NCBI GenBank assembly: GCA_913055625.1
Contig: CAJXJW010000002.1
Coordinates: forward strand, 62,001 to 126,000
Source of the DNA: an uncultured Pseudomonadota bacterium
GTDB lineage: Bacteria > Pseudomonadota > Gammaproteobacteria > Steroidobacterales > Woeseiaceae
Reading direction: 5' to 3'
DNA length: 64,000 bases
The notes under the pieces are model-generated. The model was not told the origin of the DNA. It did no database searches and saw only the letters and a list, made by a program, of their open reading frames with translations. The translations under genes and the position numbers were made by a program. Each line of letters starts with the position of its first letter. Positions within the stretch are counted from its first letter, which is position 1. Shown piece after piece: positions 1 to 64,000 of this stretch.

Positions 1-2
1 GC

Positions 3-230
3 AACTACATCGCGCAGCCGACGCTGTCGCTGTCGACCGCGCCTACGTTGTGCGGTGACCGGCTGGAACCGCGGCACCTCGACCTGCGGCCGTTCATCCT
101 GCAGGGCGACCGCATCACCGTGACGGCCGGCGGACTGACGCGCGTGGCGATGCGCAAGGGCTCGCTCGTCGTGAATTCCTCGCAGGGCGGCGGCAGCAAG
201 GACACGTGGGTCGTGGAGGGCGACCTCTGA
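3..230 (+). CDS. Circularly permuted ATP-grasp protein, C-terminal fragment (cut by window start)
   Basis: Only the last 75 residues are visible, reading in frame from base 3 to a TGA at 228-230. They include the tail [14 protein letters not shown], then LRPFIL, GGLTRVA and [10 protein letters not shown], which I recognise as the end of the DUF404/DUF407 circularly permuted ATP-grasp family. These proteins are thought to form amide or peptide bonds. The family is normally followed directly by an alpha-E protein, as here: the stop overlaps the next start (TGATG), which indicates translational coupling. The N-terminal catalytic part lies outside the window. The family call is confident; the substrate is unknown. 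Confidence 0.85.
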
Positions 231-1156
231 TGCTGTCGCGCGCGGCCGAACGCGTCTACTGGCTCGGGCGTTACATCGAGCGCGCCGAGAACACCGCGCG
301 CATCGTGCAGCAGTACTCGCAGCTCCTGCTCGACCTGCCCGAGGAAGTGGGCGTCGAGTGGCAGGACCTCGTGGCGATCTTCGGTGCCGACGACAATGTC
401 GAGGCCGCGTCGGCGGGCGCACGCGAGCGGACGATCCTCAACTTCCTGCTGGCCGACCCGTTGAGTTCTAGTTCGCTCGCGCACAGCATCCGCATGGCGC
501 GCGACAACATCCGGAACTCCCGCGACCTGCTGCCGCAGGAGGCGTGGGAGAACGCGAACGAGCTGCACCAGTACGCGAAAGCGCACCTGTCGTCCGCGTC
601 GCAGGGCCGGAACCGCTTCGAGATCCTGTCGGACTGCATCGGGCGCTGCCAGCAGATCAACGGCATCCTGATCGGCACGATGAGCCACGCGAGCCCGTTT
701 CATTTCCTGTCGCTCGGACAGAACATCGAGCGCGCCGACATGACGAGCCGCATCATCGACGTCGCCGCCGCGTACCTGCAGCAGAATGAAGCGCTCGTGA
801 TGCGCTACGGGTCGACGCTGTGGACGAACGTGCTCAAGTCGGTCAGCGGTTTCCAGATGTACCGCCAGTACTGCCAGCCGGAGGTCGAGGGCATGGCCGT
901 CATCGACTTTCTCGTCAATGACACGGCGTTTCCGCGCGCGATTGGCGCCTGCATAGAAAGGGCCCGGGCCAATGCCGGGGCGCTGCCCCATGGCGACGCC
1001 GTGCGTGGCTCGCTGGACGAGTTGCTGGCCTTCCTGCCGTCTACGCTGGCGACTGAGCTGGCCGGTGCAGAGGTGTCGCGGCTGATGGACAAGCTGCAGG
1101 TCGAGCTGGCCGGCGTGCACCAGGTCGTCGTCGGCACCTGGTTCCCGCCCGCCTGA
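230..1156 (+). CDS. Alpha-E domain protein (DUF403)
   Basis: A 308-residue protein starting [20 protein letters not shown], the hallmark opening of the alpha-helical alpha-E family. A second family motif, LGQNIERADMTSRIID, lies near residue 163. I take the ATG at 230, which overlaps the upstream stop, instead of an in-frame start 24 bases earlier, because the family starts with MLSR. Alpha-E proteins are almost always encoded with circularly permuted ATP-grasp proteins, transglutaminase-like proteins and Anbu. That set is interpreted as a peptide-synthesis or peptide-tagging system, but the biochemical role of alpha-E itself is not established. Confidence 0.9.
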   Translation: MLSRAAERVYWLGRYIERAENTARIVQQYSQLLLDLPEEVGVEWQDLVAIFGADDNVEAASAGARERTILNFLLADPLSSSSLAHSIRMARDNIRNSRDLLPQEAWENANELHQYAKAHLSSASQGRNRFEILSDCIGRCQQINGILIGTMSHASPFHFLSLGQNIERADMTSRIIDVAAAYLQQNEALVMRYGSTLWTNVLKSVSGFQMYRQYCQPEVEGMAVIDFLVNDTAFPRAIGACIERARANAGALPHGDAVRGSLDELLAFLPSTLATELAGAEVSRLMDKLQVELAGVHQVVVGTWFPPA

Positions 1157-1168
1157 GGAAGCATCGCG

Positions 1169-2134
1169 ATGAAGGGCATGCGCTGCCGCTGCGGACAGGC
1201 GGTGTACTTCAACAACCACACCTGCGTGAACTGCGGGCGCCGGCTCGGGTTCGACAGCGGCAAGCTCACGATGCGGGCGGAGCGGGAGCCCGGCGCCGGC
1301 CTGCCGTTTTGCGCGAACCGCGCATCCGCGATCCGCTGCAACTGGCTGACGGCGACCGGCGCGGCCGGCGGCCTGTGCTTGTCCTGCTCGATGAGCCGGG
1401 TGATCCCGTCGCTCGAGAAGCCGGAGAACCACGAACGCTGGCGCAAGCTGGAACAGGCGAAACACCGGCTGGTCTACGACCTCCTGAGACTCGGCCTGCC
1501 GGTGGACCCGCAGCAACTCCGCTTCGAGTTCAAGGAAGACCGGCGCACGAACCCGCACGTCAGTGAGCAGCACGTCTACACGGGCCACGCCTACGGCGTG
1601 ATCACGATCAATGCGGCTGAGGCCGACGAGGTGTTCCGCGAGGAAATGCGCCAGGCGATGAACGAGCCGTGGCGCACCCTGCTCGGCCACCTGCGTCACG
1701 AGTCGGGCCATCACTACTTTCACTTCGTGGTCGACGACACGAACCGCGACGAGGCGCGCCGGCTGTTCGGCGACGAATCGGCGAACTACGACGCGGCGCT
1801 GCAGCACTACTATGCGGACGGGCCGTTGCCGGACTGGAGCGCCAACTTCATCTCGGCGTACGCGACGGCGCACCCCTCGGAGGACTGGGCGGAGTGCTGG
1901 GCGCATTACCTGCACATTCGGTCGGTACTCGAAGTCGCCGTCGATTCCGGCGTATTGAAGGTTTCGCGGCAGGGCAACTGGTACGACCGCTTCGTCGAAC
2001 TCGTGCTGGCACTGAACGAAATCATGCGGGCGCTGGGGCTGCCCGATGCGTACCCGTTCGTGCTGACAGCGCCGGTGGCGAAGAAGATCGAGTTCGTGCA
2101 CCGCGCGATCGCGCGGGCGACGGCCGGTACCTAG
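1169..2134 (+). CDS. Putative zinc metallopeptidase (peptidase_Mx-like)
   Basis: 321 residues. The N-terminus holds a zinc-ribbon-like set of cysteines (CRCGQ near residue 6, CVNCG near 19, CLSC near 70). The catalytic HExxH motif is HESGH at residues 177-181. A conserved acidic segment (SEDWAECWAHYLH) follows near residue 246 and could supply the third zinc ligand. A GAGGAAG ribosome binding site precedes the ATG. It is 12 bases downstream of the alpha-E gene, so it is probably cotranscribed. Its stop overlaps that of the convergent Anbu gene. This family often accompanies ATP-grasp/alpha-E/Anbu loci, taking the place of or accompanying the transglutaminase-like protease. Substrate unknown. 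Confidence 0.85.
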   Translation: MKGMRCRCGQAVYFNNHTCVNCGRRLGFDSGKLTMRAEREPGAGLPFCANRASAIRCNWLTATGAAGGLCLSCSMSRVIPSLEKPENHERWRKLEQAKHRLVYDLLRLGLPVDPQQLRFEFKEDRRTNPHVSEQHVYTGHAYGVITINAAEADEVFREEMRQAMNEPWRTLLGHLRHESGHHYFHFVVDDTNRDEARRLFGDESANYDAALQHYYADGPLPDWSANFISAYATAHPSEDWAECWAHYLHIRSVLEVAVDSGVLKVSRQGNWYDRFVELVLALNEIMRALGLPDAYPFVLTAPVAKKIEFVHRAIARATAGT

Positions 2135-2889
2135 CCGCGGTCCACCACGCGGACGTTCGCCTCCGGGAACGACAGCGGCGGCAGCTCATCGAACGCGCGG
2201 CGCAAATTGACCGCCCAGGACTCGCGGATCGTGCGCAGGTAGGGGTGATCCTCGTCGTAAACGATGTGCACCGGGGGCGCATTGCTCGACGCCCGGTACA
2301 GCATGACCTCGATCGGCGGCCCGACGCTCGCGTTGCTGCGCATCGTGGAGTCCATCGACACGAGTCCGCACAGCGCCACCGTCTCGAGCTTCGACCGCAT
2401 CTGCACGATTCGGTCCAGGATCGGCTTGCCGTATTTCTTTTCGCCGATCTGCAGGAACGGTACGAGCGACGTCGGTGAGAAGTAATTGCCCTGCGGGTAG
2501 ACCTGGAACAGCGCGTGCGGGTCGTCGCCGATCTGGCCGCCGAAGATGAAGTCGGCGGTCGGCGTGAAGGAGTCCTCCGCATCGTCGCTGCCGTACTTTT
2601 CCACCATCGCGCGGTTGACGGTTCCGACATAGTCGGCGGCATCGCGGATGCGCTTCACGTTCGAGAGGTTGACCTCCGCGTTCTCGCGGATGTCCCGGCG
2701 CAGCCGCGCCACCACGGCCTGGGTCGTGGCGAGGTTGCCGGCGCTCAGCAGCGTGAAGAACCGGCCGTCGAGTTCGGTGAACGGGTGCATCTTGCTGTGC
2801 ACCCCGAGCTGGTCGATGCCGGCGTTCGTCCGGGAGTCCGACAGGAAGACGAGGCCGGCGTCGACGCAGGCGGCGAGGCAATAAGTCAT
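2131..2889 (-). CDS. Anbu-type proteasome-like peptidase
   Basis: 252 residues starting MTYCLAACVDAGLVFLSDSR, typical of the bacterial Anbu family of proteasome/HslV-like N-terminal nucleophile hydrolases. Thr2 sits directly after the initiator Met, where the catalytic nucleophile is expected. Related family members form large self-assembled rings. The gene is convergent with the metallopeptidase and shares 4 bases with it at the stops. With the ATP-grasp and alpha-E genes it makes up a known conserved neighbourhood, suggesting turnover or processing of peptides made by the ligase. The family assignment is firm; the substrate is not known. Confidence 0.87.
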   Translation of the reverse strand: MTYCLAACVDAGLVFLSDSRTNAGIDQLGVHSKMHPFTELDGRFFTLLSAGNLATTQAVVARLRRDIRENAEVNLSNVKRIRDAADYVGTVNRAMVEKYGSDDAEDSFTPTADFIFGGQIGDDPHALFQVYPQGNYFSPTSLVPFLQIGEKKYGKPILDRIVQMRSKLETVALCGLVSMDSTMRSNASVGPPIEVMLYRASSNAPPVHIVYDEDHPYLRTIRESWAVNLRRAFDELPPLSFPEANVRVVDRG

Positions 2890-2928
2890 GGGGAAAGGGT
2901 AGCCTGAGCGGTGCTCGAATGGAACGGT

Positions 2929-3375
2929 CTAGTTCAGCAACTGCATGAGCTGGACGACGTTTCCGTCCGGGTCGCGCAACTGCAACAGGCGCAGCCCGTT
3001 GTTGGCGTCCTCCACGATGCCCGGCGCGTCCGCCACCGCCGGCAGCGCGGCCACGACGGCATCGAGGTCCGCGACCAGCGCGCCGAGCTTGAACGGGCCC
3101 CGGACCCTGCCGTCCGGCGGGGCGGCGGCATCGGCCAGTTCCAGCAGCTCGACGAACAGGCCGGGCCGGACCAGGTTGACGATCTCGTAGCGGCCCGCAT
3201 CGGCGAGCCGCGTGCTTACCGTCACGCCGAGGTGGGCTTCGTACCATGCAACCGACGCATCGATGTCGCTGACGATCACGGCGAAATAGCTGCCGTTGTA
3301 AGCGGCTTCGGCACGAGCAGCGTCGCCGAGCGCCATCGCGGCCGCGAGCAGGATGATGGGGGCCAATCGTCTCAT
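2929..3375 (-). CDS. Secreted VOC (glyoxalase/bleomycin-resistance fold) protein
   Basis: 148 residues with an N-terminal signal peptide (MRRLAPIILLAAAMALGDAARAEA) followed by a single vicinal-oxygen-chelate domain. Visible motifs are VSDIDASVAWYEAHLG near residue 35 and LRDPDGNVVQLMQ at the C-terminus. The DPDGN..QL motif is the standard final strand of VOC proteins. A periplasmic VOC protein is less usual than a cytoplasmic one. It lies 39 bases upstream of the Anbu start in the same orientation, so the two may be cotranscribed. No specific reaction can be assigned. Confidence 0.8.
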   Translation of the reverse strand: MRRLAPIILLAAAMALGDAARAEAAYNGSYFAVIVSDIDASVAWYEAHLGVTVSTRLADAGRYEIVNLVRPGLFVELLELADAAAPPDGRVRGPFKLGALVADLDAVVAALPAVADAPGIVEDANNGLRLLQLRDPDGNVVQLMQLLN

Positions 3376-3431
3376 CGGATCCTCCCGGGTTTCCGAGTGC
3401 GGTACCAGGAGTCACATCGTACAATCCCGCG

Positions 3432-4433
3432 ATGCGTCATCTCTACCTGAGAGCGGCCCCGCCCACCCCGGGACACCTGCTCGTCGCCGTCGCGGCGCTG
3501 ATCGTCGCCGCATGCGCGCCGGACCGGGAAATGACGCCGGTACGCGAGATTGCCATCACGATCGACGACACAACGCTGCCCGACGGGCCATTGTTCGACG
3601 GAGAGAAGCGCACCCGCATGCTGATCGATGCGCTGGCCAACGCCGGCGTGGACGAAGCGATGTTCTTCGTCACGACCGGCAACGTCGAGCAGGCGGGACC
3701 GGCGGGCGATGCCCGTATCCGGGCCTACGCGGAAGCCGGGCACGCGCTGGCCAATCATTCGCATTCGCACCTGTGGTTGCACGAGCAGGACGCCGACGAC
3801 TACATCGCCGATCTCGACCGCGCGATCGCCCGGCTTGCCAGGTTCGACAACGTGCAGCCCTACTTCCGGTTCCCGTACCTCGACGAAGGCCGCGAGGTTG
3901 CGAAGCGCGATCGCCTGCGTGCGGCGCTGGCCGAACGCGGCCTGCGAAACGGCTACGTTACCGTCGGCACCTGGGACTGGTTCCTGGTGAGCCTCGTCAG
4001 TGAAGCGCAGTCGCAGGGCATCGACGTCAGCATGGACGCGCTTCGCGACCTGTACGTGGACATCTTCGTGACGAGTGCCGAGTACTACGATGAACTGGCG
4101 CGGCAGGCACTGGGCCGGTCGCCCCGGCACGTGCTGCTGCTGCACGAGAACGACCTGGCGGCGTTATTCATCGACGATGCCGTTGCCGCCCTGCGGCGTG
4201 CCGGCTTTCGCGTGATCCGGGCGACGGATGCCTTCGACGATCCTATTGCCGCGGACGAACCGGACACGCTGTACCTCGGGCAGGGGCGGGTCGCGGCGCT
4301 GGCGCACGTCGCCGGCGTGGCGGACGAAGATCTGCGTTCGCCGACCGAGAACGCCGACTACCTGCGTGCGCGATTCGACGCCGAGGTCGCGCGGTTGCCC
4401 GACCCGGGGCATGTGGCGCATTTGCACGAATAG
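3432..4433 (+). CDS. Polysaccharide deacetylase family lipoprotein
   Basis: 333 residues with a lipoprotein signal (hydrophobic stretch then LIVAAC), so it is probably lipid-anchored in the envelope. NodB-homology motifs of carbohydrate esterase family 4 are present: ITIDDTTLPDG near residue 39 (the metal-binding DD motif), NHSHSHLWL near residue 114 (HSxxH) and RFPYLDEG near residue 151. The C-terminal third continues with LLLHENDLAALF, as in CE4 members acting on peptidoglycan or exopolysaccharide. It could act on the polymer made by the nearby GT2 operon, but that is inference. Its stop codon lies inside the operator of the next gene. Confidence 0.85.
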   Translation: MRHLYLRAAPPTPGHLLVAVAALIVAACAPDREMTPVREIAITIDDTTLPDGPLFDGEKRTRMLIDALANAGVDEAMFFVTTGNVEQAGPAGDARIRAYAEAGHALANHSHSHLWLHEQDADDYIADLDRAIARLARFDNVQPYFRFPYLDEGREVAKRDRLRAALAERGLRNGYVTVGTWDWFLVSLVSEAQSQGIDVSMDALRDLYVDIFVTSAEYYDELARQALGRSPRHVLLLHENDLAALFIDDAVAALRRAGFRVIRATDAFDDPIAADEPDTLYLGQGRVAALAHVAGVADEDLRSPTENADYLRARFDAEVARLPDPGHVAHLHE

Positions 4434-4448
4434 ATCGATATTCGTGCA
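4423..4448. promoter_or_regulatory. Inverted repeat operator of the Xre/RES pair
   Basis: A perfect 10-base inverted repeat, TGCACGAATA (4423-4432) and TATTCGTGCA (4439-4448), separated by 6 bases. It ends one base before the likely -35 of the toxin-antitoxin promoter and overlaps the deacetylase stop. Xre-type antitoxins of this family autoregulate by binding such repeats, so this is a strong operator candidate. Confidence 0.75.
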
Positions 4449-4477
4449 TTTACACCACGCTGTCCGCGCCGTATCAT
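4449..4477 (+). promoter_or_regulatory. Sigma70-type promoter, probably giving a leaderless mRNA
   Basis: TTTACA at 4449-4454 and TATCAT at 4472-4477 are separated by exactly 17 bases. Transcription would begin about 7 bases after the -10, at or next to the A of the ATG at 4484. The antitoxin message would then be leaderless; no ribosome binding site is visible upstream of that ATG. Confidence 0.65.
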
Positions 4478-4483
4478 GGGTCC

Positions 4484-4846
4484 ATGCGAGAGACCGGACG
4501 ACAAGCGCAACCTGACCCCGGTGCCGTGCTCGGCAAGGCGGTGCTGCGCGCCTCGGAGAGCATGGGCCTGTCCCGTGCGGCGCTGGGCCGCGTCCTCGGC
4601 CGCGACCGGTCGAGCATCTCGCGCGCCGGCGTGGACCCGGACAGCAAGGCGGGGGAGCTCGCCCGCCTGCTGCTGCGCTGCTACCGCTCGCTGGCCGTGC
4701 TCGTCGACGACAACGACGCGCAGATACGCGAGTGGCTCGCATCGCCGAACATGCACACGGGCGGCGTGCCTCTCGAGCAGCTACAGTCGGTGGCCGGCCT
4801 CGTGACCGTTTGCGAGTACCTGGACGCCATACGTGGCAAGGTTTGA
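4484..4846 (+). CDS. MbcA/ParS/Xre-type antitoxin
   Basis: 120 residues. The N-terminal half is a helix-turn-helix (LSRAALGRVLGRDRSSISR, residues 27-45). The C-terminal half has the MbcA/ParS/Xre antitoxin toxin-binding pattern with NDAQIREWLASPN and GGVPLEQLQSVAGLVTVCEYLDAIRGK. Proteins of this family neutralise RES-domain toxins and repress their own promoter. The toxin start lies inside the end of this gene (14-base overlap), which fits the usual antitoxin-first order. Confidence 0.9.
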   Translation: MRETGRQAQPDPGAVLGKAVLRASESMGLSRAALGRVLGRDRSSISRAGVDPDSKAGELARLLLRCYRSLAVLVDDNDAQIREWLASPNMHTGGVPLEQLQSVAGLVTVCEYLDAIRGKV

Positions 4847-5594
4847 CGAGGCGTTCTGGCCGGGCATCCTCGACCGCGTACGCGGGCAGGCGCTCATGGG
4901 CACGCTCGAGCGGCTGGTCGAGAGCCAGGAACAGAAAGTCACGCTGCGGCTGACCGACGACCTCGCCGAGCACGACGTGCTCGAAGCCCTGCTCGAGGAA
5001 TCCAAACCGCCGGCGGGGACGCACCCGCGGCTCGCGCAGTTCGATTACCTGTTGCGCACGTCGTGGCGTTACCCGCCGCTGCCGTGGGGATCGCGGTTCG
5101 GGAGGCGCTTCGAGCCGAGCCTGTTCTACGGCGCACTGTCGCACGATTCGCTGTTCGCCGAGGCCGCGTATTACCGCTTCGTCTTCCTCGCCGGCATGCA
5201 GTCGCCGTTCGCGGACCGGGTCATCAGCCAGTTCACCGTGTTCGAGGCCGCCTACCGGACCGATGCCGGGGTGGACCTGTCGCGCGCGCCGTTCCGGGAA
5301 TTTGAGAGCGTGCTGCGACATCCGGCCGACAACGCGCCGTGCCAGGCGCTCGGCACCGCGATTCGGCAGCGTGGGTGGCAGGCGATCGTCTACCTGTCTG
5401 CGCGAACGACAGCGCGCTGTTTCAACGTGGCGCTCGTCTCGCCCGACGCGCTCCGCTCACGAAAGCACCGCAATCCCCGGCCGGGCTTGTGCGAGGCGTC
5501 GCCGGAACAGGTCAGCTTTCGTCTTGGCGGGGAGCTTCACCGCTTTCCGCGGACGAACTTCCTGGTGCGGGGGGCTTTGCCGGTGCCGGCATGA
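4833..5594 (+). CDS. RES-domain toxin (NAD+-degrading family)
   Basis: 253 residues from a GTG start at 4833 that overlaps the antitoxin. RES family features include the segment YPPLPWGSRFGRRFEPSLFYGA with conserved Arg residues, SLFAEAAYYR with the conserved Glu (near residue 110), and a later Ser-containing strand (VYLSARTT). Characterised RES toxins deplete NAD+ by glycohydrolase or phosphorylase activity. About 80 N-terminal residues precede the RES core and resemble no domain I know. The 3' end overlaps the convergent GT2 gene by 83 bases, an unusually long overlap. Confidence 0.88.
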   Translation: MARFDEAFWPGILDRVRGQALMGTLERLVESQEQKVTLRLTDDLAEHDVLEALLEESKPPAGTHPRLAQFDYLLRTSWRYPPLPWGSRFGRRFEPSLFYGALSHDSLFAEAAYYRFVFLAGMQSPFADRVISQFTVFEAAYRTDAGVDLSRAPFREFESVLRHPADNAPCQALGTAIRQRGWQAIVYLSARTTARCFNVALVSPDALRSRKHRNPRPGLCEASPEQVSFRLGGELHRFPRTNFLVRGALPVPA

Positions 5595-7014
5595 TCACGC
5601 TCGTCGTCCCCCCGGCGAGGTTCTTGCTGCGCGTGATCGTCTGCCACGCGTGTTTCCTGCCCAGCAGCCACCGGAACAGCCCGCGCAGGCGCCAGAACGA
5701 CGTCAGCTGGCGGTAGCCGATGTTCTCGATGATGGCGACGCCGTACAGCGCCAGCAGCTGCCCGAAACGCGGGTACATGTGGAATGACATCTCCTCGAGC
5801 ATGATCGCGCTGGTCGACAGCAGCATGCCGAGGCCGACGGCCAGCGCGAAGAAGATCATGGCCTCCGGCCACGCGAGCCAGCCCATGAGCGCGCAGAGCA
5901 GGATGAAGACGTAGCCGGCCACTTCGAGGATCGGGCCGAACAGCTCGAAGATGACGTAGAACGGGATCGCGATCCACGTGACCGCGCCGCCGCGCGGGTT
6001 GGTCATCAGCGAGCGATTCAACGCGAAGGCCTGTCCGAGCCCGTGCTGCCAGCGTATGCGCTGGCCGCGCAGGTCACGCAGGTTTTCGGGCGCGTCGGTC
6101 CAGCACACCGGGTCCGGGACGAACGCGATGCGGTACGGTTTTCGCTTCTCCTTCATCTTGCGATGCAGGCGCAGGACGAGCTCCATGTCCTCGCCGACCG
6201 CCTCCGGGTTGTAGCCGCCGACCTCGATCAGCGTCTCCTTGTGAAACAGGCCGAACGCGCCGGAGATGATCAGGAGGCCGTTCATCGACGACCAGCTCAT
6301 GCGGCCGAACAGGAATGCGCGCAGGTATTCGACGACCTGCACCAGCGCCAGGAAGTTCGTCGGCAGCCCGACCTTCTCCAGGAAGCCGCGGCGCACCACG
6401 CAGCCGTTCGAGATGCGCACCGTGCCGCCGACGGCGACGGTGGTCGCGTCCTCGAGGAACGGACGCACGATGCGCCGCAGGCTGTCGGGCTGCATGATGG
6501 AGTCGGCGTCGACGACGCAGACCAGCGGGTAGCGGCAAGCGTTGATGCCGGCGTTCGATGCGTCCGCCTTGCTGCCGCCGTTGACCTTGTCCACGACCCG
6601 CAGGTTGGGCACCAGTGTCGAGCGGTAGACGCTCACCACGGGCTTGCAGGGAACCCGGGCGCGGTAGGCCTCCGGAAACGTCTGCAGGCCGAAGCCGTCG
6701 ATAAGGCGTTCGAGGGTATCGTCGGTCGAACCGTCGTTGACGACGACGAGTTCGAACTGCGGGTACTCGAGCTGCAGCATGGCCTTGACCGACGAGATGA
6801 TCGACACGGATTCGTTGTACGCCGGCACGACGATGCTGATTGGGATGTCCAGCGCGGAGAAGACGCTCTCTGCCTCGCTCTGGTCCGCCGTCTGCAGGTA
6901 CCGTCGTATGCCGTGCGCGGCGATGACGTTCTGCAGCAGGTAGCCGACGTTGATGCCGACGAAATAGGCGAGGAACACCCATTGCCCGGCCTGCACGAAG
7001 TCCTGCACGGTCAT
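5512..7014 (-). CDS. Processive family 2 glycosyltransferase (membrane)
   Basis: 500 residues. An N-terminal membrane segment (VFLAYFVGINVGYLLQNVI) is followed by a GT2 domain with VVVNDGSTDDT, VVDADS (DxD), GEDMEL and the QRIRWQHG processivity motif. Several C-terminal membrane segments follow. This architecture matches cellulose- or PNAG-synthase-type enzymes that polymerise and export a polysaccharide. I chose the ATG at 7014, which overlaps the stop of the HEAT gene (ATGA), over a longer in-frame extension whose sequence is an antisense-like Arg/Ala-rich shadow. It is the last gene of a four-gene operon. Confidence 0.88.
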   Translation of the reverse strand: MTVQDFVQAGQWVFLAYFVGINVGYLLQNVIAAHGIRRYLQTADQSEAESVFSALDIPISIVVPAYNESVSIISSVKAMLQLEYPQFELVVVNDGSTDDTLERLIDGFGLQTFPEAYRARVPCKPVVSVYRSTLVPNLRVVDKVNGGSKADASNAGINACRYPLVCVVDADSIMQPDSLRRIVRPFLEDATTVAVGGTVRISNGCVVRRGFLEKVGLPTNFLALVQVVEYLRAFLFGRMSWSSMNGLLIISGAFGLFHKETLIEVGGYNPEAVGEDMELVLRLHRKMKEKRKPYRIAFVPDPVCWTDAPENLRDLRGQRIRWQHGLGQAFALNRSLMTNPRGGAVTWIAIPFYVIFELFGPILEVAGYVFILLCALMGWLAWPEAMIFFALAVGLGMLLSTSAIMLEEMSFHMYPRFGQLLALYGVAIIENIGYRQLTSFWRLRGLFRWLLGRKHAWQTITRSKNLAGGTTSVIMPAPAKPPAPGSSSAESGEAPRQDES

Positions 7015-8084
7015 GCGATGCCTACCTCGGCATAGGCCTGGCCCAAGATGTCGGAGGCATACGGGTCCGCCTGCTCGGCGCGGATTTGGCGCAGCCGGTT
7101 CGGCCCGAGGAACGGCAGCGAGGCAATCGACTGCGCGGCGCGATAGCGCACCCACCACTCCGGATCGGAGACCAGCTCCAAGAGCAACGACAGGTGTTCC
7201 TGCTGCCCGACGCGGCCGAGAACCTTCGCCGCCTGCATGCGGACGAACCACACGTCGTGCCGGAGCAGGGCCGCGATGCGCGGCACGCCGCTGAAGCCGT
7301 TGACGAGCTTCAGCGCGGCGTTCAGCACGGCCGGATCATTGTTCTCCCGAAGCAGGTCGCTGACGAGCGCGTCCAGGACCTCCGGCTCGACGAGGCGCGT
7401 GAACTGCAGCAGGTAGGCCTTGTCCGCGTCGGTCGCGGAGCGAATCGCGCGGTACACCGGTTCGCTGATGCGCTCGCTGCCGGCGCGTCGCAGCAGGACG
7501 GACACCCGGTCGCGCGGCCAGTCGCGGCGCCGGGCCAGCATCGGCACGATCGTGCTGCCGGCGAGGGCCGGGTCGATCTCGATCAGCGCCTCGGCCGCCG
7601 TGATCGACAGGACCGTGTGCGGGTGATCGACCAGTTCCAGGAACTCGTCCCGGAAGCCTTCGTCGCGCAGGTGGCCCAGCGTGTGAACGGCGAGGATCCG
7701 CGACGACAAGCGACCGTGATGCAGCTTGCGAACGGCAATTTTGCGGATGGCGGTGCGCCGCGCGAGCACGATGAGGTTGTCGATCGCCTTCCCGTCGACG
7801 AGGCTGCGCACCCGGTTCCATTCTTCGAGCAGGTCCGTCTCGTCGTGCCGGTGCACGACGGGCAGCGGCAGGGCGGCGGCCGCGTCGTGGTTGATGACGG
7901 CCATGGCGAAGACTTCGCGCCAGCGCCGGATGAACGCACCGCGACGGCGATTGCGGATCAGGGTGGCGGTGCGCAGGCCGATCGCGTAGAAGAACAGCAC
8001 CACGGTCGTCACCAGCACGCCCGCGAGACACCACACCGCGATCAGCGTGAGCGTGTCAAAGTCGTAGCGATACAGCCAGTCCAA
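7011..8084 (-). CDS. Membrane-anchored HEAT-repeat protein
   Basis: 357 residues. One N-terminal transmembrane helix (LIAVWCLAGVLVTTVVLFFYAIGL) is followed by a basic patch (RNRRRGAFIRRW) and a helical-repeat domain. Its repeats have the HEAT pattern, for example SSRILAVHTLGHLRDEG, VWFVRMQAAKVLGRVG and EWWVRYRAAQSIASL. HEAT proteins act as scaffolds. Being sandwiched between a YaiO-like barrel and a processive GT2, with overlaps on both sides (29 and 4 bases), suggests it links synthesis to export or to the response regulator. That role is inferred. Confidence 0.82.
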   Translation of the reverse strand: MDWLYRYDFDTLTLIAVWCLAGVLVTTVVLFFYAIGLRTATLIRNRRRGAFIRRWREVFAMAVINHDAAAALPLPVVHRHDETDLLEEWNRVRSLVDGKAIDNLIVLARRTAIRKIAVRKLHHGRLSSRILAVHTLGHLRDEGFRDEFLELVDHPHTVLSITAAEALIEIDPALAGSTIVPMLARRRDWPRDRVSVLLRRAGSERISEPVYRAIRSATDADKAYLLQFTRLVEPEVLDALVSDLLRENNDPAVLNAALKLVNGFSGVPRIAALLRHDVWFVRMQAAKVLGRVGQQEHLSLLLELVSDPEWWVRYRAAQSIASLPFLGPNRLRQIRAEQADPYASDILGQAYAEVGIA

Positions 8085-9183
8085 CGTAGCGCCTCCGGTA
8101 GTAGTCGCCCTGGTCCTGGACGCCGAGCCACCAGTGCAGCGCGAAGCGGCCGGCGAGCGGATGCCGGCCGTGCAGGGAGATGCCCTGCACGTCGGTTTCC
8201 AGGATGTTGCCCGGCGCGATGGCCTCCGCCTCGGTGCCCGCGTTGATCGTCGTGCCGACGTTCGCGCCGTTGCCGTAATACCAGTCTGCCGTCAGGCTGT
8301 TCGCGCCTTCGTACGACGAGCCATCGAGCCGGCTCAGGCCCGTCTGCCACGCGAAGCGCCAGTTGCCCGTGTAATGCTCGAGCCGGGCCGTCCAGCCGGT
8401 CATGTTCGTCGTGGGGTAGTCTCGCTGCCGGTAGCCGACGTCGATGACCCAGCCGTCGCCGAACGGTCGCCCGGCATGCAGGCCGATGGCCGTCTCCGGC
8501 TGGAACGCGGGGTCGTCCGCGAACGCCACGGCACCGCCGATCGTCCAGGCATCGAGCACCGTGAGATCGCCGCCGAACCCGACCGTCGTGTCGGACTGGT
8601 CGAAGCGCTCGTCGCGCCCGGCTCTCGCAAACATGCGCCACTCGCCGCGCCGCTCTCGCGACAGCTCGACGAACTGCTGGTTCCAGGAGGGCGCGTCGTT
8701 GCTGAGCGCGTCGTACCCCGCCCCGACGAGCAGTGACGTCTGCGGCGCCTCGGCAGCGGCCGGTGCGATGAGCCACCACGTCGCATCGGGAAAGCGCTCC
8801 GCGGCGTCGGCAGCCAGCGAGGCGTGCCGCTCGAGCGTCGCCGCGTCCTCGCTGCGCACGAGCACGCGGTGCCGCCACTGCCACGCATCCTCGTAGTCAG
8901 GCGCGAGGACGATGGCACGGTCGAGGTCGGAGAGCGCTTCGGTATCGCGCCCCAGGCGCGCCAGCGTGATGCCGCGCACCAGCCAGTAGTCCGCGTTGTC
9001 CGGGTAGCGCTGCACGAGATCGTCGAACACGGGCAGGGCCTGCGCCGGCGCTCCGGCGTCGAGCAGGTTCCGGCCGACGGCAAAGCGCCCGGCCGGGTCG
9101 GCCGATTCCGCGGCCGACCCGGCCCATGGCGCCACGAGCAGCCCGATCACGGCCAGGCACTGGAGAGTGATGCCGCCGTTCAT
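8056..9183 (-). CDS. TPR plus YaiO-like outer-membrane beta-barrel protein
   Basis: 375 residues with a signal peptide (cleavage near GSAAES). A short tetratricopeptide region follows (residues about 30-115, e.g. ALPVFDDLVQRYPDNADYWLVRGITLARLG). The C-terminal 230 residues are amphipathic strands rich in aromatic/Gly pairs, ending YVGLAVSLRL as in outer-membrane barrels. This matches YaiO-family proteins linked to exopolysaccharide loci. It would form or gate the outer-membrane exit for the GT2 polymer. The start overlaps the upstream response regulator stop by 4 bases. Confidence 0.8.
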   Translation of the reverse strand: MNGGITLQCLAVIGLLVAPWAGSAAESADPAGRFAVGRNLLDAGAPAQALPVFDDLVQRYPDNADYWLVRGITLARLGRDTEALSDLDRAIVLAPDYEDAWQWRHRVLVRSEDAATLERHASLAADAAERFPDATWWLIAPAAAEAPQTSLLVGAGYDALSNDAPSWNQQFVELSRERRGEWRMFARAGRDERFDQSDTTVGFGGDLTVLDAWTIGGAVAFADDPAFQPETAIGLHAGRPFGDGWVIDVGYRQRDYPTTNMTGWTARLEHYTGNWRFAWQTGLSRLDGSSYEGANSLTADWYYGNGANVGTTINAGTEAEAIAPGNILETDVQGISLHGRHPLAGRFALHWWLGVQDQGDYYRRRYVGLAVSLRL

Positions 9184-9599
9184 CGGAGTCGTTGCAGTCG
9201 TTCGTTGTCGATCACGAGTCGGCGGATGCGCGCCAGTAGTTCCTCGGGCCGGAACGGCTTGGTGACGTAGTCGTTGGCGCCGAGGTCGAGCGCCTTGACG
9301 ATGTCCTCTTCCATGACCTTGCCCGACAGGACGATGATCGGCACGTAGCGCCAGAGCGGGTCGTCGCGAAGGATCCGGATGAGCTCGTAGCCGGACACGT
9401 AGGGCAGCATCAGGTCGAGCAGGACCGCGGACACCGGTTCGATGTTCGCGATCGCCCGCTCGGCGTCGCGACCGTTCGGCGCCCAGATGACATCGTAACC
9501 GCTGCGCTCCAGGATGAAGCGCAGCATGAACGCGAGGTGCTCGTTGTCCTCGACGACGAGTACGCGATTCGGTGCCGGTTGTGAGGGTTCCGCGACCAT
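9180..9599 (-). CDS. Single-domain response regulator (CheY-like)
   Basis: 139 residues comprising one receiver domain and a short tail. The acidic pocket (VEDNE, residues 17-20), phospho-acceptor Asp62 (LLDLMLP), conserved Thr/Ser region (IIVLSGK) and Lys (YVTKPF) are all present. There is no output domain, so it probably acts by protein contact. As first gene of the YaiO/HEAT/GT2 operon it may control polymer synthesis. No histidine kinase is adjacent. Confidence 0.9.
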   Translation of the reverse strand: MVAEPSQPAPNRVLVVEDNEHLAFMLRFILERSGYDVIWAPNGRDAERAIANIEPVSAVLLDLMLPYVSGYELIRILRDDPLWRYVPIIVLSGKVMEEDIVKALDLGANDYVTKPFRPEELLARIRRLVIDNERLQRLR

Positions 9600-9772
9600 C
9601 GTGGTGTGCTCCGCTGGGTCACCTCGGGCAATGGCGGGCCGCCCGGTCGCCGCCCCGACGCCGGGATACCCTCATATTATCGGCAGAACCCGCAGATTCT
9701 TAAGAAAATATATGGGTTTAGAGCGGTGCGAAACGGCTAGAATGTCCGCCCCGCAAGCTGTTGGTGCCCGCC

Positions 9773-10396
9773 GTGCAAAAGTCGCTGAAATTGCTATTTC
9801 CGTTCATTTTCCTCGCCGCGTGCGCAGGATCTCCGGATGTGACCCGTACCCAGGCCGTGGCGGCCGGGGACGCGCCCTATGACAGGATCCTCGTCGCCGC
9901 GCTGTTTGCGGACTTCGATTACCGCCGTTTCCTCGAGAAGGAGATCGTCAAGGCGCTGGAGGCGCGCGGTGCGGAAGCAGTGGCGATGACGTCGATGACC
10001 GACACGCGCACGGTGCTCAACCGGGAGACGGTCGTCGATCGCGTGGCGCAGGCCGGTGCCGACGCCGTCCTCGTGATGCAGCTCGTGGACTACGAGGCGC
10101 GCGCGAAGATCCGGGACGCGAACCCCGAGGCGACGTACAACTACTGGCCGACCTACTGGTACAACGTGTTCGAGGTGGAGCTGACCGAGTACGTCGAGCC
10201 GGAGTACATCCAGTTCACCGACTCGGTGCAGCTGTCGGCCGCCGCTTACTCCGTGGCGAGTGAGCAGCGCGTCTGGGCCATCGAGACGGACTTCTCGATG
10301 GAGCAGGACATGGAGTTCGGGATGGATTACGAGCTGTTCGTCGACGAGGCCGAGGCCATCGTCCGCGCCGTGGCGCGGGATGACCTGATCCGGTAA
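9773..10396 (+). CDS. Lipoprotein of unknown function
   Basis: About 207 residues. The N-terminus MQKSLKLLFPFIFLAAC ends in a lipobox, so it is an envelope lipoprotein. The mature part starts with AGSPDVTRTQ and has a Rossmann-like alternation (YDRILVAALFADFDYRRFLEKEIVKALEARG, then ADAVLVMQLVDY). This resembles small envelope lipoproteins with a periplasmic alpha/beta domain, but I do not recognise the family. The start is uncertain: TTG 9761, GTG 9764 and GTG 9773 are all in frame. I prefer GTG 9773 because it gives the cleanest lipoprotein signal. A TAGAAT -10-like box lies at 9737-9742. Confidence 0.7.
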   Translation: MQKSLKLLFPFIFLAACAGSPDVTRTQAVAAGDAPYDRILVAALFADFDYRRFLEKEIVKALEARGAEAVAMTSMTDTRTVLNRETVVDRVAQAGADAVLVMQLVDYEARAKIRDANPEATYNYWPTYWYNVFEVELTEYVEPEYIQFTDSVQLSAAAYSVASEQRVWAIETDFSMEQDMEFGMDYELFVDEAEAIVRAVARDDLIR

Positions 10397-10419
10397 CTGC
10401 CGGCCAGGCCGCGCCCCGC

Positions 10420-10815
10420 TCAGGCGTACGTGCGGCCCGACTCGATGTCCCGGACGCGTCGGCCGAACGGCAAGAGGGCGAGCGGCAGCAGCTTCACGTG
10501 CTGTGCGGCAATCGGGATCCCGACGATCGTCAGCGCGAAGAACAGCGCCAGCAGGAGGTGCATGACGGCGAGCTCGAGCCCCGGCAGGATGATCCAGAGG
10601 ATGTTCAGGATGATCGACAGGGCGCCGCCCGGCGGTTCGGTTTCGACGACCTCGCGACCGAACGGCGCGAGCACGCCGCCCGCGATCTTGAAACACTGGA
10701 TGCCGAACGGGATGCCGATGATCGTGAGGCACAGCAGGATCCCGCCCAGGATGTAGCCCAGGAAGATCACGAATCCGCCGAAGACGAAGAACAGGATGTT
10801 GCCGAGCAGGCTCAT
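10420..10815 (-). CDS. yccF: YccF family inner-membrane protein
   Basis: 131 residues with two copies of a hydrophobic repeat: N-terminal GNILFFVFGGFVIFLGYILGG...IIGIPFGIQCFKIA and C-terminal LNILWIILPGLELAVMHLLLA...IVGIPIAAQHVKLLPLAL. Each ends in the family motif GIPF/GIPI..QxxK. This internal duplication is the signature of YccF. The ATG at 10815 is taken because the upstream in-frame extension overlaps the divergent patatin gene region and lacks hydrophobic character. Function unknown. Confidence 0.85.
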   Translation of the reverse strand: MSLLGNILFFVFGGFVIFLGYILGGILLCLTIIGIPFGIQCFKIAGGVLAPFGREVVETEPPGGALSIILNILWIILPGLELAVMHLLLALFFALTIVGIPIAAQHVKLLPLALLPFGRRVRDIESGRTYA

Positions 10816-10897
10816 GGCGGCATTGTAGGGGAATGGCGGTGCCGAAACATGCCGGCCCTTGGACGTGGTGCCGGGTTCGGGGCACACTGGGCCGGTC

Positions 10898-11815
10898 ATG
10901 GCGAACAAACGCAAAATCGGCCTCGCCCTCGGGTCCGGCGCTTCGCGCGGTTGGTCGCACGTCGGGATCATCGACGCGCTGGTCGCCGATGGCATCGAGC
11001 CGGATATCGTCTGCGGCACGTCCGTGGGCGCGATGGTGGGCGTGTCCTACCTCACGGGCAATCTCGACAACCTGAAGCGATGGGTGCTGAAGTCCAGCCG
11101 CTCCGACGTCTACCGGTTCTTCGACATCAAGTTCACGCAGTCGGGCTTCGTCAACGTCGGGCGGCTCGACCGGTTCATCCACGACTACGTCGTGGACAAG
11201 GACGTGGACATCGGGAAACTGCCGAAGCCCTGTATCGCGGTCGCGACCTGCCTCAACACGGGCCAGGAGATCTGGTCGCGCGAAGGCAAGGCCGCCCGGT
11301 GGGTGCGTGCGTCGATGTCGCTGCCGGGGCTTTTCCCGCCGGTGCGCGAGGACGAACGGTGGCTGGTGGACGGCGGCCTCGTCAACCCGGTCCCGGTGTC
11401 GGCCTGCCGCGCACTGGGCGCGGAAGTCGTCATCGCGGTCAACCTGAACTCCGACATCGTCGGCAAGGGACTGAGGCAGGACATCGCTTCGGCCGCGGAA
11501 GACGACGACGGGTGGCTGCACTCCCTGAAGCAGCAGGCGAAGGAGGTCTCCGGTTCGCTGTTCAACTCGGGCGACAAGGAGCCCGCGCCGCCGGGCCTGC
11601 TCGGCGTGGTGTCGAGCTCGATCAATATCTTCCAGGACCGGATCACGCGGAGCCGCATGGCCGGCGACCCGGCCGACGTCGTCATTTCCCCGAAGCTCCG
11701 CGACGTCGGGCTGCTCGAATTCGGCAAGGCCGCCGAAGCGATCGCGGTCGGGGAGGAGTGCGTCGACCGCGTTCTCCCTGAAATCAAACGCTTACTGGAG
11801 CCCATGGAAAGATAG
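10898..11815 (+). CDS. Patatin-like phospholipase (RssA-type)
   Basis: 305 residues from the ATG at 10898. Patatin motifs are the oxyanion loop GLALGSGASRGWSHVG, the nucleophile elbow GTSVG (near residue 43) and the catalytic Asp motif DGGLVNPVP (near residue 158). This is a bacterial patatin-like acyl hydrolase with a Ser-Asp dyad, closest in pattern to the RssA/YchK group. A TTG start at 10859 would add 13 residues but places extra sequence before the conserved KIGLALGSG start. It lies just before the tRNA-Arg region. Confidence 0.88.
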   Translation: MANKRKIGLALGSGASRGWSHVGIIDALVADGIEPDIVCGTSVGAMVGVSYLTGNLDNLKRWVLKSSRSDVYRFFDIKFTQSGFVNVGRLDRFIHDYVVDKDVDIGKLPKPCIAVATCLNTGQEIWSREGKAARWVRASMSLPGLFPPVREDERWLVDGGLVNPVPVSACRALGAEVVIAVNLNSDIVGKGLRQDIASAAEDDDGWLHSLKQQAKEVSGSLFNSGDKEPAPPGLLGVVSSSINIFQDRITRSRMAGDPADVVISPKLRDVGLLEFGKAAEAIAVGEECVDRVLPEIKRLLEPMER

Positions 11816-11854
11816 CCGGCCCCGTTCCCGCCGCAAATTGCGCCGTCATGGTAG

Positions 11855-11883
11855 TTTCGATTCCGGGGTATGGACTGTAGAAT
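11855..11883 (+). promoter_or_regulatory. Likely tRNA-region promoter
   Basis: TAGAAT at 11878-11883 with TTTCGA at 11855-11860 (17-base spacer). It sits 17 bases before the truncated tRNA-like 5' half at 11900 and would read through to the intact tRNA-Arg at 12097. The -35 is weak, so moderate confidence. Confidence 0.45.
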
Positions 11884-11899
11884 ACCCGGCCCAACCAAA

Positions 11900-11927
11900 G
11901 CGCCCGCAGCTCAGCTGGGTGAGCAAC
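11900..11927 (+). pseudogene. tRNA-Arg 5'-half fragment
   Basis: GCGCCCGCAGCTCAGCTGGG and the following bases match the acceptor 5' strand and D-arm of the intact tRNA-Arg at 12097, differing at a few positions. The preceding bases (ACCAA..AAA) also resemble those before 12097. The anticodon and T arms are missing, replaced by the hairpin-rich stretch 11930-12055. It looks like a decayed or interrupted tandem tRNA copy. Confidence 0.6.
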
Positions 11928-11929
11928 GG

Positions 11930-12055
11930 TTGCCGCGGAACGCGGCAAGGCAAAGCACTGCTTCGCCAGGTGCGAACGCCGCGAGCGTGCTCGCGAGCGG
12001 CCGGGCCCGAGGTGCGAAGCGCCGAGGGGAGTACTGCGTCGCGCGAAGCGCGACG
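11930..12055. repeat. Array of short hairpins with GNA triloops
   Basis: Short perfect stems with three-base loops include TTGCCGCG-GAA-CGCGGCAA (11930-11948) and CGTCGCGC-GAA-GCGCGACG (12037-12055). A GGTGC-GAA-GCGCC stem with one wobble lies between them. Similar arrays lie between the tRNA 3'-end copies at 27050-27277. GNA loops closed by C-G pairs form unusually stable DNA and RNA hairpins. Confidence 0.6.
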
Positions 12056-12096
12056 GGTGTCAGAACAGGTAATATCACTCAGCACGACCAATCAAA

Positions 12097-12173
12097 GCGC
12101 CCGTAGCTCAGCTGGATAGAGTACTGCCCTCCGAAGGCAGGGGTCACAGGTTCGAATCCTGTCGGGCGCGCCA
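12097..12173 (+). tRNA. tRNA-Arg (anticodon CCG)
   Basis: A 77-base cloverleaf. The acceptor strands are GCGCCCG (12097-12103) and CGGGCGC (12163-12169), with discriminator G and encoded CCA (12171-12173). The D-arm is TAGCTCAGCTGGATAGAG. The anticodon stem CTGCC/GGCAG carries loop CTCCGAA, giving anticodon CCG. The T-arm stem is ACAGG/CCTGT with loop TTCGAAT. Its 3' part is repeated at 26923-26973 and 27961-28002, and an integrase gene follows at once, so it serves as the insertion site of the island. No terminator hairpin follows this copy; the terminator is found instead after the attR copy. Confidence 0.96.
12123..12173 (+). repeat. attL: 3' part of tRNA-Arg
   Basis: This 51-base segment recurs at 26923-26973 with two differences, and its inner 42 bases (12129-12170) recur exactly at 27961-28002. 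The left copy completes a functional tRNA, as is usual for tyrosine-recombinase insertion into a tRNA 3' end. Confidence 0.85.
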
Positions 12174-12229
12174 CTTTCTCCTTGATTTTTAAGCCTCTTC
12201 CATGGCGTTCCTTCCCGTTCCTCGAACAG

Positions 12230-12251
12230 TTGGGACAGTGTTGGGACACTG
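12230..12251 (+). promoter_or_regulatory. Tandem integrase arm-type site candidates
   Basis: TTGGGACAGTG (12230-12240) is followed immediately by TTGGGACACTG (12241-12251). TTGGGACACTC recurs near the other end of the island at 26813-26823. Short direct repeats inside each end of an integrative element, outside the core att, are typical of integrase arm sites. They could also be excisionase or repressor sites. Confidence 0.45.
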
Positions 12252-12276
12252 TTCCGAGGAATATGGAGGAAGAATT

Positions 12277-13269
12277 GTGGCAACCATCACTAAGCGCGGC
12301 CACCAGCAGTGGCAGGCGAAAATCCGAAAAAAAGGCTACAAGCCAGTATCGAAAACCTTCCGCACCAAAGCTCGGGCCGAACGGTGGGCGCGGGGGATCG
12401 AAACTGAGATGGAAAGCAGGGTGTTTCAAGACCGCGGAAAGTCTGATTCAACATGTTTTTGGGAGTTGGCCGACCGGTATCTGGAGGAAGTCCTGCTCAA
12501 GCAAAGGTCAATTAACGAGGCACCATACAGGCTGGCGACACTTAGAGCCGAATTTGAACGTCAGGCACTCTCATCGATTTTGTCACGAGACGTAAGCGCT
12601 TTCAGGGACAAACGGCTAGCAATTGTTTCAGGGGCATCGGTTCGAAAAGAGGTCTTACTTCTTCGTCGAATGCTTGAGAAAGCCAGCAAGGAATGGGGCT
12701 ATTTTCTTCCGCATGGGAACCCCGTCAGCCGAGTTTCCATTCCTAAGGAAGGACCTCATCGTCAACGCAGGTTGGACAGTTTCGAGGAAGAGGAAATTCT
12801 ACAAATTGCCAAAGAGTATGGAGGAGAAATGTATAGCCTGATCGTTCTGGCAATCGAAACAGCTGCGCGACGTTCTGAGCTGACAAGAATGAAGTGGGAT
12901 GACGTCGATTTGGCGAAGAGAACCGTTCTGCTTCGGGACACGAAGAATGGCGAAGACCGACGGGTTCCTCTATCAATAAGGGCTTGTTGCACGCTTAGAG
13001 ACATGCCACGACAGCTTCGCGGGAGGGTTTTCATGCTGCGCCCGTCGTCTGTATCCCAAGGGTTTCGACGAATATGCAGGCGGGCTGGTGTTAACGACAT
13101 TAGGTTTCATGACCTGCGTCACGAGGCGACGAGTAGATTCTTCGAGCAAGGCTTATCGATCATGGAAGTAGCGTGTATAACGGGTCACAAGGATTCCGCA
13201 ATGTTGAGTCGATACACGCACTTACGCGCGGAAGACTTGGTACCAAAACTTGACGCTATAGCGCGCTAA
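12277..13269 (+). CDS. int: Tyrosine recombinase / integrase
   Basis: About 330 residues from a GTG at 12277, chosen because a strong GGAGG at 12265-12269 sits 7 bases upstream; an upstream in-frame ATG (12202) has no such site. The N-terminus ([22 protein letters not shown]) is an arm-binding-like domain, followed by a SAM-like core-binding domain and the catalytic domain. Catalytic residues seen are Arg in [11 protein letters not shown], Lys in the beta-hairpin [19 protein letters not shown] (HxxR), the His of GHKD and Tyr in SRYTHL. It abuts tRNA-Arg and very probably catalyses insertion at it. Confidence 0.94.
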
Positions 13270-13425
13270 CTTGGCCCAGTCGATCTTGCGGCAATACCAG
13301 CAATCGCAATTTATAGCCTCGAAGAATGCTCCTAGAGAAGGCGACAAAATTCGAATGCAGTCGGCAACATAGGTGGTTGCCTGGTAGTAATATTAGGCTT
13401 TCGATCTTAGCTCTTTCGAACAAGC

Positions 13426-16400
13426 GTGGAAGAAAGGTTGCCAGGACACGATTTCAAAACGCCAGGGATACTTAGAAGCGCATTTCAATATCAAGACCTG
13501 ATTGGGATTGAGCTTCTGATTGATTTCTACCGTGATCCCGACAAATACGATTGGGTTGAACTCGACTCGGATGACAAGCGCGTCGGCTCTCTAGATGATG
13601 TGGTCGCTGCGCGGTCGGACAATACCTATGAGTTGGTGCAGGTAAAATTCACGCCGGATTCCGAAACGAACGTTCTTAGCTGGGACTGGCTCTTGTCGCA
13701 CAAAAAGACTGGCACGTCCTTCCTCCAAAAATGGTCGGTCTCTCTGACCAAGGCACGTGCCTTAGGACCAATTCGTTCGGCAATGCTCAGAACCAATAGA
13801 GTACCGGACACCGAATTCGGAGAAGCCCTTAACAAGGACCGTCGAGTAGAAATCGAAAAGATTAGACCCAGTCGGCGACGCGACATTGAAAAACATCTCG
13901 GCGACGTGGCGACAATGGAGGATTTCTTTTCCCGGTTCGAATTCTCCCATTCGGAACAAATACTCGATGATCTGGAGAACCAGCTCAAAGCCGAGTTGAT
14001 TCCTACAGATACGGATGTAGGAGGGTGGTTCGCGCTAAGAGACCAAGTGCAACGTTGGGCGAGTCGCAAGATGCAGCCGGAACCGGACGGTCGAATTCTC
14101 CACAAGCATCTTGTCCAAATAATTACGAAAAAGCGCGCTCAGCCGATCCCGCAAGACTTTGAAATCCCAGAAACATATTGTCTGCCTGACACGAAATTTC
14201 TAGACGATATTCAGAGTCGGCTTCTGAATGTTGGTTCGCCGATTACGGTTTTATGGGGCGGGCCAGGCAAAGGCAAGAGTACGTTTCTCAGCTATTTCGT
14301 GAAAAAGCTGACTGAGTCGGACATTCCCGTAGTTCGGCATCACTACTTCTTGTCACTCGATGATACGACCAACGATCGATTCTCGTTTAGTGACATATCC
14401 AGCTCACTCATGGACCAAATCGTCGCCCGATATCCGGAAGCAATAAAAGGACTGAATGAGTCGCCAGATCAATTGCGGAAGTGGGTAACCGCATGTGGGG
14501 AGTATTTTGCTAAGGATGCACAGCCATTTGTCGTTGTGATTGATGGTCTTGATCATGTATGGCGCGAGCTAACGAATACGGCGCAACTAGAGCACCTTTT
14601 CAACTATTTGTTGCCCGCACCACCAAACGTCTCAATCGTCGTCGGAACGCAGAAAGTCTTGACGTCCCAGCTGCCGCAAAAGTTGAACATTCACGCAGAT
14701 GACGGCGACTGGAAAGAGATTCCGTATATGGACGAGCATGCTGTTCAGAATTGGATCCGAAAACAGCATGAGGCTGGACGTCTACTTCTCCCGGCCTACG
14801 TCGGGGCTGCGTCATCTGAGGATGTGGAGCTTGGAGCTATCGGATCCGAGTTTTTCTCACTGTCCAAGGGGCATCCGTTGCACCTTATCTACTCGTTCGA
14901 GGAGCTTGTGCGACGCGGGGCAGTAGTCACGACGGATGAGGTCAAGATGTTACCTGAGTGCCCGGAAGGTGACATTCGACGATACTACAGAGGGCTTTGG
15001 TCAAGGCTCTCTCCGAGTGCAAAGGAGATCGCGCACCTTATCGCCGGGACAGACTTTCGCTGGTCCCCAGATGGCCTAAGGCGATGCGTTGGCCCGATAG
15101 ACGAGATTAGTCATCTACTTGAGCACAGAAGAACTGGGTTGATTCCGTTTCACGGGAGCCTGCTCGCATTTGCAAGAGAAGAAGCAGACCACGGGTCTAT
15201 TGTTAGCGCTCTGTTGCCAACCGTAATTGAATGGCTCGAGAATGATGCAGGACGCTTTCGTCGCTGGGGTTGGCTTTGGCTAGTACAGGCGCAGCTGGGC
15301 GACAACACCAACCTGATCGAGAAAACTACTCGTGAGTGGGTGGAGGAATCTCTCGCAAGCGGATTCCCTGACGAGCAAATAGTTAAGATTCTCGCTGCTG
15401 CTGAGGAGCTTACATTTCAGAAGCTCGACTTGCCCAGAACGCTGGAACTTCGCGCGCTTAAAACTCGTGTAATGAACGGCCCGGAATTTCAGGTTACTTC
15501 TTATTCGAAATTTGAGGAAACCGCGATAGATTGCGCTGCCAATACCGAACGTATTATGGCTTTGGTGGATGCATTGCCGACATTGTCAGAAGAGCGGCTG
15601 GTTTCTTTAGCTAGGTTGTCCAAAAATCGATTCCCCGATGTTCTGTCAGAATGCGTTGCCGAAGGTCGCAGACGAGTGAACTTGTGGGTGTCGTTAAGAC
15701 ATCGGCCAGGTGACGAGTTCGTCGAGCTTTCGAGGAAGTTTGTTCAGATCTTGTCGATAGAGGGAAATCCTGACCTCGACAGAATCATCAGGTTCGTTGA
15801 GGGATTCAGGGATAGCGAGTCAGTTTTTCAATACTTCGTGAATTGCCTGTATCAGCAAAGGTGTTTGGCAGTCCTTCGCGAATTGTCTCGAAAAATCGCC
15901 GATACCGAACAGCGTACTTTGTTGCCCATAGTCCATGACGCTATATGTCGCACCGCGGCTCTGGACGCGGCGCCGATTGGTCGCGAAGTTTCTTCGCAAG
16001 TGAAATCGGTTAGTCCCTTGGTTGCGTGTCATTTGAGATTCGAAGATGGCGAAACGTCAGTTCAAATCAGTGTTCCGAACGTTCCAAAGAATCTCCTTAA
16101 GGAGGACCATCCTTATGGTAGGAATATCGATTTGGAGTGGTTCTTCTATGAGGCATTCTTCTACGCCCTTGCTGTTCGTTCATGGGATCTGGAAACAACT
16201 GACTATCTGCACGGTGACGCTGATTCAGAGCGAGTTCGGTGGATAGAAAAAGCAGTCGCTGCGATGAGTGACCTAGCAGACTCTTGCGCTACAGATCCGT
16301 CCAAGATGAGGTTTTCAGCTGCATTTTCCGCAATTGCGAGTATTGATCCGACCTTAGATAGACATCCGTCAGACTCCATTAGTGCGTATTACCGAGCGCT

Positions 16401-17802
16401 TAGGCGGGCTGTCCTGCGTATAGGAATTGATCTTCAGCTTCTAGGGATCAAGTCAGGCGCCAGCATGGACGAAGTGTCGAAGGATGAACTCGAGATCGCA
16501 GCGAGTTCTCAGCATTGGAATGAACATCATTTTCTTGAAGAGATCCTCGACCAGCAGCTTCTATTTCTCAGTCAAGAGGCGGCACAGGTCTTTATTGATA
16601 ACGTGACAAATGCTGAGACTGCCCGTCTGAGTCCGTTCAATGAAAGAGCCGAGCTTTGGACTCAGCTAGCCAGGTTGGCCCGTCTATATGAGTTGCCCTC
16701 CGATTACGCACTATTGCGACGTGCCGCTAGCTGCACAATCGGATACGGCTGGCACAAAGATCTTTGGATTTTTGACGTGCTGGAGTCAATCAGGGCTGTC
16801 GGAGAAAGGAACCGGGTGGCCGCACAGGATTGGCTGAAGGCGGTCGCGCCAGTTGTCGAGGCAATCTCTGAGTTTACTGACGGAGACGAAACCAATCACG
16901 CGCCTGCCGAATTGGTGACAGTCACTGCCGAAGTGTGTCCAGAGCGATTGCCTGACATGTATCAGCACTTCATTGCGAAGGACGAGTTCAGCGTAGCGGA
17001 AAAGGTGCTTGGATCGTCCTGTGAGACAATTGATTTCGATACTGCATCTGGAAGAGCGCTGGCAAAGTCCCTCGTTGAAAGCAAAGACCACATCATGCTT
17101 GAGGACGTGGATGGTGCGGAGACGGTAAGGGAGGAGATCGCCCGATTCGTTGGAGGATTTGGACCTGCTCGGGAGCGCGGAACAACAGAACCCGAGGAAC
17201 ACAGTGAAGATGGCGGCACGTTCGATGTGGCGAGTTTCGGCCCATCGAATTTTTCCGAGCTTCTGCGCGATTTGGATGAGTCGTCTGTTAGTTACAAAGA
17301 TCTTCGTGCTCTACTGCAGAGCTGGCTGTTGCATTGGGAAGAAGACGGTAGGCACGCTGACGCTGTTGCATGTGTCAATCAAGTTATCGAGTCTGAACAA
17401 TACTCCCGGCATGCCGAAACCCTGCTCGACATGGTGTTCCAAGTCGTTCTACGACAGGATGGACGTAAGGCCGCATTCCAGTGGTTGGTGAAAGCGCACG
17501 TACACAATCATGGTTGGCAAAGCTACTGGTCCTCTGAAGAAGACATACTGAGGCGCTTAAATTGGGCGGCCAGAAACTACAAGAACAACTGGGCGCAGTT
17601 CATAACAGAAACATCCGTGCCAGCAAAATACTGGCAGCGACGAGGTACGGGTTTTTCAATTGGCATGAAATACTTGATTCGATATCTCGTTTTGGTCGAT
17701 CAGGATGAACTCGCAGAACGCTGCACCGACGTGTTCGTTCGTATCTTGTTAGCGGACGTGTGTGATCAGCCAATTGAACCTGTGCAGTGGATAAGCCAGT
17801 GA
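13426..17802 (+). CDS. STAND NTPase with N-terminal Cap4/DUF4297-like nuclease (Avs-like defence protein)
   Basis: 1458 residues from a GTG. Residues 1-210 look like the dsDNA nuclease domain of Cap4/DUF4297: FQYQDLIGIELL near 20-31, acidic residues Glu45 and Asp57-58, and QVK at 72-74, i.e. a PD-(D/E)xK pattern. A P-loop NTPase follows with Walker A GGPGKGKST (near 278-286) and Walker B FVVVIDGLDHV (near 368-378), in STAND/NACHT style. The remaining roughly 1000 residues are helical and probably form the sensor repeat domain. This order, effector nuclease then STAND NTPase then long sensor, is that of Avs antiphage proteins that recognise a phage protein and then degrade DNA. I cannot place it in a numbered Avs class. 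The next gene overlaps it and is probably part of the same system. Confidence 0.82.
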   Translation: MEERLPGHDFKTPGILRSAFQYQDLIGIELLIDFYRDPDKYDWVELDSDDKRVGSLDDVVAARSDNTYELVQVKFTPDSETNVLSWDWLLSHKKTGTSFLQKWSVSLTKARALGPIRSAMLRTNRVPDTEFGEALNKDRRVEIEKIRPSRRRDIEKHLGDVATMEDFFSRFEFSHSEQILDDLENQLKAELIPTDTDVGGWFALRDQVQRWASRKMQPEPDGRILHKHLVQIITKKRAQPIPQDFEIPETYCLPDTKFLDDIQSRLLNVGSPITVLWGGPGKGKSTFLSYFVKKLTESDIPVVRHHYFLSLDDTTNDRFSFSDISSSLMDQIVARYPEAIKGLNESPDQLRKWVTACGEYFAKDAQPFVVVIDGLDHVWRELTNTAQLEHLFNYLLPAPPNVSIVVGTQKVLTSQLPQKLNIHADDGDWKEIPYMDEHAVQNWIRKQHEAGRLLLPAYVGAASSEDVELGAIGSEFFSLSKGHPLHLIYSFEELVRRGAVVTTDEVKMLPECPEGDIRRYYRGLWSRLSPSAKEIAHLIAGTDFRWSPDGLRRCVGPIDEISHLLEHRRTGLIPFHGSLLAFAREEADHGSIVSALLPTVIEWLENDAGRFRRWGWLWLVQAQLGDNTNLIEKTTREWVEESLASGFPDEQIVKILAAAEELTFQKLDLPRTLELRALKTRVMNGPEFQVTSYSKFEETAIDCAANTERIMALVDALPTLSEERLVSLARLSKNRFPDVLSECVAEGRRRVNLWVSLRHRPGDEFVELSRKFVQILSIEGNPDLDRIIRFVEGFRDSESVFQYFVNCLYQQRCLAVLRELSRKIADTEQRTLLPIVHDAICRTAALDAAPIGREVSSQVKSVSPLVACHLRFEDGETSVQISVPNVPKNLLKEDHPYGRNIDLEWFFYEAFFYALAVRSWDLETTDYLHGDADSERVRWIEKAVAAMSDLADSCATDPSKMRFSAAFSAIASIDPTLDRHPSDSISAYYRALRRAVLRIGIDLQLLGIKSGASMDEVSKDELEIAASSQHWNEHHFLEEILDQQLLFLSQEAAQVFIDNVTNAETARLSPFNERAELWTQLARLARLYELPSDYALLRRAASCTIGYGWHKDLWIFDVLESIRAVGERNRVAAQDWLKAVAPVVEAISEFTDGDETNHAPAELVTVTAEVCPERLPDMYQHFIAKDEFSVAEKVLGSSCETIDFDTASGRALAKSLVESKDHIMLEDVDGAETVREEIARFVGGFGPARERGTTEPEEHSEDGGTFDVASFGPSNFSELLRDLDESSVSYKDLRALLQSWLLHWEEDGRHADAVACVNQVIESEQYSRHAETLLDMVFQVVLRQDGRKAAFQWLVKAHVHNHGWQSYWSSEEDILRRLNWAARNYKNNWAQFITETSVPAKYWQRRGTGFSIGMKYLIRYLVLVDQDELAERCTDVFVRILLADVCDQPIEPVQWISQ

Positions 17803-19271
17803 CTGAGCGAGAAACTCTCCGACTATTGATTGCCCGACTCGGGTGGCCGGTAAGAATGGTCCGTTGGCGTGTTGCCCAAGAGTACGGGGCTCTTTTCTCA
17901 AACTCGGCGCTTCGTCAAGATGCTTGCGATGTTTTCGTTGACTGGCTGTCGACCCGCCAATTTGAGAGCGAGGTGGTGTCGGCTCTAGCGGTGCTGTTCT
18001 GTTGTTCGAAGGATGATAGGCCAGACTATGAAAGAATCCGCGACGGTATTCGCCGCCCATCTGTACTCAGCGAGCTGATTCTTAGCTCCCTTTATGGCAA
18101 GAGAGATACGCGCGACTCTTGGTTGTCTGGTCACTCCGGGCCTGCACCATCGACATATCGCGCAAAGGAGTATTTTCTAAAGTACAAGGGCGCTCATGTT
18201 CCGCCGATTATTGAGAACAACATTAACCGACTTGAGTCCAAAACGGGCTTTCCGTTTTTTCGGCAATGGGCATTTGAGTGGGAATGCCTCACTGAGACAA
18301 CGAACAGCCCATACTCGGGTTCTCCCTATCATTTCGTGAAATCGCCGGACAGCCGCTCTGGCGTCAATGGTCAGTTTAGTCAACGACAATGCGATGTATA
18401 TCGGTCAGCTTACTTGCGTACATTTTCGTTCGCTGCGGATGCGTGGGGGCTGCCTTCAAATGTTGCGGGCCCTTGGGCATTGGAAAGCCTGCCGATGAAT
18501 CTCGGATTGGCCAATCTGACCCCAGTTGAGCGACCCATGTCTGTTGCGCACTTGTTGGGTGAGTTGAATGAGAATCTTGATGAGATTGAGCAATGCGCAA
18601 GAGAGTTTGTGCGACAGAGATTTCCTGGACCAACTAGTCAGATTGTATCGGCAAAAGTGCCTGTCCCACGCGACATCGCAGAATTTGGCGAAATCTCGAT
18701 ATCGGCAGCGCTGGTTAGTGCCGATTTCACAGTCGACCAGAGTGAGCATCACTCAAGCAGTTTGATCGATCGTGGCTCGCCGTGGGTTTTGTCCGATGGA
18801 CTGACCTTTGGGGGAGACATGCCGTCGGAAAACTTGGGAGAAAACTCAACCAAAGGAAAGTCTGGCGTCGCCGCACCAGTGTGTTTGGACTACTGGCCGA
18901 TGCCGAGTGGGTTCTGGCACAGCGACTATTTTCAGACAGGAATTGCTTTGCCAGCTTCATACGCAATTAAGGAGCCTGGCGTTGTCAATTGCTATTCTGA
19001 CCACATAGCCCTCGAATCCCAGTCTGGTGCAGTTGCCAAGTGGGTCGTCTGGCACGATCAATGGACTCCTCTATACCCGAAAGATGGTCGTACGCGTTGC
19101 GGGATGATGACATGCATTGATCCAAATCAAATAGTTGTCGGTGATGACTCTGCGGAGAAGATGCTCGGGTGGTTTGTAAATTTCCGGACGTGGGACAGAG
19201 AGCGTGACTTTGACGAGCTGGAGCTCACTGCAAAGTCTGCGTTCTTCTTCGATGAGGGCGCCAGTGGCTAA
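17787..19271 (+). CDS. Unknown partner of the STAND nuclease
   Basis: About 494 residues from GTG 17787; a second in-frame GTG at 17799 overlaps the upstream stop as GTGA and is equally likely (490 residues). I do not recognise the family. The N-terminal 130 residues are helical (LLIARLGWPVRMVRWRVAQEYGALF), HEAT-like in pattern. The rest is mixed, with many Trp and aromatic residues and a C-terminal strand-rich part (WHDQWTPLYPKDGRTRCG, GWFVNFRTWDRERDFDEL). No signal peptide or membrane segment. Overlap with the preceding gene indicates coupled translation and joint function. It could be a co-sensor or a regulator of the nuclease. Confidence 0.75.
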   Translation: MDKPVTERETLRLLIARLGWPVRMVRWRVAQEYGALFSNSALRQDACDVFVDWLSTRQFESEVVSALAVLFCCSKDDRPDYERIRDGIRRPSVLSELILSSLYGKRDTRDSWLSGHSGPAPSTYRAKEYFLKYKGAHVPPIIENNINRLESKTGFPFFRQWAFEWECLTETTNSPYSGSPYHFVKSPDSRSGVNGQFSQRQCDVYRSAYLRTFSFAADAWGLPSNVAGPWALESLPMNLGLANLTPVERPMSVAHLLGELNENLDEIEQCAREFVRQRFPGPTSQIVSAKVPVPRDIAEFGEISISAALVSADFTVDQSEHHSSSLIDRGSPWVLSDGLTFGGDMPSENLGENSTKGKSGVAAPVCLDYWPMPSGFWHSDYFQTGIALPASYAIKEPGVVNCYSDHIALESQSGAVAKWVVWHDQWTPLYPKDGRTRCGMMTCIDPNQIVVGDDSAEKMLGWFVNFRTWDRERDFDELELTAKSAFFFDEGASG

Positions 19272-19332
19272 TGCCGGAGTCACAATTCTTCGAATTTGAG
19301 GTAGTCGTGCCGATACGTGCCGCCGGCGAAAC

Positions 19333-20047
19333 GCCCGGCCCCAGCCGGGCGAGGCTGACACGAGCCCCAGCGAGTAAAAGTCGTTTTCGTCCTGGCCCCA
19401 TCAGGGGGCAGGATCGATGCTCGTTCAGAGCATCGACCGAACGCCAACTCCGTCGCCCAAGCGGCGGAGAGGCCACTGGGATCGCCTACGAGATCAGTGG
19501 CCGCTTGGCGTGCCGCCGTCGAGGACCAGCACTAGCTGGTGCGCGACTCACGACGACAAAGTGAAGCGTTCAGCGGAACCGGCAGGGCAAGTTCGCACTC
19601 TGCTCCGCAGAGTGCGGACGCCGCCTTTGGCGTCGTGAGTCGCGCGGCAGCGGCGACGGCGGCGGGTGAATGCAGCCAAGGCAAGGACGTCCAGGACGAA
19701 GGCTGCTAGCAGAGGGCACAGCCCTCCAAGGACTGGAGCGTCCAGCGAAAGAACGCGTGGTGAATCAACGAAGTAGGCCGCGTCCAGCGCCCGTGAGAGT
19801 TGAGAGGATGGCTCCTCGGAAGGTGCAATGCGCCCATCGCAGCGCCTTCCTAAGGCACGCCTAATTGGTGAACTGAGTTGGAAGACTCACGGGTTCCAAC
19901 ATGGTTCACCATCTAGGCGAGAGGTGGCCAGCTTTCGAGAACGAAAACTGGAAGCCGGGCTCGGTGCCTTTCGTGGAGCGTGATCCGCTTACCGGCAACG
20001 GGTACACGCGAAATCGACCCGAATATTCGGGCAACCGCGTTTGCGGT
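19333..20047 (+). ncRNA. Candidate large structured RNA
   Basis: The 847 bases between 19271 and 20119 hold no convincing gene but at least 15 stems. Examples are 19333-19339/19344-19350, 19414-19422/19428-19436 (9 bp), 19448-19456/19461-19469, 19471-19478/19495-19502, a 15-bp perfect stem 19541-19555/19631-19645 enclosing a 10-bp hairpin 19594-19603/19607-19616, 19712-19717/19721-19726, 19818-19826/19842-19850 with inner 4 bp, 19867-19873/19904-19910, and 20034-20038/20043-20047. The two imperfect stems that can discriminate (19453 with 19464; 19824 with 19844) are U-G on the plus strand and would be A-C on the minus strand, pointing to a plus-strand RNA. I do not recognise it as RNase P, tmRNA or a group I/II intron. 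An oriT-rich region is an alternative. Confidence 0.5.
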
Positions 20048-20118
20048 AACGTCGTTATTGCAAACATAGTGCACCGCCACATATCGGCCTCTCGTGATGG
20101 CTTGAAGATGCGCGGACA

Positions 20119-20625
20119 TTATTGACTCGTACCTTCGGCGAGTCTTACTGTTCGCTCAAGCTCGATGGCGATTCGGTGGCCGCCTGATGCGAGAGCCGTC
20201 GCTTCAGGGTACTTTGTCCAGCGTCGTGGTAAATCTCGTGCCAACGTCCATTCGTCCCATCCTGCGCACTCGGCCAGGATTCGTGCTCGCTGCAGATCCA
20301 ATTTATGCGCCACGGACAAAGGCTTCACCTTGGCAGGCTGCAACGTAGGCAGGGTCGGAGCTAGACCGTACTGGCTCGCGGCAATCGCAATGCAATGCGG
20401 CGTCGCCCCAACAATGCTCAATCTGAGGTCGTTAATCTTGTGATCACGTACTAGACCATCTCGCCTGAGCTGTTTGAGCAGCTTGTAGACAGACCCTTTG
20501 GAGCAACTCATCGCGAACTGCAGCATTCGCGGTGTCGTCCACGTTTCAGAGGCCAGGAAAGATATTGCGCGTTGCCTGTTGCGTTCTCTCCTGGTCTCCC
20601 TTTCCTCGTAGTTACTTATCAACAT
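20119..20625 (-). CDS. Winged-helix protein of the mobilisation module (possibly replication-relaxation-like)
   Basis: 168 residues. The N-terminal 70 residues form a helix-turn-helix (TTPRMLQFAMSCSKGSVYKLLKQLRRDGLVRDHKI) typical of winged-helix DNA binding. The C-terminal half (HKLDLQRARILAECAGWDEWTLARDLPRRW...GGHRIAIELERT) resembles the end of replication-relaxation/MobC-type accessory proteins, whose tail contains a degenerate nuclease-like fold. It starts inside the 3' end of the coupling ATPase gene (14-base overlap), so it is translated with it. Likely role is DNA recognition for transfer or replication of the island; family assignment is tentative. Confidence 0.6.
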   Translation of the reverse strand: MLISNYEERETRRERNRQRAISFLASETWTTPRMLQFAMSCSKGSVYKLLKQLRRDGLVRDHKINDLRLSIVGATPHCIAIAASQYGLAPTLPTLQPAKVKPLSVAHKLDLQRARILAECAGWDEWTLARDLPRRWTKYPEATALASGGHRIAIELERTVRLAEGTSQ

Positions 20626-21877
20626 CGATCATCTCGCTGGCAGAGAACAGATGACCATCGGCACCGATGCCGAAGCTCGTTGGTGTCGTGTGGCAGGAGC
20701 GTTTGATCGTCGGAATTGGGGCAACGTATAGGAATTCCGGTGCGCCGCGCGTCGAGAGCAGCGCACATCGCTCCGGAAGTGACAGCAGGACATTCGGGTG
20801 GATGAAAGGGGCCTCATCCTCGATCAACGTAGCGCCTGAGGCTTTCGTCTCATTGAGCACTATGTTTCGATCCAGCTGGACCGTCTCCCGCATTATCCGA
20901 ATAGTCCCGGACATCTTTGACGTGTACTCGGCTGTCGCCGGATCAAGAGCCTGAAAGTCGATTCGTGTCCGGCAATTCGAGGCGATGACATTCTCGACTG
21001 CTTCCGCGGTCAACCGGCCAACGGGCTGGGATATGTCCCCAAGTGACTGATGAACGACGTACGCGTGTGTATTACTTCCTGCAGCGAGAGAAAGGCACTT
21101 CAATGTCGGCTCGGAGACCAATTCCTTGAACTCATCAAGAACCAACTCGACACGCCGACCTCGTCCTTGCCCTCTGGCAACAGTGGTCTGTAGTACGGAG
21201 AGCGCGAGCAATTTGAGAAGGCGCATCTGAATATCGGAGAAGGGGTCAGCGGTCGCGTAGATAACGCCTCCCTGCTCGATTGCAGAAGGTAGATCGATGC
21301 CTCCAGCCGTCTGAACGAATCTCTCTGCGGCGTACTCACGAAGTGCATACATAAATCCTTCCGCGCCTTCGATGTCGTCCTCATGGTGGGACATCAATCG
21401 CGAGTAGAGTGCTGGCCAAGAGAGGTTCCGAAGCTCAGAATCCGTTGCGACAAGCTCCGCTACTGATCGATCCTTGAGCTTGTGAAAGTCACTCATGTCG
21501 CCGTGCGGCTCAATGTCGAATCCAGTCGCCATCAATGACAGGGCTTGATTGCGGCTCTTCCCATGAAGCGGGCACCACTGAGGGACGCTCGCATCAGCAT
21601 CCAGGTACGTAAACGGCAAAGAGTGTTCCCGGCAATACTCTCCGAGGACATGCGGTAGCCAGTCGTCCCTTCGTGGGTCGATCACCATGACGGTCCTCAT
21701 CAGAATCAGCATCTGGTACAACAGAACCTGGAGAATGAGGCCCTTGCCAAACCGCGTGGGCCCTTTCACACGAGTGTGTCCATTGTCATGGAAGGACAGA
21801 GGGACAGTTACTGGCTGTCCCCTATCTCCCAAGCCAAGGAACAGCTTTGAATCACCTTTCCTCGAGTTACCAATCAT
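20612..21877 (-). CDS. TraD/TraG-like conjugative coupling ATPase
   Basis: 421 residues. Walker A-like GPTRFGKGLIL at residues 39-49 and Walker B ELVLDEFKEL with Asp-Glu-Phe at 248-250, followed by a TraM-recognition-type C-terminal region (SNTHAYVVHQSLGDI...NVIASNCRTRI). These are features of type IV coupling proteins. The protein lacks its own N-terminal membrane helices and is shorter than full VirD4/TraD. The overlapping upstream gene encodes a membrane protein (4-base overlap), so membrane anchor and motor may be split over two genes. It would bring island DNA to a helper conjugation channel. Confidence 0.75.
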   Translation of the reverse strand: MIGNSRKGDSKLFLGLGDRGQPVTVPLSFHDNGHTRVKGPTRFGKGLILQVLLYQMLILMRTVMVIDPRRDDWLPHVLGEYCREHSLPFTYLDADASVPQWCPLHGKSRNQALSLMATGFDIEPHGDMSDFHKLKDRSVAELVATDSELRNLSWPALYSRLMSHHEDDIEGAEGFMYALREYAAERFVQTAGGIDLPSAIEQGGVIYATADPFSDIQMRLLKLLALSVLQTTVARGQGRGRRVELVLDEFKELVSEPTLKCLSLAAGSNTHAYVVHQSLGDISQPVGRLTAEAVENVIASNCRTRIDFQALDPATAEYTSKMSGTIRIMRETVQLDRNIVLNETKASGATLIEDEAPFIHPNVLLSLPERCALLSTRGAPEFLYVAPIPTIKRSCHTTPTSFGIGADGHLFSASEMIDVDK

Positions 21878-22362
21878 GTCTCGTCCCCCTCTATGAACTC
21901 CCGAGGGTCGAAGTCCCTAGGCCGATTCGGAATCTCCTCATCAACGGCTCGAATGTCTGAAAGCCCATCTTGGCGATGTCGAGATCGTCCTGTCAGCCAG
22001 TCAACAAACCGCTCGATTGAGGGGCCAAAAAGTCGCGTAAAGACAATCGCGACGATTAAGCCGAACCCAACGCAAATAGGTGTGCTCAGGAGTAGAAACG
22101 TGATTCCAGGAGGCGTTGTTGAGTACAGGCATTCAGCTAGCAGGTGACCAGAAAGGAATATGAACAGTCCAAGCCAGATCACAAGAATGACAAACAACCG
22201 GAAGCCTCTACGCAGGCCCTCATTTGCTAGCACGAGTGGTATGAGCGCGCCGACAGCAATACTGACTAGCCAGAACCATCCAAGAAGGGCGCGATAAGCC
22301 GCCGCAATTAGTGGCTCGAGCAAGGACAACTGGGAAAATACGCTGCAAACTTGAAATTCCAT
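21874..22362 (-). CDS. Small membrane protein, probable anchor of the coupling ATPase
   Basis: 162 residues with about four hydrophobic helices (LLEPLIAAAYRALLGWFWLVSIAVGALIPLVLA; LFVILVIWLGLFIFLSGHLLA; ITFLLLSTPICVGFGLIVAIVFTRLF) and a charged C-terminal tail. It overlaps the ATPase start by 4 bases and the excisionase stop by 1 base. I do not recognise a family. The position suggests it supplies the membrane domain missing from the ATPase. Confidence 0.65.
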   Translation of the reverse strand: MEFQVCSVFSQLSLLEPLIAAAYRALLGWFWLVSIAVGALIPLVLANEGLRRGFRLFVILVIWLGLFIFLSGHLLAECLYSTTPPGITFLLLSTPICVGFGLIVAIVFTRLFGPSIERFVDWLTGRSRHRQDGLSDIRAVDEEIPNRPRDFDPREFIEGDET

Positions 22363-22574
22363 TAGCGCACCCTCCCTGCGCTAGGCGCGCCGCCGCTTGT
22401 CTTTTGTTCGTCGATCCACGCATGCACGTCAGAAAGGCGATAGAAGCGTCTCTTGAGCGTTGCAAGCTGAATGTACGGCGGCACGTCAGCACCGTCTGAG
22501 ATTCGGTTTTGAAGGGTCTTGAGTCGAATGCCGAGGAAATCGGCGACCTGCTGGTCGTTGAGATACGGGTCCAT
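22362..22574 (-). CDS. AlpA-like excisionase / helix-turn-helix regulator
   Basis: 70 residues with an AlpA/MerR-type winged helix (LNDQQVADFLGIRLKTLQNRISDG, then LKRRFYRLSDVHAWID). Such proteins act as recombination directionality factors and transcription regulators in integrative elements. I chose the ATG at 22574 because a GAGGAGG lies about 7 bases upstream of it on the minus strand; a longer frame to 22616 adds 14 residues without a comparable site. It opens the minus-strand transfer operon (excisionase, membrane protein, ATPase, winged helix). Confidence 0.82.
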   Translation of the reverse strand: MDPYLNDQQVADFLGIRLKTLQNRISDGADVPPYIQLATLKRRFYRLSDVHAWIDEQKTSGGAPSAGRVR

Positions 22575-22732
22575 TTGGAGCCTCCTCACTTTGTACGGGC
22601 CGCAAGCTGCGACCAAGCGAAGAGGATCTATTGCCCCCTTCTATAACAATGTATTCAGAAGGCGGGAAAATCCAACTTTAATTTACGACAAATTTGAAAA
22701 TCATCGTCCGAGCCGGTGCTATCGTAGGGTCG

Positions 22733-23596
22733 ATGAACGCAAGCAAGCCCAAGAAACAGCACTACGTGCCGTGCAGTTATCTAGCCAGATTCAGCCCGCA
22801 GACGACCGGCGACCTACGTAAGCGGCGCGTTCTGCGCACAGACAGCAGGATTGCGAACCGACCGGTGGCGGTCGATACACAGTGCGTCAAGGAGTTCTAT
22901 TACGAAGAGGAGGATGTGCAGAGCGTAGAAGATGATCTGAGACACCTAGAGGACGCTCTCCAGCGTATTACCAAAGAGTGTCTCGATGGGATGCCGAATA
23001 AGGGCACGCTAAGGCTTCTGACGTTACAGCACGCGTTCATGTTTAGCCGGGGTGAAGCAATCGAGAACTCAAGCGAGGTAACGAAGTTCGGTGCCTACAA
23101 CATGGCGGCCAATATGCTGTTGGCAAACTACTTCTACAATAAGCCAGTTCTTCACATACTTGATGATGCCCTCAAGACGTACGTATATGAAAACTACAGA
23201 TCCATTGTTCTCAAGAGTCCTAGCGAATCACTGATTACGTCGGACAATCCGGTCGTTGTATTTCAGTCAAATGATGAGCAACTGGCCGCGCTATCGATAA
23301 TGCCGCTCACATCGCATCGGTTGTCGGTTGTGTATCACCGGGACTATGTACGGGCCAAGCAAACAAGTCTCACGAAAGAAGATGTAGGCGGACTAAACGC
23401 GCTGCAGAGCATCAACAGCCATGAAGCAATCTTCTCGTATGACGAATTGAGTGAACGCGATGTGATTGGTGCACGAAATTGTTTTGGCAAGCGGCGGAAT
23501 CCCAGGGGGGTTGTATCAAGCGAGGGCATCTTTTTTGATCTGCCACTTGTATCCACCGTCCGGGACAAACTGTCGTTCATACGTGAGGTTTACTGA
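22733..23596 (+). CDS. DUF4238 protein
   Basis: 287 residues beginning MNASKPKKQHYVPCSYLARF. The KKQHYVP..YLxxF opening and the later SLITSDNPVVVF segment identify DUF4238, a family of unknown function common on mobile elements and near defence genes. The start at 22733 is chosen because the family begins a few residues before QHYVP; 13 upstream in-frame residues look unrelated. Transcribed divergently from the excisionase. No signal or membrane segments. Confidence 0.82.
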   Translation: MNASKPKKQHYVPCSYLARFSPQTTGDLRKRRVLRTDSRIANRPVAVDTQCVKEFYYEEEDVQSVEDDLRHLEDALQRITKECLDGMPNKGTLRLLTLQHAFMFSRGEAIENSSEVTKFGAYNMAANMLLANYFYNKPVLHILDDALKTYVYENYRSIVLKSPSESLITSDNPVVVFQSNDEQLAALSIMPLTSHRLSVVYHRDYVRAKQTSLTKEDVGGLNALQSINSHEAIFSYDELSERDVIGARNCFGKRRNPRGVVSSEGIFFDLPLVSTVRDKLSFIREVY

Positions 23597-23613
23597 GAGC
23601 CCCCTCTCTATAC

Positions 23614-24240
23614 CTATGTTGCGCTCGCACCATAGGATTTCCAATCTTCGTTCTCTGTTAACGTTGATCTCCACATATGTATGCTCTTACAACCGTCGAT
23701 TCTCTTCAACGCGGCAACAACACTTTTCCGAAGACTCGGATGCATCCAGGGGCTCAAGGTAATTCGGGTTATCGACGATAAGTCAATCGGAATACCAAGA
23801 GAGAAGACCTCCTCAGTCTTTGATTCCCAGATAGCCCTGAACTCGTTCTCATGTTTGTATGGAATTCGCTTAATAAACGGAAGTTGGGCCGTTGTTGGGC
23901 GCCTTTTTCGAAGCTCCTTAACCTTGAGGTATTCGACCGGTTTGAATTGCACACCTTTCGCTTTTCGAAAAGTATTCTCCAGGGCAGTTGCATTGAAATT
24001 AATACAGGCACCGGCAGACCCTGAGGAAAAGACGCGCCAATGATGATAGGTCTCAGACTCCCGCGTAAAACACAGGGCCAGCACAGAGCTTAGATTCTTA
24101 TTTTCCTTATACGTCGAAAGAAAAAAGGAATCGTTCTTGTCGTCCCATGACGAAGGATCGAGAAGAGTAAGCTCTCTATTTGTAAGTAGATGGACCAGTG
24201 CCGGTAAGTCCGTATAACGCCGGTAACTTTTCGTTGCCAC
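23614..24240 (-). CDS. DUF2971 protein
   Basis: About 208 residues from a GTG at 24240. Features include the N-terminal YRRYTDLPALVHLLTNRELTLLDPSSWDDKND, which matches the DUF2971 pattern (a short lead, then leaving-out/destination W-DP-D residues), and CFTRESETYHHWRVFSSGSAGACINF in the middle. DUF2971 proteins are of unknown function and often sit in mobile or defence regions. An in-frame ATG at 24372 would add 44 residues with no family similarity. It is convergent with DUF4238, 17 bases away. Confidence 0.72.
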   Translation of the reverse strand: MATKSYRRYTDLPALVHLLTNRELTLLDPSSWDDKNDSFFLSTYKENKNLSSVLALCFTRESETYHHWRVFSSGSAGACINFNATALENTFRKAKGVQFKPVEYLKVKELRKRRPTTAQLPFIKRIPYKHENEFRAIWESKTEEVFSLGIPIDLSSITRITLSPWMHPSLRKSVVAALKRIDGCKSIHMWRSTLTENEDWKSYGASAT

Positions 24241-24574
24241 TACCTGTTTCCTCGCACAAAGACCGATTAGTCGACCGGCATAGTTACGCCGAAAGTAAGG
24301 GTAAAGAGTCGCCGCCCGCGTCGGCGCTGCAAAAGAAGTTGGCGAGCGTCGATTCTCGCTCGGCAACAGCATTCGCTCAAAAATTCGTCACTACATCTGC
24401 AGCATGCTACCAAAGAAATTGGTCGTGTGGTCCCACATGTGGGTCTCTGTGTGGTAGGTTTTTCAACTGTAACTCTACGGGCAGACGACCTTGCTCGCTG
24501 CAGCAGCCATACTAGGTGGATCGAGCTGCCGATGGTTCGTCCGCAATAACAACGAACAAGAAGGAGCGAAAAAG
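24241..24574. other. Divergent intergenic region with a 12-base palindrome
   Basis: These 334 bases separate the DUF2971 and MACPF genes, which are divergent. No gene is evident. A perfect palindrome CCCACATGTGGG lies at 24432-24443 and is a candidate operator. The last bases hold the AAGGAG ribosome binding site of the MACPF gene (24561-24566). Confidence 0.5.
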
Positions 24575-26233
24575 ATGCCGGATATTGAAATTGTTGAGAA
24601 TGGCGACGAATCAATCTCGCACGTTGTATTTGCCAAAGACGAGACCGTTAGTGAGAAGACCAGTTCTTATGTTGGTGCCGCATACGACACGTTGCAATCG
24701 GCGGTTGAGGGGATATATCCAGTAGACCGGTCTGTCGGACTAATTTCTGAGCATAGAACCAAAGAAGCCAGTGACGCGAGAATTTGCGTCAATAGCGAGC
24801 AACTTCGCACATTCCTCAAAATTGATGCAAGGGCTGAAGGTTCGTATGGAGCTGGCTCGGCGAAGGCTAAGGCAAGTTATTACAACGAACAAAGAAAAGA
24901 CTACCGTTCCATTGTGTTGGGGTTAAGCAGCACATACCGAACTCACGTACTCAAGCTAGCCGAAAATCGACTGGCTGACGACTATATTGCTCAGGCGCGC
25001 GGTCAGTCGGACGAAGATGTATACAAATCGTGGGGGGATCGGTTTGTTCACGAGGTGAACCTTGGCGGGGAGTTATTGATTCTGCTAAAGACCACTTTCG
25101 AAAGTGAGTTCGAGAGGGAGAGATTCGCCCTATCAATCAGCGCGAAATATGGTACGGCTAGTGGCGGAATCGACATAAGCGCAGGACGTGATCTGATAAA
25201 GACATTCCAAAAGGCCGAACTAAAGATTGAAGAGACCGGTGTTAGGCCGGGAGAAAAGAGAGACCGCGATTTTTTTCAATATGAGAATGCCAAGGGTGAA
25301 CTCATCACGGACGTTGACAAGTTATTGGACTACTTTGAATCGTTTCAGAGTCGAGTGTTTAACAGTGGCGTTGAGGAAGTAATCCTAGTAAAGACACGCC
25401 CTGTTACGCGCACATCCAACTGGTCTAACGAATTGCCGGATCTTGACCTCTCCGCGCATTTTAGTTCGATTGTTCAAATGGCACAGCACTTAGATGAACT
25501 GTCTGAGTACAGGCATACATGGAAAGAAATTAACGAACATAGCGAACGGTACATAGTTGAAGATCACCAGGCGTTGTCGGACCACTCGGCAAGTTTGCTA
25601 GGCGAGATAGAAGAAGACGAAACCAGAATTGAAAGCAACTACAAGAAATTGTTAGCGAGTCCTTTCGCCGAGCACCATCTTGAGCAGCCTGAGTTTTCGA
25701 AGTATGAAAAAACGCCGGCAAGAAAACCTGTTTCAATACCCATTATCAAGGGATGGTTCCAGCAAATAAAAAGAGATCCGGCATCCGGAAGCGGCATCTT
25801 GGAACGAAGCACCCAATATAAGGTAGCGATGGACAACCCGGGTGCTGGAAAGCATTGGATGCCCAATCACTCCGGCGGGCGCCTAGAGATCAGGAAGTTC
25901 AAAGTATGGGTTGATCCAATGCCCGCAGGACTAGGGTTAACGTTAAGAGCACTGTTCACAAATGGTCACACCATCGAAAGAGTTGCCGATCCGGATGCAG
26001 GAGTTATAGACGAGGGGGCGTTTCTGAAGGGGATTGCATTCGAGCTTGAGGGCCCTATGAGAGGCGCTTACTTTATTGAGTATCAGGGCCATGCGGGGAA
26101 CAAGTACGGTGATACTGCAATCGCTGGCAACACGCCAGCCTCAACGCTCAAAGCGGGAGAAATTGTATCCAACACATGGCAACTTGAGGGAATAAGACTT
26201 GCCATATGGCCGAAAATACCTCCGACAAAGTGA
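24575..26233 (+). CDS. MACPF/perforin-like pore-forming protein
   Basis: 552 residues from ATG 24575, which has AAGGAG 8 bases upstream. The MACPF signature (aromatic-G-x-x-[FY]-x6-G-G) is matched by WGDRFVHEVNLGG at residues 153-165. Residues about 60-330 therefore form the membrane-attack fold, preceded by a helix-rich segment and followed by a C-terminal strand-rich domain (about 430-552). There is no signal peptide, lipobox or transmembrane helix, so the protein should accumulate in the cytoplasm unless exported or released by lysis. The downstream Tae4-like amidase overlaps it by 28 bases. AT-rich codon use marks it as island cargo. The MACPF call rests on the signature and fold-like layout, not on alignment. 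Confidence 0.65.
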   Translation: MPDIEIVENGDESISHVVFAKDETVSEKTSSYVGAAYDTLQSAVEGIYPVDRSVGLISEHRTKEASDARICVNSEQLRTFLKIDARAEGSYGAGSAKAKASYYNEQRKDYRSIVLGLSSTYRTHVLKLAENRLADDYIAQARGQSDEDVYKSWGDRFVHEVNLGGELLILLKTTFESEFERERFALSISAKYGTASGGIDISAGRDLIKTFQKAELKIEETGVRPGEKRDRDFFQYENAKGELITDVDKLLDYFESFQSRVFNSGVEEVILVKTRPVTRTSNWSNELPDLDLSAHFSSIVQMAQHLDELSEYRHTWKEINEHSERYIVEDHQALSDHSASLLGEIEEDETRIESNYKKLLASPFAEHHLEQPEFSKYEKTPARKPVSIPIIKGWFQQIKRDPASGSGILERSTQYKVAMDNPGAGKHWMPNHSGGRLEIRKFKVWVDPMPAGLGLTLRALFTNGHTIERVADPDAGVIDEGAFLKGIAFELEGPMRGAYFIEYQGHAGNKYGDTAIAGNTPASTLKAGEIVSNTWQLEGIRLAIWPKIPPTK

Positions 26234-26712
26234 CAGAACGTATGCCGCGAGTGAGTTTTGAGGACCTTGTGGAGAATTACCCTAACGAGAGTCAAGCGGA
26301 GTTGTTTAGATCGCTGGGCGGCGAATGGCCGGACTTGGTGGGCAATCCGGACTTTGAGAACACCTGTGCGATTAGGATTTCCGTTGCGCATTACAGGTCG
26401 GGGAAAGCCATACCCTCTCGATACAAAGAGGCTCAAGACGGCGATGGCAATCCGATCATACTTAAGGTTCAGACGTTCAAAAGATTCCTTGTAGAGGAGT
26501 ACGGGGAGTCTGATTGGGGAATGAGCAAACCCGTTGGTGGAAGCGTCTCGATGGATGATCTTCCAAGGAGGACTGGAGTTCTGGCTTACCATGCAGATTG
26601 GGGCAACGCCACAGGGCATTTTGATCTATGGACAGGAAACTCGTTTGTAGGTACGGGGGATCTCGACGACATAAAGGATGGTTACGCCATTGAGATGTGG
26701 TTTTTTCCTTAG
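26206..26712 (+). CDS. Tae4-like peptidoglycan amidase (NlpC/P60-type toxin)
   Basis: 168 residues. The Tae4 family catalytic pattern is visible: Cys54 in FENTCAIRISVAH, His138 in ATGHFDLWTG and Asp140 beside it. Tae4 effectors cleave the peptide cross-links of Gram-negative peptidoglycan and are usually delivered by type VI secretion with a Tai4 immunity protein. Here no T6SS gene or Tai4-like gene is adjacent; instead it overlaps a MACPF gene. Two starts are possible: ATG 26206 (28-base overlap) or ATG 26242 (MPRVSFEDL, no overlap). No signal peptide. Together the pair would make membrane pores and cut the wall, an unusual combination. Confidence 0.78.
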   Translation: MAENTSDKVTERMPRVSFEDLVENYPNESQAELFRSLGGEWPDLVGNPDFENTCAIRISVAHYRSGKAIPSRYKEAQDGDGNPIILKVQTFKRFLVEEYGESDWGMSKPVGGSVSMDDLPRRTGVLAYHADWGNATGHFDLWTGNSFVGTGDLDDIKDGYAIEMWFFP

Positions 26713-26812
26713 CCGGAGTGGTGGATTGAAGGCTATTTGGCGCGCTTGCGAAGATCAGAAATCGATCGTTCAACAACCATGTTCAGTTAACGGTAGACGC
26801 CAGGGGACAATA

Positions 26813-26823
26813 TTGGGACACTC
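26813..26823 (+). promoter_or_regulatory. Right-end copy of the TTGGGACA arm-type repeat
   Basis: TTGGGACACTC matches the tandem pair at 12230-12251 at the left end. Just inside it, three GGGAAC repeats occur at about 26839-26873, while GTTCC (the complement) occurs twice at the left end. Probably integrase or excisionase binding sites. Confidence 0.4.
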
Positions 26824-26922
26824 ATTCAAGGAATCGTAGGGAACCAGAGGGAACGCTAGGGAACCCAAACGCTTTCAAATCAACGAGTTTTGCCGTGCCG
26901 CCTCAGAACTATGGGGTCGATG

Positions 26923-26973
26923 ACTGCCCTCCGAAGGCAGGGGTCACAAGTTCGAATCTTGTCGGGCGCGCCA
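26923..26973 (+). repeat. attR: 3' part of a tRNA-Arg
   Basis: Matches tRNA-Arg 12123-12173 except for two T-stem positions, 26949 (A for G) and 26959 (T for C). The two positions pair with each other, so the helix is kept (ACAAG/CTTGT instead of ACAGG/CCTGT). It is followed directly by the terminator hairpin that one expects after a tRNA gene and that is missing at the left end. Confidence 0.85.
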
Positions 26974-27016
26974 TACAAACAAATAGAGCCCCCTCGCGGG
27001 GCTCTATTTGTTTGTA
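26974..27016. terminator. Rho-independent-type terminator, first copy
   Basis: A 19-bp perfect stem (26974-26992 with 26998-27016) and a 5-base loop. The right arm ends in a T-rich segment (CTATTTGTTTG) and the left arm begins A-rich, so it can act in both directions. It follows the attR tRNA 3' end and was probably the terminator of the original tRNA gene. Confidence 0.75.
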
Positions 27017-27138
27017 CGGGTGTGTCGCATCAAGATCGGGCTTTGTTCGATCCGAGCGCGACCGCAGGTCGCGCGACAGGCGTCGCCGCAGGCGACGAGG
27101 CGGCGGAGCCGCCGTCCAATCTTGTCGGGCGCGCCATA

Positions 27139-27176
27139 CAAACAAATAGAGCCCCTCGCGGGGCTCTATTTGTTTG
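27139..27176. terminator. Rho-independent-type terminator, second copy
   Basis: A 17-bp stem (27139-27155 with 27160-27176) with a TCGC loop. Nearly identical to the hairpin at 26974-27016 and placed identically after a tRNA 3'-end copy. Confidence 0.7.
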
Positions 27177-27327
27177 AACTGGTGTGTCGCATCAAGATCG
27201 AAGTTTGTTCGACAAATCGCGCCAGCGATTTGGACGCCCGCAGGGCGCCCCGCAGGGGGCGAAACAGCCCTGAGGCTGTTTCGATCAATCTTGTCGGGCG
27301 CGCCATTTTTCGTTATAGAATCTAGCG

Positions 27328-27498
27328 ATGTCGGAAGCAGCATCCAAAGTATCGTCAGGCGAAAAGCACGACAGGTCGCTAATCGAGTGGTTTGCGTCAC
27401 TCACGCCTGAGCAGCGCCTGGCCGAGCTGGAATCCAGGGTTGGCTTCTTCGAGTCTTTGCGATCGGTCAATGAAACCCAGCTTTCGCGAGATACTTGA
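27328..27498 (+). CDS. Small protein paired with a nucleotidyltransferase
   Basis: 56 residues: opening MSEAASKVSSGEKHDRSL, then IEWFASLTPEQRLAELESRVGFF. Its 3' end overlaps the nucleotidyltransferase start by 29 bases, a layout seen in toxin-antitoxin-like pairs with a short first gene and a MNT-fold second gene. Mostly helical and charged. It lies about 20 bases after the last tRNA 3'-end repeat. I do not recognise a named family; an antitoxin role is inferred from position only. Confidence 0.55.
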   Translation: MSEAASKVSSGEKHDRSLIEWFASLTPEQRLAELESRVGFFESLRSVNETQLSRDT

Positions 27499-27952
27499 GC
27501 TTCTCAACCGGCACGAAGTCGAATATATCGTCGTCGGAGGCGTAGCCGCAGTTCTTCGGGGTGCCCCTGTCACAACCTTCGATCTGGACGCGCTGATTCG
27601 GATTACCGAGGAAAACGTAAGACGCATCTCCGACGCCCTGGAAGAACTCGATGCCCGCTATCGTGAGCATCAATCTGTAGTCAAGCCCACAAGAGAGGAT
27701 ATTCTGGCAGGCGGACACCTGTTGCTTCTGACATGGGCAGGACCGCTGGACCTGCTGGGCTTCATTGGTGATAAACTGCGATACGAAGATCTGTTTGAAA
27801 GCTCATCCGAAGTGCCCATGACTGTCGGTTCAATGCGTGTCTTGGAGCTGGAAGAATTGATCCGACAGAAGAAACTGGCAGACAGGCCGAAAGACAGGGC
27901 AATGCTCGAATTACTGGAAGAGGCCCTGCGTCACCAGCTGCGGGACAACTGA
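27470..27952 (+). CDS. MNT-fold nucleotidyltransferase (AbiEii/DUF6036-like)
   Basis: 160 residues. The N-terminus FREILELLNRHEVEYIVVGGVAAVLRGAPVTTFDLDALIR contains the GG and D-x-D motifs of the minimal nucleotidyltransferase fold (residues about 20-42). The usual GS is replaced by GGVAAVLRG, as in AbiEii/DUF6036-type proteins. The C-terminus is helical with ELEELIRQKKLADRPKDRAMLELLEEAL. Related proteins serve as toxins that modify RNA or proteins. I start at ATG 27470; a longer frame from 27392 runs through the preceding small gene. Confidence 0.78.
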   Translation: MKPSFREILELLNRHEVEYIVVGGVAAVLRGAPVTTFDLDALIRITEENVRRISDALEELDARYREHQSVVKPTREDILAGGHLLLLTWAGPLDLLGFIGDKLRYEDLFESSSEVPMTVGSMRVLELEELIRQKKLADRPKDRAMLELLEEALRHQLRDN

Positions 27953-27960
27953 ACGCTGTT

Positions 27961-28002
27961 CTCCGAAGGCAGGGGTCACAGGTTCGAATCCTGTCGGGCG
28001 CG
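27961..28002 (+). repeat. Third att copy of the tRNA-Arg 3' part
   Basis: 42 bases identical to 12129-12170, including the ACAGG/CCTGT T-stem of the intact tRNA and not the altered attR version. It lies immediately after the nucleotidyltransferase stop, and high-GC chromosomal sequence resumes after it. It probably marks the outer right boundary of a composite insertion. Confidence 0.85.
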
Positions 28003-28044
28003 TTGTCCTCTTTGCGAGGGCCGGGCAGTGGTAGAGTCTCGGCC

Positions 28045-28818
28045 ATGGAGGGGGAAAGCAACAGGGCAGCCGTCCGGGAGCGAAGTCACCGCGTCCGGCG
28101 CGCAGTGCATTCGGCGGCGTGGCCAGCGGTGTTGCTCTTCGTGTGCACGGTATCCGTGGCGGAGCCGCCGGGGAAATCGCCTGCCAGGTTTCTTCCGGAT
28201 GCAGAGTCGCTCGAGGCGAACATCGTCTTTCCGCCTTTGTCGGGTGACTTTGCCGTATGGATTAACTGCACAGCTATCGTCCTGGCGGCCGGCAAAATGC
28301 GCGGCAACTGGTGTTTCGCCGACGGGGAAAACAGCGCCTGGTTCAAGAACGCGATCCACACTGCGGTGCGCGAACTTCGGCTGCAGCCGGCTATCGTCAA
28401 CGGCAAGCCGGTCCCCGCGAGAATGAATTACCGGGTCCTGTTCCTGAGCGCGGGAGACGCCAGGGACGTTCGCGTCTTTCAGAACTGGGGCTACGATGTG
28501 CCACGTTTCGGCGACCACTATCTCGGACCCCAGCGGTATAGCGCCATGCGAGAGTACCCGTCGAGCTGCGTTGGAACCGTACGTACCATCGTCGCCCGCG
28601 TCACCGTCACAGTCGATGTCGCGGGACGTCCTGGTGAGGAAGCGCAAGTCGATTTCGCAGAAGAATCCGCTTCGAACGGAAGCTGTACCCGCGCATTGCA
28701 GCGGCTGCACCGCAACGCGAAGTACATCCCCGCGGAGCGCGATGGGACTCCGGTCGAGGCAATGTACACCGAGTTGTGGGGAGACTACGGGCGGATAGCG
28801 CTGGCACCTGGCGGATGA
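28045..28818 (+). CDS. Secreted protein with a TonB-C-like segment, unknown function
   Basis: 257 residues from ATG 28045. A signal peptide with a long basic n-region (RERSHRVRRAVHSAAWPAVLLFVCTVSVAEP) precedes a Cys-containing domain. Residues about 105-135 (WFKNAIHTAVRELRLQPAIVNGKPVPARMNY) resemble the C-terminal domain of TonB-like transducers (…P..xNGKPV…). Four cysteines remain in the mature part and could form disulphides. The gene is the first after the composite island and stands alone. Function not assignable. Confidence 0.6.
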   Translation: MEGESNRAAVRERSHRVRRAVHSAAWPAVLLFVCTVSVAEPPGKSPARFLPDAESLEANIVFPPLSGDFAVWINCTAIVLAAGKMRGNWCFADGENSAWFKNAIHTAVRELRLQPAIVNGKPVPARMNYRVLFLSAGDARDVRVFQNWGYDVPRFGDHYLGPQRYSAMREYPSSCVGTVRTIVARVTVTVDVAGRPGEEAQVDFAEESASNGSCTRALQRLHRNAKYIPAERDGTPVEAMYTELWGDYGRIALAPGG

Positions 28819-28933
28819 GTGCCGGTGGCATCAGGCCCGCTCCGAGCATCAATGCGATCGTGTGTATCGTGCCGGCTGCGGAGCGGCTGGTAATCTCCGG
28901 ATACGGCCGTCGGCCGGCCGAATAATGTGGGCG

Positions 28934-28992
28934 CTACGTATCATCCCTCCGTAGCAGCGCGCATTAGATGATCCGAGCTGACGCGCTACAGT
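28934..28992 (+). promoter_or_regulatory. Promoter with TACGTA-type boxes
   Basis: CTACGTAT at 28934-28941 and CCGTAGCAGCG ending at 28959 are placed exactly as the two boxes at 29457 and 29470, with GTAGCAGCG 17 bases after the first box start in both. A -10-like TACAGT lies at 28987-28992, 53 bases from the first box, the same offset as upstream of the kinase gene. Probable target of the FixJ-type regulator at 35530. Confidence 0.55.
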
Positions 28993-29021
28993 TCAGGGCT
29001 TTCGAACAAGGGTCCTGGCAA

Positions 29022-29402
29022 ATGGTCGGCGAAAGCAAGAAGACGGCGCTGTTCGCGGAAAGTACGCTGGAGTCCACTTCGGCGTGCCTGGTCACGATGG
29101 TCCAGGGGAATGTTGTCGCGTTGACCGTGGCGCACCTCGGGGTTGCTTTGGAAACAGGGCTCATCGCCGGTGCTGCCGCCACTACGTTGTCGCTTTTCTC
29201 CGGACACCTGTCGCGACGGCTCGGCGCTATCGTGCTCGGCATGGCGACGACAATTGCCGACTTCTTCATCCACTCCGGTCCGTTCTGGGCGGTCGCCGCC
29301 GAGGCGGTAGTCACCGGTTCCGTTGCAAGTCTGCTCTGGTTCCTTGTCACCCTGTTGCTGAGACGACGCTCATCGGACACCATTCGCGTGGACTCGTCGT
29401 AG
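29022..29402 (+). CDS. Small membrane protein under the TACGTA promoter
   Basis: 126 residues from ATG 29022. An in-frame ATG at 28968 lies upstream of the predicted -10 (28987-28992) and so cannot be in the transcript, which decides the start. The protein has about three hydrophobic helices (CLVTMVQGNVVALTVAHLGVALETGLIAGAAATTLSL, LGAIVLGMATTIADFFI and AVVTGSVASLLWFLVTLLL), ending in a basic/charged tail. Family not recognised. It stands just upstream of the kinase gene and shares its promoter architecture. Confidence 0.6.
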   Translation: MVGESKKTALFAESTLESTSACLVTMVQGNVVALTVAHLGVALETGLIAGAAATTLSLFSGHLSRRLGAIVLGMATTIADFFIHSGPFWAVAAEAVVTGSVASLLWFLVTLLLRRRSSDTIRVDSS

Positions 29403-29456
29403 CATACCGGCTGGACACGACGACCAGCGCGGTCCCCGCCATGCTACTTTCGGTTT

Positions 29457-29515
29457 CTACGTAGTTTCTCTACGTAGCAGCGTGTGCCGCGGCTCGGCGC
29501 CGAAAGCGCTATAGT
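29457..29515 (+). promoter_or_regulatory. Promoter of the kinase gene with two CTACGTAG boxes
   Basis: Two CTACGTAG palindromes (29457-29464, 29470-29477), 13 bases apart, precede a TATAGT -10 (29510-29515). No good -35 is visible, suggesting activator dependence. The boxes would be centred near -48 and -61. They resemble the FixJ-type site GTAMGTAG. Confidence 0.6.
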
Positions 29516-29554
29516 CTCCACCCTGAATGGCCAGAGTACACGCGGTAGCAAGGC

Positions 29555-32500
29555 GTGATTCCAGGATATTCGATAGGCAAACCGATCAGGCAGGATGACG
29601 ATTGGCAGTTGCTGCGCGGCGTGCGCACCAGGGACAATCTACCTGTATTGATCAAGGCTGCGCGATCACAGCCGCCCAGGCCCGGTCTCTCCGCGCAGCT
29701 CGAATCGGAGTTCGGAACGCTTCAGAGCCTCCGCATTCCCGGCGTACTGAAGGCACATGATCTGCTGCTTGGCGTCGAAGCAGCCGCGATGGTTCTCGAA
29801 GACCCCGGTGGACAACTCCTTAGTGCCTCGCTGGCGTCCGGCCGGTTCGGTATCGGAGAATTCCTCCGCACCGCGGTCCAGATGGCGGGCGTTATCGCGG
29901 ATCTTCACAAGCGAGAGATTGTCCACACTCAGCTGCGACCGGATGTATTCATTCTGGCTGCCAACAGCGACAGCGTGTGGGTTTCGGGGCTCGAGCATGC
30001 ACGCCCTTCCACCGCCGCCAGGAACGTCGATGGCTCGGTTACCGATGCCGGCCGCGTGTACCTGGCACCGGAGCAAACCGGCCGTATCGATGCGAGCGTT
30101 GATGTCCGGACCGACCTGTATCTTCTCGGCCTCATCTTTTACGAGATGTTGACGGGGAGGCGTCCGTTCATCTCTGACGACCCGCTCGAACTGATTCACT
30201 GCCAACTGGCTCGCGTACCGAAGAGTCCATCGGAGCTGGACCCGGAGATTCCCGATCCGCTGTCGGACATCGTCATGCGGCTACTGCGAAAGCGGGCTGA
30301 CGAACGATACCTCAGTGCAAGGGGATTGCTGGCCGACTTGCATGAGTGCCGTGCCCAGTTTCGGAGAACCGGCGCTATCGGCGAGCTGACCATTGCCAGT
30401 CACGACCGGCCGGAGCAGTTCAACATTCCCGAAAGGCTGTACGGCCGGGAGCAGGAGAGCAACCTGCTGCTGCAGGCATTCAGGGCTTCGCGCGACCGAG
30501 GACCCGGGCTCGTGCTAGTCGCCGGATACTCCGGTGTTGGAAAGACTTCGCTAATCCGCCGGATACGGGAGCCCGTCGCAAGCCAGCGCGGCTACTTCGT
30601 TTGCGGCAAGTATGACCAGCTGGAACGCTCGAATCCGTACAGTGCGATCCTCCAGGCCTTTCTAGAGCTGGTTCGCCAGATCTTGACGGAGCCCGACACG
30701 GAAATTCAGTTGTGGCGCGATCGAATACTGGAGGCACTTGGCGTCAATGCGCAGGTGGTGATCGAGGTCATTCCTGAGCTCGAACTGATCCTGGGAGCGC
30801 AACCGGCCGTTCCGGAGCTCAAGCCGGTCGAGGCGCAGAACCGGTTCAACTTCTACTTTCAGAAATTCATCGGTGCCTTGGCCAGGCCCGAGCGCCCCCT
30901 CGTCCTGTTCCTGGATGATCTGCAATGGGCCAGCGTCGCCAGTATCCGGTTGCTGCAGAGCTGGGTCACCGGCACCCGGGTTGCCGGGCTCCTGGTGATC
31001 GGCGCGTACCGTGACAACGAAGTTGATGCAAAACATCCGCTGACTGCCGTTATTCGCGAACTACGCGAGAGTGGTGACGTGCAGGATGAGATCACGCTTC
31101 AGCCGCTCGACATCGACAGCATTGGCAGCATCGTGCGGGATACGGTAATGAGGCCTGTCGGCGACTGCCTGCCACTTGCCAGGAGCATCCACACCAAGAC
31201 CGATGGCAATCCCTTCTTTGCGCGAGCGTTCCTTCGTACATTGTATGAAGAAGGCATCCTCACTCTTGGTGAGGGCTCCGGATGGTGTTGGGATATCGAG
31301 GCTGTCAACTCGCTTCGCGCGGCGGAGAATGTCGTCGAGCTGATGGCGCACACGATCGAACAGCTCCCGGAGCCCACGCGCGACGTTCTCAAGGTCGCGG
31401 CATGCATTGGCGGGAAAATCGAGCCGCGCACCCTGTCCACGGCGTATGGGAGGGACATTGAGGAGACGCTGCGAGTTCTCGACCCGGCGATGGAGCGCAA
31501 CCTCATTGAGCGGCGACGCGACGGTACCCTGTCGTTCTATCACGACCGAGTGCAGGAGGCCGCCTATGGGCTGATTCATGATGAGGATCGCGCTCCTCTC
31601 CACTACCAGATCGGCACGCTCCTCAAGACACATGCGAATGATGATGAGCTCGAGGAGCTCCTGTTCGAGGTCGTCAACCACCTGAATCTCGGCGAGCCTC
31701 TGATCTCGGGCGCGGCTGAGCGACGGGAACTGGCCGCGCTCGGCCTGCGAGCCGGGCTCAAGGCAAAGCTGTCAACGGCGTACGGTTCTGCCTATGACTA
31801 CTTCACTACCGGTGTGTCGCTGCTAAGCGAAGATGCCTGGGAAAGCGACTACGATCTCGCCTTCGACCTGCACAGGGAGCAGGCGGAGTGTGCGTACCTC
31901 TGTGGTGAGTTCGAACAAGCAGAGGCCGGATTCAGCCAGCTGATGGAACGGGCTCGTAGCAATCGAGACAAGGGGGTGATCTACAACCTGCGCATGGTCC
32001 AGTACGAGAACATGTCCCGGTTTCCCGAGGCGGCGGCGCTGGGCCTGGATGCCGTCGCCTTGTTCGGTATTCGCTTTCCGGTCGCCGAAGAGGAGAAGCT
32101 CGAGCGGGTCGACCGGGAAATCGAGTTGATTCAGCAGATGCTCGGAGGTCGCAGTGTATCTGCGCTCGCAGAGATGCAAAGCATGCGAGATGCCGATGTC
32201 CGGATACTCATGAAGCTGCTGATGACGATGTGGGCACCGAACTACATCTCGGGCGACATTCCTATGACAATGCTGATTGCGGCCAGCATGGTCAGGTTGT
32301 CGCTGCAGCACGGCAACACCAGTGAATCCGCATACGGGTACATCACGCACGGCATTAACGTGGCTGCACGAACAGGGGACTATGCCAGGGCCTACGAGTT
32401 CGGGCGATTGGCGTTGCGGGTCAACGAGGAGCTCGAAGACCTGACAGCCAGGGCGAAAGTGAACCATATGTTCAGTTGCTACATCGCCTTGTGGCGTCGC

Positions 32501-35500
32501 CATATCAAGGATTGCTTCAGGTACTCTCGTGCGGGGTACGATGCGGGTATCGAGTCCGGTGACTTCACCTACGGAGGATACAGCGGGTTTCACGAGAGCT
32601 GGCATGCGCTGTTCAGTGCGATGCCGCTTGATCGATTCGTGGAGGAATACAGCGTCAAGCTGCAGTTCCTCTCCGGGTACAAGTACCAGAGCATCGGTGA
32701 TGCGCACCAGCTGATGCTGCAATGGGGCCGATGTCTGCAGGGAAGCACTGACGTCGTCGGGTCTTTCGATGGATGCGGTTTCTCGGAACAGAACTACCAC
32801 GCTGCGTACAAAGACTCACCGTTCTTCATTTCGTTCTACTATGTCGCGAAGCTGCACGTGGCCTGCCTGACGGGAGACCACCAGGCGGCGCTGCGGTATG
32901 CCGAATCAGCCGAGACGGTGATCTATGGCGTGCGTGGAATGATCTGGGAAGCACTTCACTGCTTCTATCATTCTCTCGCGCTGGCATCAGTGTTCGAGTC
33001 CCTGGACGAAAGTGAGAAGCACGATGCCTCGGCAAAGCTGGATGCGTTCCTGGAGCGAATGAAGGCGTGGGCCGAGAATTCGCCGCAGAACTTCAGCCAT
33101 CAGCGAGACCTGGTACGGGCGGAAATCCACCGCATTCGCGGTGAGCATGCCAGCGCGCAGGCATGCTACGAGTCGGCGATCGAATCGGCCAGGATCCACG
33201 GGTTCGCCGATATCGAAGCGCTTGCCGGCGCGCTGGCCGGGCGAGCCCTCCTCGGCCGAGGCAGGCGAGCGCCGGGGGCGGCCTACCTGGAGGAGGCGGC
33301 AGAGAAGTACCGTGAATGGGGCGCGCACGCCGTTGCCACCAGCATCGTCGGCTCCGGTGACGGAGGCCGCGAAAGCGCCGCGTCGCGAGCATCCGAGACG
33401 ACGAACGAGCAACGCGAGTCCGTTGACGCCGTTGCAATCCTGCAGGCCTGCCAGGCGATCGCCAGTGAGATGATTGTCGATCGGCTGGTGGAACGGTTGA
33501 TGCGAATTACGCTCGAAAGCGCCGGGGCCGAGCGCGCGATCCTGCTCTCCATTGACGGCGACGCGTGGGGCGTCGACGCGACAGGAGAGGTGGATGCCGG
33601 CGAAATTTCGGTAATCGTGGCATCCGATGGCCTCGATGAGACCCCGCGGTCCAGCGGAGTCATCAACTACGTGGCCAGGACGCAAGAGTACCTGCTGAGC
33701 GACGATGCGCAGAACGACGACAGGTTGCTTGGCGACGCGTACTTCCGACAGAACCCGGTGAAGTCCGTGCTGTGTGTTCCGATCGTGCATCGCAACCAGA
33801 TGTCGGCGATGCTGTACCTTGAGAACAACTTGATACCGAACGCGTTCTCCCGAGATCGGGTCTTGCTGGTCCAGGCGTTGGCGGCCCAGACGGCGATCGC
33901 GTTGAACAATGCGAAGTTGTACAGCGACGTGATCAAGGAGATTGCGGAGCGCCGCCAGGTCGAAACCGCACTGCGTGTCATCGCGTCCGGAACGTCTTCG
34001 GTAACGGGCGAAGATTTCTTCCTGTCGCTTGTGCAGAGCCTGGCCCAATCACTGCAGGTCAAGTGCATTCTCGTTTCGGAGTGCGTGGGTCCGGACAATC
34101 GTCGTGTACGAACACTGGCCTTCTTCGACAACGGCGACATTGGCGAGAACTTCGAGTATGACGTGGCGGGCACGCCGTGCGAAAGAGTCGTCGGCGGGGA
34201 AATGTGCAATATCACCAGCGGGCTGGAGGAGCAGTACCCGGTCGAGGCCGGGTTCCAGTCGTATCTTGGGGTGCCCGCCGTGGATGTCTCGGGCAAGGTG
34301 CTGGGCCATCTTGCGATACTCGACAAGACCGACATGAGCCACCTTCCTCACGCGGAGTCGATCCTCAAGATATTCGCAACGCGGGTGGGCGTTGAGCTCA
34401 ATCGAAAACGCATCCAGGAAGAGCTGCGGGCCAGTGAAGAGAAATACCGGCTGCTTGTCGACAATCAGACCGACCTGGTCGTCAAGCTCGATCGCGCGGG
34501 CCGGCTGCAGTTCGTCAGCCCTTCATTCTGCGAGAAGTTCTCGCTCACGGAGGAGGGCTTGCTGGATACCGTCTTTCACGCCCGGGTACACCCGTCAGAT
34601 CGGGTTCGAGTCGAGCAGGAATGGGCGAAGCTGCATTCGGACCCCTGGGTGGCCCAGTTCGAACATCGGGCGCGATGCGCGAGCGGGGAGTGCTGGCTGG
34701 GCTGGGCGCTGCGCGCGGTTCGGGATGAACACGGTGACGTCGTCGAAATAGTCGGTGTCGGGCGCGACGTAACCGCCCGACGGCAGGCCGAAGACCAGGC
34801 CAGGAAGAACCTGTATACGCTGGCCCACGCGGGCCGGCTCCAGTCCATGGGCGAGATGGCATCGACGCTGGCGCACGAGCTGAATCAGCCGCTCACCGCG
34901 ATTCTGAGCTTCTCCCAGGCGAGTCAGCGTTTCATTGGCAGGCAGGACTTCGATCGTAAGGAACTGGAGTTTGCACTCGAACGTATCGCCGTCAACGCAA
35001 AACGGGCTGGAGACATCATCAGCCATATGCGCGGGTTCATTCGCAAGGAAGAACCCCGCACGGAGCTTGCCGACGTGAACCAGCTGGTTCGCGAGGCAAT
35101 CGAGATGGTGAGCTCGGAGTTGCACCATCGCGAGATCGGATGCGCGCTCGAGCTTGGAGAGTCGCTTTCGCACGTGCCGGTCGACCCGGTGCAGATACAG
35201 CAGGTGATACTCAATCTTGTCCGCAACAGCATGGAGGCCATCTCGGGTGGCAATTCGGCCGAGCGGAACATCGTGGTTTCGACGCGCCGCGTCCATCCCG
35301 GAGCTATCGAGTTGGCTGTCAGTGACACAGGGCCGGGGCTCGACAAGGACGTAGCGCAGAAGGTGTTCGACGCGTTCGTTACGACGAAGCCGGAGGGAAT
35401 GGGTATTGGCCTCTCGATCTGCAAGTCGATTATCGAGGCTCACGACAGTGAGTTGATTGCCGAAAATCGTCTGGCTGGAGGCGCTCTGTTCAGGTTTGTG

Positions 35501-35533
35501 CTCCATACCGACTGCGAACGAGGTGAACCGTGA
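29555..35533 (+). CDS. Giant hybrid sensor: pseudokinase, AAA ATPase, GAF, PAS, histidine kinase
   Basis: 1992 residues from GTG 29555. Order: protein-kinase-like domain (1-270); AAA ATPase/STAND-like domain with Walker A AGYSGVGKTSLI (near 323-334) and Walker B LVLFLDDLQW (near 447); a long helical TPR-like region (about 700-1290); two GAF domains (about 1300-1450 and 1480-1620); PAS (about 1625-1745); histidine kinase with H-box LAHELNQPLTAIL (near 1773), N-box VRNSMEAI, G1 DTGPGL and G2 GMGIGLS. The kinase domain is degenerate: the HRDLKPxN loop reads HTQLRPDVF and the DFG position reads VSGLE. It is therefore probably a pseudokinase. The 4-base overlap with the next gene makes the FixJ-type regulator its partner. 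Cytoplasmic, as no membrane helix is seen. Confidence 0.9.
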   Translation: MIPGYSIGKPIRQDDDWQLLRGVRTRDNLPVLIKAARSQPPRPGLSAQLESEFGTLQSLRIPGVLKAHDLLLGVEAAAMVLEDPGGQLLSASLASGRFGIGEFLRTAVQMAGVIADLHKREIVHTQLRPDVFILAANSDSVWVSGLEHARPSTAARNVDGSVTDAGRVYLAPEQTGRIDASVDVRTDLYLLGLIFYEMLTGRRPFISDDPLELIHCQLARVPKSPSELDPEIPDPLSDIVMRLLRKRADERYLSARGLLADLHECRAQFRRTGAIGELTIASHDRPEQFNIPERLYGREQESNLLLQAFRASRDRGPGLVLVAGYSGVGKTSLIRRIREPVASQRGYFVCGKYDQLERSNPYSAILQAFLELVRQILTEPDTEIQLWRDRILEALGVNAQVVIEVIPELELILGAQPAVPELKPVEAQNRFNFYFQKFIGALARPERPLVLFLDDLQWASVASIRLLQSWVTGTRVAGLLVIGAYRDNEVDAKHPLTAVIRELRESGDVQDEITLQPLDIDSIGSIVRDTVMRPVGDCLPLARSIHTKTDGNPFFARAFLRTLYEEGILTLGEGSGWCWDIEAVNSLRAAENVVELMAHTIEQLPEPTRDVLKVAACIGGKIEPRTLSTAYGRDIEETLRVLDPAMERNLIERRRDGTLSFYHDRVQEAAYGLIHDEDRAPLHYQIGTLLKTHANDDELEELLFEVVNHLNLGEPLISGAAERRELAALGLRAGLKAKLSTAYGSAYDYFTTGVSLLSEDAWESDYDLAFDLHREQAECAYLCGEFEQAEAGFSQLMERARSNRDKGVIYNLRMVQYENMSRFPEAAALGLDAVALFGIRFPVAEEEKLERVDREIELIQQMLGGRSVSALAEMQSMRDADVRILMKLLMTMWAPNYISGDIPMTMLIAASMVRLSLQHGNTSESAYGYITHGINVAARTGDYARAYEFGRLALRVNEELEDLTARAKVNHMFSCYIALWRRHIKDCFRYSRAGYDAGIESGDFTYGGYSGFHESWHALFSAMPLDRFVEEYSVKLQFLSGYKYQSIGDAHQLMLQWGRCLQGSTDVVGSFDGCGFSEQNYHAAYKDSPFFISFYYVAKLHVACLTGDHQAALRYAESAETVIYGVRGMIWEALHCFYHSLALASVFESLDESEKHDASAKLDAFLERMKAWAENSPQNFSHQRDLVRAEIHRIRGEHASAQACYESAIESARIHGFADIEALAGALAGRALLGRGRRAPGAAYLEEAAEKYREWGAHAVATSIVGSGDGGRESAASRASETTNEQRESVDAVAILQACQAIASEMIVDRLVERLMRITLESAGAERAILLSIDGDAWGVDATGEVDAGEISVIVASDGLDETPRSSGVINYVARTQEYLLSDDAQNDDRLLGDAYFRQNPVKSVLCVPIVHRNQMSAMLYLENNLIPNAFSRDRVLLVQALAAQTAIALNNAKLYSDVIKEIAERRQVETALRVIASGTSSVTGEDFFLSLVQSLAQSLQVKCILVSECVGPDNRRVRTLAFFDNGDIGENFEYDVAGTPCERVVGGEMCNITSGLEEQYPVEAGFQSYLGVPAVDVSGKVLGHLAILDKTDMSHLPHAESILKIFATRVGVELNRKRIQEELRASEEKYRLLVDNQTDLVVKLDRAGRLQFVSPSFCEKFSLTEEGLLDTVFHARVHPSDRVRVEQEWAKLHSDPWVAQFEHRARCASGECWLGWALRAVRDEHGDVVEIVGVGRDVTARRQAEDQARKNLYTLAHAGRLQSMGEMASTLAHELNQPLTAILSFSQASQRFIGRQDFDRKELEFALERIAVNAKRAGDIISHMRGFIRKEEPRTELADVNQLVREAIEMVSSELHHREIGCALELGESLSHVPVDPVQIQQVILNLVRNSMEAISGGNSAERNIVVSTRRVHPGAIELAVSDTGPGLDKDVAQKVFDAFVTTKPEGMGIGLSICKSIIEAHDSELIAENRLAGGALFRFVLHTDCERGEP

Positions 35534-36147
35534 GTGACGATCAAACCGTATTCCTTGTAGACGATGAGCCGGATGTGCGAGCGTCGATCAGCATGCTGAT
35601 ACGTTCAATCGGGCTGCGCGTCGAGACTTTCGAGTCGCCCAGGGACTTCCTGGAGTCATACGACCCTGAACGTGCCGGCTGTATCGTGCTGGATATGCGC
35701 ATGCCGGGAATGAGCGGCCTGCAGTTGCAGGAACGGCTCGGACAGATGGGCCTGCACCCGCCCATCGTCATGATCTCGGGCCATGGCGAGATTCCGAACG
35801 CGGTCCAGGCCGTGCAGAACGGCGCGGTCGACTTCCTGCAGAAACCCGTGAATGACCAGTTGCTACTCGACAGAGTCCAACAGGCGCTTGCTCTCGATAA
35901 GGAGAACCGCGAAAACCATGATATCGCGACAGCTGCGCAGTCTCGCTACGATCGCCTCACGCGCAGGGAGCGCCAGGTTCTCTCCGGTGTCGTGGCAGGC
36001 AAACTGAACAAGACGATTGCGGCCGAACTCGACGTCAGCACGCGAACTATTGAGATTCACCGAGCGAACCTGATGGAGAAAATGGAGGCGAGATCACTGT
36101 CGGCACTAATGCAGATCGTCGCCCACGTCGAATTCGTCCAGGAATAG
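35530..36147 (+). CDS. FixJ-family response regulator
   Basis: 205 residues from a GTG overlapping the kinase stop (GTGA). The receiver domain has DDEPD at 11-15, phospho-acceptor Asp55 (LDMRMPG), ISGHG and QKPV. The LuxR-type helix-turn-helix follows (LTRRERQVLSGVVAGKLNKTIAAELDVSTRTIEIHRANLMEKM, about 141-185). This FixJ/TodT-like architecture typically activates promoters with sites such as GTAMGTAG. Matching CTACGTAG-like boxes lie upstream of 29022, of the kinase gene and of the PoxB-like gene. Confidence 0.93.
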   Translation: MSDDQTVFLVDDEPDVRASISMLIRSIGLRVETFESPRDFLESYDPERAGCIVLDMRMPGMSGLQLQERLGQMGLHPPIVMISGHGEIPNAVQAVQNGAVDFLQKPVNDQLLLDRVQQALALDKENRENHDIATAAQSRYDRLTRRERQVLSGVVAGKLNKTIAAELDVSTRTIEIHRANLMEKMEARSLSALMQIVAHVEFVQE

Positions 36148-36191
36148 GCACGGCAGGCCCGTGGCATACCGGCTCGCAAACCGAAGAGTTC

Positions 36192-36237
36192 TTACGTAGC
36201 GCCACGCGTACACATCAGCATGTCCATTCCCTAGAGT
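36192..36237 (+). promoter_or_regulatory. Promoter of the PoxB-like/malic enzyme operon
   Basis: TTACGTAG at 36192-36199 with a TAGAGT -10 at 36232-36237. The distance from box centre to -10 start is 36.5 bases, identical to that of the second box of the kinase promoter. Probable FixJ-type regulator target. Confidence 0.55.
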
Positions 36238-36279
36238 CGGAACCGGTTGAACGGAAATCCGACCTGGTGAGTGCAGCTG

Positions 36280-37974
36280 ATGGCCAAGAATGTATGTGAA
36301 TCGTTGCTGGATACGTTGGCGCAGGTCGGGGTCCAGCAGATCTTCGGAATGACCGGCGACGCGTTGAACCCGTTCCTCGATGCAATTCGCCGCGACGGGC
36401 GATTCGAGTGGATCGGTGTTCGCCACGAGGAGACGGGGGCATTCGCCGCAGCCGCACAGGCAAAGATAAGCGGGCGCCTCGCGGTCTGCTGCGGAACCGT
36501 AGGGCCGGGTGCGATTCACTTGATCAACGGCTTGTACGATGCGAAGCGGGATCACGCGCCGGTACTGGCCATCACCGGCCACGTGCCGCTATCGGAGCAG
36601 GGTACCGACTACTTCCAGGAGGTCGACATCCTCAACCTGTTCCAGGATGTCGCTACCTACAACGAGTTCATAAACAGCCCCGCTCAGCTTCCACGAGTCG
36701 CGCAACAGGCGGTGCAGACGGCGCTGACCCGCGGCGGTGTTGCTCACCTCTCGATACCGACAGACGTGATCGCACAGACCGTGCCGGATAGTCCGCTTGC
36801 GCGCGAGGTATTCGTGCCGAAGGCGCACGTCATGCCCTGCCCCGACGAGTTGCAACGAGCGGTGGATCTGCTCAACCGGGGTGGGAAGATCACGATACTG
36901 GCTGGCGACGGCTGCCGCGAATCTCGCGAGGAGCTGCTGGCGTTGGCCGAAAGGCTGAACGCGCCGATCGTACGGACGCTCCGAGCCACCGACGTCGTCG
37001 AGTATGAGAATCCATACTGGATCGGTGGTACCGGCATGCTCGGCTCGCCCCAGGGGCTGGCTGCGCTGGACGACTGCGACACGCTGCTGATGCTGGGGAC
37101 CGACTTCCCGTACAGCGTGTTCCTGCCGAAGAACAAGGACATCATCCAGGTCGATATCAAGCCCGAGCGGCTTGGCAAGCGCTGTCGTGTGACCGTCGGT
37201 CTCATCGGACATGTCAAACCGACATTGCAGGCGCTACAGGCCAAGGTCGAGCCAAACGCCGAGACCGGATTTCTGCGCCGCCTGCAGCAACAGCGCGCGA
37301 ACTGGGATTCGCGCATGGACGCGAAGGCGAGTGTCTCGCGGGGGAATACGGGCCGTGTTCCTCCACAGGCGGTAACGCGCCTGGCTTGCGACCTGGCAGA
37401 CGACGACGCGATCTTCGTTGCCGATGTCGGCCTGATCACCGGTTGGGCGGCCAGGCATCTTCGCTTGCGCGGGAAGCAGCGCCTGCTGGGGTCATTCAAC
37501 CATGGCTCCCTGGGCGTCGCCGTACCGGCGGCAATCGGCGCGCAACTGCTGGATCGGCGCCGGCAAGTCGTGGCGCTGGCAGGCGATGGCGGCTTCAACA
37601 TGATGATGCAGGATCTGATAACCGCCGTTCGGTACGAACTGCCGATCGTGTTCATCGTACTGAACAACCGAAAACTCGGATTCGTCGAAGTGGAAATGCA
37701 AGCCTCAGGCTTCCCGCGCTTCGGAACGAAGCTGCAGAACCCGGATTATGCGAAGGTCGCGGTCGCCTGTGGCGCAATGGGCGAGACGGTTTCCGACCCG
37801 AACGAGCTCGAGGACGCGATTCGGGCGGCGTACCGGGCACGAGAGGCCTGTGTTCTCGACGTACAGGTCAACCCCGACGAGCTGTTGTTTCCGCCCAAGA
37901 TCGATGCGGCACATGCTTGGGGCTTCAGCCTGGCAAAACTGAAAGAAGTGTTTGTCGAAGAGGAGGCATTCTGA
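36280..37974 (+). CDS. ThDP-dependent pyruvate oxidase / PoxB-like enzyme
   Basis: 564 residues from ATG 36280 (GGTGAG about 8 bases upstream; a GTG at 36271 adds three residues). The family signature is clear: FGMTGDALNPFLDAI, RHEETGAFAAAAQAKISGRLAVCCGTVGPGAIHLINGLYDAK, GYF-like QGTDYFQEVDILNLF, and the ThDP motif GDGGFNMMMQDLITA...NNRKLGFV (near 430-460). The order is that of pyruvate:quinone oxidoreductase (PoxB), which oxidises pyruvate to acetate and CO2 and feeds electrons to quinone. The C-terminus lacks an obvious amphipathic membrane-binding helix like that of E. coli PoxB, so a related pyruvate oxidase is possible. TGATG overlap with malic enzyme. Confidence 0.85.
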   Translation: MAKNVCESLLDTLAQVGVQQIFGMTGDALNPFLDAIRRDGRFEWIGVRHEETGAFAAAAQAKISGRLAVCCGTVGPGAIHLINGLYDAKRDHAPVLAITGHVPLSEQGTDYFQEVDILNLFQDVATYNEFINSPAQLPRVAQQAVQTALTRGGVAHLSIPTDVIAQTVPDSPLAREVFVPKAHVMPCPDELQRAVDLLNRGGKITILAGDGCRESREELLALAERLNAPIVRTLRATDVVEYENPYWIGGTGMLGSPQGLAALDDCDTLLMLGTDFPYSVFLPKNKDIIQVDIKPERLGKRCRVTVGLIGHVKPTLQALQAKVEPNAETGFLRRLQQQRANWDSRMDAKASVSRGNTGRVPPQAVTRLACDLADDDAIFVADVGLITGWAARHLRLRGKQRLLGSFNHGSLGVAVPAAIGAQLLDRRRQVVALAGDGGFNMMMQDLITAVRYELPIVFIVLNNRKLGFVEVEMQASGFPRFGTKLQNPDYAKVAVACGAMGETVSDPNELEDAIRAAYRAREACVLDVQVNPDELLFPPKIDAAHAWGFSLAKLKEVFVEEEAF

Positions 37975-39608
37975 TGGCGCGGACGATGGGCCAGGATGCA
38001 GAGCGCGTGACGGGCTTTGACCGGCTCAACAGTGCCGCTCTCAACAAGGGAACGGCGTTCACCGCTGAAGAGCGCGATCGGTATCAGCTGCGCGGGTTGC
38101 TCCCGGCCGCCATATCCGACCCACACATACAGGAACAGCGTGCGCTGGCGAATCTGCGCCGAAAGGCATTTGATATCGAGCGATACGTGTATCTTCTCGC
38201 TCTGCAAGGCCGCAACGAGAAGTTGTTCCATCGACTTGTCGCGAACAACATCGACGAGATCATGCCGCTGATCTACACGCCGACGGTCGGTCAGGCCTGC
38301 CAGGAGTTCGCCCACATCTTTCGACAGCCGCGCGGGTTCTACATCACCCCGGACGACCGTGGACGCATTCGAGAGCACCTCGACCATTGGCCGGAGCGCG
38401 ACGTTCGCATGATTGTCGTGACCGATGGCGAGCGAATCCTGGGGCTGGGCGACCTGGGCGCGAACGGCATGGCGATCCCGATCGGGAAGCTGGCTTTGTA
38501 CTCGGCGTGCGCCGGGATTTCGCCCAGCCAATGCATGCCTGTCATGCTCGACGTCGGTACCAACAACGAGGAGCTGCGCAACGATCCGCTCTACCTCGGC
38601 ATCGATCGCCCGCGGCTGCGCGGACCCGAGTACGATTCGCTGGTCGACGAGTTTGTGAACGCGGTTCAGAGCGCTTTCCCGAACGCGCTGATCCAGTTCG
38701 AAGATTTCCTGACACCGAACGCCTACACGTTGCTTGGCCGGTACCGGGACAATGTGCTCTGCTTCAATGACGACATCCAGGGCACCGCTGCGGTCGCGCT
38801 CGCCGGCGTCCTGGCGTCGACACGAATCGTCGGCAAGCGCCTCGAGGATCTCCGGATCATGTTTCTCGGAGCCGGCTCCGCGGCCACCGGGATCGCCGAC
38901 CTTATCTGCTCGGCCATGCAGGAGGCCGGGCTTGATGAACGGTCAGCCCGGGAACGCCTGTGGTTCGTCGATCGAAGTGGCCTGGTCGTAGAGAATCGCG
39001 CCGGGCTTCGTCCCCATAACCTGCCTTATGCGCATCCCGTACCGAACGTCGAGTTTACCGAGGCGATCCGCCAGGTTCGTCCGAACGTGCTGATTGGCGC
39101 AACTGGCTCCGCAGGTGCATTCTCGGAGGACGTCGTGCGCCTGATGTCCGAGTTCAATGACCGTCCCGTGATCTTCGCACTGTCGAATCCAACATCGAAG
39201 GCAGAGTGCACGGCGGAACAGGCTTATGCCTGGAGTCAAGGACGAGCCGTCTTTGCGAGCGGCAGTCCGTTCGGTGAAGTCGAGTTGGATGGCCGGCGAT
39301 ACCGTCCGGGCCAGGGCAACAACGCCTACGTCTTCCCGGGGATCGGCCTCGGCGCGATCGCCTGCGGGGCCCGGGCCATCAGCGACGAGATGTTCCTCGA
39401 ATCCGCACGCGTCCTGGCGGGCATGGTCAGCCGGGACGACCTGGCCGAGGGGGCCGTCTATCCTCCGCTTCGGAACATCAGGGATGTGTCATTGGCGATT
39501 GCCGCCGCCGTCGCTCGAAAGGCCTGGGAGCAGGGTCTTGCCAGGGCCGGGGAACCCGAGAATATCGAGCGTGCGATACGGGCGCAGATGTACAGCCCTG
39601 ACTACTGA
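37974..39608 (+). CDS. maeA: NAD-dependent malic enzyme
   Basis: 544 residues. Family motifs: LIYTPTVGQACQEFAHIFRQPRGFY near residue 98, the substrate/metal segments QFEDFLTPNAY and FNDDIQGTAAVALAGVLA near 255-275, nucleotide-binding FLGAGSAATGIADL near 300, and FALSNPTSKAECTAEQAYAWS. This matches the MaeA/SfcA type that converts malate to pyruvate. Translation is coupled to the preceding PoxB-like gene (TGATG; GAGGAGG just upstream). The pair would convert malate to pyruvate and pyruvate to acetate. Confidence 0.92.
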   Translation: MARTMGQDAERVTGFDRLNSAALNKGTAFTAEERDRYQLRGLLPAAISDPHIQEQRALANLRRKAFDIERYVYLLALQGRNEKLFHRLVANNIDEIMPLIYTPTVGQACQEFAHIFRQPRGFYITPDDRGRIREHLDHWPERDVRMIVVTDGERILGLGDLGANGMAIPIGKLALYSACAGISPSQCMPVMLDVGTNNEELRNDPLYLGIDRPRLRGPEYDSLVDEFVNAVQSAFPNALIQFEDFLTPNAYTLLGRYRDNVLCFNDDIQGTAAVALAGVLASTRIVGKRLEDLRIMFLGAGSAATGIADLICSAMQEAGLDERSARERLWFVDRSGLVVENRAGLRPHNLPYAHPVPNVEFTEAIRQVRPNVLIGATGSAGAFSEDVVRLMSEFNDRPVIFALSNPTSKAECTAEQAYAWSQGRAVFASGSPFGEVELDGRRYRPGQGNNAYVFPGIGLGAIACGARAISDEMFLESARVLAGMVSRDDLAEGAVYPPLRNIRDVSLAIAAAVARKAWEQGLARAGEPENIERAIRAQMYSPDY

Positions 39609-39625
39609 GAGATACCGAGGTTCCA

Positions 39626-40132
39626 ATGCGTGACATGAAACCCATGCGAATCACGTTCGCCACGATACCGCGTGCGCTCGAGCAGGCACGGCAGTTTCGA
39701 ATGCTCCAGGAGCCTGAGCAGGCAGAGAGCATCTGCCTGGACATACTCGAGATCGACAGCCGGCACCACGATGCGTTGATTCTTCTTATTCTTGCGGTAA
39801 CCGACCAGTTCTCGAGAAGTGGCCAGATGCTCAACCCGAAACGTGCATCGCGGTTGACCAGCCAGTTGACTGACGCCTACGAAATTCTCTATTACCGGGC
39901 ACTGATCTGTGAACGGCGGGCACGTGCCATGCTGGTGGAGAGCATGTCGCGCTCGTTCACGTGGGAATATTTTCGCGAAGCCATGCAGCTATACCGCCAG
40001 GCGATGGACTGTCGGCCGGAACGCAACGACGACGCAATCCTGCGTTGGAACGCCTGCCTGCGCACGGTGCAGCGAGAACGCCTCGAGCCACGCACGGACA
40101 GCAATGCGCTGACTGAGCAGGCTAGCTGGTAA
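39626..40132 (+). CDS. Helical TPR-like protein of unknown function
   Basis: 168 residues. TPR-like helix pairs: ALEQARQFRMLQEPEQAESICLDILEIDSRHHDALILLILA and FREAMQLYRQAMDCRPERNDDAILRWNACLR. No signal or membrane segment. A CGAGG site sits 6 bases before the ATG and the gene lies 17 bases after malic enzyme, so it is the third gene of that operon. Possibly a scaffold for the enzymes; function not known. Confidence 0.65.
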   Translation: MRDMKPMRITFATIPRALEQARQFRMLQEPEQAESICLDILEIDSRHHDALILLILAVTDQFSRSGQMLNPKRASRLTSQLTDAYEILYYRALICERRARAMLVESMSRSFTWEYFREAMQLYRQAMDCRPERNDDAILRWNACLRTVQRERLEPRTDSNALTEQASW

Positions 40133-40175
40133 GCGGTATAGCCGGACCGGCAGTGAGCGCATCGTGCTTTCCGGC

Positions 40176-41438
40176 TCAACTCCGGCGCCGGGTCCGGGAG
40201 AAACCCAGGTGTGCGATGTCTGCCGGGAAGAGCATTCCCCAATTCCATTCGAGAAACAGGCGGAGTTTTCGCGCCAGCGTGGGCACTCGAAGCAGGTAGA
40301 CTCCGCGCCAAAGCAGCCACGCAACAAACCCTGACAGACGGATGCCGAAGACCTCCGCGACCGCCTTGTTGTGGCCGATCGTCGCGAGCGCCCCCAGCGG
40401 CCTGAAGCGAAAGGGCTGCGTCTCCTCTCCCCGGATCGCCGCGCACAAATTGTGCGCAAGCTGCTTCGCTTCGCGCGTCGCAAACTGCGCGGTCGGCGGT
40501 GCCGGTAGACCGCTCCAGTCATTCTCGATATGAGCGCAATCGCCCAGCGCCCAAAGGCCCGGAACACCGGGCACGGACATGTCCGGGTTTGTCGCAACAC
40601 GGCCGCGAATCTTGTCGACGGGCAAAGACTCGATCAGGGGATTCGGAGCAGTACCTATCGTACAGATGACCGTGCCGGCGGCGATTCGTTGGCCGCTGTT
40701 CAGCTCGATGCTGCGTGCGTCAATACGTTCCGCCCGCGCGTTGAGGCGAATATCGAGGCCGCTACGCGTCATCTTCCGCAACGCGAAATCCCCGAGCCCC
40801 TCGGGCAATTCAGGCAACAGGCGGTCGCCCGAATGCACCAGGCAAACCTTGCAGTCCTCGGGGTCGAGGGTCGGGTAGTACCTGAGGCTCGAGCGCAGGA
40901 AGTCCGAGATCTCACCGGCAACCTCGACACCGCTGAAACCGCCACCCAGCACGGCGAACGTCGTCAGCCACCGGCGTAGCCGGACATTCGGCTGCAGCGT
41001 TGCCTGCTCCAGCCGCGAAAGAATCCGGTTGCGGAGAAAGAGCGCGTCGCCGACCGTCTTCAGTGGCAGAGCATACCTGGCCATCCCGGGCACCAGGGCG
41101 AGATTGGCGCCTACACCACACGCGAGTACCAGTTCGTCGTACTCGATGGTCCCTGGCCCTTCGCCCAGGTAGTGAATCTTGCGTGCCTGCAAGTCGATGT
41201 CACTGACACGCACCATGCACAGCGTTGCCCGCCCGGCGATCTGGCGCAGCGGCGCCACCACGTGACCCGGAAGAATAGACGCACCCACGACTTCCGCGAG
41301 CAGCGGGCTATACGTGATGTGGTTCTCCTTACTCACGATCGTGACGGTGCAGCCTGCCGGAATGCTCTTCTGCAGATTTGCTGCAAGCGTGGCTCCGGCG
41401 AAGCCGCCGCCGAGTATGACTATTCGCTTTCCCGTCAC
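40176..41438 (-). CDS. NAD(P)/FAD-dependent oxidoreductase, NDH-2-like
   Basis: 420 residues from GTG 41438 (GAGGAACC upstream); a TTG at 41474 would add 12 residues. N-terminal FAD motif KRIVILGGGFAGATLA, central NAD motif FAVLGGGFSGVEVAGEI near residue 162, and C-terminal FAD motif GLWALGDCAHI near 295. These belong to type II NADH dehydrogenases, which pass electrons from NADH to quinone without pumping protons. The C-terminus has hydrophobic/basic stretches (FVAWLLWRGVYLLRVPTLARKLRLFL) compatible with membrane association. Encoded convergently with the preceding operon and divergently from hvfA. Confidence 0.85.
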   Translation of the reverse strand: MTGKRIVILGGGFAGATLAANLQKSIPAGCTVTIVSKENHITYSPLLAEVVGASILPGHVVAPLRQIAGRATLCMVRVSDIDLQARKIHYLGEGPGTIEYDELVLACGVGANLALVPGMARYALPLKTVGDALFLRNRILSRLEQATLQPNVRLRRWLTTFAVLGGGFSGVEVAGEISDFLRSSLRYYPTLDPEDCKVCLVHSGDRLLPELPEGLGDFALRKMTRSGLDIRLNARAERIDARSIELNSGQRIAAGTVICTIGTAPNPLIESLPVDKIRGRVATNPDMSVPGVPGLWALGDCAHIENDWSGLPAPPTAQFATREAKQLAHNLCAAIRGEETQPFRFRPLGALATIGHNKAVAEVFGIRLSGFVAWLLWRGVYLLRVPTLARKLRLFLEWNWGMLFPADIAHLGFSRTRRRS

Positions 41439-41522
41439 CGCTGGTTCCTCGTGGGGAATCTCCAATACGGGCAACTTATGTCTGCGTCATCGGGAGTTGA
41501 ATACACGGAAACCGAAGAGGGA

Positions 41523-41569
41523 CTACGTGGCGGCACGGGTTATTGACCGCGTCGTCACGCCGGTAAGGT
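41523..41569 (+). promoter_or_regulatory. Possible TACGTA-type promoter of the hvfA operon
   Basis: CTACGTGG at 41523-41530 with a weak TAAGGT -10 at 41564-41569; centre to -10 is 37.5 bases, one more than in the kinase and PoxB promoters. The box and -10 are each imperfect, so this is a suggestion only. Confidence 0.3.
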
Positions 41570-41640
41570 AGCTCGCGAATTCGCCGGGTCGGGAGTGCGC
41601 TCCGCCGGCAGACAGTCAATCAACAGCTAGGAGAAATGCA

Positions 41641-42009
41641 ATGAAGGTCCAAGACAAGACAGCAATTGCGCTGGGCATTTGTGCGGCATTGGCGGCATCG
41701 GCCGGAAGCGCTGCATCGAGAGCAGCTCCCGACTCATCGCCGTTCGCGTTTCAGGAGTTGTCCGCCGGCTACATGGTCAGTGGCGACCACTCCGGCAATG
41801 AGGGCGAGGGCGCTTGCGGCGAAGGGTCGTGCGGCGGCGATGACGCCAAGGGCGAGTCGGAAGGTGCCTGTGGCGAGGGGTCCTGTGGAGCGGCCGACGA
41901 CAAGGGCGAGTCAGAGGGTACCTGCGGTGAAGGGTCCTGCGGGGCCGCCGAAGACAAGGCCGAGGCGGAAGGTGCCTGCGGCGAAGGGTCCTGCGGGGGC
42001 CAGTTCTAA
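41641..42009 (+). CDS. HvfA-like Cys-repeat precursor peptide (copper-binding RiPP type)
   Basis: 122 residues with an N-terminal signal-like leader (KTAIALGICAALAASAGSAAS) and the segment FAFQELSAGYMVSGD. Four copies of EGACGEGSCG (third copy EGTCGEGSCG) follow at 18-residue spacing from residue 56 (DNA period 54 bases from 41806). Eight Cys in C-x4-C pairs result. This is the pattern of HvfA-family copper-binding precursors, where MNIO enzymes convert EGxCG cysteines to oxazolone-thioamides. AGGAG precedes the ATG. It heads an operon with acetolactate synthase, aldehyde dehydrogenase, an FMN glutamate-synthase-like enzyme and an HvfX-like DoxX protein, but no MNIO or partner gene lies in the window. 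Confidence 0.8.
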   Translation: MKVQDKTAIALGICAALAASAGSAASRAAPDSSPFAFQELSAGYMVSGDHSGNEGEGACGEGSCGGDDAKGESEGACGEGSCGAADDKGESEGTCGEGSCGAAEDKAEAEGACGEGSCGGQF

Positions 42010-42037
42010 GCGGCCCGCCAACGAAGGAGACGTAACA

Positions 42038-43672
42038 ATGAATGCCGCACAAAAGTTCGTCGAGTGCCTGGAGAACGAGGGCGTCACCGAGATCTTCGGT
42101 ATTCCCGGGGAGGAGAATCTTGCGGTCATGGATGCGCTGCTGTCCAGCAACATCCGCTTCATTCTCACCCGTCACGAACAGGGTGCAGCGTTCATGGCCG
42201 ACGTGTACGGACGCCTGACCGGCAGGGCAGGCGTCTGTCTCGGTACGCTCGGACCCGGTGCTACGAATCTCATTACCGGATTCGCCGACGCAAACATGGA
42301 TCGCGCGCCGATTGTCGGCATTGCCGGGCAAGGATCCAGCGAGCGCTTGCACAAGGAAAGCCACCAGATCATCGACCTGGTCAGCATGTTCGAGCCCATC
42401 TCCAAGTACTGTGCACAAGTCCGAAGCCCCGGCATCGTGAACGAAGTGGTGCGCAAGGCATTCAAGGACGCTCAATCGGAGAAGCCGGGTGGAGCATTCA
42501 TCGAGTTGCCTGAGGACATCGCGGACATGGAGGCGCCGGATATCCCTCCATTGAGAAGGCAGAGCGCAAGGGTCCCCGAGGCACCGCGGGACAAGATCCG
42601 GCAGGCCGCCGAGCTGATATCGAGCGCGAAGTATCCGCTGGTAATGGCCGGTAACGGCGTCGTTCGCGCTGGCGCCTCCGAGGCACTGGTCGCATTCGCG
42701 GAGCAGTTGCGAATCCCCGTCGCGACGACGTTCATGGCGAAGGGTGCCATTCCGTCGTCACACGATTGTAGCCTCGGAACGGTTGGGCTGCAGGCCAATG
42801 ACTATGTCGCCTGCGGGTTTGATCGCGCGGACCTGGTGATCTGCGTCGGCTACGACATGGTCGAGTATCACCCGAATCTGTGGAACCCGGATCGTGATCA
42901 GCGAATCGTCCATATCGATGCGACACCCGCTGAGGTCGATGCGCACTACATCCTGGAAGCCGGTGTTGTCGGCGATATCGCGCGGTCCCTGAACGGCATC
43001 GCCGGCCTGGCGTCTCCCCAGGCTTCTTTCCAGGCAGGCGGGCTCCGCTCGCACATCATGGAAGAGTTTGCGGCGTACAAGGACGACACGGCAATGCCCA
43101 TGAAACCGCAAAAGATCATCTGGGACCTTCGGCAGGCGCTGCAGCCGGATGACATCGTGGTGTCGGACGTCGGCGCCCACAAGATGTGGATGGCGCGCAT
43201 GTACCAGGCCGAGAAGCCAAATACCTGCATCATCTCGAACGGGTTTGCGTCAATGGGAATCGGTGTTCCCGGCGCGATTGCCGCGAAGATCGCGCACCCG
43301 GACAGGACTGCGCTGACCGTAACGGGAGATGCGGGGTTCCTGATGAACAGCCAGGAGCTGGAGACGGCCCTGCGCATTGGCACGCCGATCGTCGTCCTGG
43401 TCTGGAACGACAGCGAGTATGGGCTGATCAAGTGGCACCAACTCCGGCGCTACGGAAGAGAGAGCAACATCCGGTTCACGAACCCGGACCTGGTCCGACA
43501 CGCCGAGAGCTACGGCGCAAAAGGCTATCGCGTCGAGTCCGCCGCCGACCTTCTGCCGACGATCAAGCAGGCAATCGAAGACGATACTGTCGTTGTCATC
43601 GACTGCCCTGTCGACTATCGCGAGAACATGAAGCTCACCGAACAACTCGGCAATCTCGTCTGCCCTATCTGA
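42038..43672 (+). CDS. Acetolactate synthase large-subunit-like ThDP enzyme
   Basis: 544 residues, AAGGAGA upstream. ThDP-enzyme motifs: IFGIPGEENLAVMDAL, RHEQGAAFMADVYGRLTGRAGVCLGTLGPGATNLITG (near 45-82), and the ThDP-binding GDAGFLMNSQELETALRI...WNDSEYGLIKW (near 425-465). It resembles catabolic acetolactate synthases (AlsS), which condense two pyruvates to acetolactate; no small regulatory subunit gene is adjacent. Gene order with aldehyde dehydrogenase and FMN-GltS-like genes is close (28, 10 and 17-base gaps). Substrate specificity is not proven by motif. Confidence 0.85.
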   Translation: MNAAQKFVECLENEGVTEIFGIPGEENLAVMDALLSSNIRFILTRHEQGAAFMADVYGRLTGRAGVCLGTLGPGATNLITGFADANMDRAPIVGIAGQGSSERLHKESHQIIDLVSMFEPISKYCAQVRSPGIVNEVVRKAFKDAQSEKPGGAFIELPEDIADMEAPDIPPLRRQSARVPEAPRDKIRQAAELISSAKYPLVMAGNGVVRAGASEALVAFAEQLRIPVATTFMAKGAIPSSHDCSLGTVGLQANDYVACGFDRADLVICVGYDMVEYHPNLWNPDRDQRIVHIDATPAEVDAHYILEAGVVGDIARSLNGIAGLASPQASFQAGGLRSHIMEEFAAYKDDTAMPMKPQKIIWDLRQALQPDDIVVSDVGAHKMWMARMYQAEKPNTCIISNGFASMGIGVPGAIAAKIAHPDRTALTVTGDAGFLMNSQELETALRIGTPIVVLVWNDSEYGLIKWHQLRRYGRESNIRFTNPDLVRHAESYGAKGYRVESAADLLPTIKQAIEDDTVVVIDCPVDYRENMKLTEQLGNLVCPI

Positions 43673-43682
43673 CGAGCCTCGC

Positions 43683-45122
43683 ATGACTCCCAATCTGCCA
43701 ACGATGGTAAAGGACGCTCGGAGCGTCGACGACGTCGTCGAAGTACGTGCACCGTACGATGGCAAGCTCCTGGCGACCCTGGATGCTGCCGACGGCGAGA
43801 CGATCGAGCGTGCCTTGAGAACGGCACACGCGCTGTTCCACGACCGCAGCAACTGGCTGCCGAAACGCCGTCGCATCGAGATCCTCGATCGAGCGGTCGA
43901 GATCATGCGGCACCAGGCACCGATGCTCGAAAGGCTGGCGGCCGAGGAGGGCGGGAAACCGCTGCTCGACTCCCGGATAGAGGTGGGCCGCGCGATCGAC
44001 GGCGTACGCAGCGCCGCGGAAGCATTGCGGGGCCAGGCTGGCCACGAGGTGCCGATGGGTCTGGATGCTGCCACTGAGGGCAGGGTCGCGTTCACCACGC
44101 ATGAGCCGATAGGGCCGATTGTCGCCATCAGCGCTTTCAACCACCCGCTGAATCTCATCGTGCACCAGGTTGCGCCTGCGATCGCCGCCGGCAACCCCGT
44201 CATCGTGAAGCCGGCAGAGGACACGCCTCTGTCATGCTACCGGTTCGTGGAGATTCTGCGCGAGGCCGGCCTTCCGGAAGCCTGGTGCCAGGCGCTGGTA
44301 GTGAAGGACATCGGCCTGGCAACGCGACTCGTGACTGACGAGCGGGTGGCGTTCTTCAGCTTCATCGGCAGCAGCGACGTCGGATGGATGCTGCGGTCGA
44401 AGCTGGCACCGGGTACGCGATGCGCACTCGAGCACGGCGGCGCCGCGCCGGTCATCGTAGCCGCCGACGCCGATCTCGACCTGGCAATACCACTGTTGAC
44501 GAAAGGCGGCTTCTACCACGCCGGGCAGGTTTGCGTATCCGTGCAGAGGGTGTTCTGTCACGCGAGCATTGCTGAGCAGATGGCCGCGCGACTCGCTGAG
44601 GCGGCAGGGAATCTCCATGTCGGTGACCCGTTGCTGGAGACCACTGACGTTGGTCCGTTGATTCGGAGCAGCGAGGTAAATCGCGTACATGAGTGGGTGC
44701 TCGAGGCGCGCCGGTCTGGCGGAACAGTACTCACCGGCGGCAGGACGCTGACGGATAGCTGCTACTCCCCGACGGTCCTGCTCAATCCGCCGGATCACGT
44801 TGCAGTTTCTCAGCGGGAAGTTTTCGGCCCGGTCGTCTGTGTTTACGCCTACGACGAGCTCGATGAGGCGCTCGCGCGCGCCAATGCCCTGCCGATGGCC
44901 TTTCAGGCCGCGGTCTTCACGCGCGATCTGGATACCGCTCTCGATGTCTCGCGCCGAATCAATGCCTCCGCAGTCATGGTAAATGATCACACCGCGTTTC
45001 GGGCCGACTGGATGCCGTTTGCCGGCCTTGGACGATCCGGCCTCGGAACCGGTGGCATCCCCCATACGTTCGATGACATGCAGATCGAAAAGATGACAGT
45101 GCTGCGGTCGCAGGCACTGTAG
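43683..45122 (+). CDS. Aldehyde dehydrogenase family protein
   Basis: 479 residues. Catalytic Cys in GQVCVSVQRV (near 284) and general-base Glu in LEHGGAAPVIV (near 250) are present. Cofactor segments ISAFNHPLNLIVHQVAPAIAAGNPVIVKPAEDTPLS and FIGSSDVG also match. The family oxidises aldehydes to acids with NAD(P)+. Placement between acetolactate synthase and the FMN glutamate-synthase-like gene suggests a role in the same pathway, perhaps with an aldehyde derived from pyruvate or acetoin; that is inference. Confidence 0.9.
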   Translation: MTPNLPTMVKDARSVDDVVEVRAPYDGKLLATLDAADGETIERALRTAHALFHDRSNWLPKRRRIEILDRAVEIMRHQAPMLERLAAEEGGKPLLDSRIEVGRAIDGVRSAAEALRGQAGHEVPMGLDAATEGRVAFTTHEPIGPIVAISAFNHPLNLIVHQVAPAIAAGNPVIVKPAEDTPLSCYRFVEILREAGLPEAWCQALVVKDIGLATRLVTDERVAFFSFIGSSDVGWMLRSKLAPGTRCALEHGGAAPVIVAADADLDLAIPLLTKGGFYHAGQVCVSVQRVFCHASIAEQMAARLAEAAGNLHVGDPLLETTDVGPLIRSSEVNRVHEWVLEARRSGGTVLTGGRTLTDSCYSPTVLLNPPDHVAVSQREVFGPVVCVYAYDELDEALARANALPMAFQAAVFTRDLDTALDVSRRINASAVMVNDHTAFRADWMPFAGLGRSGLGTGGIPHTFDDMQIEKMTVLRSQAL

Positions 45123-45139
45123 ATGAGGAGTAAACGACC

Positions 45140-46645
45140 ATGAACCCCGACTTCGTCGTCAGCGTACTGGAGGTAATGACGTACACATTCGTGTTCGTCA
45201 TCGGCCTGGTAGCAATGGCCGTGGTGCTGATGTTCATCCTCGATATTTCCCAGACCAAGCAGGCCATCCGCCGAAACTACCCGGTCATTGGTCGCTTTCG
45301 CTACTTGTTCGAAGAGATGGGCAAGTTCTTCCGTCAGTACTTCTTCGCAATGGACCGCGAGGAGTTGCCGTTCAACCGTGCCGAGCGAACCTGGGTTTAC
45401 AAGGCGGCCAAGAACGTCAGTACCGTAACCCCCTTCGGCTCGACGCGTGACCTTCGTTCGACGGGCACGGTCCTCTTCGTGAACTGTCCGTACCCGACGC
45501 TTGACGTTGATGCGGCGACAGCGTCCGAGGTCACGATAGGCCCGTATGCCAGCACGCCCTATACCACCGCTTCGCTGTTCAACATCTCGGGGATGAGCTA
45601 CGGGGCGATCTCCAAACCAGCGGCGCTGGCGCTCTCGAACGGCGCGAGAATGGCCGGGTGCTGGATGAACACCGGCGAAGGTGGCCTCTCGCCTTATCAC
45701 CTCGAGGGCGGGGCCGATATCGTATTCCAGATAGGAACGGCGAAGTACGGTGTCCGCAACGAAGCCGGGCAACTTGACGATGATCGTCTGCGCGAAGTGG
45801 CTGCCCACGAGAAGGTCCGGATGTTCGAGATCAAGTTGAGCCAGGGCGCGAAGCCCGGCAAGGGCGGGATCCTGCCGGGCGACAAGGTTACAGCCGAGAT
45901 AGCGGCGATACGTGGAATTCCGGAAGGCAAGGACTCGATCAGCCCGAACCGCCACCCGGAAATCGAATCGGAGTCCGACCTGCTGGACCTGATCGAGCGA
46001 GTCCGTTCGGTGACGGGGAAGCCGGTTGGCTTCAAGGCCGTCATCGGCGCATCGGACTGGATCGACCGCCTCTTCCAGGCGATCAACGAACGAGGCATTG
46101 AGAGCGCCCCGGACTTCATCACGATAGACAGTGCGGACGGCGGGACCGGAGCGGCGCCGACGAGCCTCATCGACTACATGGGCCTTCCCGTTCGCGAGAG
46201 CCTGCCGATGGTCGTGAACAAGCTTGTCGAGTACGACCTGAAGAACCGCGTCAAGGTGGTCGTCTCCGGAAAGTTGGTCACCCCGGCGGAAGTGGCCTGG
46301 GCATTGTGCGCGGGAGCAGATTTCATCTGCTCGGCCCGCGGCTTCATGTTTGCGTTGGGGTGCATCCAGGCGCTGCAGTGCGACAAGAACACCTGCCCGA
46401 CGGGGATCACGACCCACAAAAAGCGCTTACAGAAGGGATTGGACGCGACAGACAAGGCGGAGCGTGTCCGGCACTACGTAGAAAACATGGTGTACGAAGT
46501 GGGCGTCATCGCGCACTCGTGCGGCGTACGGGAAGCGCGGGACCTGAAGCGGCACCACGCAAGAATCGTAACTGAAAACGGTAGCTCGGTACCTCTCAGC
46601 GATGTATACGGCGAGACCGCGACAACCTGGAGACAGCATTCATGA
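45140..46645 (+). CDS. Membrane-anchored FMN-binding glutamate-synthase family protein
   Basis: 501 residues. An N-terminal membrane helix (MTYTFVFVIGLVAMAVVLMFIL) is followed by the GltB-type FMN/Fe-S domain: ISGMSYGAISKPAALALSNGAR, GEGGLSPYH, DFITIDSADGGTGAAPTSL and a Cys cluster LGCIQALQCDKNTCPTG (C-x5-C-x4-C, the 3Fe-4S pattern). It lacks the glutamine-amidotransferase domain of true glutamate synthase, so it is a stand-alone relative of unknown reaction. Its stop overlaps the following HvfX-like start (4 bases). Confidence 0.85.
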   Translation: MNPDFVVSVLEVMTYTFVFVIGLVAMAVVLMFILDISQTKQAIRRNYPVIGRFRYLFEEMGKFFRQYFFAMDREELPFNRAERTWVYKAAKNVSTVTPFGSTRDLRSTGTVLFVNCPYPTLDVDAATASEVTIGPYASTPYTTASLFNISGMSYGAISKPAALALSNGARMAGCWMNTGEGGLSPYHLEGGADIVFQIGTAKYGVRNEAGQLDDDRLREVAAHEKVRMFEIKLSQGAKPGKGGILPGDKVTAEIAAIRGIPEGKDSISPNRHPEIESESDLLDLIERVRSVTGKPVGFKAVIGASDWIDRLFQAINERGIESAPDFITIDSADGGTGAAPTSLIDYMGLPVRESLPMVVNKLVEYDLKNRVKVVVSGKLVTPAEVAWALCAGADFICSARGFMFALGCIQALQCDKNTCPTGITTHKKRLQKGLDATDKAERVRHYVENMVYEVGVIAHSCGVREARDLKRHHARIVTENGSSVPLSDVYGETATTWRQHS

Positions 46646-47100
46646 AACCTCTCATCGAACTTTCGCAAAAGGCGTTCACCTTGTTGAACGGTATTGGAGA
46701 CTATGTCTCGATGCTCGCATTACGATTGCTGCTCGCCTGGGAGTTCTGGGCGGCGGGCGTCAAGAAGTTCAACGGCCAGAACTGGTTCGAACGGATACAG
46801 GACGACTTTCCGTTCCCCTTCAGCGTCATACCGACCGACATAAGCTGGGCCATCGCGACATGGTCCGAGCTGATCGGTGCTGCGGCACTGTTCGTTGGCC
46901 TCGGCACGCGATACGCTGCGGCAACGCTGATCATCCTGGACATCGTGGCCCTCGTCAGTGTTCACGCCGACAACGGCTACAATGTTTGCAGCAACGGGTT
47001 CAAGCTTCCGCTCATCTATTTCCTGATGCTACTGCCGTTGCTCCTGAACGGACCCGGCAAGGCGAGCCTGGATGCGCTCGTCGCCAGGTACTTCAAGTAG
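46642..47100 (+). CDS. DoxX family protein, HvfX-like
   Basis: 152 residues, about four membrane helices: MLALRLLLAWEFWAAGVKKF, AIATWSELIGAAALFVGLG, TLIILDIVALVSVHA and LPLIYFLMLLPLLLNGPG. The residues around WEFWAAGVKKFNGQNWFERIQDDFPFPFSVIP match the HvfX branch of DoxX, which typically sits in hvfABC(X) clusters, supporting the HvfA call four genes upstream. Location: inner membrane. A short loop before the last helix reads NVCSNGF. Last gene of the operon, followed by a strong terminator. Confidence 0.8.
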   Translation: MKPLIELSQKAFTLLNGIGDYVSMLALRLLLAWEFWAAGVKKFNGQNWFERIQDDFPFPFSVIPTDISWAIATWSELIGAAALFVGLGTRYAAATLIILDIVALVSVHADNGYNVCSNGFKLPLIYFLMLLPLLLNGPGKASLDALVARYFK

Positions 47101-47108
47101 GTAGCGTG

Positions 47109-47150
47109 CCCGGGGGCTGCCGCCCGCGAAAGCGAGCGGCAGCCCCCGGG
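47109..47150. terminator. Strong hairpin between convergent genes
   Basis: A perfect 15-bp stem (47109-47123 with 47136-47150), with an inner CGC-GAAA-GCG stem-loop. It has no clear U-run, so it may act with Rho or as a bidirectional structure. It lies between the HvfX-like gene and the convergent serine hydrolase. Confidence 0.65.
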
Positions 47151-47171
47151 GATGGGAAAGTCCGGCGCCGG

Positions 47172-48674
47172 CTAGTCACCAACCCGTGCCCCGATGCCGC
47201 GCACCTTCAGGTCACCGCCATCGGCATCCAGTCCCAACTCGATCGCCATGATGCCCTGCACCGTATCGAATTCGATATCGACGCGGTTGTCGGGGAACGG
47301 TCGGATTCCGAGCAGCCGGTAGTCGCCGAGGTCTTCTTTCACCCTTTGCGCGAGTTCGGCGATGGCCTCGGCGCCGTGCTTTTCGAGCAATGCCGGATGA
47401 ATCGTCTTCTCGATCCACGCCCGGCGTGCGTCATCATCGTCGGCGTCGATGACGTTCAGCATCTGCGCGGAAATCTCGCTGACCGGCGTCGCGGGCAGCT
47501 GCCACCGGGCCGCGGCGGAGCCTGCCGGCGCTGTCGGCGCGGACCCAACGCGGACGAGCTCGGGAGGCGGCGGCTCGATCGACGGTGCCGGGCCGCCGTA
47601 GACGATGCTCGCCAACGGGCGTCCGAGGTCCTTCAGCCGTCTTTCGCGGCTCGTCGTCCACAGGAAAATCGCGATATCGTCGTCGGGAAAGCGCAGGAAG
47701 TCGGCGAAGTAGTACGGGTTGCCGCCGTTGTGCGTGATCAGCGTCGCGCCCCACGGCGTCTCCTCGATCGACCAGCCGTAGCCGTAGTACGTGCCGCCGC
47801 CCTCGTCGGCGTACCTGCCGTACAGCCGGGCCGTTGATGCCTCGTCGAGGATGCGACCGTCCTGCAGGCCCCGGTGCCAGCGCAGCATGTCGTCGAGCGT
47901 CGAATGGATGCCGCCGTTACCGACGAGGTGCCAGCCCGGTCCGCCGTCGGCCATGAAGTTCTCGTAGACGCTGCCCCAGTCACTGCCGTCGTCCTTGCGG
48001 ACGTGCGCGAGTCGGCCGCGGACGTCATCCGCGAACCGGTAGCCGGTGTCGTTCATGCCGAGCGGGTCGAAGAAGTTTTTCCTGAGGAACGACTCGTAGC
48101 CCGTGCCCGAGGCCAGCTCAACGATAGCGGCGGCGACGCTGTAGCCGACGTTCGAGTACTCGTAACCGTCGCCGGGTGTAAACAGTAGTTCGGACGCAAA
48201 GGCCTGCGCCAGGAACGCATCCCGCCCGATGCGTTCGTCGTCGGGGCCGAGCGCCGGTGCGAATCCCGCCTGGTGGCTGAGCAACTCGTGGATCGTGATG
48301 CCGGCCTTGTCGGCCGGGACGCCGTCAAACCAGTCCGCGAGTGAGTCGTCGACCGACAGCTTGCCCTGCTGCTGCAGTAGCATCACGGCGGCCGCGGTGA
48401 ATTGCTTCGTGATCGAGCCGACCGTCGATATCGTGTCGAGCTGCACGGGTTCGTCCGTGCCGGGAATTCGCTCGCCGTAGGCGGCACGCAACAGCAGGTC
48501 GTCACCGCGCGAGACGATCACGCCGCCAGTAAACCCCTCGTTCGCCGCCTGTTGCATGAAAGCATTGAGGCGCTCTTCGACGGGAACGACCGGCGGATCG
48601 CCCTCCATCGGGAACGCCGTTTGCGTCCACGGGACTAGGAAGACACAGATCCCGATACAGTAAGTCAGTTTCAT
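47172..48674 (-). CDS. Serine hydrolase (class C beta-lactamase-related)
   Basis: 500 residues from ATG 48674. Signal peptide (KLTYCIGICVFLVPWTQTAFP) then the beta-lactamase/DD-peptidase fold. The SxxK motif is SITK in VGSITKQFTAAAVML, and the YxN-type motif is YSNVGYS (near 165). A C-terminal domain of about 130 residues follows the catalytic domain (from PLASIVYGGPAP). Secreted or periplasmic; such enzymes act as esterases or peptidases. A longer start at 48704 is in frame but lies before the signal peptide. Confidence 0.85.
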   Translation of the reverse strand: MKLTYCIGICVFLVPWTQTAFPMEGDPPVVPVEERLNAFMQQAANEGFTGGVIVSRGDDLLLRAAYGERIPGTDEPVQLDTISTVGSITKQFTAAAVMLLQQQGKLSVDDSLADWFDGVPADKAGITIHELLSHQAGFAPALGPDDERIGRDAFLAQAFASELLFTPGDGYEYSNVGYSVAAAIVELASGTGYESFLRKNFFDPLGMNDTGYRFADDVRGRLAHVRKDDGSDWGSVYENFMADGGPGWHLVGNGGIHSTLDDMLRWHRGLQDGRILDEASTARLYGRYADEGGGTYYGYGWSIEETPWGATLITHNGGNPYYFADFLRFPDDDIAIFLWTTSRERRLKDLGRPLASIVYGGPAPSIEPPPPELVRVGSAPTAPAGSAAARWQLPATPVSEISAQMLNVIDADDDDARRAWIEKTIHPALLEKHGAEAIAELAQRVKEDLGDYRLLGIRPFPDNRVDIEFDTVQGIMAIELGLDADGGDLKVRGIGARVGD

Positions 48675-48779
48675 CACGGCCCCCCTTTCGTGATTAGAGT
48701 GCATGCACAGTCGCGTACATCCTCTGGATGATTCGTGCGAGGAAAACGTCGCAATCAGGGCGCCCGGCCCCGCACACCG

Positions 48780-50573
48780 TTAGGCCGCCGCGATAACCTC
48801 GAGGAACGCCGCCCCGTAGCGTGCGAGCTTCGCTTCGCCGACGCCGTTGATGGAGAGCAGCTCGTCTTCCGTCGCCGGCCGGTGCGCCGCCATCTGCTCG
48901 AGCGTGGCGTCGTGGAAGATGACGTAGGGTGGCAGGTCAAGCCGGTCGGCCAGCTCCTTCCGGCGCTGGCGGAGCGCCTCGAACAGCGACTGGTCCGCCG
49001 GGGCAAGGGTGGTCACCGACGCCTTGCGCTTCGCTCTTTCTTTCGCGAGCTTCGGGTCTTTCCTGAGTTGCAGCTCGATCTCGCCGCGCAGGAGCGGCCG
49101 GCTCTTCCCGGTGAGGACGAGTGCGCCGAAACGCTCCTGGTCGGCGTTCAGGTAGCCCTCGACGATGAGCTGGCGCACGACCGAGCGCCAGGCGGGCGCG
49201 GCGAGCTCGGTGCCGATGCCGTAGACGGACTCCCGGTCGTGCCCGAACCGCGTGATCTTGTCGGTGGTCTTGCCCAGCAGCACGTCGACCACGTGCGCGG
49301 CACCGAAGCGCTGGCCGGTCCGGTAGACGGCGGACAGCAGCTTTCGCGCGGCTTCCGTGCCGTCCCAGGTCGCGGGCGGGTCCAGGCAGTTGTCGCAGTT
49401 GCCGCAGTCGGCCGGCAACTCGTCGCCGAAATACGCCAGCAGCGGGCGGCGGCGGCAGGAGGTGACTTCGCACCAGCCGAGCAGCGCGTCGAGTTTCTCG
49501 CGGTCGTGACGTTTCCGGTCCTCTTCGGCTTCCGAGTCGTCGACCATCTGCCGCAACCGAACCACGTCCTGCAGGCCGTAGACCATCCAGGCCTCGGCGG
49601 GCGCGCCGTCGCGACCGGCACGGCCGGTCTCCTGGTAATAGGACTCGATGCTCTTCGGCAGGTCGAGGTGCGCGACGAAGCGCACGTCCGGCCGATCGAT
49701 GCCCATGCCGAACGCGATCGTCGCCACGACGATCACGGACTCCTCGGTGAGGAAGCGGTGCTGGTGGTCGGCACGCACGTCCGCGTCCAGGCCGGCGTGG
49801 TACGGCAGGGAGTTGTAGCCCTCGTCGCGGAGCATCTCCGCGGTACTTTCCACTTTCTTGCGCGAGAGGCAGTAGACGATACCGGCTTCGCCCTCGTGGC
49901 CCCGGAGGAACAGGGTGAGCTGCCGGCGCGTGTCGGCCTTCGGCTGCACGCGGTAGCGGATGTTGGGTCGGTCGAAGGAGCTGACAAAGATGCCGGGATC
50001 GTCCAGCGACAGCCGCTGCACGATCTCTTCGCGGACGACCCGCGTCGCGGTCGCCGTGAGCGCCATGCGCGGCACGCCGGGGTAGCGTTCGCCCAGCATG
50101 TCGAGGCTCAAATAGTCCCGGCGGAAATCATGGCCCCACTGCGACACGCAATGCGCTTCGTCGATCGCGATGACGGACAGCGGTATGCCGTCGAGCATAG
50201 CCAGCGTGTGCGCCTGCACGAGCCGCTCCGGCGCGACGTACAGCAGCTTGATCTCGCCGGCCCTGAGCTGCCGGATAACCGCGTCCTGTTCCTCGCGGTC
50301 TTGCGTGGAGTTCAGGAACGCCGCTTCGATGCCCAGCTCGTGCAGCGCGCGGACCTGGTCCTGCATCAGTGCGATCAGCGGGGAAATCACGATGCCCACG
50401 CCATCGCGAACGAGGGCCGGGATTTGATAGCACAGCGATTTGCCGCCCCCGGTCGGCATCAGGACGAGGGCGTCACGGCCGGCCAGCACGGCGTCGATAA
50501 CCGCGGCCTGGTGGCCGCGGAATCGCTGGTAGCCAAAGACGTCGCGAAGGGTCTGCAGGGCGGGGTCGGTCAT
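48780..50573 (-). CDS. recQ: RecQ DNA helicase
   Basis: 597 residues from ATG 50573. Superfamily 2 helicase motifs: [17 protein letters not shown] (motif I), [17 protein letters not shown] (DEAH), [35 protein letters not shown] and [10 protein letters not shown]. The zinc site (SCRRRPLL...CGNCDNC) and a C-terminal HRDC-like domain ([30 protein letters not shown], then [16 protein letters not shown]) are present. RecQ unwinds DNA 3'-5' in recombination repair. Typical length. Confidence 0.95.
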
Positions 50574-50686
50574 CCGGCCATGATCGCACGACGTTGCGCG
50601 TCGGGCGAAGGCCTGATTTCGACGTGGCCGACAGATTCGCAACGCTTGCGAGTGTCGCCGGCAGTGACCGGCGTGACGCGTGCCTG

Positions 50687-50704
50687 AAATCCATTACACT
50701 GCGC
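50687..50704 (+). repeat. 18-base repeat, first copy (possible -10 promoter element)
   Basis: AAATCCATTACACTGCGC occurs here and at 51527-51544. The first copy ends just before the ATG of the DUF6090-like gene and contains TACACT, a possible -10. If so, the transcript would be leaderless or nearly so. Confidence 0.45.
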
Positions 50705-50706
50705 GG

Positions 50707-51492
50707 ATGATTCTGCAACGACTCGCCCGTGCCATCCGCCGCCAGGACTGGTTTACCGTGGTGCTCGAGGTGGCGATCGTCGTCGCCGGTATCCTGATCG
50801 CCCTGCAGGTTGAGAACTGGAACGACGAACGCAAGGCGCGGGCCGAGGCGGCGGACTGGCGGCGCCAGATACTGGCCGACCTCCGGCAGGCGCGTTTCGA
50901 TCTCGAGGGGCGCAGGACCTACAACTCACAGGCACTGGCCTTCGGGGAACAGTCGCTCGAGTTGCTGCTCAGCGATGCGGCGCTCGACGACAATGAGACC
51001 TGGGACATGGTGCTGGGCGCGTTCCAGGCGGGGCAGATCTGGCCGTACCGGCTGGACGGCCCCGCGTTTCGGCAGGCCCAGAGTGCCGGAGGGCTGGGCC
51101 TCGTTGCGGGACAGGAGGCGATCGTCACGCTCGCCTATTTCTATGATGTTTCCGCCTACGACTACGAGCTCATCACCGGTGGTCTTCCAAAATACCGTTC
51201 GTTGATCCGGGAGCGGATGCCGTGGCCGCTGCAGGCGCACATCTGGGACGCGAATTGCCAGGCCGATGTGTTCGTAGAAGGCGGCACGGATTATCGCTTC
51301 GAGCTCGTGCGCTGTGCGCCGCCCGACGACCCTCTGCTCATCCGCGCCGCCGCAGAGTCGCTGCGCGCCGACCGCGAAGTGCAGGACGCGCTGCGCGGCC
51401 GGCTCTCGCAGCTCAAGGTGTCGGACGCCAGTACGAGCCGGCTGATCGAGCGGGCCGACAATGCGATCCGGGTGCTGGAGGACGCTGGCTGA
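50707..51492 (+). CDS. DUF6090-like membrane protein
   Basis: 261 residues, ATG 50707. The opening MILQRLARAIRRQDWFTVVLEVAIVVAGILIALQVENWNDERKAR has one membrane helix followed by the QVxNWNxxR motif, typical of DUF6090 family proteins. The rest is a helical soluble domain, probably periplasmic (Cys in WDANCQADVF). Function unknown. The gene downstream begins 86 bases later. Confidence 0.7.
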   Translation: MILQRLARAIRRQDWFTVVLEVAIVVAGILIALQVENWNDERKARAEAADWRRQILADLRQARFDLEGRRTYNSQALAFGEQSLELLLSDAALDDNETWDMVLGAFQAGQIWPYRLDGPAFRQAQSAGGLGLVAGQEAIVTLAYFYDVSAYDYELITGGLPKYRSLIRERMPWPLQAHIWDANCQADVFVEGGTDYRFELVRCAPPDDPLLIRAAAESLRADREVQDALRGRLSQLKVSDASTSRLIERADNAIRVLEDAG

Positions 51493-51526
51493 GGCGCCGA
51501 TGCGCCGGCGTAGTCCCTCTGGCATC

Positions 51527-51544
51527 AAATCCATTACACTGCGC
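51527..51544 (+). repeat. 18-base repeat, second copy
   Basis: Identical to 50687-50704. It lies 34 bases before the next ATG and could be a promoter -10 region for that gene. Confidence 0.45.
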
Positions 51545-51577
51545 CGGTCATCCCGCAAGAAAATTCGCCGACGCCTC

Positions 51578-52072
51578 ATGATGAATGCGCAGAATCGTCG
51601 CACCGCGGCGCTGTTACCTCTCCTGCTGATGGCCGGTCTCGCATCCGCGCAGCAATCGGTGATCGATCACTGTCGCAAGACGTCGAGCGATGCGGATCGC
51701 ATCGCCTGTCTCGAGGCGGCGCTGCTCGGGCGGGACGCCGACGTGCCCGCACCGCCAGATGCACCGGCGGTCGAAGAAGCAGCGCCGCAGGCAGCGGCGC
51801 CCGCCGCAGCGGAGCCGGCAGAGCCCCCGAAACCGAAGCCGGAACCGACGACCGGCCTGCGGGTCGCCACGTTCGCGACGGTGTCGCAGGATCGTCTGCA
51901 GGTAACGCTGGAGAACGGCGAGGTCTGGCAGCAGATCAAGGGTGACACCCAGCGAATCCGCATCGACGCCGAGCGCAATCCGACGGTGGACATCTCGCGC
52001 ACATTTCTCGGCGGCCACAAGCTCAGGCTGAACGAGATGGGGCGCACGATCAGGGTCGAGCGCGTCCAGTAG
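51578..52072 (+). CDS. Small secreted protein, unknown function
   Basis: 164 residues (ATG 51578; a second ATG follows at once at 51581). A signal peptide (RRTAALLPLLLMAGLASAQQ), a short helical SDADRIACLEAALLG segment with Cys, a Pro/Ala/Glu-rich linker (EEAAPQAAAPAAAEPAEPPKPKP), and a C-terminal strand-rich domain (VATFATVSQDRLQVTLENGEVWQQIKGD) of SH3-like appearance. Not a recognised family. Confidence 0.65.
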   Translation: MMNAQNRRTAALLPLLLMAGLASAQQSVIDHCRKTSSDADRIACLEAALLGRDADVPAPPDAPAVEEAAPQAAAPAAAEPAEPPKPKPEPTTGLRVATFATVSQDRLQVTLENGEVWQQIKGDTQRIRIDAERNPTVDISRTFLGGHKLRLNEMGRTIRVERVQ

Positions 52073-52087
52073 GCGAGGCGACGCGGC

Positions 52088-52579
52088 CTAGTGCCGGGTC
52101 GCCGGGTTCAGGCGCTTCGCAAAGATGATCTTGTCGTCGCCGGGCGCAAAGAAGTCCCGGAGCTCCGCCTCGACGTGATAGCCCATGCGCTCGTAGAAAC
52201 GTCGCGTGGGCCGGTACTGCGAGCGACCGGCCGTGTCGACGAACATCTGCGTGGCGCCGGCATCGCGCGCCGCTTCCTCGGCGGCCTCGATGAGCTGCCG
52301 GCCGAGGCCGGCGTCCTGGTGTTTCGGGTGCACGGCGATCCAGTACAGGTCGTAACTGGACGCCGTTGCCGGTATCGGGCCGAAGCAGGCGTAGCCCGTC
52401 ATCCGGCCCCGGAGTTCCGCGATGACGAAGCGGTAACCGGCGGCGTCGCCGCGCTCGAGCGTCTCGGTCGCGAGCTCGCCCGCGATCGCCACCTCGTCGT
52501 CGGTGAAAAAGCCCGTCGCCGCGACGAGATCGCAGATCGCCTGCGGGTCGGAGTCCCTCAGTTCCGTTCGCCAGCGCAT
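52088..52579 (-). CDS. GNAT family acetyltransferase
   Basis: 163 residues from ATG 52579, overlapping the stop of the deacetylase fusion (ATGA). GNAT core: YWIAVHPKHQDAGLGRQLIEAAEEAAR contains the acetyl-CoA-binding Q/RxxGxG/A motif, then TAGRSQYRPTRRFYERMGY. It is the last gene of the KamA operon. In AblA/AblB systems a GNAT acetylates the product of a lysine aminomutase; this protein could do the same here. Substrate not proven. Confidence 0.85.
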   Translation of the reverse strand: MRWRTELRDSDPQAICDLVAATGFFTDDEVAIAGELATETLERGDAAGYRFVIAELRGRMTGYACFGPIPATASSYDLYWIAVHPKHQDAGLGRQLIEAAEEAARDAGATQMFVDTAGRSQYRPTRRFYERMGYHVEAELRDFFAPGDDKIIFAKRLNPATRH

Positions 52580-54348
52580 CAGACGGCCTTCCTCTTCGGC
52601 GCGGCGGGCTCTTCGGCGGACAGGCTCTCCCACAGACCCGTGAAGAAGTGCCGCGCGTTCTGCCCCAGTGTCTGCGTCTTGTAACCGCCTTCCTGCACGA
52701 CCAGCGTCGGCAGTTTCAGCGCGCCGATCATCCGCCCGTTCTCGCGGAAGTCTTTCGTCATCAGCGAAAAGGACCCGGTCGGGTCACCCTTGGCCGTATC
52801 GAGGCCGAGCGCGAGCACCAGGAACTGCGGCTGGTACTTGCGGATCTTCTCGAGCGCGGTGCCGAGGACCTTGCGGTAGGCCTCGCCGTCGAGATTCTCG
52901 GCGAGCGGCAGGTTCAGGTTGTAGCCTTTACCTTCGTCCTCGCCGGTCTCGTCCTCGAAGCCCGAGAAGTACGGGTAGCTGTAGCGCGGGTGCCCGTGGA
53001 TCGACACGGTGTAGACGTCCTTGCGGCGGTAGAAGATGTCCTGGGCGCCGTTGCCGTGGTGGTAGTCGATGTCGAGCAGCGCCACCTTGCCCTGCTTGCT
53101 GAGGCGGTTCGCGGCGATGGCTGCCGAGTTGAAATAGCAGAAACCGCCGAACGCCTCGATCTCCGCGTGGTGGCCGGGCGGGCGAACCAGCGCGTACGCG
53201 GCGCGGCTGCCGTCGAGCAGGCACTCGGCACCCGTCATCGCGCAGTCGACGGAGCGGCGCGCGGCCTTGTAGGCGTTCTCGTTCAGCGGCGTGAACGTGT
53301 CGATGCAGTAGTAGCCGGCGCGCAGCGGCAGCTCGCGCGGCGGCCGCGCCCGGTTGCGCACCGGGAACACGTACGGGTAGACGGACTTGCCCGGTGGCAC
53401 GTTCGCGCAGGCCTGCTTCAGGAAGCGCACGAACTCGGGCTTGTGCACCTCCTCGATGACGCTCGTGCCGAAGCGGGTCGGCTCGATCCTCTCGAACAGC
53501 GCGGTCCTGGCCAGTTCCTTCGTGATCGATGCGATCCGGACCGGCGCCTCGACGTAGCCGCGGTCGTTCACGTGATGGATCGAATGCTGGTCGTTGACGA
53601 TCAACGCGATCCGGCGCTGCCGCGGCGTGTGCTCGGCCGGTGCTTCGCTGGCCTTCACGTAGCGCGGCTCGCGCAGTTGCAGCGGATCGTCGCGAAACGA
53701 CTTGACGATCCGGTCGATGTACTCGGGCGGACAGACGCCGGCGTACTTGCGCTCGAGGATCGCCCGGACGATGTGCCGAGCGATGCCGCGCCTGAGCGGC
53801 TTCTTGTCCTGGCCCAGGTTGTCGTAGACGAGGTAGGGCGGGTCGGCGTCGCCTTCCTTCAGCGGGGTCTCGTACGCGGTGTTGGCGAGCGGCCGCGCGC
53901 CGAAGCGCTCGTAGAAGCGCAGCCGTGCCACGTTCTGCTTGCGGATTGCCGGGTCCGGCGACAGCGCTGGGTCATCGGGCAGGCATTCGAGGAAGATGCC
54001 GACGACGCCGAGCTGGAACGCCTCCTCGCGCACACGCTCGTACAGCGCGCCACCGATGCCACCGCCCGTCTCGCCACGGCCGGCGCAGATGTAGTCGAGG
54101 TAGCAGAAGTCGAGGTCCGGCGCGTGCAGCAGCATCGCGAAGCCGCGCACGGTCGCGTCCCCGTCCTCGGCCACCAGCAACATCGACCGGAAACGGTACT
54201 TCAGCGGGTTGGCGAGCTGCTGCGGCAGCTTGGCGATGTCTTTCTCGCTGAGCGCATTGAACTGTACGCGCAGCATCGCCTGCACCTGCGCAAGCAACTG
54301 CTTGTTGGTGGGCGTCGTGACGTCGAAGATCTTGTGTATGCGAAACAT
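52579..54348 (-). CDS. GNAT-histone deacetylase-like fusion protein
   Basis: 589 residues. N-terminal 210: a GNAT-like domain (FCYLDYICAGRGETGGGIGGALYERVREEA). Residues about 240-580: histone-deacetylase/acetylpolyamine amidohydrolase domain with VRPPGHHAE (tandem His), DIDYHHGNGAQDIFY (metal site), VSIHGHP and QEGGYK. The metal-ligand residues of an active deacetylase are intact. It opens 4 bases downstream of an ATP-grasp gene and overlaps the GNAT gene. Acetylation and deacetylation in one polypeptide suggests handling of an N-acetylated amine. Confidence 0.88.
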   Translation of the reverse strand: MFRIHKIFDVTTPTNKQLLAQVQAMLRVQFNALSEKDIAKLPQQLANPLKYRFRSMLLVAEDGDATVRGFAMLLHAPDLDFCYLDYICAGRGETGGGIGGALYERVREEAFQLGVVGIFLECLPDDPALSPDPAIRKQNVARLRFYERFGARPLANTAYETPLKEGDADPPYLVYDNLGQDKKPLRRGIARHIVRAILERKYAGVCPPEYIDRIVKSFRDDPLQLREPRYVKASEAPAEHTPRQRRIALIVNDQHSIHHVNDRGYVEAPVRIASITKELARTALFERIEPTRFGTSVIEEVHKPEFVRFLKQACANVPPGKSVYPYVFPVRNRARPPRELPLRAGYYCIDTFTPLNENAYKAARRSVDCAMTGAECLLDGSRAAYALVRPPGHHAEIEAFGGFCYFNSAAIAANRLSKQGKVALLDIDYHHGNGAQDIFYRRKDVYTVSIHGHPRYSYPYFSGFEDETGEDEGKGYNLNLPLAENLDGEAYRKVLGTALEKIRKYQPQFLVLALGLDTAKGDPTGSFSLMTKDFRENGRMIGALKLPTLVVQEGGYKTQTLGQNARHFFTGLWESLSAEEPAAPKRKAV

Positions 54349-54351
54349 GCG

Positions 54352-55329
54352 CTACTCCACGCCGGCGCGGAGCACGGCGTCGACGATGTCGACCTGCGGC
54401 AGGCCGGCTTCGGCCGCCGCCGCGACGAATCCCGCGTCCGCGGACAGGCAGGGGTTCGCGTTGACCTCCAGCACCCACGGGACGCCCTCCGCGTCCATGC
54501 GGAAGTCCACGCGCGCGTAGCCCGCGAGGCCGAACGCGTTCCAGCAGTCCAGTGCCGCGTTGGCGAGCCGCTTCCGGTCCCGCTCCGACACGGACTCGAA
54601 ATCGCGCTGCGTCGCGTGGTACTCGGGCGCCGCCGCGTCCCACTTCGCCGCGTAGCCCACAATGCGCGGCTTGTCGTCCGGGTAACCCACGAACGTCATC
54701 TCGGCGATCGGGAGGACCTCGGGACGGCCGTTGATCTCGAGCACGGCGACGTTGAACTCGCGGCCGTCAACGAAACTCTCGGCGAACCAGTCGCCGCCGT
54801 GCAGGCCGGCGGAATGCCGGATGCGTGCTTCGGCTGCTTCGGCACTGTCCACGACACAGCCGTCGTCGAGGCCGAACGAAGCGTGTTCCCAGACGGACTT
54901 GACGATCCAGCGGCCCTTGCCGCTCTGCGGCGCGGCGCCCGGTTCGAACCAGTCCGGCGTCGCGATGCCGTGGAGCCGCAGCCACTTCTTGGCCAGCAGC
55001 TTGTGCGAGCTCAGCAGCATCGCGTCGGCGCCGGAACCGGTGAAGCGCTGTGACGCCGCCTCGAGCACGGACAGCACGAGGTGCACGAGACGCCCCTCGC
55101 CCGCGAGCGATTCCACGAGGTTGAAGACGCAGTCGGGCCGGCGCGCGGCAATGGCCGAGCGAAGCGACTCAAGATCGAGGTTCGTCGCGAGCGTGTCCAC
55201 GTCGTGGCCGAGCGACGCCAGCGCCGCGCGGACCTCGCGAACCTGCACGAGGGCATCGAGTTCGTCGGGGCGTGCGTCGGCGGCCAGTGCTTCGTGGAGC
55301 ACGAGCACCGAAAGCCGGGATTTGCTCAT
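54352..55329 (-). CDS. ATP-grasp ligase B (D-Ala-D-Ala ligase-like)
   Basis: 325 residues. ATP-grasp fold: N-terminal LSVLVLHEALAADARPDELDALVQ, central SSHKLLAKKWLRLHGIATPDW, ATP-binding RWIVKSVWEHASFGLDD and GREFNVAVLEINGRPEVLPI, and metal-binding VLEVNANPC near 295. These match D-alanine-D-alanine ligase-like enzymes that join carboxylates to amines. It is 19 bases from the upstream ligase and probably forms part of the same pathway. Confidence 0.85.
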   Translation of the reverse strand: MSKSRLSVLVLHEALAADARPDELDALVQVREVRAALASLGHDVDTLATNLDLESLRSAIAARRPDCVFNLVESLAGEGRLVHLVLSVLEAASQRFTGSGADAMLLSSHKLLAKKWLRLHGIATPDWFEPGAAPQSGKGRWIVKSVWEHASFGLDDGCVVDSAEAAEARIRHSAGLHGGDWFAESFVDGREFNVAVLEINGRPEVLPIAEMTFVGYPDDKPRIVGYAAKWDAAAPEYHATQRDFESVSERDRKRLANAALDCWNAFGLAGYARVDFRMDAEGVPWVLEVNANPCLSADAGFVAAAAEAGLPQVDIVDAVLRAGVE

Positions 55330-55348
55330 GATGCGGTCCGCGTCGCCG

Positions 55349-56374
55349 TCAGGCGGCGAGTGCGCTCTCCCGTTGCCCGGCCTTCATGCGGGCGACGGCC
55401 GATTTCATGATGTGGCCGATGAGCGTCTCGTAGCGCATGCCGACCATGTTCGCCATGATCGGCAGGTCCGAATGCTCGGGGTGGATGCCCGCAAGCGGGT
55501 TTACCTCGATGAAGTTCACCTGCCCGGATTCGTCGAGGCGCACGTCGATGCGGCCGGCGTCGCGGCAGCCGAGCGCGCGCCACGCCTTGATCACGAGTTT
55601 CTCGACGTCGGTGCGCAGCGTGCCCGCGGGCAGCAGCTCGTACCTGACGAGTTCCTCGCAGTTTTCCTTGTTCCGGTACGAGTAGACGTCGGCGTCGGCG
55701 CCGTCGAGCAGCACGATTTCCATCGTTGCAAGCGCTTTGGCCTTGCTCCCGGTGCCGAGCACGCCGACCGTGAACTCCCGGCCGGGCAGAAAGCGCTCGA
55801 CGAGCACGGGCTGCCCCTTGTGCTCCGCGAGCAGGCGCGCGCAGACACGCCGCAGCTCCATGCTGGACCGGATCTTCGACTTCGCGGTGACGCCCTTGCC
55901 CGTGCCTTCCGCGACCGGCTTGGCGAACAGCGGCATCGGCAGGTTGACGTGCTTCAGGTCCGCAAGCTCACTCACGAGCGCGTAATCCGGCGTTGCGACG
56001 CCAGCCGCCCGGACGACGTCCTTCGTCATGCCCTTGTGCAGCGTCAGTGCGCAGACGAGGGCGTCCGAGAACACGTACGGGATCTGCCAGGCGTCGAGCA
56101 GCGCCGGCACCTGCGCCTCGCGGCCGATGCCGTGCATGCCCTCGCAGATGTTGAACACGAGGTCCCAGCGGTCGCCGGCGACGAGCCGGGCAGCAAGCTG
56201 CCGGACGTTGCCGATGCGGTCCGTGGCGTAGCCGAGCCGGGTCAGAGCCGCCTCGATGCCGTCGATCGTGTCGGCACGGTCGAACTCGGCCGTCTCCAGC
56301 TCGCTGTAGCCTTCGGCGAGCCAGGCGTCACGCAGGTCGTAGGTCAGGCCGACGCGCAGTTTGCCCTTGCTCAT
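55349..56374 (-). CDS. ATP-grasp ligase A (D-Ala-D-Ala ligase-like)
   Basis: 341 residues. Similar fold to the neighbouring ligase but distinct: KLRVGLTYDLRDAWLAEGYS, DLVFNICEGMHGIGREAQVP, FAKPVAEGTGKGVTAKSKI, RFLPGREFTVGVLG and FIEVNPLAGIHPEHSDLPIM (metal and ATP ligands). Encoded immediately after KamA with a 4-base overlap, indicating coupling. Two adjacent ligases of this type suggest two sequential amide bonds, or alternative partners, in one product. Confidence 0.85.
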   Translation of the reverse strand: MSKGKLRVGLTYDLRDAWLAEGYSELETAEFDRADTIDGIEAALTRLGYATDRIGNVRQLAARLVAGDRWDLVFNICEGMHGIGREAQVPALLDAWQIPYVFSDALVCALTLHKGMTKDVVRAAGVATPDYALVSELADLKHVNLPMPLFAKPVAEGTGKGVTAKSKIRSSMELRRVCARLLAEHKGQPVLVERFLPGREFTVGVLGTGSKAKALATMEIVLLDGADADVYSYRNKENCEELVRYELLPAGTLRTDVEKLVIKAWRALGCRDAGRIDVRLDESGQVNFIEVNPLAGIHPEHSDLPIMANMVGMRYETLIGHIMKSAVARMKAGQRESALAA

Positions 56375-57675
56375 GACGCATTCTCCGTGGCAACGCGCAC
56401 GCGCTCGCCAGAATCCGGGTAGCGGTACGTGCCGCCGTCATAACTTCGGAGCAACAGGTAGTCGCCGTCGTAGCCCGCGACGTAGTCGGGCGACAGCGGG
56501 ATCTTGCCGCCGCCGTTCGGCGCGTCGACAACGAACGTCGGTACCGCGTAGCCGGTCGTGTGGCCGCGCAGGCCCCGGATCAGCTCGACGCCCTTCGACA
56601 CCGGCGTGCGGAAGTGCGCGGAACCGGAGATGGGGTCGCACTGGTACAGGTAGTACGGCTTGACGCGGTTGCGCAGCAGGCCGTGCACGAGATGCTTGAG
56701 CGTATCGAGATCATCGTTTACGCCCTTCATCAGTACGGTCTGGCTGCCGAGCGGGATACCGGCGTCGGCGAGCCGCGAACAGGCCTCGGCGACTTCCGGC
56801 GTCAGCTCGTCCGGGTGCGTGAAGTGCAGGCTCATCCACAGCGGGTGGTAGCGCTTCAGGATGCGCGTGAGCTCCGGCGTGACGCGCATGGGCTGCACGA
56901 CGGGCTGCTTGCTGCCGATACGGACGAACTCGACGTGCCTGATCTTCGACAGCCGCCCGAGGATGTACTCCAGGCGGTCGTTGTCGAGACTCAGCGGGTC
57001 GCCGCCCGAAATCAGCACGTCGCGGACGACGGGCGTGGCCTCGATGTACTCGAGCGCACGTTCGATGTCGCCCTTCTTGACGCTGCGCTCGCCGGCCGAA
57101 CCGACCATGCGGGCGCGCGTGCAGTAGCGGCAGTACACCGAGCAGAAGTTCGTCACGAGCAGCAATACCCGGTCCGGGTAGCGGTGCACGAGGCCCGGCA
57201 CCGGGCTGTGCGTGTCTTCGCCCAGCGGATCGTCGCCCTCGCCGCGCGAGGTCACGTATTCGCCGAGGACGGGCACGACGGTGCGCCGGATCGCCTGGTT
57301 CGGGTCGTCCCGGTCGACGAGGCTCGCGTAGTACGGCGTGATACCGACGGGCAGCGCGCCCGTATGCCGCTTGATGGCCTCGCGCTCGTCGTCCGAGAGC
57401 ACGATCATCTGCTCGAGCATGGCGAGCGTGCGCACGCGGTTGCTGTTCTGCCAGCGCCAGTCGGTCCAGTTCTCGAGCGTCGCGTCCGGGTAATGGCGGC
57501 GCAGGAACTCGCGGGAGCGTTCGCTCACGACAAAGCGCGGCCCGATTCTTCGCGTGCGCGAATTTTCGACCTTGATGGCCGGGGCAATGCTGGGGGTGAC
57601 GGATTTTTTGGCGAGGGGACGGTGGCGGACCACCGCTTGAGGAGGTTCTTCCGCTACGGGTAGCGCGGTTTTCAT
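56371..57675 (-). CDS. KamA-family radical SAM aminomutase (lysine 2,3-aminomutase-like)
   Basis: 434 residues from ATG 57675. Radical SAM cluster motif TNFCSVYCRYCTRARM (C-x3-C-x2-C). PLP-lysine region and family motifs: GGDPLSLDNDRLEYILGRLSKI, PLWMSLHFTHPDELTP, GSQTVLMKGVNDD, YYLYQCDPISGSAHFRTPV and VDAPNGGGKIPLSPDY. In the family, these enzymes convert L-lysine to beta-lysine (or a related alpha/beta pair). It is the first gene of the operon and follows a consensus promoter. Confidence 0.9.
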   Translation of the reverse strand: MKTALPVAEEPPQAVVRHRPLAKKSVTPSIAPAIKVENSRTRRIGPRFVVSERSREFLRRHYPDATLENWTDWRWQNSNRVRTLAMLEQMIVLSDDEREAIKRHTGALPVGITPYYASLVDRDDPNQAIRRTVVPVLGEYVTSRGEGDDPLGEDTHSPVPGLVHRYPDRVLLLVTNFCSVYCRYCTRARMVGSAGERSVKKGDIERALEYIEATPVVRDVLISGGDPLSLDNDRLEYILGRLSKIRHVEFVRIGSKQPVVQPMRVTPELTRILKRYHPLWMSLHFTHPDELTPEVAEACSRLADAGIPLGSQTVLMKGVNDDLDTLKHLVHGLLRNRVKPYYLYQCDPISGSAHFRTPVSKGVELIRGLRGHTTGYAVPTFVVDAPNGGGKIPLSPDYVAGYDGDYLLLRSYDGGTYRYPDSGERVRVATENAS

Positions 57676-57766
57676 CCTACTTCCAAGATGCAGTTGGGCG
57701 ACCTGCAAGTGAAAACCGGCCCGGCCCTTCGGGTCGTGCGGGAATGTGCCCGCCTATTGGCGCGCT

Positions 57767-57794
57767 AATATATTCCCGCGCGGTTCCTTGTCAA
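57767..57794 (-). promoter_or_regulatory. Consensus sigma70 promoter of the kamA operon
   Basis: On the minus strand, TTGACA (57794-57789) and TATATT (57772-57767) with a 16-base spacer. Transcription would start near 57759 and leave an 80-90-base leader to the kamA ATG, containing a GCGGG/CCCGC hairpin (57738-57753). No riboswitch family was recognised. Confidence 0.75.
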
Positions 57795-57847
57795 TTAATT
57801 TTTTCGGGTCCCGTGACGTGCGTCCCGGAAGGCGATTCACCGCCCGC

Positions 57848-60322
57848 TCAGCGGCAGGCTTCGAAGCGTTCCGTGGCGGCATCGAGCCGGGCCAGCACGC
57901 GTTCGCGCTCGTCGTCCGAGTTGTAGTCGGGGTGGGCGGCCGCCGTCTCGCGCAGTCTCTCGATCCACGCCAGGAAGTAGTCCGCGTCGTCCGCGGCGGT
58001 CGGCAGGCTTCCGTCCACGGACACCCAGACCGGCGTGGTCGTGGCATAGGGATAAAGGTCGAAGACGAGCGGGTGCGAGCCCTCGCTCCAGGCCCGGAGC
58101 AACAGCCAGCCGCTCCCGGACACCGTCACGCGGCCAGCGAAGTTTCGCCCGCGTTCGTCGCCGCCGAGATCCAGCGTGTCGATCACGTGGCCGTTCAGCA
58201 CGACCTCCGCGTGATCGATCGGTACGGCCGAGCGCACGAAGCCCTCGTAGCGCAGTGAGTGGCTGCCGGCGGCGAGCTCCAGCGATTCGCCCGGGCCCGC
58301 GCCGTTCACCGTGAACCCGAGCAGCGGGCCGTTGGTCGCGAACGAGTGGCCCGCCGCGAGACCGCGAAGCCAGGCGTCACGGCGTTCCGCAGGCAGCGCG
58401 GCGTCGTCGACCCGGACGTAGGTGCGGTTCATGCCGAGCGGCCCGCGCAGTGATGCGTAGTTCGCCATCGCGTCCGTGCCGCCCGCTGCCGGGATGCGCA
58501 GGCCGCAGTTCATCAGGCGGTACCAGACCTCGGCGGACGCGCGGTGGTCGGCGAAGCCGACGACCTCGAAGTAATCCACGAGGCCCAGCGCCGCGTCGAC
58601 CGGGAACGCGTGGCTCAGGCGGGCGTCTTTCGCCGGGTCCGGCGCCGGGGCGAGGTAGGGGTGCACGTAGCCGACGAGCGCGCCCTGCGCGTGGGCGAGT
58701 TCCGCGATCGTCGAATTGTCGGGGTACAGGCTGGCCGCCGCCGTGTCGGGGTAGGCCACGTAGTCCGGGATGAGAAGGTGGCTGTCGAGGCCGAGCAGGC
58801 CCTGGTGGCCCCAGTGGCTCGTGTGGAACTCCTGCGCGTGCACGACGAGCACGTCATCCGTGGACGCGGCATCCGGATCCGGCTGGAAATACGCGATGTC
58901 CGGGATGCGCTGTTCCTTGTTCACGACCAGGTTGAACACGACGTCGAGGTCCTCCGCGCGGGCCTGCCCGACGAGCCCGGCCGGCGTGTTGCGGTACGTG
59001 CCGCCGTAGTTCATGTGGACGTGGACGTCCCCGCTTTCCCACGCCGCCCAGTCGCGTGGCAGGTCGAGACGCTCGAGGCGGACCGTCGCCGCGTTGCTGC
59101 CCTCGGCCTTGACGGTCACGGTGTGCGTGCGGATGTTCCATTCCGGCCCGCGCCACACCGTGATGGTCGCCGGGCCCGCCGGCAGCGCGAGGCTGTCTTC
59201 GCCGAGCGTGTGGAAGTACTGCGTCTCGACCCGCAGGACGTCGCGGTCGAAACTGTCGTCCGCGTGCATCCAGGCCGACGCCGGAGCGTAGGCGCGTCCG
59301 TCGGCCGCGACGATCGAGACGCGTGCCGGCAACGGCTTGCCGTCCCCGTCGACGATGCGGAGGTCGAGCGTGCCGTGCGGTGCCAGGTACTCCCGCCGTT
59401 CCGCGACCAGCCCCGTCGTCCTGCCGCCGACCGCGTCCAGGATGCGGATCGCCGTGTTGCCGTTCTCGTTCACGATATAGGCGATACGCTGCCCGCCGGG
59501 CGACCAGCGCGGTGCGGTGGTGTCGTACTCGCCGTAGGTCAGCGGGAACGGTTCGGCCCTGCCGCCGAGCCGCGTCACCCAGAGCTGGTGCCACTGGCGC
59601 CCCAGGTAGGACGCGTACACGATGCGCTTGCCGTCCGGCGCGATATCCGGCCGCGCTTTCCAGCTCGTTTCCTCGCGTCGCACGAGCGCGGGCTCGCCAC
59701 CGTCCAGCGGGACGTGCCAGATCTCGCCCGTCCCGTACGGCGTTTCCGGGTTCATGACGAGCAGCAGTGCTTTGCCGTCCGGCGTCCAGGCCGGGCTCAG
59801 CTCGTGGTCGAACTCGCTGTAGTAGTAGCGGGGCGTCTCGCTCCTCCGGTCGGGCAGGAGCTGCTCTGACGTGAACGCGTTCCCGTCGAAGCGGCCGACG
59901 TGGACCTTGAACCGCCCGGTGCCGCTCGTCGACACGAACGCGATGCGGGAACCGTCCGGGGACCAGCGCGGCTCTAGGTTGACGTGGCCGCCCGACGTGA
60001 GCGCACGCGACTCGCCGGACTCGAGATCCAGCAGCCAGAGTTCGACCGCGGCGCCGTCGTAGCGCACGAACGCGACATGGCGTCCGTCCGGCGACACGTC
60101 CGGTTGGTAGTCGTAGCCCGGCCCGGCGGTCAACTGCGAGGCGCGGTCCTCGTCCAGCGCCTGCCGCCACAGGCTGCCCTGCATCGAATAGACGAGCGCG
60201 CTCTCGTCGGGCAGCCAGGCGACGGAGCCGGGCCCGGTCGTGAGCTGCGGGAGGTACATCTCCCGGAAGTAGTAGTCGTGCGGAACCGCGATCTGCGACA
60301 GAACGGGCTCTCGTTCGGCCAT
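57848..60322 (-). CDS. Secreted TolB-like propeller plus CehA-type PHP metallohydrolase
   Basis: At least 824 residues. The N-terminal half contains WD40/TolB-like repeats: LTAGPGYDYQPDVSPDGRHVAFVRYDG, LEPRWSPDGSRIAFVS, LSPAWTPDGKALLLV and TTAPRWSPGGQRIAYI. The C-terminal half is a PHP-type metallohydrolase related to CehA/McbA: GDVHVHMNYGG, HAQEFHTSHWGHQGLLGLD, GYVHPYLAP and GFADHRASAE. The ATG at 60322 is conservative. In-frame upstream residues (RKHSRTLAGIALLSLAGGVMA) form a good signal peptide without a clean ATG; TTG 60457 or CTG 60382 may be the real start. Probably a periplasmic esterase/amidase-like enzyme. Confidence 0.8.
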   Translation of the reverse strand: MAEREPVLSQIAVPHDYYFREMYLPQLTTGPGSVAWLPDESALVYSMQGSLWRQALDEDRASQLTAGPGYDYQPDVSPDGRHVAFVRYDGAAVELWLLDLESGESRALTSGGHVNLEPRWSPDGSRIAFVSTSGTGRFKVHVGRFDGNAFTSEQLLPDRRSETPRYYYSEFDHELSPAWTPDGKALLLVMNPETPYGTGEIWHVPLDGGEPALVRREETSWKARPDIAPDGKRIVYASYLGRQWHQLWVTRLGGRAEPFPLTYGEYDTTAPRWSPGGQRIAYIVNENGNTAIRILDAVGGRTTGLVAERREYLAPHGTLDLRIVDGDGKPLPARVSIVAADGRAYAPASAWMHADDSFDRDVLRVETQYFHTLGEDSLALPAGPATITVWRGPEWNIRTHTVTVKAEGSNAATVRLERLDLPRDWAAWESGDVHVHMNYGGTYRNTPAGLVGQARAEDLDVVFNLVVNKEQRIPDIAYFQPDPDAASTDDVLVVHAQEFHTSHWGHQGLLGLDSHLLIPDYVAYPDTAAASLYPDNSTIAELAHAQGALVGYVHPYLAPAPDPAKDARLSHAFPVDAALGLVDYFEVVGFADHRASAEVWYRLMNCGLRIPAAGGTDAMANYASLRGPLGMNRTYVRVDDAALPAERRDAWLRGLAAGHSFATNGPLLGFTVNGAGPGESLELAAGSHSLRYEGFVRSAVPIDHAEVVLNGHVIDTLDLGGDERGRNFAGRVTVSGSGWLLLRAWSEGSHPLVFDLYPYATTTPVWVSVDGSLPTAADDADYFLAWIERLRETAAAHPDYNSDDERERVLARLDAATERFEACR

Positions 60323-60538
60323 GACGCCGCCGGCGAGCGACAGCAGCGCGATGCCGGCAAGGGTCCTCGAATGTTTACGCAGGGGCGTTGCTCCCGGAGG
60401 CTCTTGGATAGCGATGGAGTCCGTTGCTACGATCCCAGAATCGCCGAAATCGCGCAATGGCCGCTGTGCTATGGGATCGGGATCGGAACCGCACCACCGT
60501 GAAGACCCGGCCGCCCGGCCGGGTCGCGGTGCCGGCTG

Positions 60539-61978
60539 ATGCACTGGCTCGACATCGCGGCCATCGTCGTCTACTTCGTCGTGCTGATCTGGATCGGCCT
60601 GCGCGTTGCGCGCCGGGAGCACGGCGCAGGCGAATCCGAGTCGTTCCTCGCGGCCGATCGCAACATGGGTCTGGTGCAGACGACGGCATCGACGGCGGCG
60701 ACCGACCTCGGCGGCGGCTTCAGCATCGCGATGGGCGGGCTGGGTTTCACGCTCGGCATCTCCGGCTCGTGGCTGATCGCCATCTCCGGCCTGTCGATCG
60801 TCATGGTCTCGTTCCTGATGGTGCCGAAGGTCAAGCGCTGGGCGGATCGCGTGAAAGGGCTGACCACGGGCGACCTGTTCGAGGCGCGCTTCGACCGGCG
60901 CACCGGGCTGCTCGCGGCCGTCGTCATCGGGATCGCGTGGTTCACGTTCGTCGGCGGGCAGATCGTCGCCGGCGCGAAACTGATGCAGGCGACGCTGGGT
61001 CTGGGCCTCGCCGTTGCCATCGTTCTGTCGGGCGCCATCATCCTCGCGTACACGGCGCTCGGCGGGCTCAAGGCCGTCATCTATACCGACGTCTTCCAGA
61101 TGGTCGTGCTGATGATCGGCATCGTGTTCCTGGCCGTGCCGATCGGCCTGTGGGAGGTCGGCGGCTGGGAGGGCATCGTCGCGCACTTCGAAGCGGACAC
61201 GGCCACGGCGTCGCTCGTCGACTGGGGCGCGGTCGGGTGGCGCACCGTGCTCGGCTGGTTCTTCAGCATCTTCCCCGTCTGGTTCATCTCGATTGCCGCG
61301 ATGCAGCGCATCGTCGCCGCCCGCGACGAGCGCACCGCGCGACGCGCGTTCCTGCTCACCGGCGTACCGATCGAGTGGCCGCTGTTCGCAATCGGCAGCA
61401 CGCTGATCGGCATGATCGCGCGCATGCTGCTGCCGGACATTGCCGACGCCGAGCTCGCGACGCCGATGGTCATCATGGAGCTGCTGCCGGTCGGGATCGC
61501 CGGCGTCGTCATCGCGGCCTACATCGCGGCAGTCATGTCGACGGCCGACTCGGTGTTGATGGGCCCGGTTGCGATCTTCACGAATGACATTTACCGCAAA
61601 CGAATGGCTCCGGACGCCAGCGAGGCGCAGCTCGTTCGCGTGGCGCGCATCGCGACGCTCGTGTTCGGCACGCTCGGCATCTGCATGGCCTGGCTCGTCC
61701 CGAACGTGCTGGACCTCATGCTGTACGCCTACACGTTCGGCGCGGCCGGACTGTTCTTCCCGATGCTCGCGCTGCTGTTCTGGCCGAGAGCGACGGCGGC
61801 GGGGGCGTTCTGGAGCATGCTGCTGGCCGGCTCGGCCGCGGTCGCGTGGTCGCTGTTCGACGAGCCGTTCGGCATCGCCGCGTCATGGGCGGGCTGGGCC
61901 ATCGGCCTGCCGGTGCTCGTCGCGGTATCCCTGGCCACGCGGCACGGCCACGAGGAACGGCCGGACCTGTTCGCCTAG
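60539..61978 (+). CDS. Sodium:solute symporter family protein
   Basis: 479 residues with about 13 hydrophobic helices. Motifs of the SSS family: helix 1 DIAAIVVYFVVLIWIGLRVA, the segment FLAADRNMGLVQTTASTAATDLGGGFSI, GGLKAVIYTDVFQMVVLMIG and the later AYIAAVMSTADSVLMGPVAI. The sodium-site residues of helices 1 and 8 are in place. Substrate unknown. It diverges from the PHP hydrolase gene and ends in a 4-base overlap with the M16 peptidase. Confidence 0.88.
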   Translation: MHWLDIAAIVVYFVVLIWIGLRVARREHGAGESESFLAADRNMGLVQTTASTAATDLGGGFSIAMGGLGFTLGISGSWLIAISGLSIVMVSFLMVPKVKRWADRVKGLTTGDLFEARFDRRTGLLAAVVIGIAWFTFVGGQIVAGAKLMQATLGLGLAVAIVLSGAIILAYTALGGLKAVIYTDVFQMVVLMIGIVFLAVPIGLWEVGGWEGIVAHFEADTATASLVDWGAVGWRTVLGWFFSIFPVWFISIAAMQRIVAARDERTARRAFLLTGVPIEWPLFAIGSTLIGMIARMLLPDIADAELATPMVIMELLPVGIAGVVIAAYIAAVMSTADSVLMGPVAIFTNDIYRKRMAPDASEAQLVRVARIATLVFGTLGICMAWLVPNVLDLMLYAYTFGAAGLFFPMLALLFWPRATAAGAFWSMLLAGSAAVAWSLFDEPFGIAASWAGWAIGLPVLVAVSLATRHGHEERPDLFA

Positions 61979-64000
61979 GGCGTGACCGTCAGCACCAGGC
62001 CGTCGACGAACGCCGGGATCGCGGCGAGCACGTCGTCGCGGCTGACGGCCGCGAGCTCGGCGTCGAGCTTTTCGACGGACGGCAGTTCGCCGTGCCACAG
62101 CCAGTGGCGCGCGAGTTTCCCGGCCAGCTCGCCGTTGCTTTGCGCGGCGCTGGCGGCGCGGCCGAGGAAGTGCTGCCGGGCGTCGGCGATTTCCTGTGCC
62201 GTCGGCGGTTCCGTGCCGAGCCGGTCCAACTCGCTGCGCAGCAGTGCTTCCAGGGCGGCGGCTTTCGGCGGGTCGACCCCGACGCCGAGCGTGATCCAGC
62301 CCGGGCCGCCGTTCGACGTGTAGCGCGCATCGACGTAGTAGGCGAGCCCGCGACGGGAAATCGCTTCCTTGCCGAACCGGCCCTCGTAGTCGTGCGCGAA
62401 GATATAGAGCAGCAGTCGAGTCGCAAGCCAGCCGTCGTCGCGGGGCCCCGGCGCGGCAACGACATAGCCGAGCTGTGATTGTGCGACGGGCACGCCAAGG
62501 GCGACTCGTCGCACCCCGGTCGGCGCGGCCACGCGTTCGATCTTCGGCAGCGCCGACGCGTCGGCGTCGCCAAACACGTTGTCGAGTTGGCGGACGGCGG
62601 CTTCGGCGTCCACGTCCCCGGCCACGGCGATCACGGCGGGAGCGGCCTTGCTGCCCGCGGCGGGCGACCACGGCTGCATGATTGCTGCAAATTCCTCGTG
62701 CAGCCGCGTCTCGGGGTCGAGTGATGCCGGTGTGAACGTCGTGTCGACGTGCCGCGCGCCCGACAGCGTCGAGCCCGCCTGGCGCACGAGGTGCGCGAAC
62801 TCCCTCGCCGACCCGCGGGCCGTGAGTGCCAGCACGCCGGGCTCCGGGGTGACGAAGCCCGGTGCCGACAGCGCATTGCCCGGGACCAGCACCCGGACCT
62901 CGACCGTCGGCGAGAAGTCGGAGGCTTGCAGTACCACCGGTACGCCGCCGCGCAGCCGCGCCGATACCGGCGGTGCGGTCGGCGTCTCGTCGACCGGCCC
63001 CGGAGCCGGCGGCGCGATCGCCGCGGGCGACGTTGCGGCGGGCGCAGGTTCCCCGGTCGCCCCGGGACGGTACCAGGCGATCGTGCGCCGTTCGGGCGCC
63101 AGGTAGCGTTGCGCGACGGCCAGCACGTCGTCCGGCGATACGGTGCCGAGACGTTCCGGAAGCGTCAGCAGCACGTCGAGCGCGCCGATGCCCTCGAAGA
63201 ACGCGAGCTGGTGCGCCGCGTCCTCGGTGGTCTCGACGTCGAAGACGAGCTCGCGGCGGATTGCGTCAACGGCCGCCGCGACGTCGTCTGCCGACGGCGC
63301 TCTCGCGAGGAAACGTTCGAGCCGCTCGTCGACGGCGGCTTCGACACTCTCCTCGTCGACCGTGCCACCGGGGCTGCCGCCAACGACGAACAGGAAGTCC
63401 TGTTCGCTCGGCGGGTACCAGCTCGTCGGGCCGTCGACGGCGCCGTGCAGCACGCGCCCCTCGCGGGCGGGCGTGCCCCAGTCGTTCTGCAGGAAACTCA
63501 CGCCAGAGCCACCCGACAGCAATTCCTGAAGTACGAGGAACGCGGCGAAGTCGGGGTGCGCCGCGCCGGGCGCGCGCCAGGCCATCATGAACCGGCGGCC
63601 CGGCGTCGTGCCGGTGACAGACACGCGGCGCTCGCCCTGTTGCAGGGGCTCGCGCGTGTGCGGCAACGGCGTCGGCGCACGCGCGGGCAGGCCGCCGAAC
63701 AGCGCCTCGATCCGCGCCGCGACCGCGGCCGCGTCGAAGTCGCCCACGACCGCGAGCACCGCGTTCGCGGGGTGGTAGTGCTCGCGGTAGAACGCGACGA
63801 CGTCCGCGTGCGCCAGGTTCTCGATGTCCGGTTCCCAGCCGATCGTGTTGTTGCGGTACGGGTGCGCCTGGAACGACGTGAACAGCAGCGCGTCGATCAG
63901 CATCGACGACGGCCAGTTCTCGTACATGTGCATCTCGGCGAGCACGGCGCCGCGTTCGGCCTCGACGGACGCCGGGTCGAGCACCAGTCGGTGCATACGG
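61975..64000 (-). CDS. M16 family peptidase, C-terminal part (runs off window)
   Basis: The visible 675 residues lack the N-terminal HxxEH zinc site, which must lie beyond base 64000. They include ERGAVLAEMHMYENWPSS and AHPYRNNTIGWEPDIENLAH, the usual continuation of the first M16 domain. A middle domain (PGRRFMMAWRAPGAAHPDFAAFLVLQELLSG) and a C-terminal M16-like domain follow. The long Pro/Ala-rich segment near the middle (GATGEPAPAATSPAAIAPPAPGPVDETP) is an interdomain linker. Zinc peptidase of the insulinase/pitrilysin type; the true start is not in view. Confidence 0.85.
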   Translation of the reverse strand, partial: RMHRLVLDPASVEAERGAVLAEMHMYENWPSSMLIDALLFTSFQAHPYRNNTIGWEPDIENLAHADVVAFYREHYHPANAVLAVVGDFDAAAVAARIEALFGGLPARAPTPLPHTREPLQQGERRVSVTGTTPGRRFMMAWRAPGAAHPDFAAFLVLQELLSGGSGVSFLQNDWGTPAREGRVLHGAVDGPTSWYPPSEQDFLFVVGGSPGGTVDEESVEAAVDERLERFLARAPSADDVAAAVDAIRRELVFDVETTEDAAHQLAFFEGIGALDVLLTLPERLGTVSPDDVLAVAQRYLAPERRTIAWYRPGATGEPAPAATSPAAIAPPAPGPVDETPTAPPVSARLRGGVPVVLQASDFSPTVEVRVLVPGNALSAPGFVTPEPGVLALTARGSAREFAHLVRQAGSTLSGARHVDTTFTPASLDPETRLHEEFAAIMQPWSPAAGSKAAPAVIAVAGDVDAEAAVRQLDNVFGDADASALPKIERVAAPTGVRRVALGVPVAQSQLGYVVAAPGPRDDGWLATRLLLYIFAHDYEGRFGKEAISRRGLAYYVDARYTSNGGPGWITLGVGVDPPKAAALEALLRSELDRLGTEPPTAQEIADARQHFLGRAASAAQSNGELAGKLARHWLWHGELPSVEKLDAELAAVSRDDVLAAIPAFVDGLVLTVTP

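Follow-up and report, generated by a model that had tools for sequence, protein, structure and literature searches.

Why is a putative copper-binding peptide encoded, beside a companion gene of the HvfX type, in one operon with the genes of three metabolic enzymes, when the enzymes expected to modify the peptide are absent from its side? Copper peptides made by MNIO enzymes form a recently described and widespread group of RiPPs. The window that we analysed is a stretch of 64,000 nucleotides (G000:C2:62001-126000) of a genome in 20 contigs that is 99.45% complete and 0.2% contaminated. The preliminary description of this DNA had placed HvfA-like and HvfX-like genes in an operon with those of an acetolactate synthase (ALS), an aldehyde dehydrogenase (ALDH) and an FMN glutamate synthase-like protein (GltS-like), and our analysis confirmed the five genes, their place and their strand (Table 1). 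The intergenic gaps are, in order, 28, 10 and 17 bp, and the last junction is an ATGA overlap. Between positions 41300 and 47300 we counted four terminator-like sites when 3.6 were expected from shuffled sequences, i.e. no excess, and the sole plus-strand site lies inside gltS. The genes upstream of the operon encode a PoxB-like protein, NDH-2 and, by sequence, malic enzyme. The GTTGAATACACGGAAACC block, which precedes hvfA both in the window and in its sister locus L139, has one perfect match in the genome, that of the window, and five others with two or three mismatches. A search for an ECF-type promoter common to the three loci of the genome gave no convincing shared motif.

Table 1. Features of the hvfA1 operon and its upstream region (positions in the window)
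Feature	Position	Strand	Remarks
Candidate promoter element GTTGAATACACGGAAACC	41496..41513	+	in the gap that separates hvfA from the divergent NDH-2 gene; block common to L139
hvfA1, EGxCG copper-peptide precursor (predicted)	41641..42009	+	122 aa; NF050137 over cut-off
ALS, thiamine-diphosphate enzyme, PRK08322-type acetolactate synthase	42038..43672	+	544 aa; NF006187
ALDH, NAD(P)-type aldehyde dehydrogenase	43683..45122	+	479 aa; PF00171
gltS-like 1, FMN/[3Fe-4S] synthase domain of glutamate synthase	45140..46645	+	501 aa; PF01645
hvfX1, DoxX-family membrane protein	46642..47100	+	152 aa; NF050144, PF07681; 4-bp overlap with the end of gltS

The predicted precursor, HvfA1, has a Sec-type N-terminus and eight EGxCG units arranged as four EG[AT]CGEGSCG pairs. 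It scored 43.6 bits against the KCGExKCG repeat model NF050137 (cut-off 19.5) and 32.1 bits against the HvfA equivalog model NF050188 (cut-off 95); judged by these scores, it is a member of the family and not a Haemophilus-type equivalog. The residue before the cysteine is alanine in three units, serine in four and threonine in one, and is nowhere the lysine of EGKCG. The N-terminal SPFAFQELSAGYM of HvfA1 agrees with the leader motif seen in precursors whose own locus includes an MNIO. Searched for as a simple pattern, with truncated sequences scored as misses, this motif occurred in 15 of the 24 distinct HvfA sequences linked to an MNIO and in 31 of the 35 others. Comparison of the core motifs showed EG[AST]CG in HvfA1, EG[AS]CG in L139, EGKCG in L140 and mostly EGSCG in the precursors of the genus, so that the core of HvfA1 is closer to that of the genus than to that of L140, its nearest operon relative. 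These core residues may reflect adaptation to the resident enzyme. At the other end of the operon, HvfX1 scored 135.4 bits against NF050144 (cut-off 80), as expected of an HvfX-type DoxX protein, and also matched PF07681.

The statement that the system is "without MNIO or partner" is correct for the window operon, where neither an MNIO nor a DUF2063 partner is found beside the precursor, but not for the genome, since both are encoded on contig C1. The search with PF05114 found one MNIO (C1:506233-507018), which scored 416.6 bits against the HvfB-type model NF003818 (cut-off 360), and the single HvfC, found with NF050145 (287.7 bits, cut-off 142), adjoins it. The suggestion that the modifying enzymes lie elsewhere is thus supported, as far as family scores can tell. 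The C1 locus (L002) reads hvfB-hvfC-hvfX-gltS on one strand, its GltS-like protein is 66% identical to that of the window, and our motif screen of this locus found no EGxCG precursor. A second hvfA is located on contig C9 (C9:78633-78857), directly behind the genes of an ECF sigma factor and of a DUF3379 protein that we take for its anti-sigma factor. This precursor resembles that of the window in its EG[SA]CG core and its leader motif but differs in having its own sigma and anti-sigma genes upstream, of which the window hvfA1 has none. This genome thus combines two precursors with a single HvfBC pair, and HvfA1 is likely to be matured in trans by the C1 HvfB and HvfC.

We then searched 119 genomes of relatives and found HvfA repeats in 85 and an MNIO in 101, with both in 82 of the 85. 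Among the 63 relatives in which both genes are present and the place of hvfA was among those listed, the two genes were on different contigs in 61 and on the same contig only in G086 and G112, fragmented assemblies weakening any single case. These two proportions indicate that action in trans is the norm in these relatives. The surroundings of hvfA and of the MNIO differ as well: an ECF sigma gene and a C9-type anti-sigma gene were present within a small flank in 23 of the 29 hvfA loci of the relatives (L100-L128). The part of PMC12452194 available to us already notes that an MNIO may modify precursors to which it is not linked.

The GltS-like protein of the window scored 300.5 bits against PF01645 and 138.8 bits against the full glutamate synthase large subunit NF008730 (cut-off 1047), and it has the FMN/[3Fe-4S] synthase-domain fold with a CX5CX4C motif. 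Unlike GltB, it has neither an amidotransferase domain nor a second subunit, and it carries one N-terminal membrane helix. The GltB loop KPG-E-GG-Q-LPG is replaced by KPG[K/R/H]GG[I/V]LPG in nearly all of 190 GltS-like ORFs, the glutamate being kept in one. Four long ORFs that suggested fusions of GltS to another domain were rejected as out-of-frame extensions. Outside the genome itself, 59 of the 63 places of GltS-like genes in relatives were fetched (G049, G105, G109 and G115 were left out). There were 29 MNIO-HvfC-HvfX-GltS loci, 26 of them in the genus and three in family f16, while five places had ALS and ALDH and 25 had neither arrangement. A motif screen of the 29 found no hvfA, and the gene combination of the window was seen in none of the 59.

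The linkage was also surveyed in an even draw of 274 genomes of the class, in which GltS-like proteins were found at 1e-150 in 96 genomes and 106 places; 100 of these were read, the others being two of the genome itself and those of G064, G131, G178 and G240. An MNIO was located within 6.5 kb of the GltS-like gene in 20 of the 100 places, in 13 families, hvfA in 19 and ALS in 10; for the MNIO, an arithmetic estimate of the chance expectation is under 1%. None of hvfA, MNIO, HvfC, DoxX, ALS and ALDH was nearby in 65 places, many of which are cut by a contig end. The most frequent neighbours at a distance of up to five genes were DoxX (20), HvfC (20) and MNIO (19), followed by a Na+/H+ exchanger (PF00999) and HvfA (18 each), ALDH and ClpB (14 each) and ALS (10). 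Seen from the precursor, a GltS-like gene lies no more than 9 kb from at least 18 of 60 strong hvfA genes of the class draw, a lower bound because the comparison covers 64 of the 106 GltS-like places. No GltS-like gene of these 64 places was within 9 kb of the other 42, which indicates that GltS is dispensable for the hvf system generally.

The ALS of the window scored 781.7 bits against NF006187 (cut-off 509), and the solved structures nearest to it are those of catabolic acetolactate synthases. The ALDH scored 412.2 bits against PF00171 and could be aligned over its length with solved aldehyde dehydrogenases; it reached no NCBIfam equivalog cut-off among the 25 best matches listed. A contig scan gave 413 confirmed relatives of the ALS, and the loci of the best 80 were compared. 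Within 7 kb of ALS, hvfA was present in 10 of these loci, an MNIO in eight and a GltS-like gene in 34, seven of which are merely 32-42% identical; ALDH alone was present in 20, and nothing of the gene set in 25. With 70 loci lacking hvfA and 20 having ALDH only, these enzymes would appear to work also without the peptide. In four DoxX-ALS-ALDH-GltS loci without EGxCG repeats (L159, L165, L176 and L193), a crude screen found no other cysteine-rich precursor. In L167, the neighbouring genes encode a divergent MNIO (40%), a DUF2063 protein and a protein of 187 aa for which Pfam gave no match.

Comparison of the ALS loci that do hold hvfA showed several gene orders. L140 has the same five genes as the window in the same order, L172 reads hvfA-ALS-gltS-DoxX, and L139, cut by a contig end, has hvfA-ALS-ALDH behind PoxB, malic enzyme, Sdh-type and NDH-2 genes placed as in the window. 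Seven of the 80 loci combine all of hvfA, MNIO, HvfC, ALS and GltS. The order is hvfA-MNIO-hvfC-ALS-ALDH-gltS in L181, L183 and L184, followed by a DoxX gene in L181 and L183, and hvfA-ALS-gltS-hvfX-MNIO-hvfC in L179, L182, L186 and L197, the ALDH gene being several kb downstream of the set in L186 and L197. L181, L183 and L184 are also L233, L237 and L227 of the class survey, and the two sets are thus not independent. These seven loci argue against a substitution of the three enzymes for MNIO and HvfC. Since GltS-like genes, and in fewer genomes ALS and ALDH, recur in such clusters, they appear to assist the maturation pair and not to replace it. Non-conservation of the linkage had been named as a ground for dismissing it, and the survey of neighbourhoods found it conserved (hvfA near ALS in 10 of the best 80 loci, MNIO near GltS-like in 20 of 100); the idea that the enzymes serve a function of the peptide stands to the extent of this association.

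Two quick trees placed the window GltS outside the clade of its genus and the C1 copy within that clade, and by their topology the window GltS is a lineage separate from the GltS beside the C1 MNIO. The larger of the two included rows of the class survey, while distant and long-branch rows were dropped and those of the genus were thinned to six plus the C1 row and the genus rows with ALS or with no linked gene. It contained a supported group of seven: besides the window GltS and that of L140, this group comprises two rows with ALDH nearby and three rows near which none of the genes is found. A clade of ALS-linked GltS proteins, suggested by 25 supported rows of the first tree, was rejected because three of these seven rows lack the genes; the 25 rows had come from the ALS search, which makes an all-ALS-linked clade a sampling effect. 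On the larger tree the hvf label changed 13 times and the hvf+ALS label seven times, with at least four and at least three changes, respectively, forced by starred branches, and such frequent changes indicate that the link was gained and/or lost repeatedly. The distances of ALS, ALDH and GltS between loci, with seven loci left out, are correlated (rho 0.56-0.66), as species relatedness alone could also yield.

The best-known counterpart is the Haemophilus oxazolin cluster hvfABCX, in which HvfA is the precursor, HvfB the MNIO, HvfC the partner and HvfX a DoxX protein, and whose product has 5-thiooxazoles and binds copper. The system described here resembles it in the signal-peptide EGxCG precursor and in HvfX, HvfB and HvfC proteins that exceed the family cut-offs. 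It differs in that precursor and maturase are on different contigs, in that the precursor shares its operon with ALS, ALDH and the GltS-like protein, and in the alanine, serine or threonine that stands for lysine before the cysteine. Our literature searches found no paper on MNIO, glutamate synthase and RiPP together, nor on HvfA and acetolactate synthase; the only match for DUF692 and glutamate synthase is reportedly the genome description of an alphaproteobacterium (PMC10608839). Repeat motif, MNIO, DUF2063 partner and DoxX protein are shared with fontiphorin and the captophorins (PMC13097082) and with the Buf_EGKCG/oxazolin group (PMC12452194), for which the available text of these papers gives oxidored_molybd and ferric reductase as rare extras, and no GltS, ALS or ALDH. 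Glutamate synthase, acetolactate and aldehyde dehydrogenase are not mentioned in the main text of PMC12452194, which also lacks exchanger and PF01645, nor in the available text of PMC13097082 and PMC12538549. The peptide system is thus known and the split arrangement was foreseen, while the association of GltS, ALS and ALDH with the hvf system appears unreported in main texts, as far as these searches go.

We consider it reasonably probable that the window holds one half of a split and expanded EGxCG RiPP system of the oxazolin/captophorin type in which the neighbouring enzymes assist. HvfC would read the SPFxxxxLxxGYM leader of HvfA1, and HvfBC would, in the cytoplasm, form 5-thiooxazoles from the cysteines of the EGxCG units; the modified peptide would then be exported by Sec and bind copper in the envelope, with HvfX as its membrane accessory. 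The weakest step concerns the other three enzymes. The membrane-anchored FMN/[3Fe-4S] GltS-like protein might act with HvfX as a redox partner, maintaining the reduced state of the diiron maturase and of the precursor thiols or serving copper and thiol redox in the envelope, and ALS and ALDH might feed it or provide a side-route for pyruvate under copper or oxidant stress. HvfBC requires a reductant in vitro, for its iron cofactor and for the cysteine thiols (PMC13419390, available text), which makes a flavin/Fe-S protein of the same operon a natural candidate. However, hvfABC and fonABC sets of other species modify their peptides in Escherichia coli without GltS, ALS or ALDH, according to the available part of PMC13097082, and this result and the many hvfA loci without GltS count against an electron donor. 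It is rather unlikely, although worth stating, that EGxCG copper peptides have a membrane redox unit of their own, composed of the GltS-like protein and HvfX, which supplies electrons to the diiron centre of the MNIO and to the cysteines of the precursor or acts in copper/thiooxazole redox, and which is fed from pyruvate via ALS and ALDH in some lineages.

The peptide and the enzymes could instead share regulation and nothing more. Copper and oxidants cripple iron-sulphur and thiol enzymes; the peptide would bind copper outside the cytoplasm, while ALS, ALDH and the GltS-like protein, together with PoxB, malic enzyme and NDH-2, would sustain the flow of pyruvate, NADH and amino acids. Such a bypass is possible, if doubtful. 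The genes directly upstream of the operon in the window and in L139 are consistent with it, as are the ALS-ALDH-GltS sets that exist without hvf genes and the induction of the Haemophilus hvf operon by hypochlorite via RpoE2, reported in the available part of PMC7907618. Yet among the best 80 ALS loci, PoxB and NDH-2 genes of the window type flank the operon only in L139, and a GltS-like protein with a [3Fe-4S] motif and without a glutaminase domain would make a poor copper-proof glutamate synthase. The three enzymes might also add a further modification to the peptide, such as an acylation or a reduction beside the thiooxazoles, given that their genes share an operon with hvfA in the window, in L140 and in L172, and that seven loci join them to the complete maturation set. 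We consider this very improbable, since ALS and ALDH resemble ordinary small-molecule enzymes near known families, Pfam shows no peptide-binding domain in ALS, ALDH or the GltS-like protein, and the ALS-ALDH-GltS loci without hvf genes lack a peptide gene of the EGxCG type.

The history of the genes bears on whether the cluster has a joint function at all. Horizontal transfer could have joined two independent modules in neutral or selfish clustering, and the position of the window GltS outside the genus clade, beside rows of other families, and the many switches of hvf or ALS linkage on the tree are compatible with this. Recurrence in 13 families, in several gene orders, on the same strand and with tight packing makes it improbable, and the correlated distances of ALS, ALDH and GltS point the same way, although species relatedness would explain these too. 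Finally, with no MNIO in cis and with alanine, serine or threonine in place of lysine before the cysteine, HvfA1 could be a paralogue that has decayed or stays unmodified and can now do without an MNIO. Its leader motif is intact, however, its frame is open and the gene is kept in the sister locus L139, while HvfA proteins of the genus with an MNIO in the same genome likewise use EGSCG; this explanation is very improbable.

Cluster-based mining misses precursors whose maturase is encoded at a distance, an arrangement that is usual in this order. The stand-alone FMN/[3Fe-4S] GltS-like protein, which in the class draw accompanies roughly one in three of the strong hvfA genes, in some cases together with ALS and ALDH, is a concrete candidate for an accessory or electron-supply function. 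Should the membrane redox unit prove real, MNIO maturation would have its missing physiological electron donor in the GltS-like protein, and a role would be assigned for the first time to a membrane protein of this stand-alone GltS-like kind.

In the genome's only hvfBC operon, hvfB (MNIO) and hvfC lie behind DUF1841, nth and rnf-like genes. The precursor may have been lost from, or moved out of, this spot in the genus, because other families keep hvfA between nth/DUF1841 and MNIO or GltS. A second hvfA of the same genome is a sigma-linked precursor without an MNIO of its own, and this sigma-linked arrangement recurs through the order (23 of the 29 hvfA loci fetched from relatives).

The HvfA repeats throughout the genus read EGSCG rather than EGKCG (for example at loci L115-L124, L127 and L128), with the lysine preceding the modified cysteine replaced by serine. 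Serine, glutamine or asparagine also precedes the cysteine in MNIO-linked HvfA outside the genus (L295:5098, of family f22, and L239).

Features of the window and of the compared loci
Feature	Position	Strand	Remark
hvfBC	L002:6198-7583, contig C1		behind DUF1841, nth and rnf-like genes
ECF sigma, DUF3379 protein, second hvfA	L040:7176-8870, contig C9		EGSCG repeats in hvfA
Divergent MNIO (40%), DUF2063 partner, histidine kinase, 187-aa protein	L167:2915-7106	-	
Na+/H+ exchanger (PF00999)	L181:11749-12978		one of 18 class loci
PoxB-like pyruvate oxidase/dehydrogenase	36271-37974	+	flanks window operon
Putative malic-enzyme-like ORF	37386-39608		between PoxB-like and NDH-2-type genes; named from its own sequence and L139 counterpart
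NDH-2-type flavoprotein	40176-41474	-	flanks window operon

L139, a locus resembling the window's operon, has NDH-2, PoxB and malic enzyme in the same place, together with Sdh-type genes. A Na+/H+ exchanger follows GltS or DoxX at 18 of the 100 GltS-like class loci, both with and without hvf genes.

At L167, found among the best 80 of 413 ALS relatives, the divergent MNIO group, whose 187-aa protein had no match in Pfam, stands back to back with DoxX-ALS-ALDH-GltS. This locus possibly represents another copper-peptide type sharing the same helper module.
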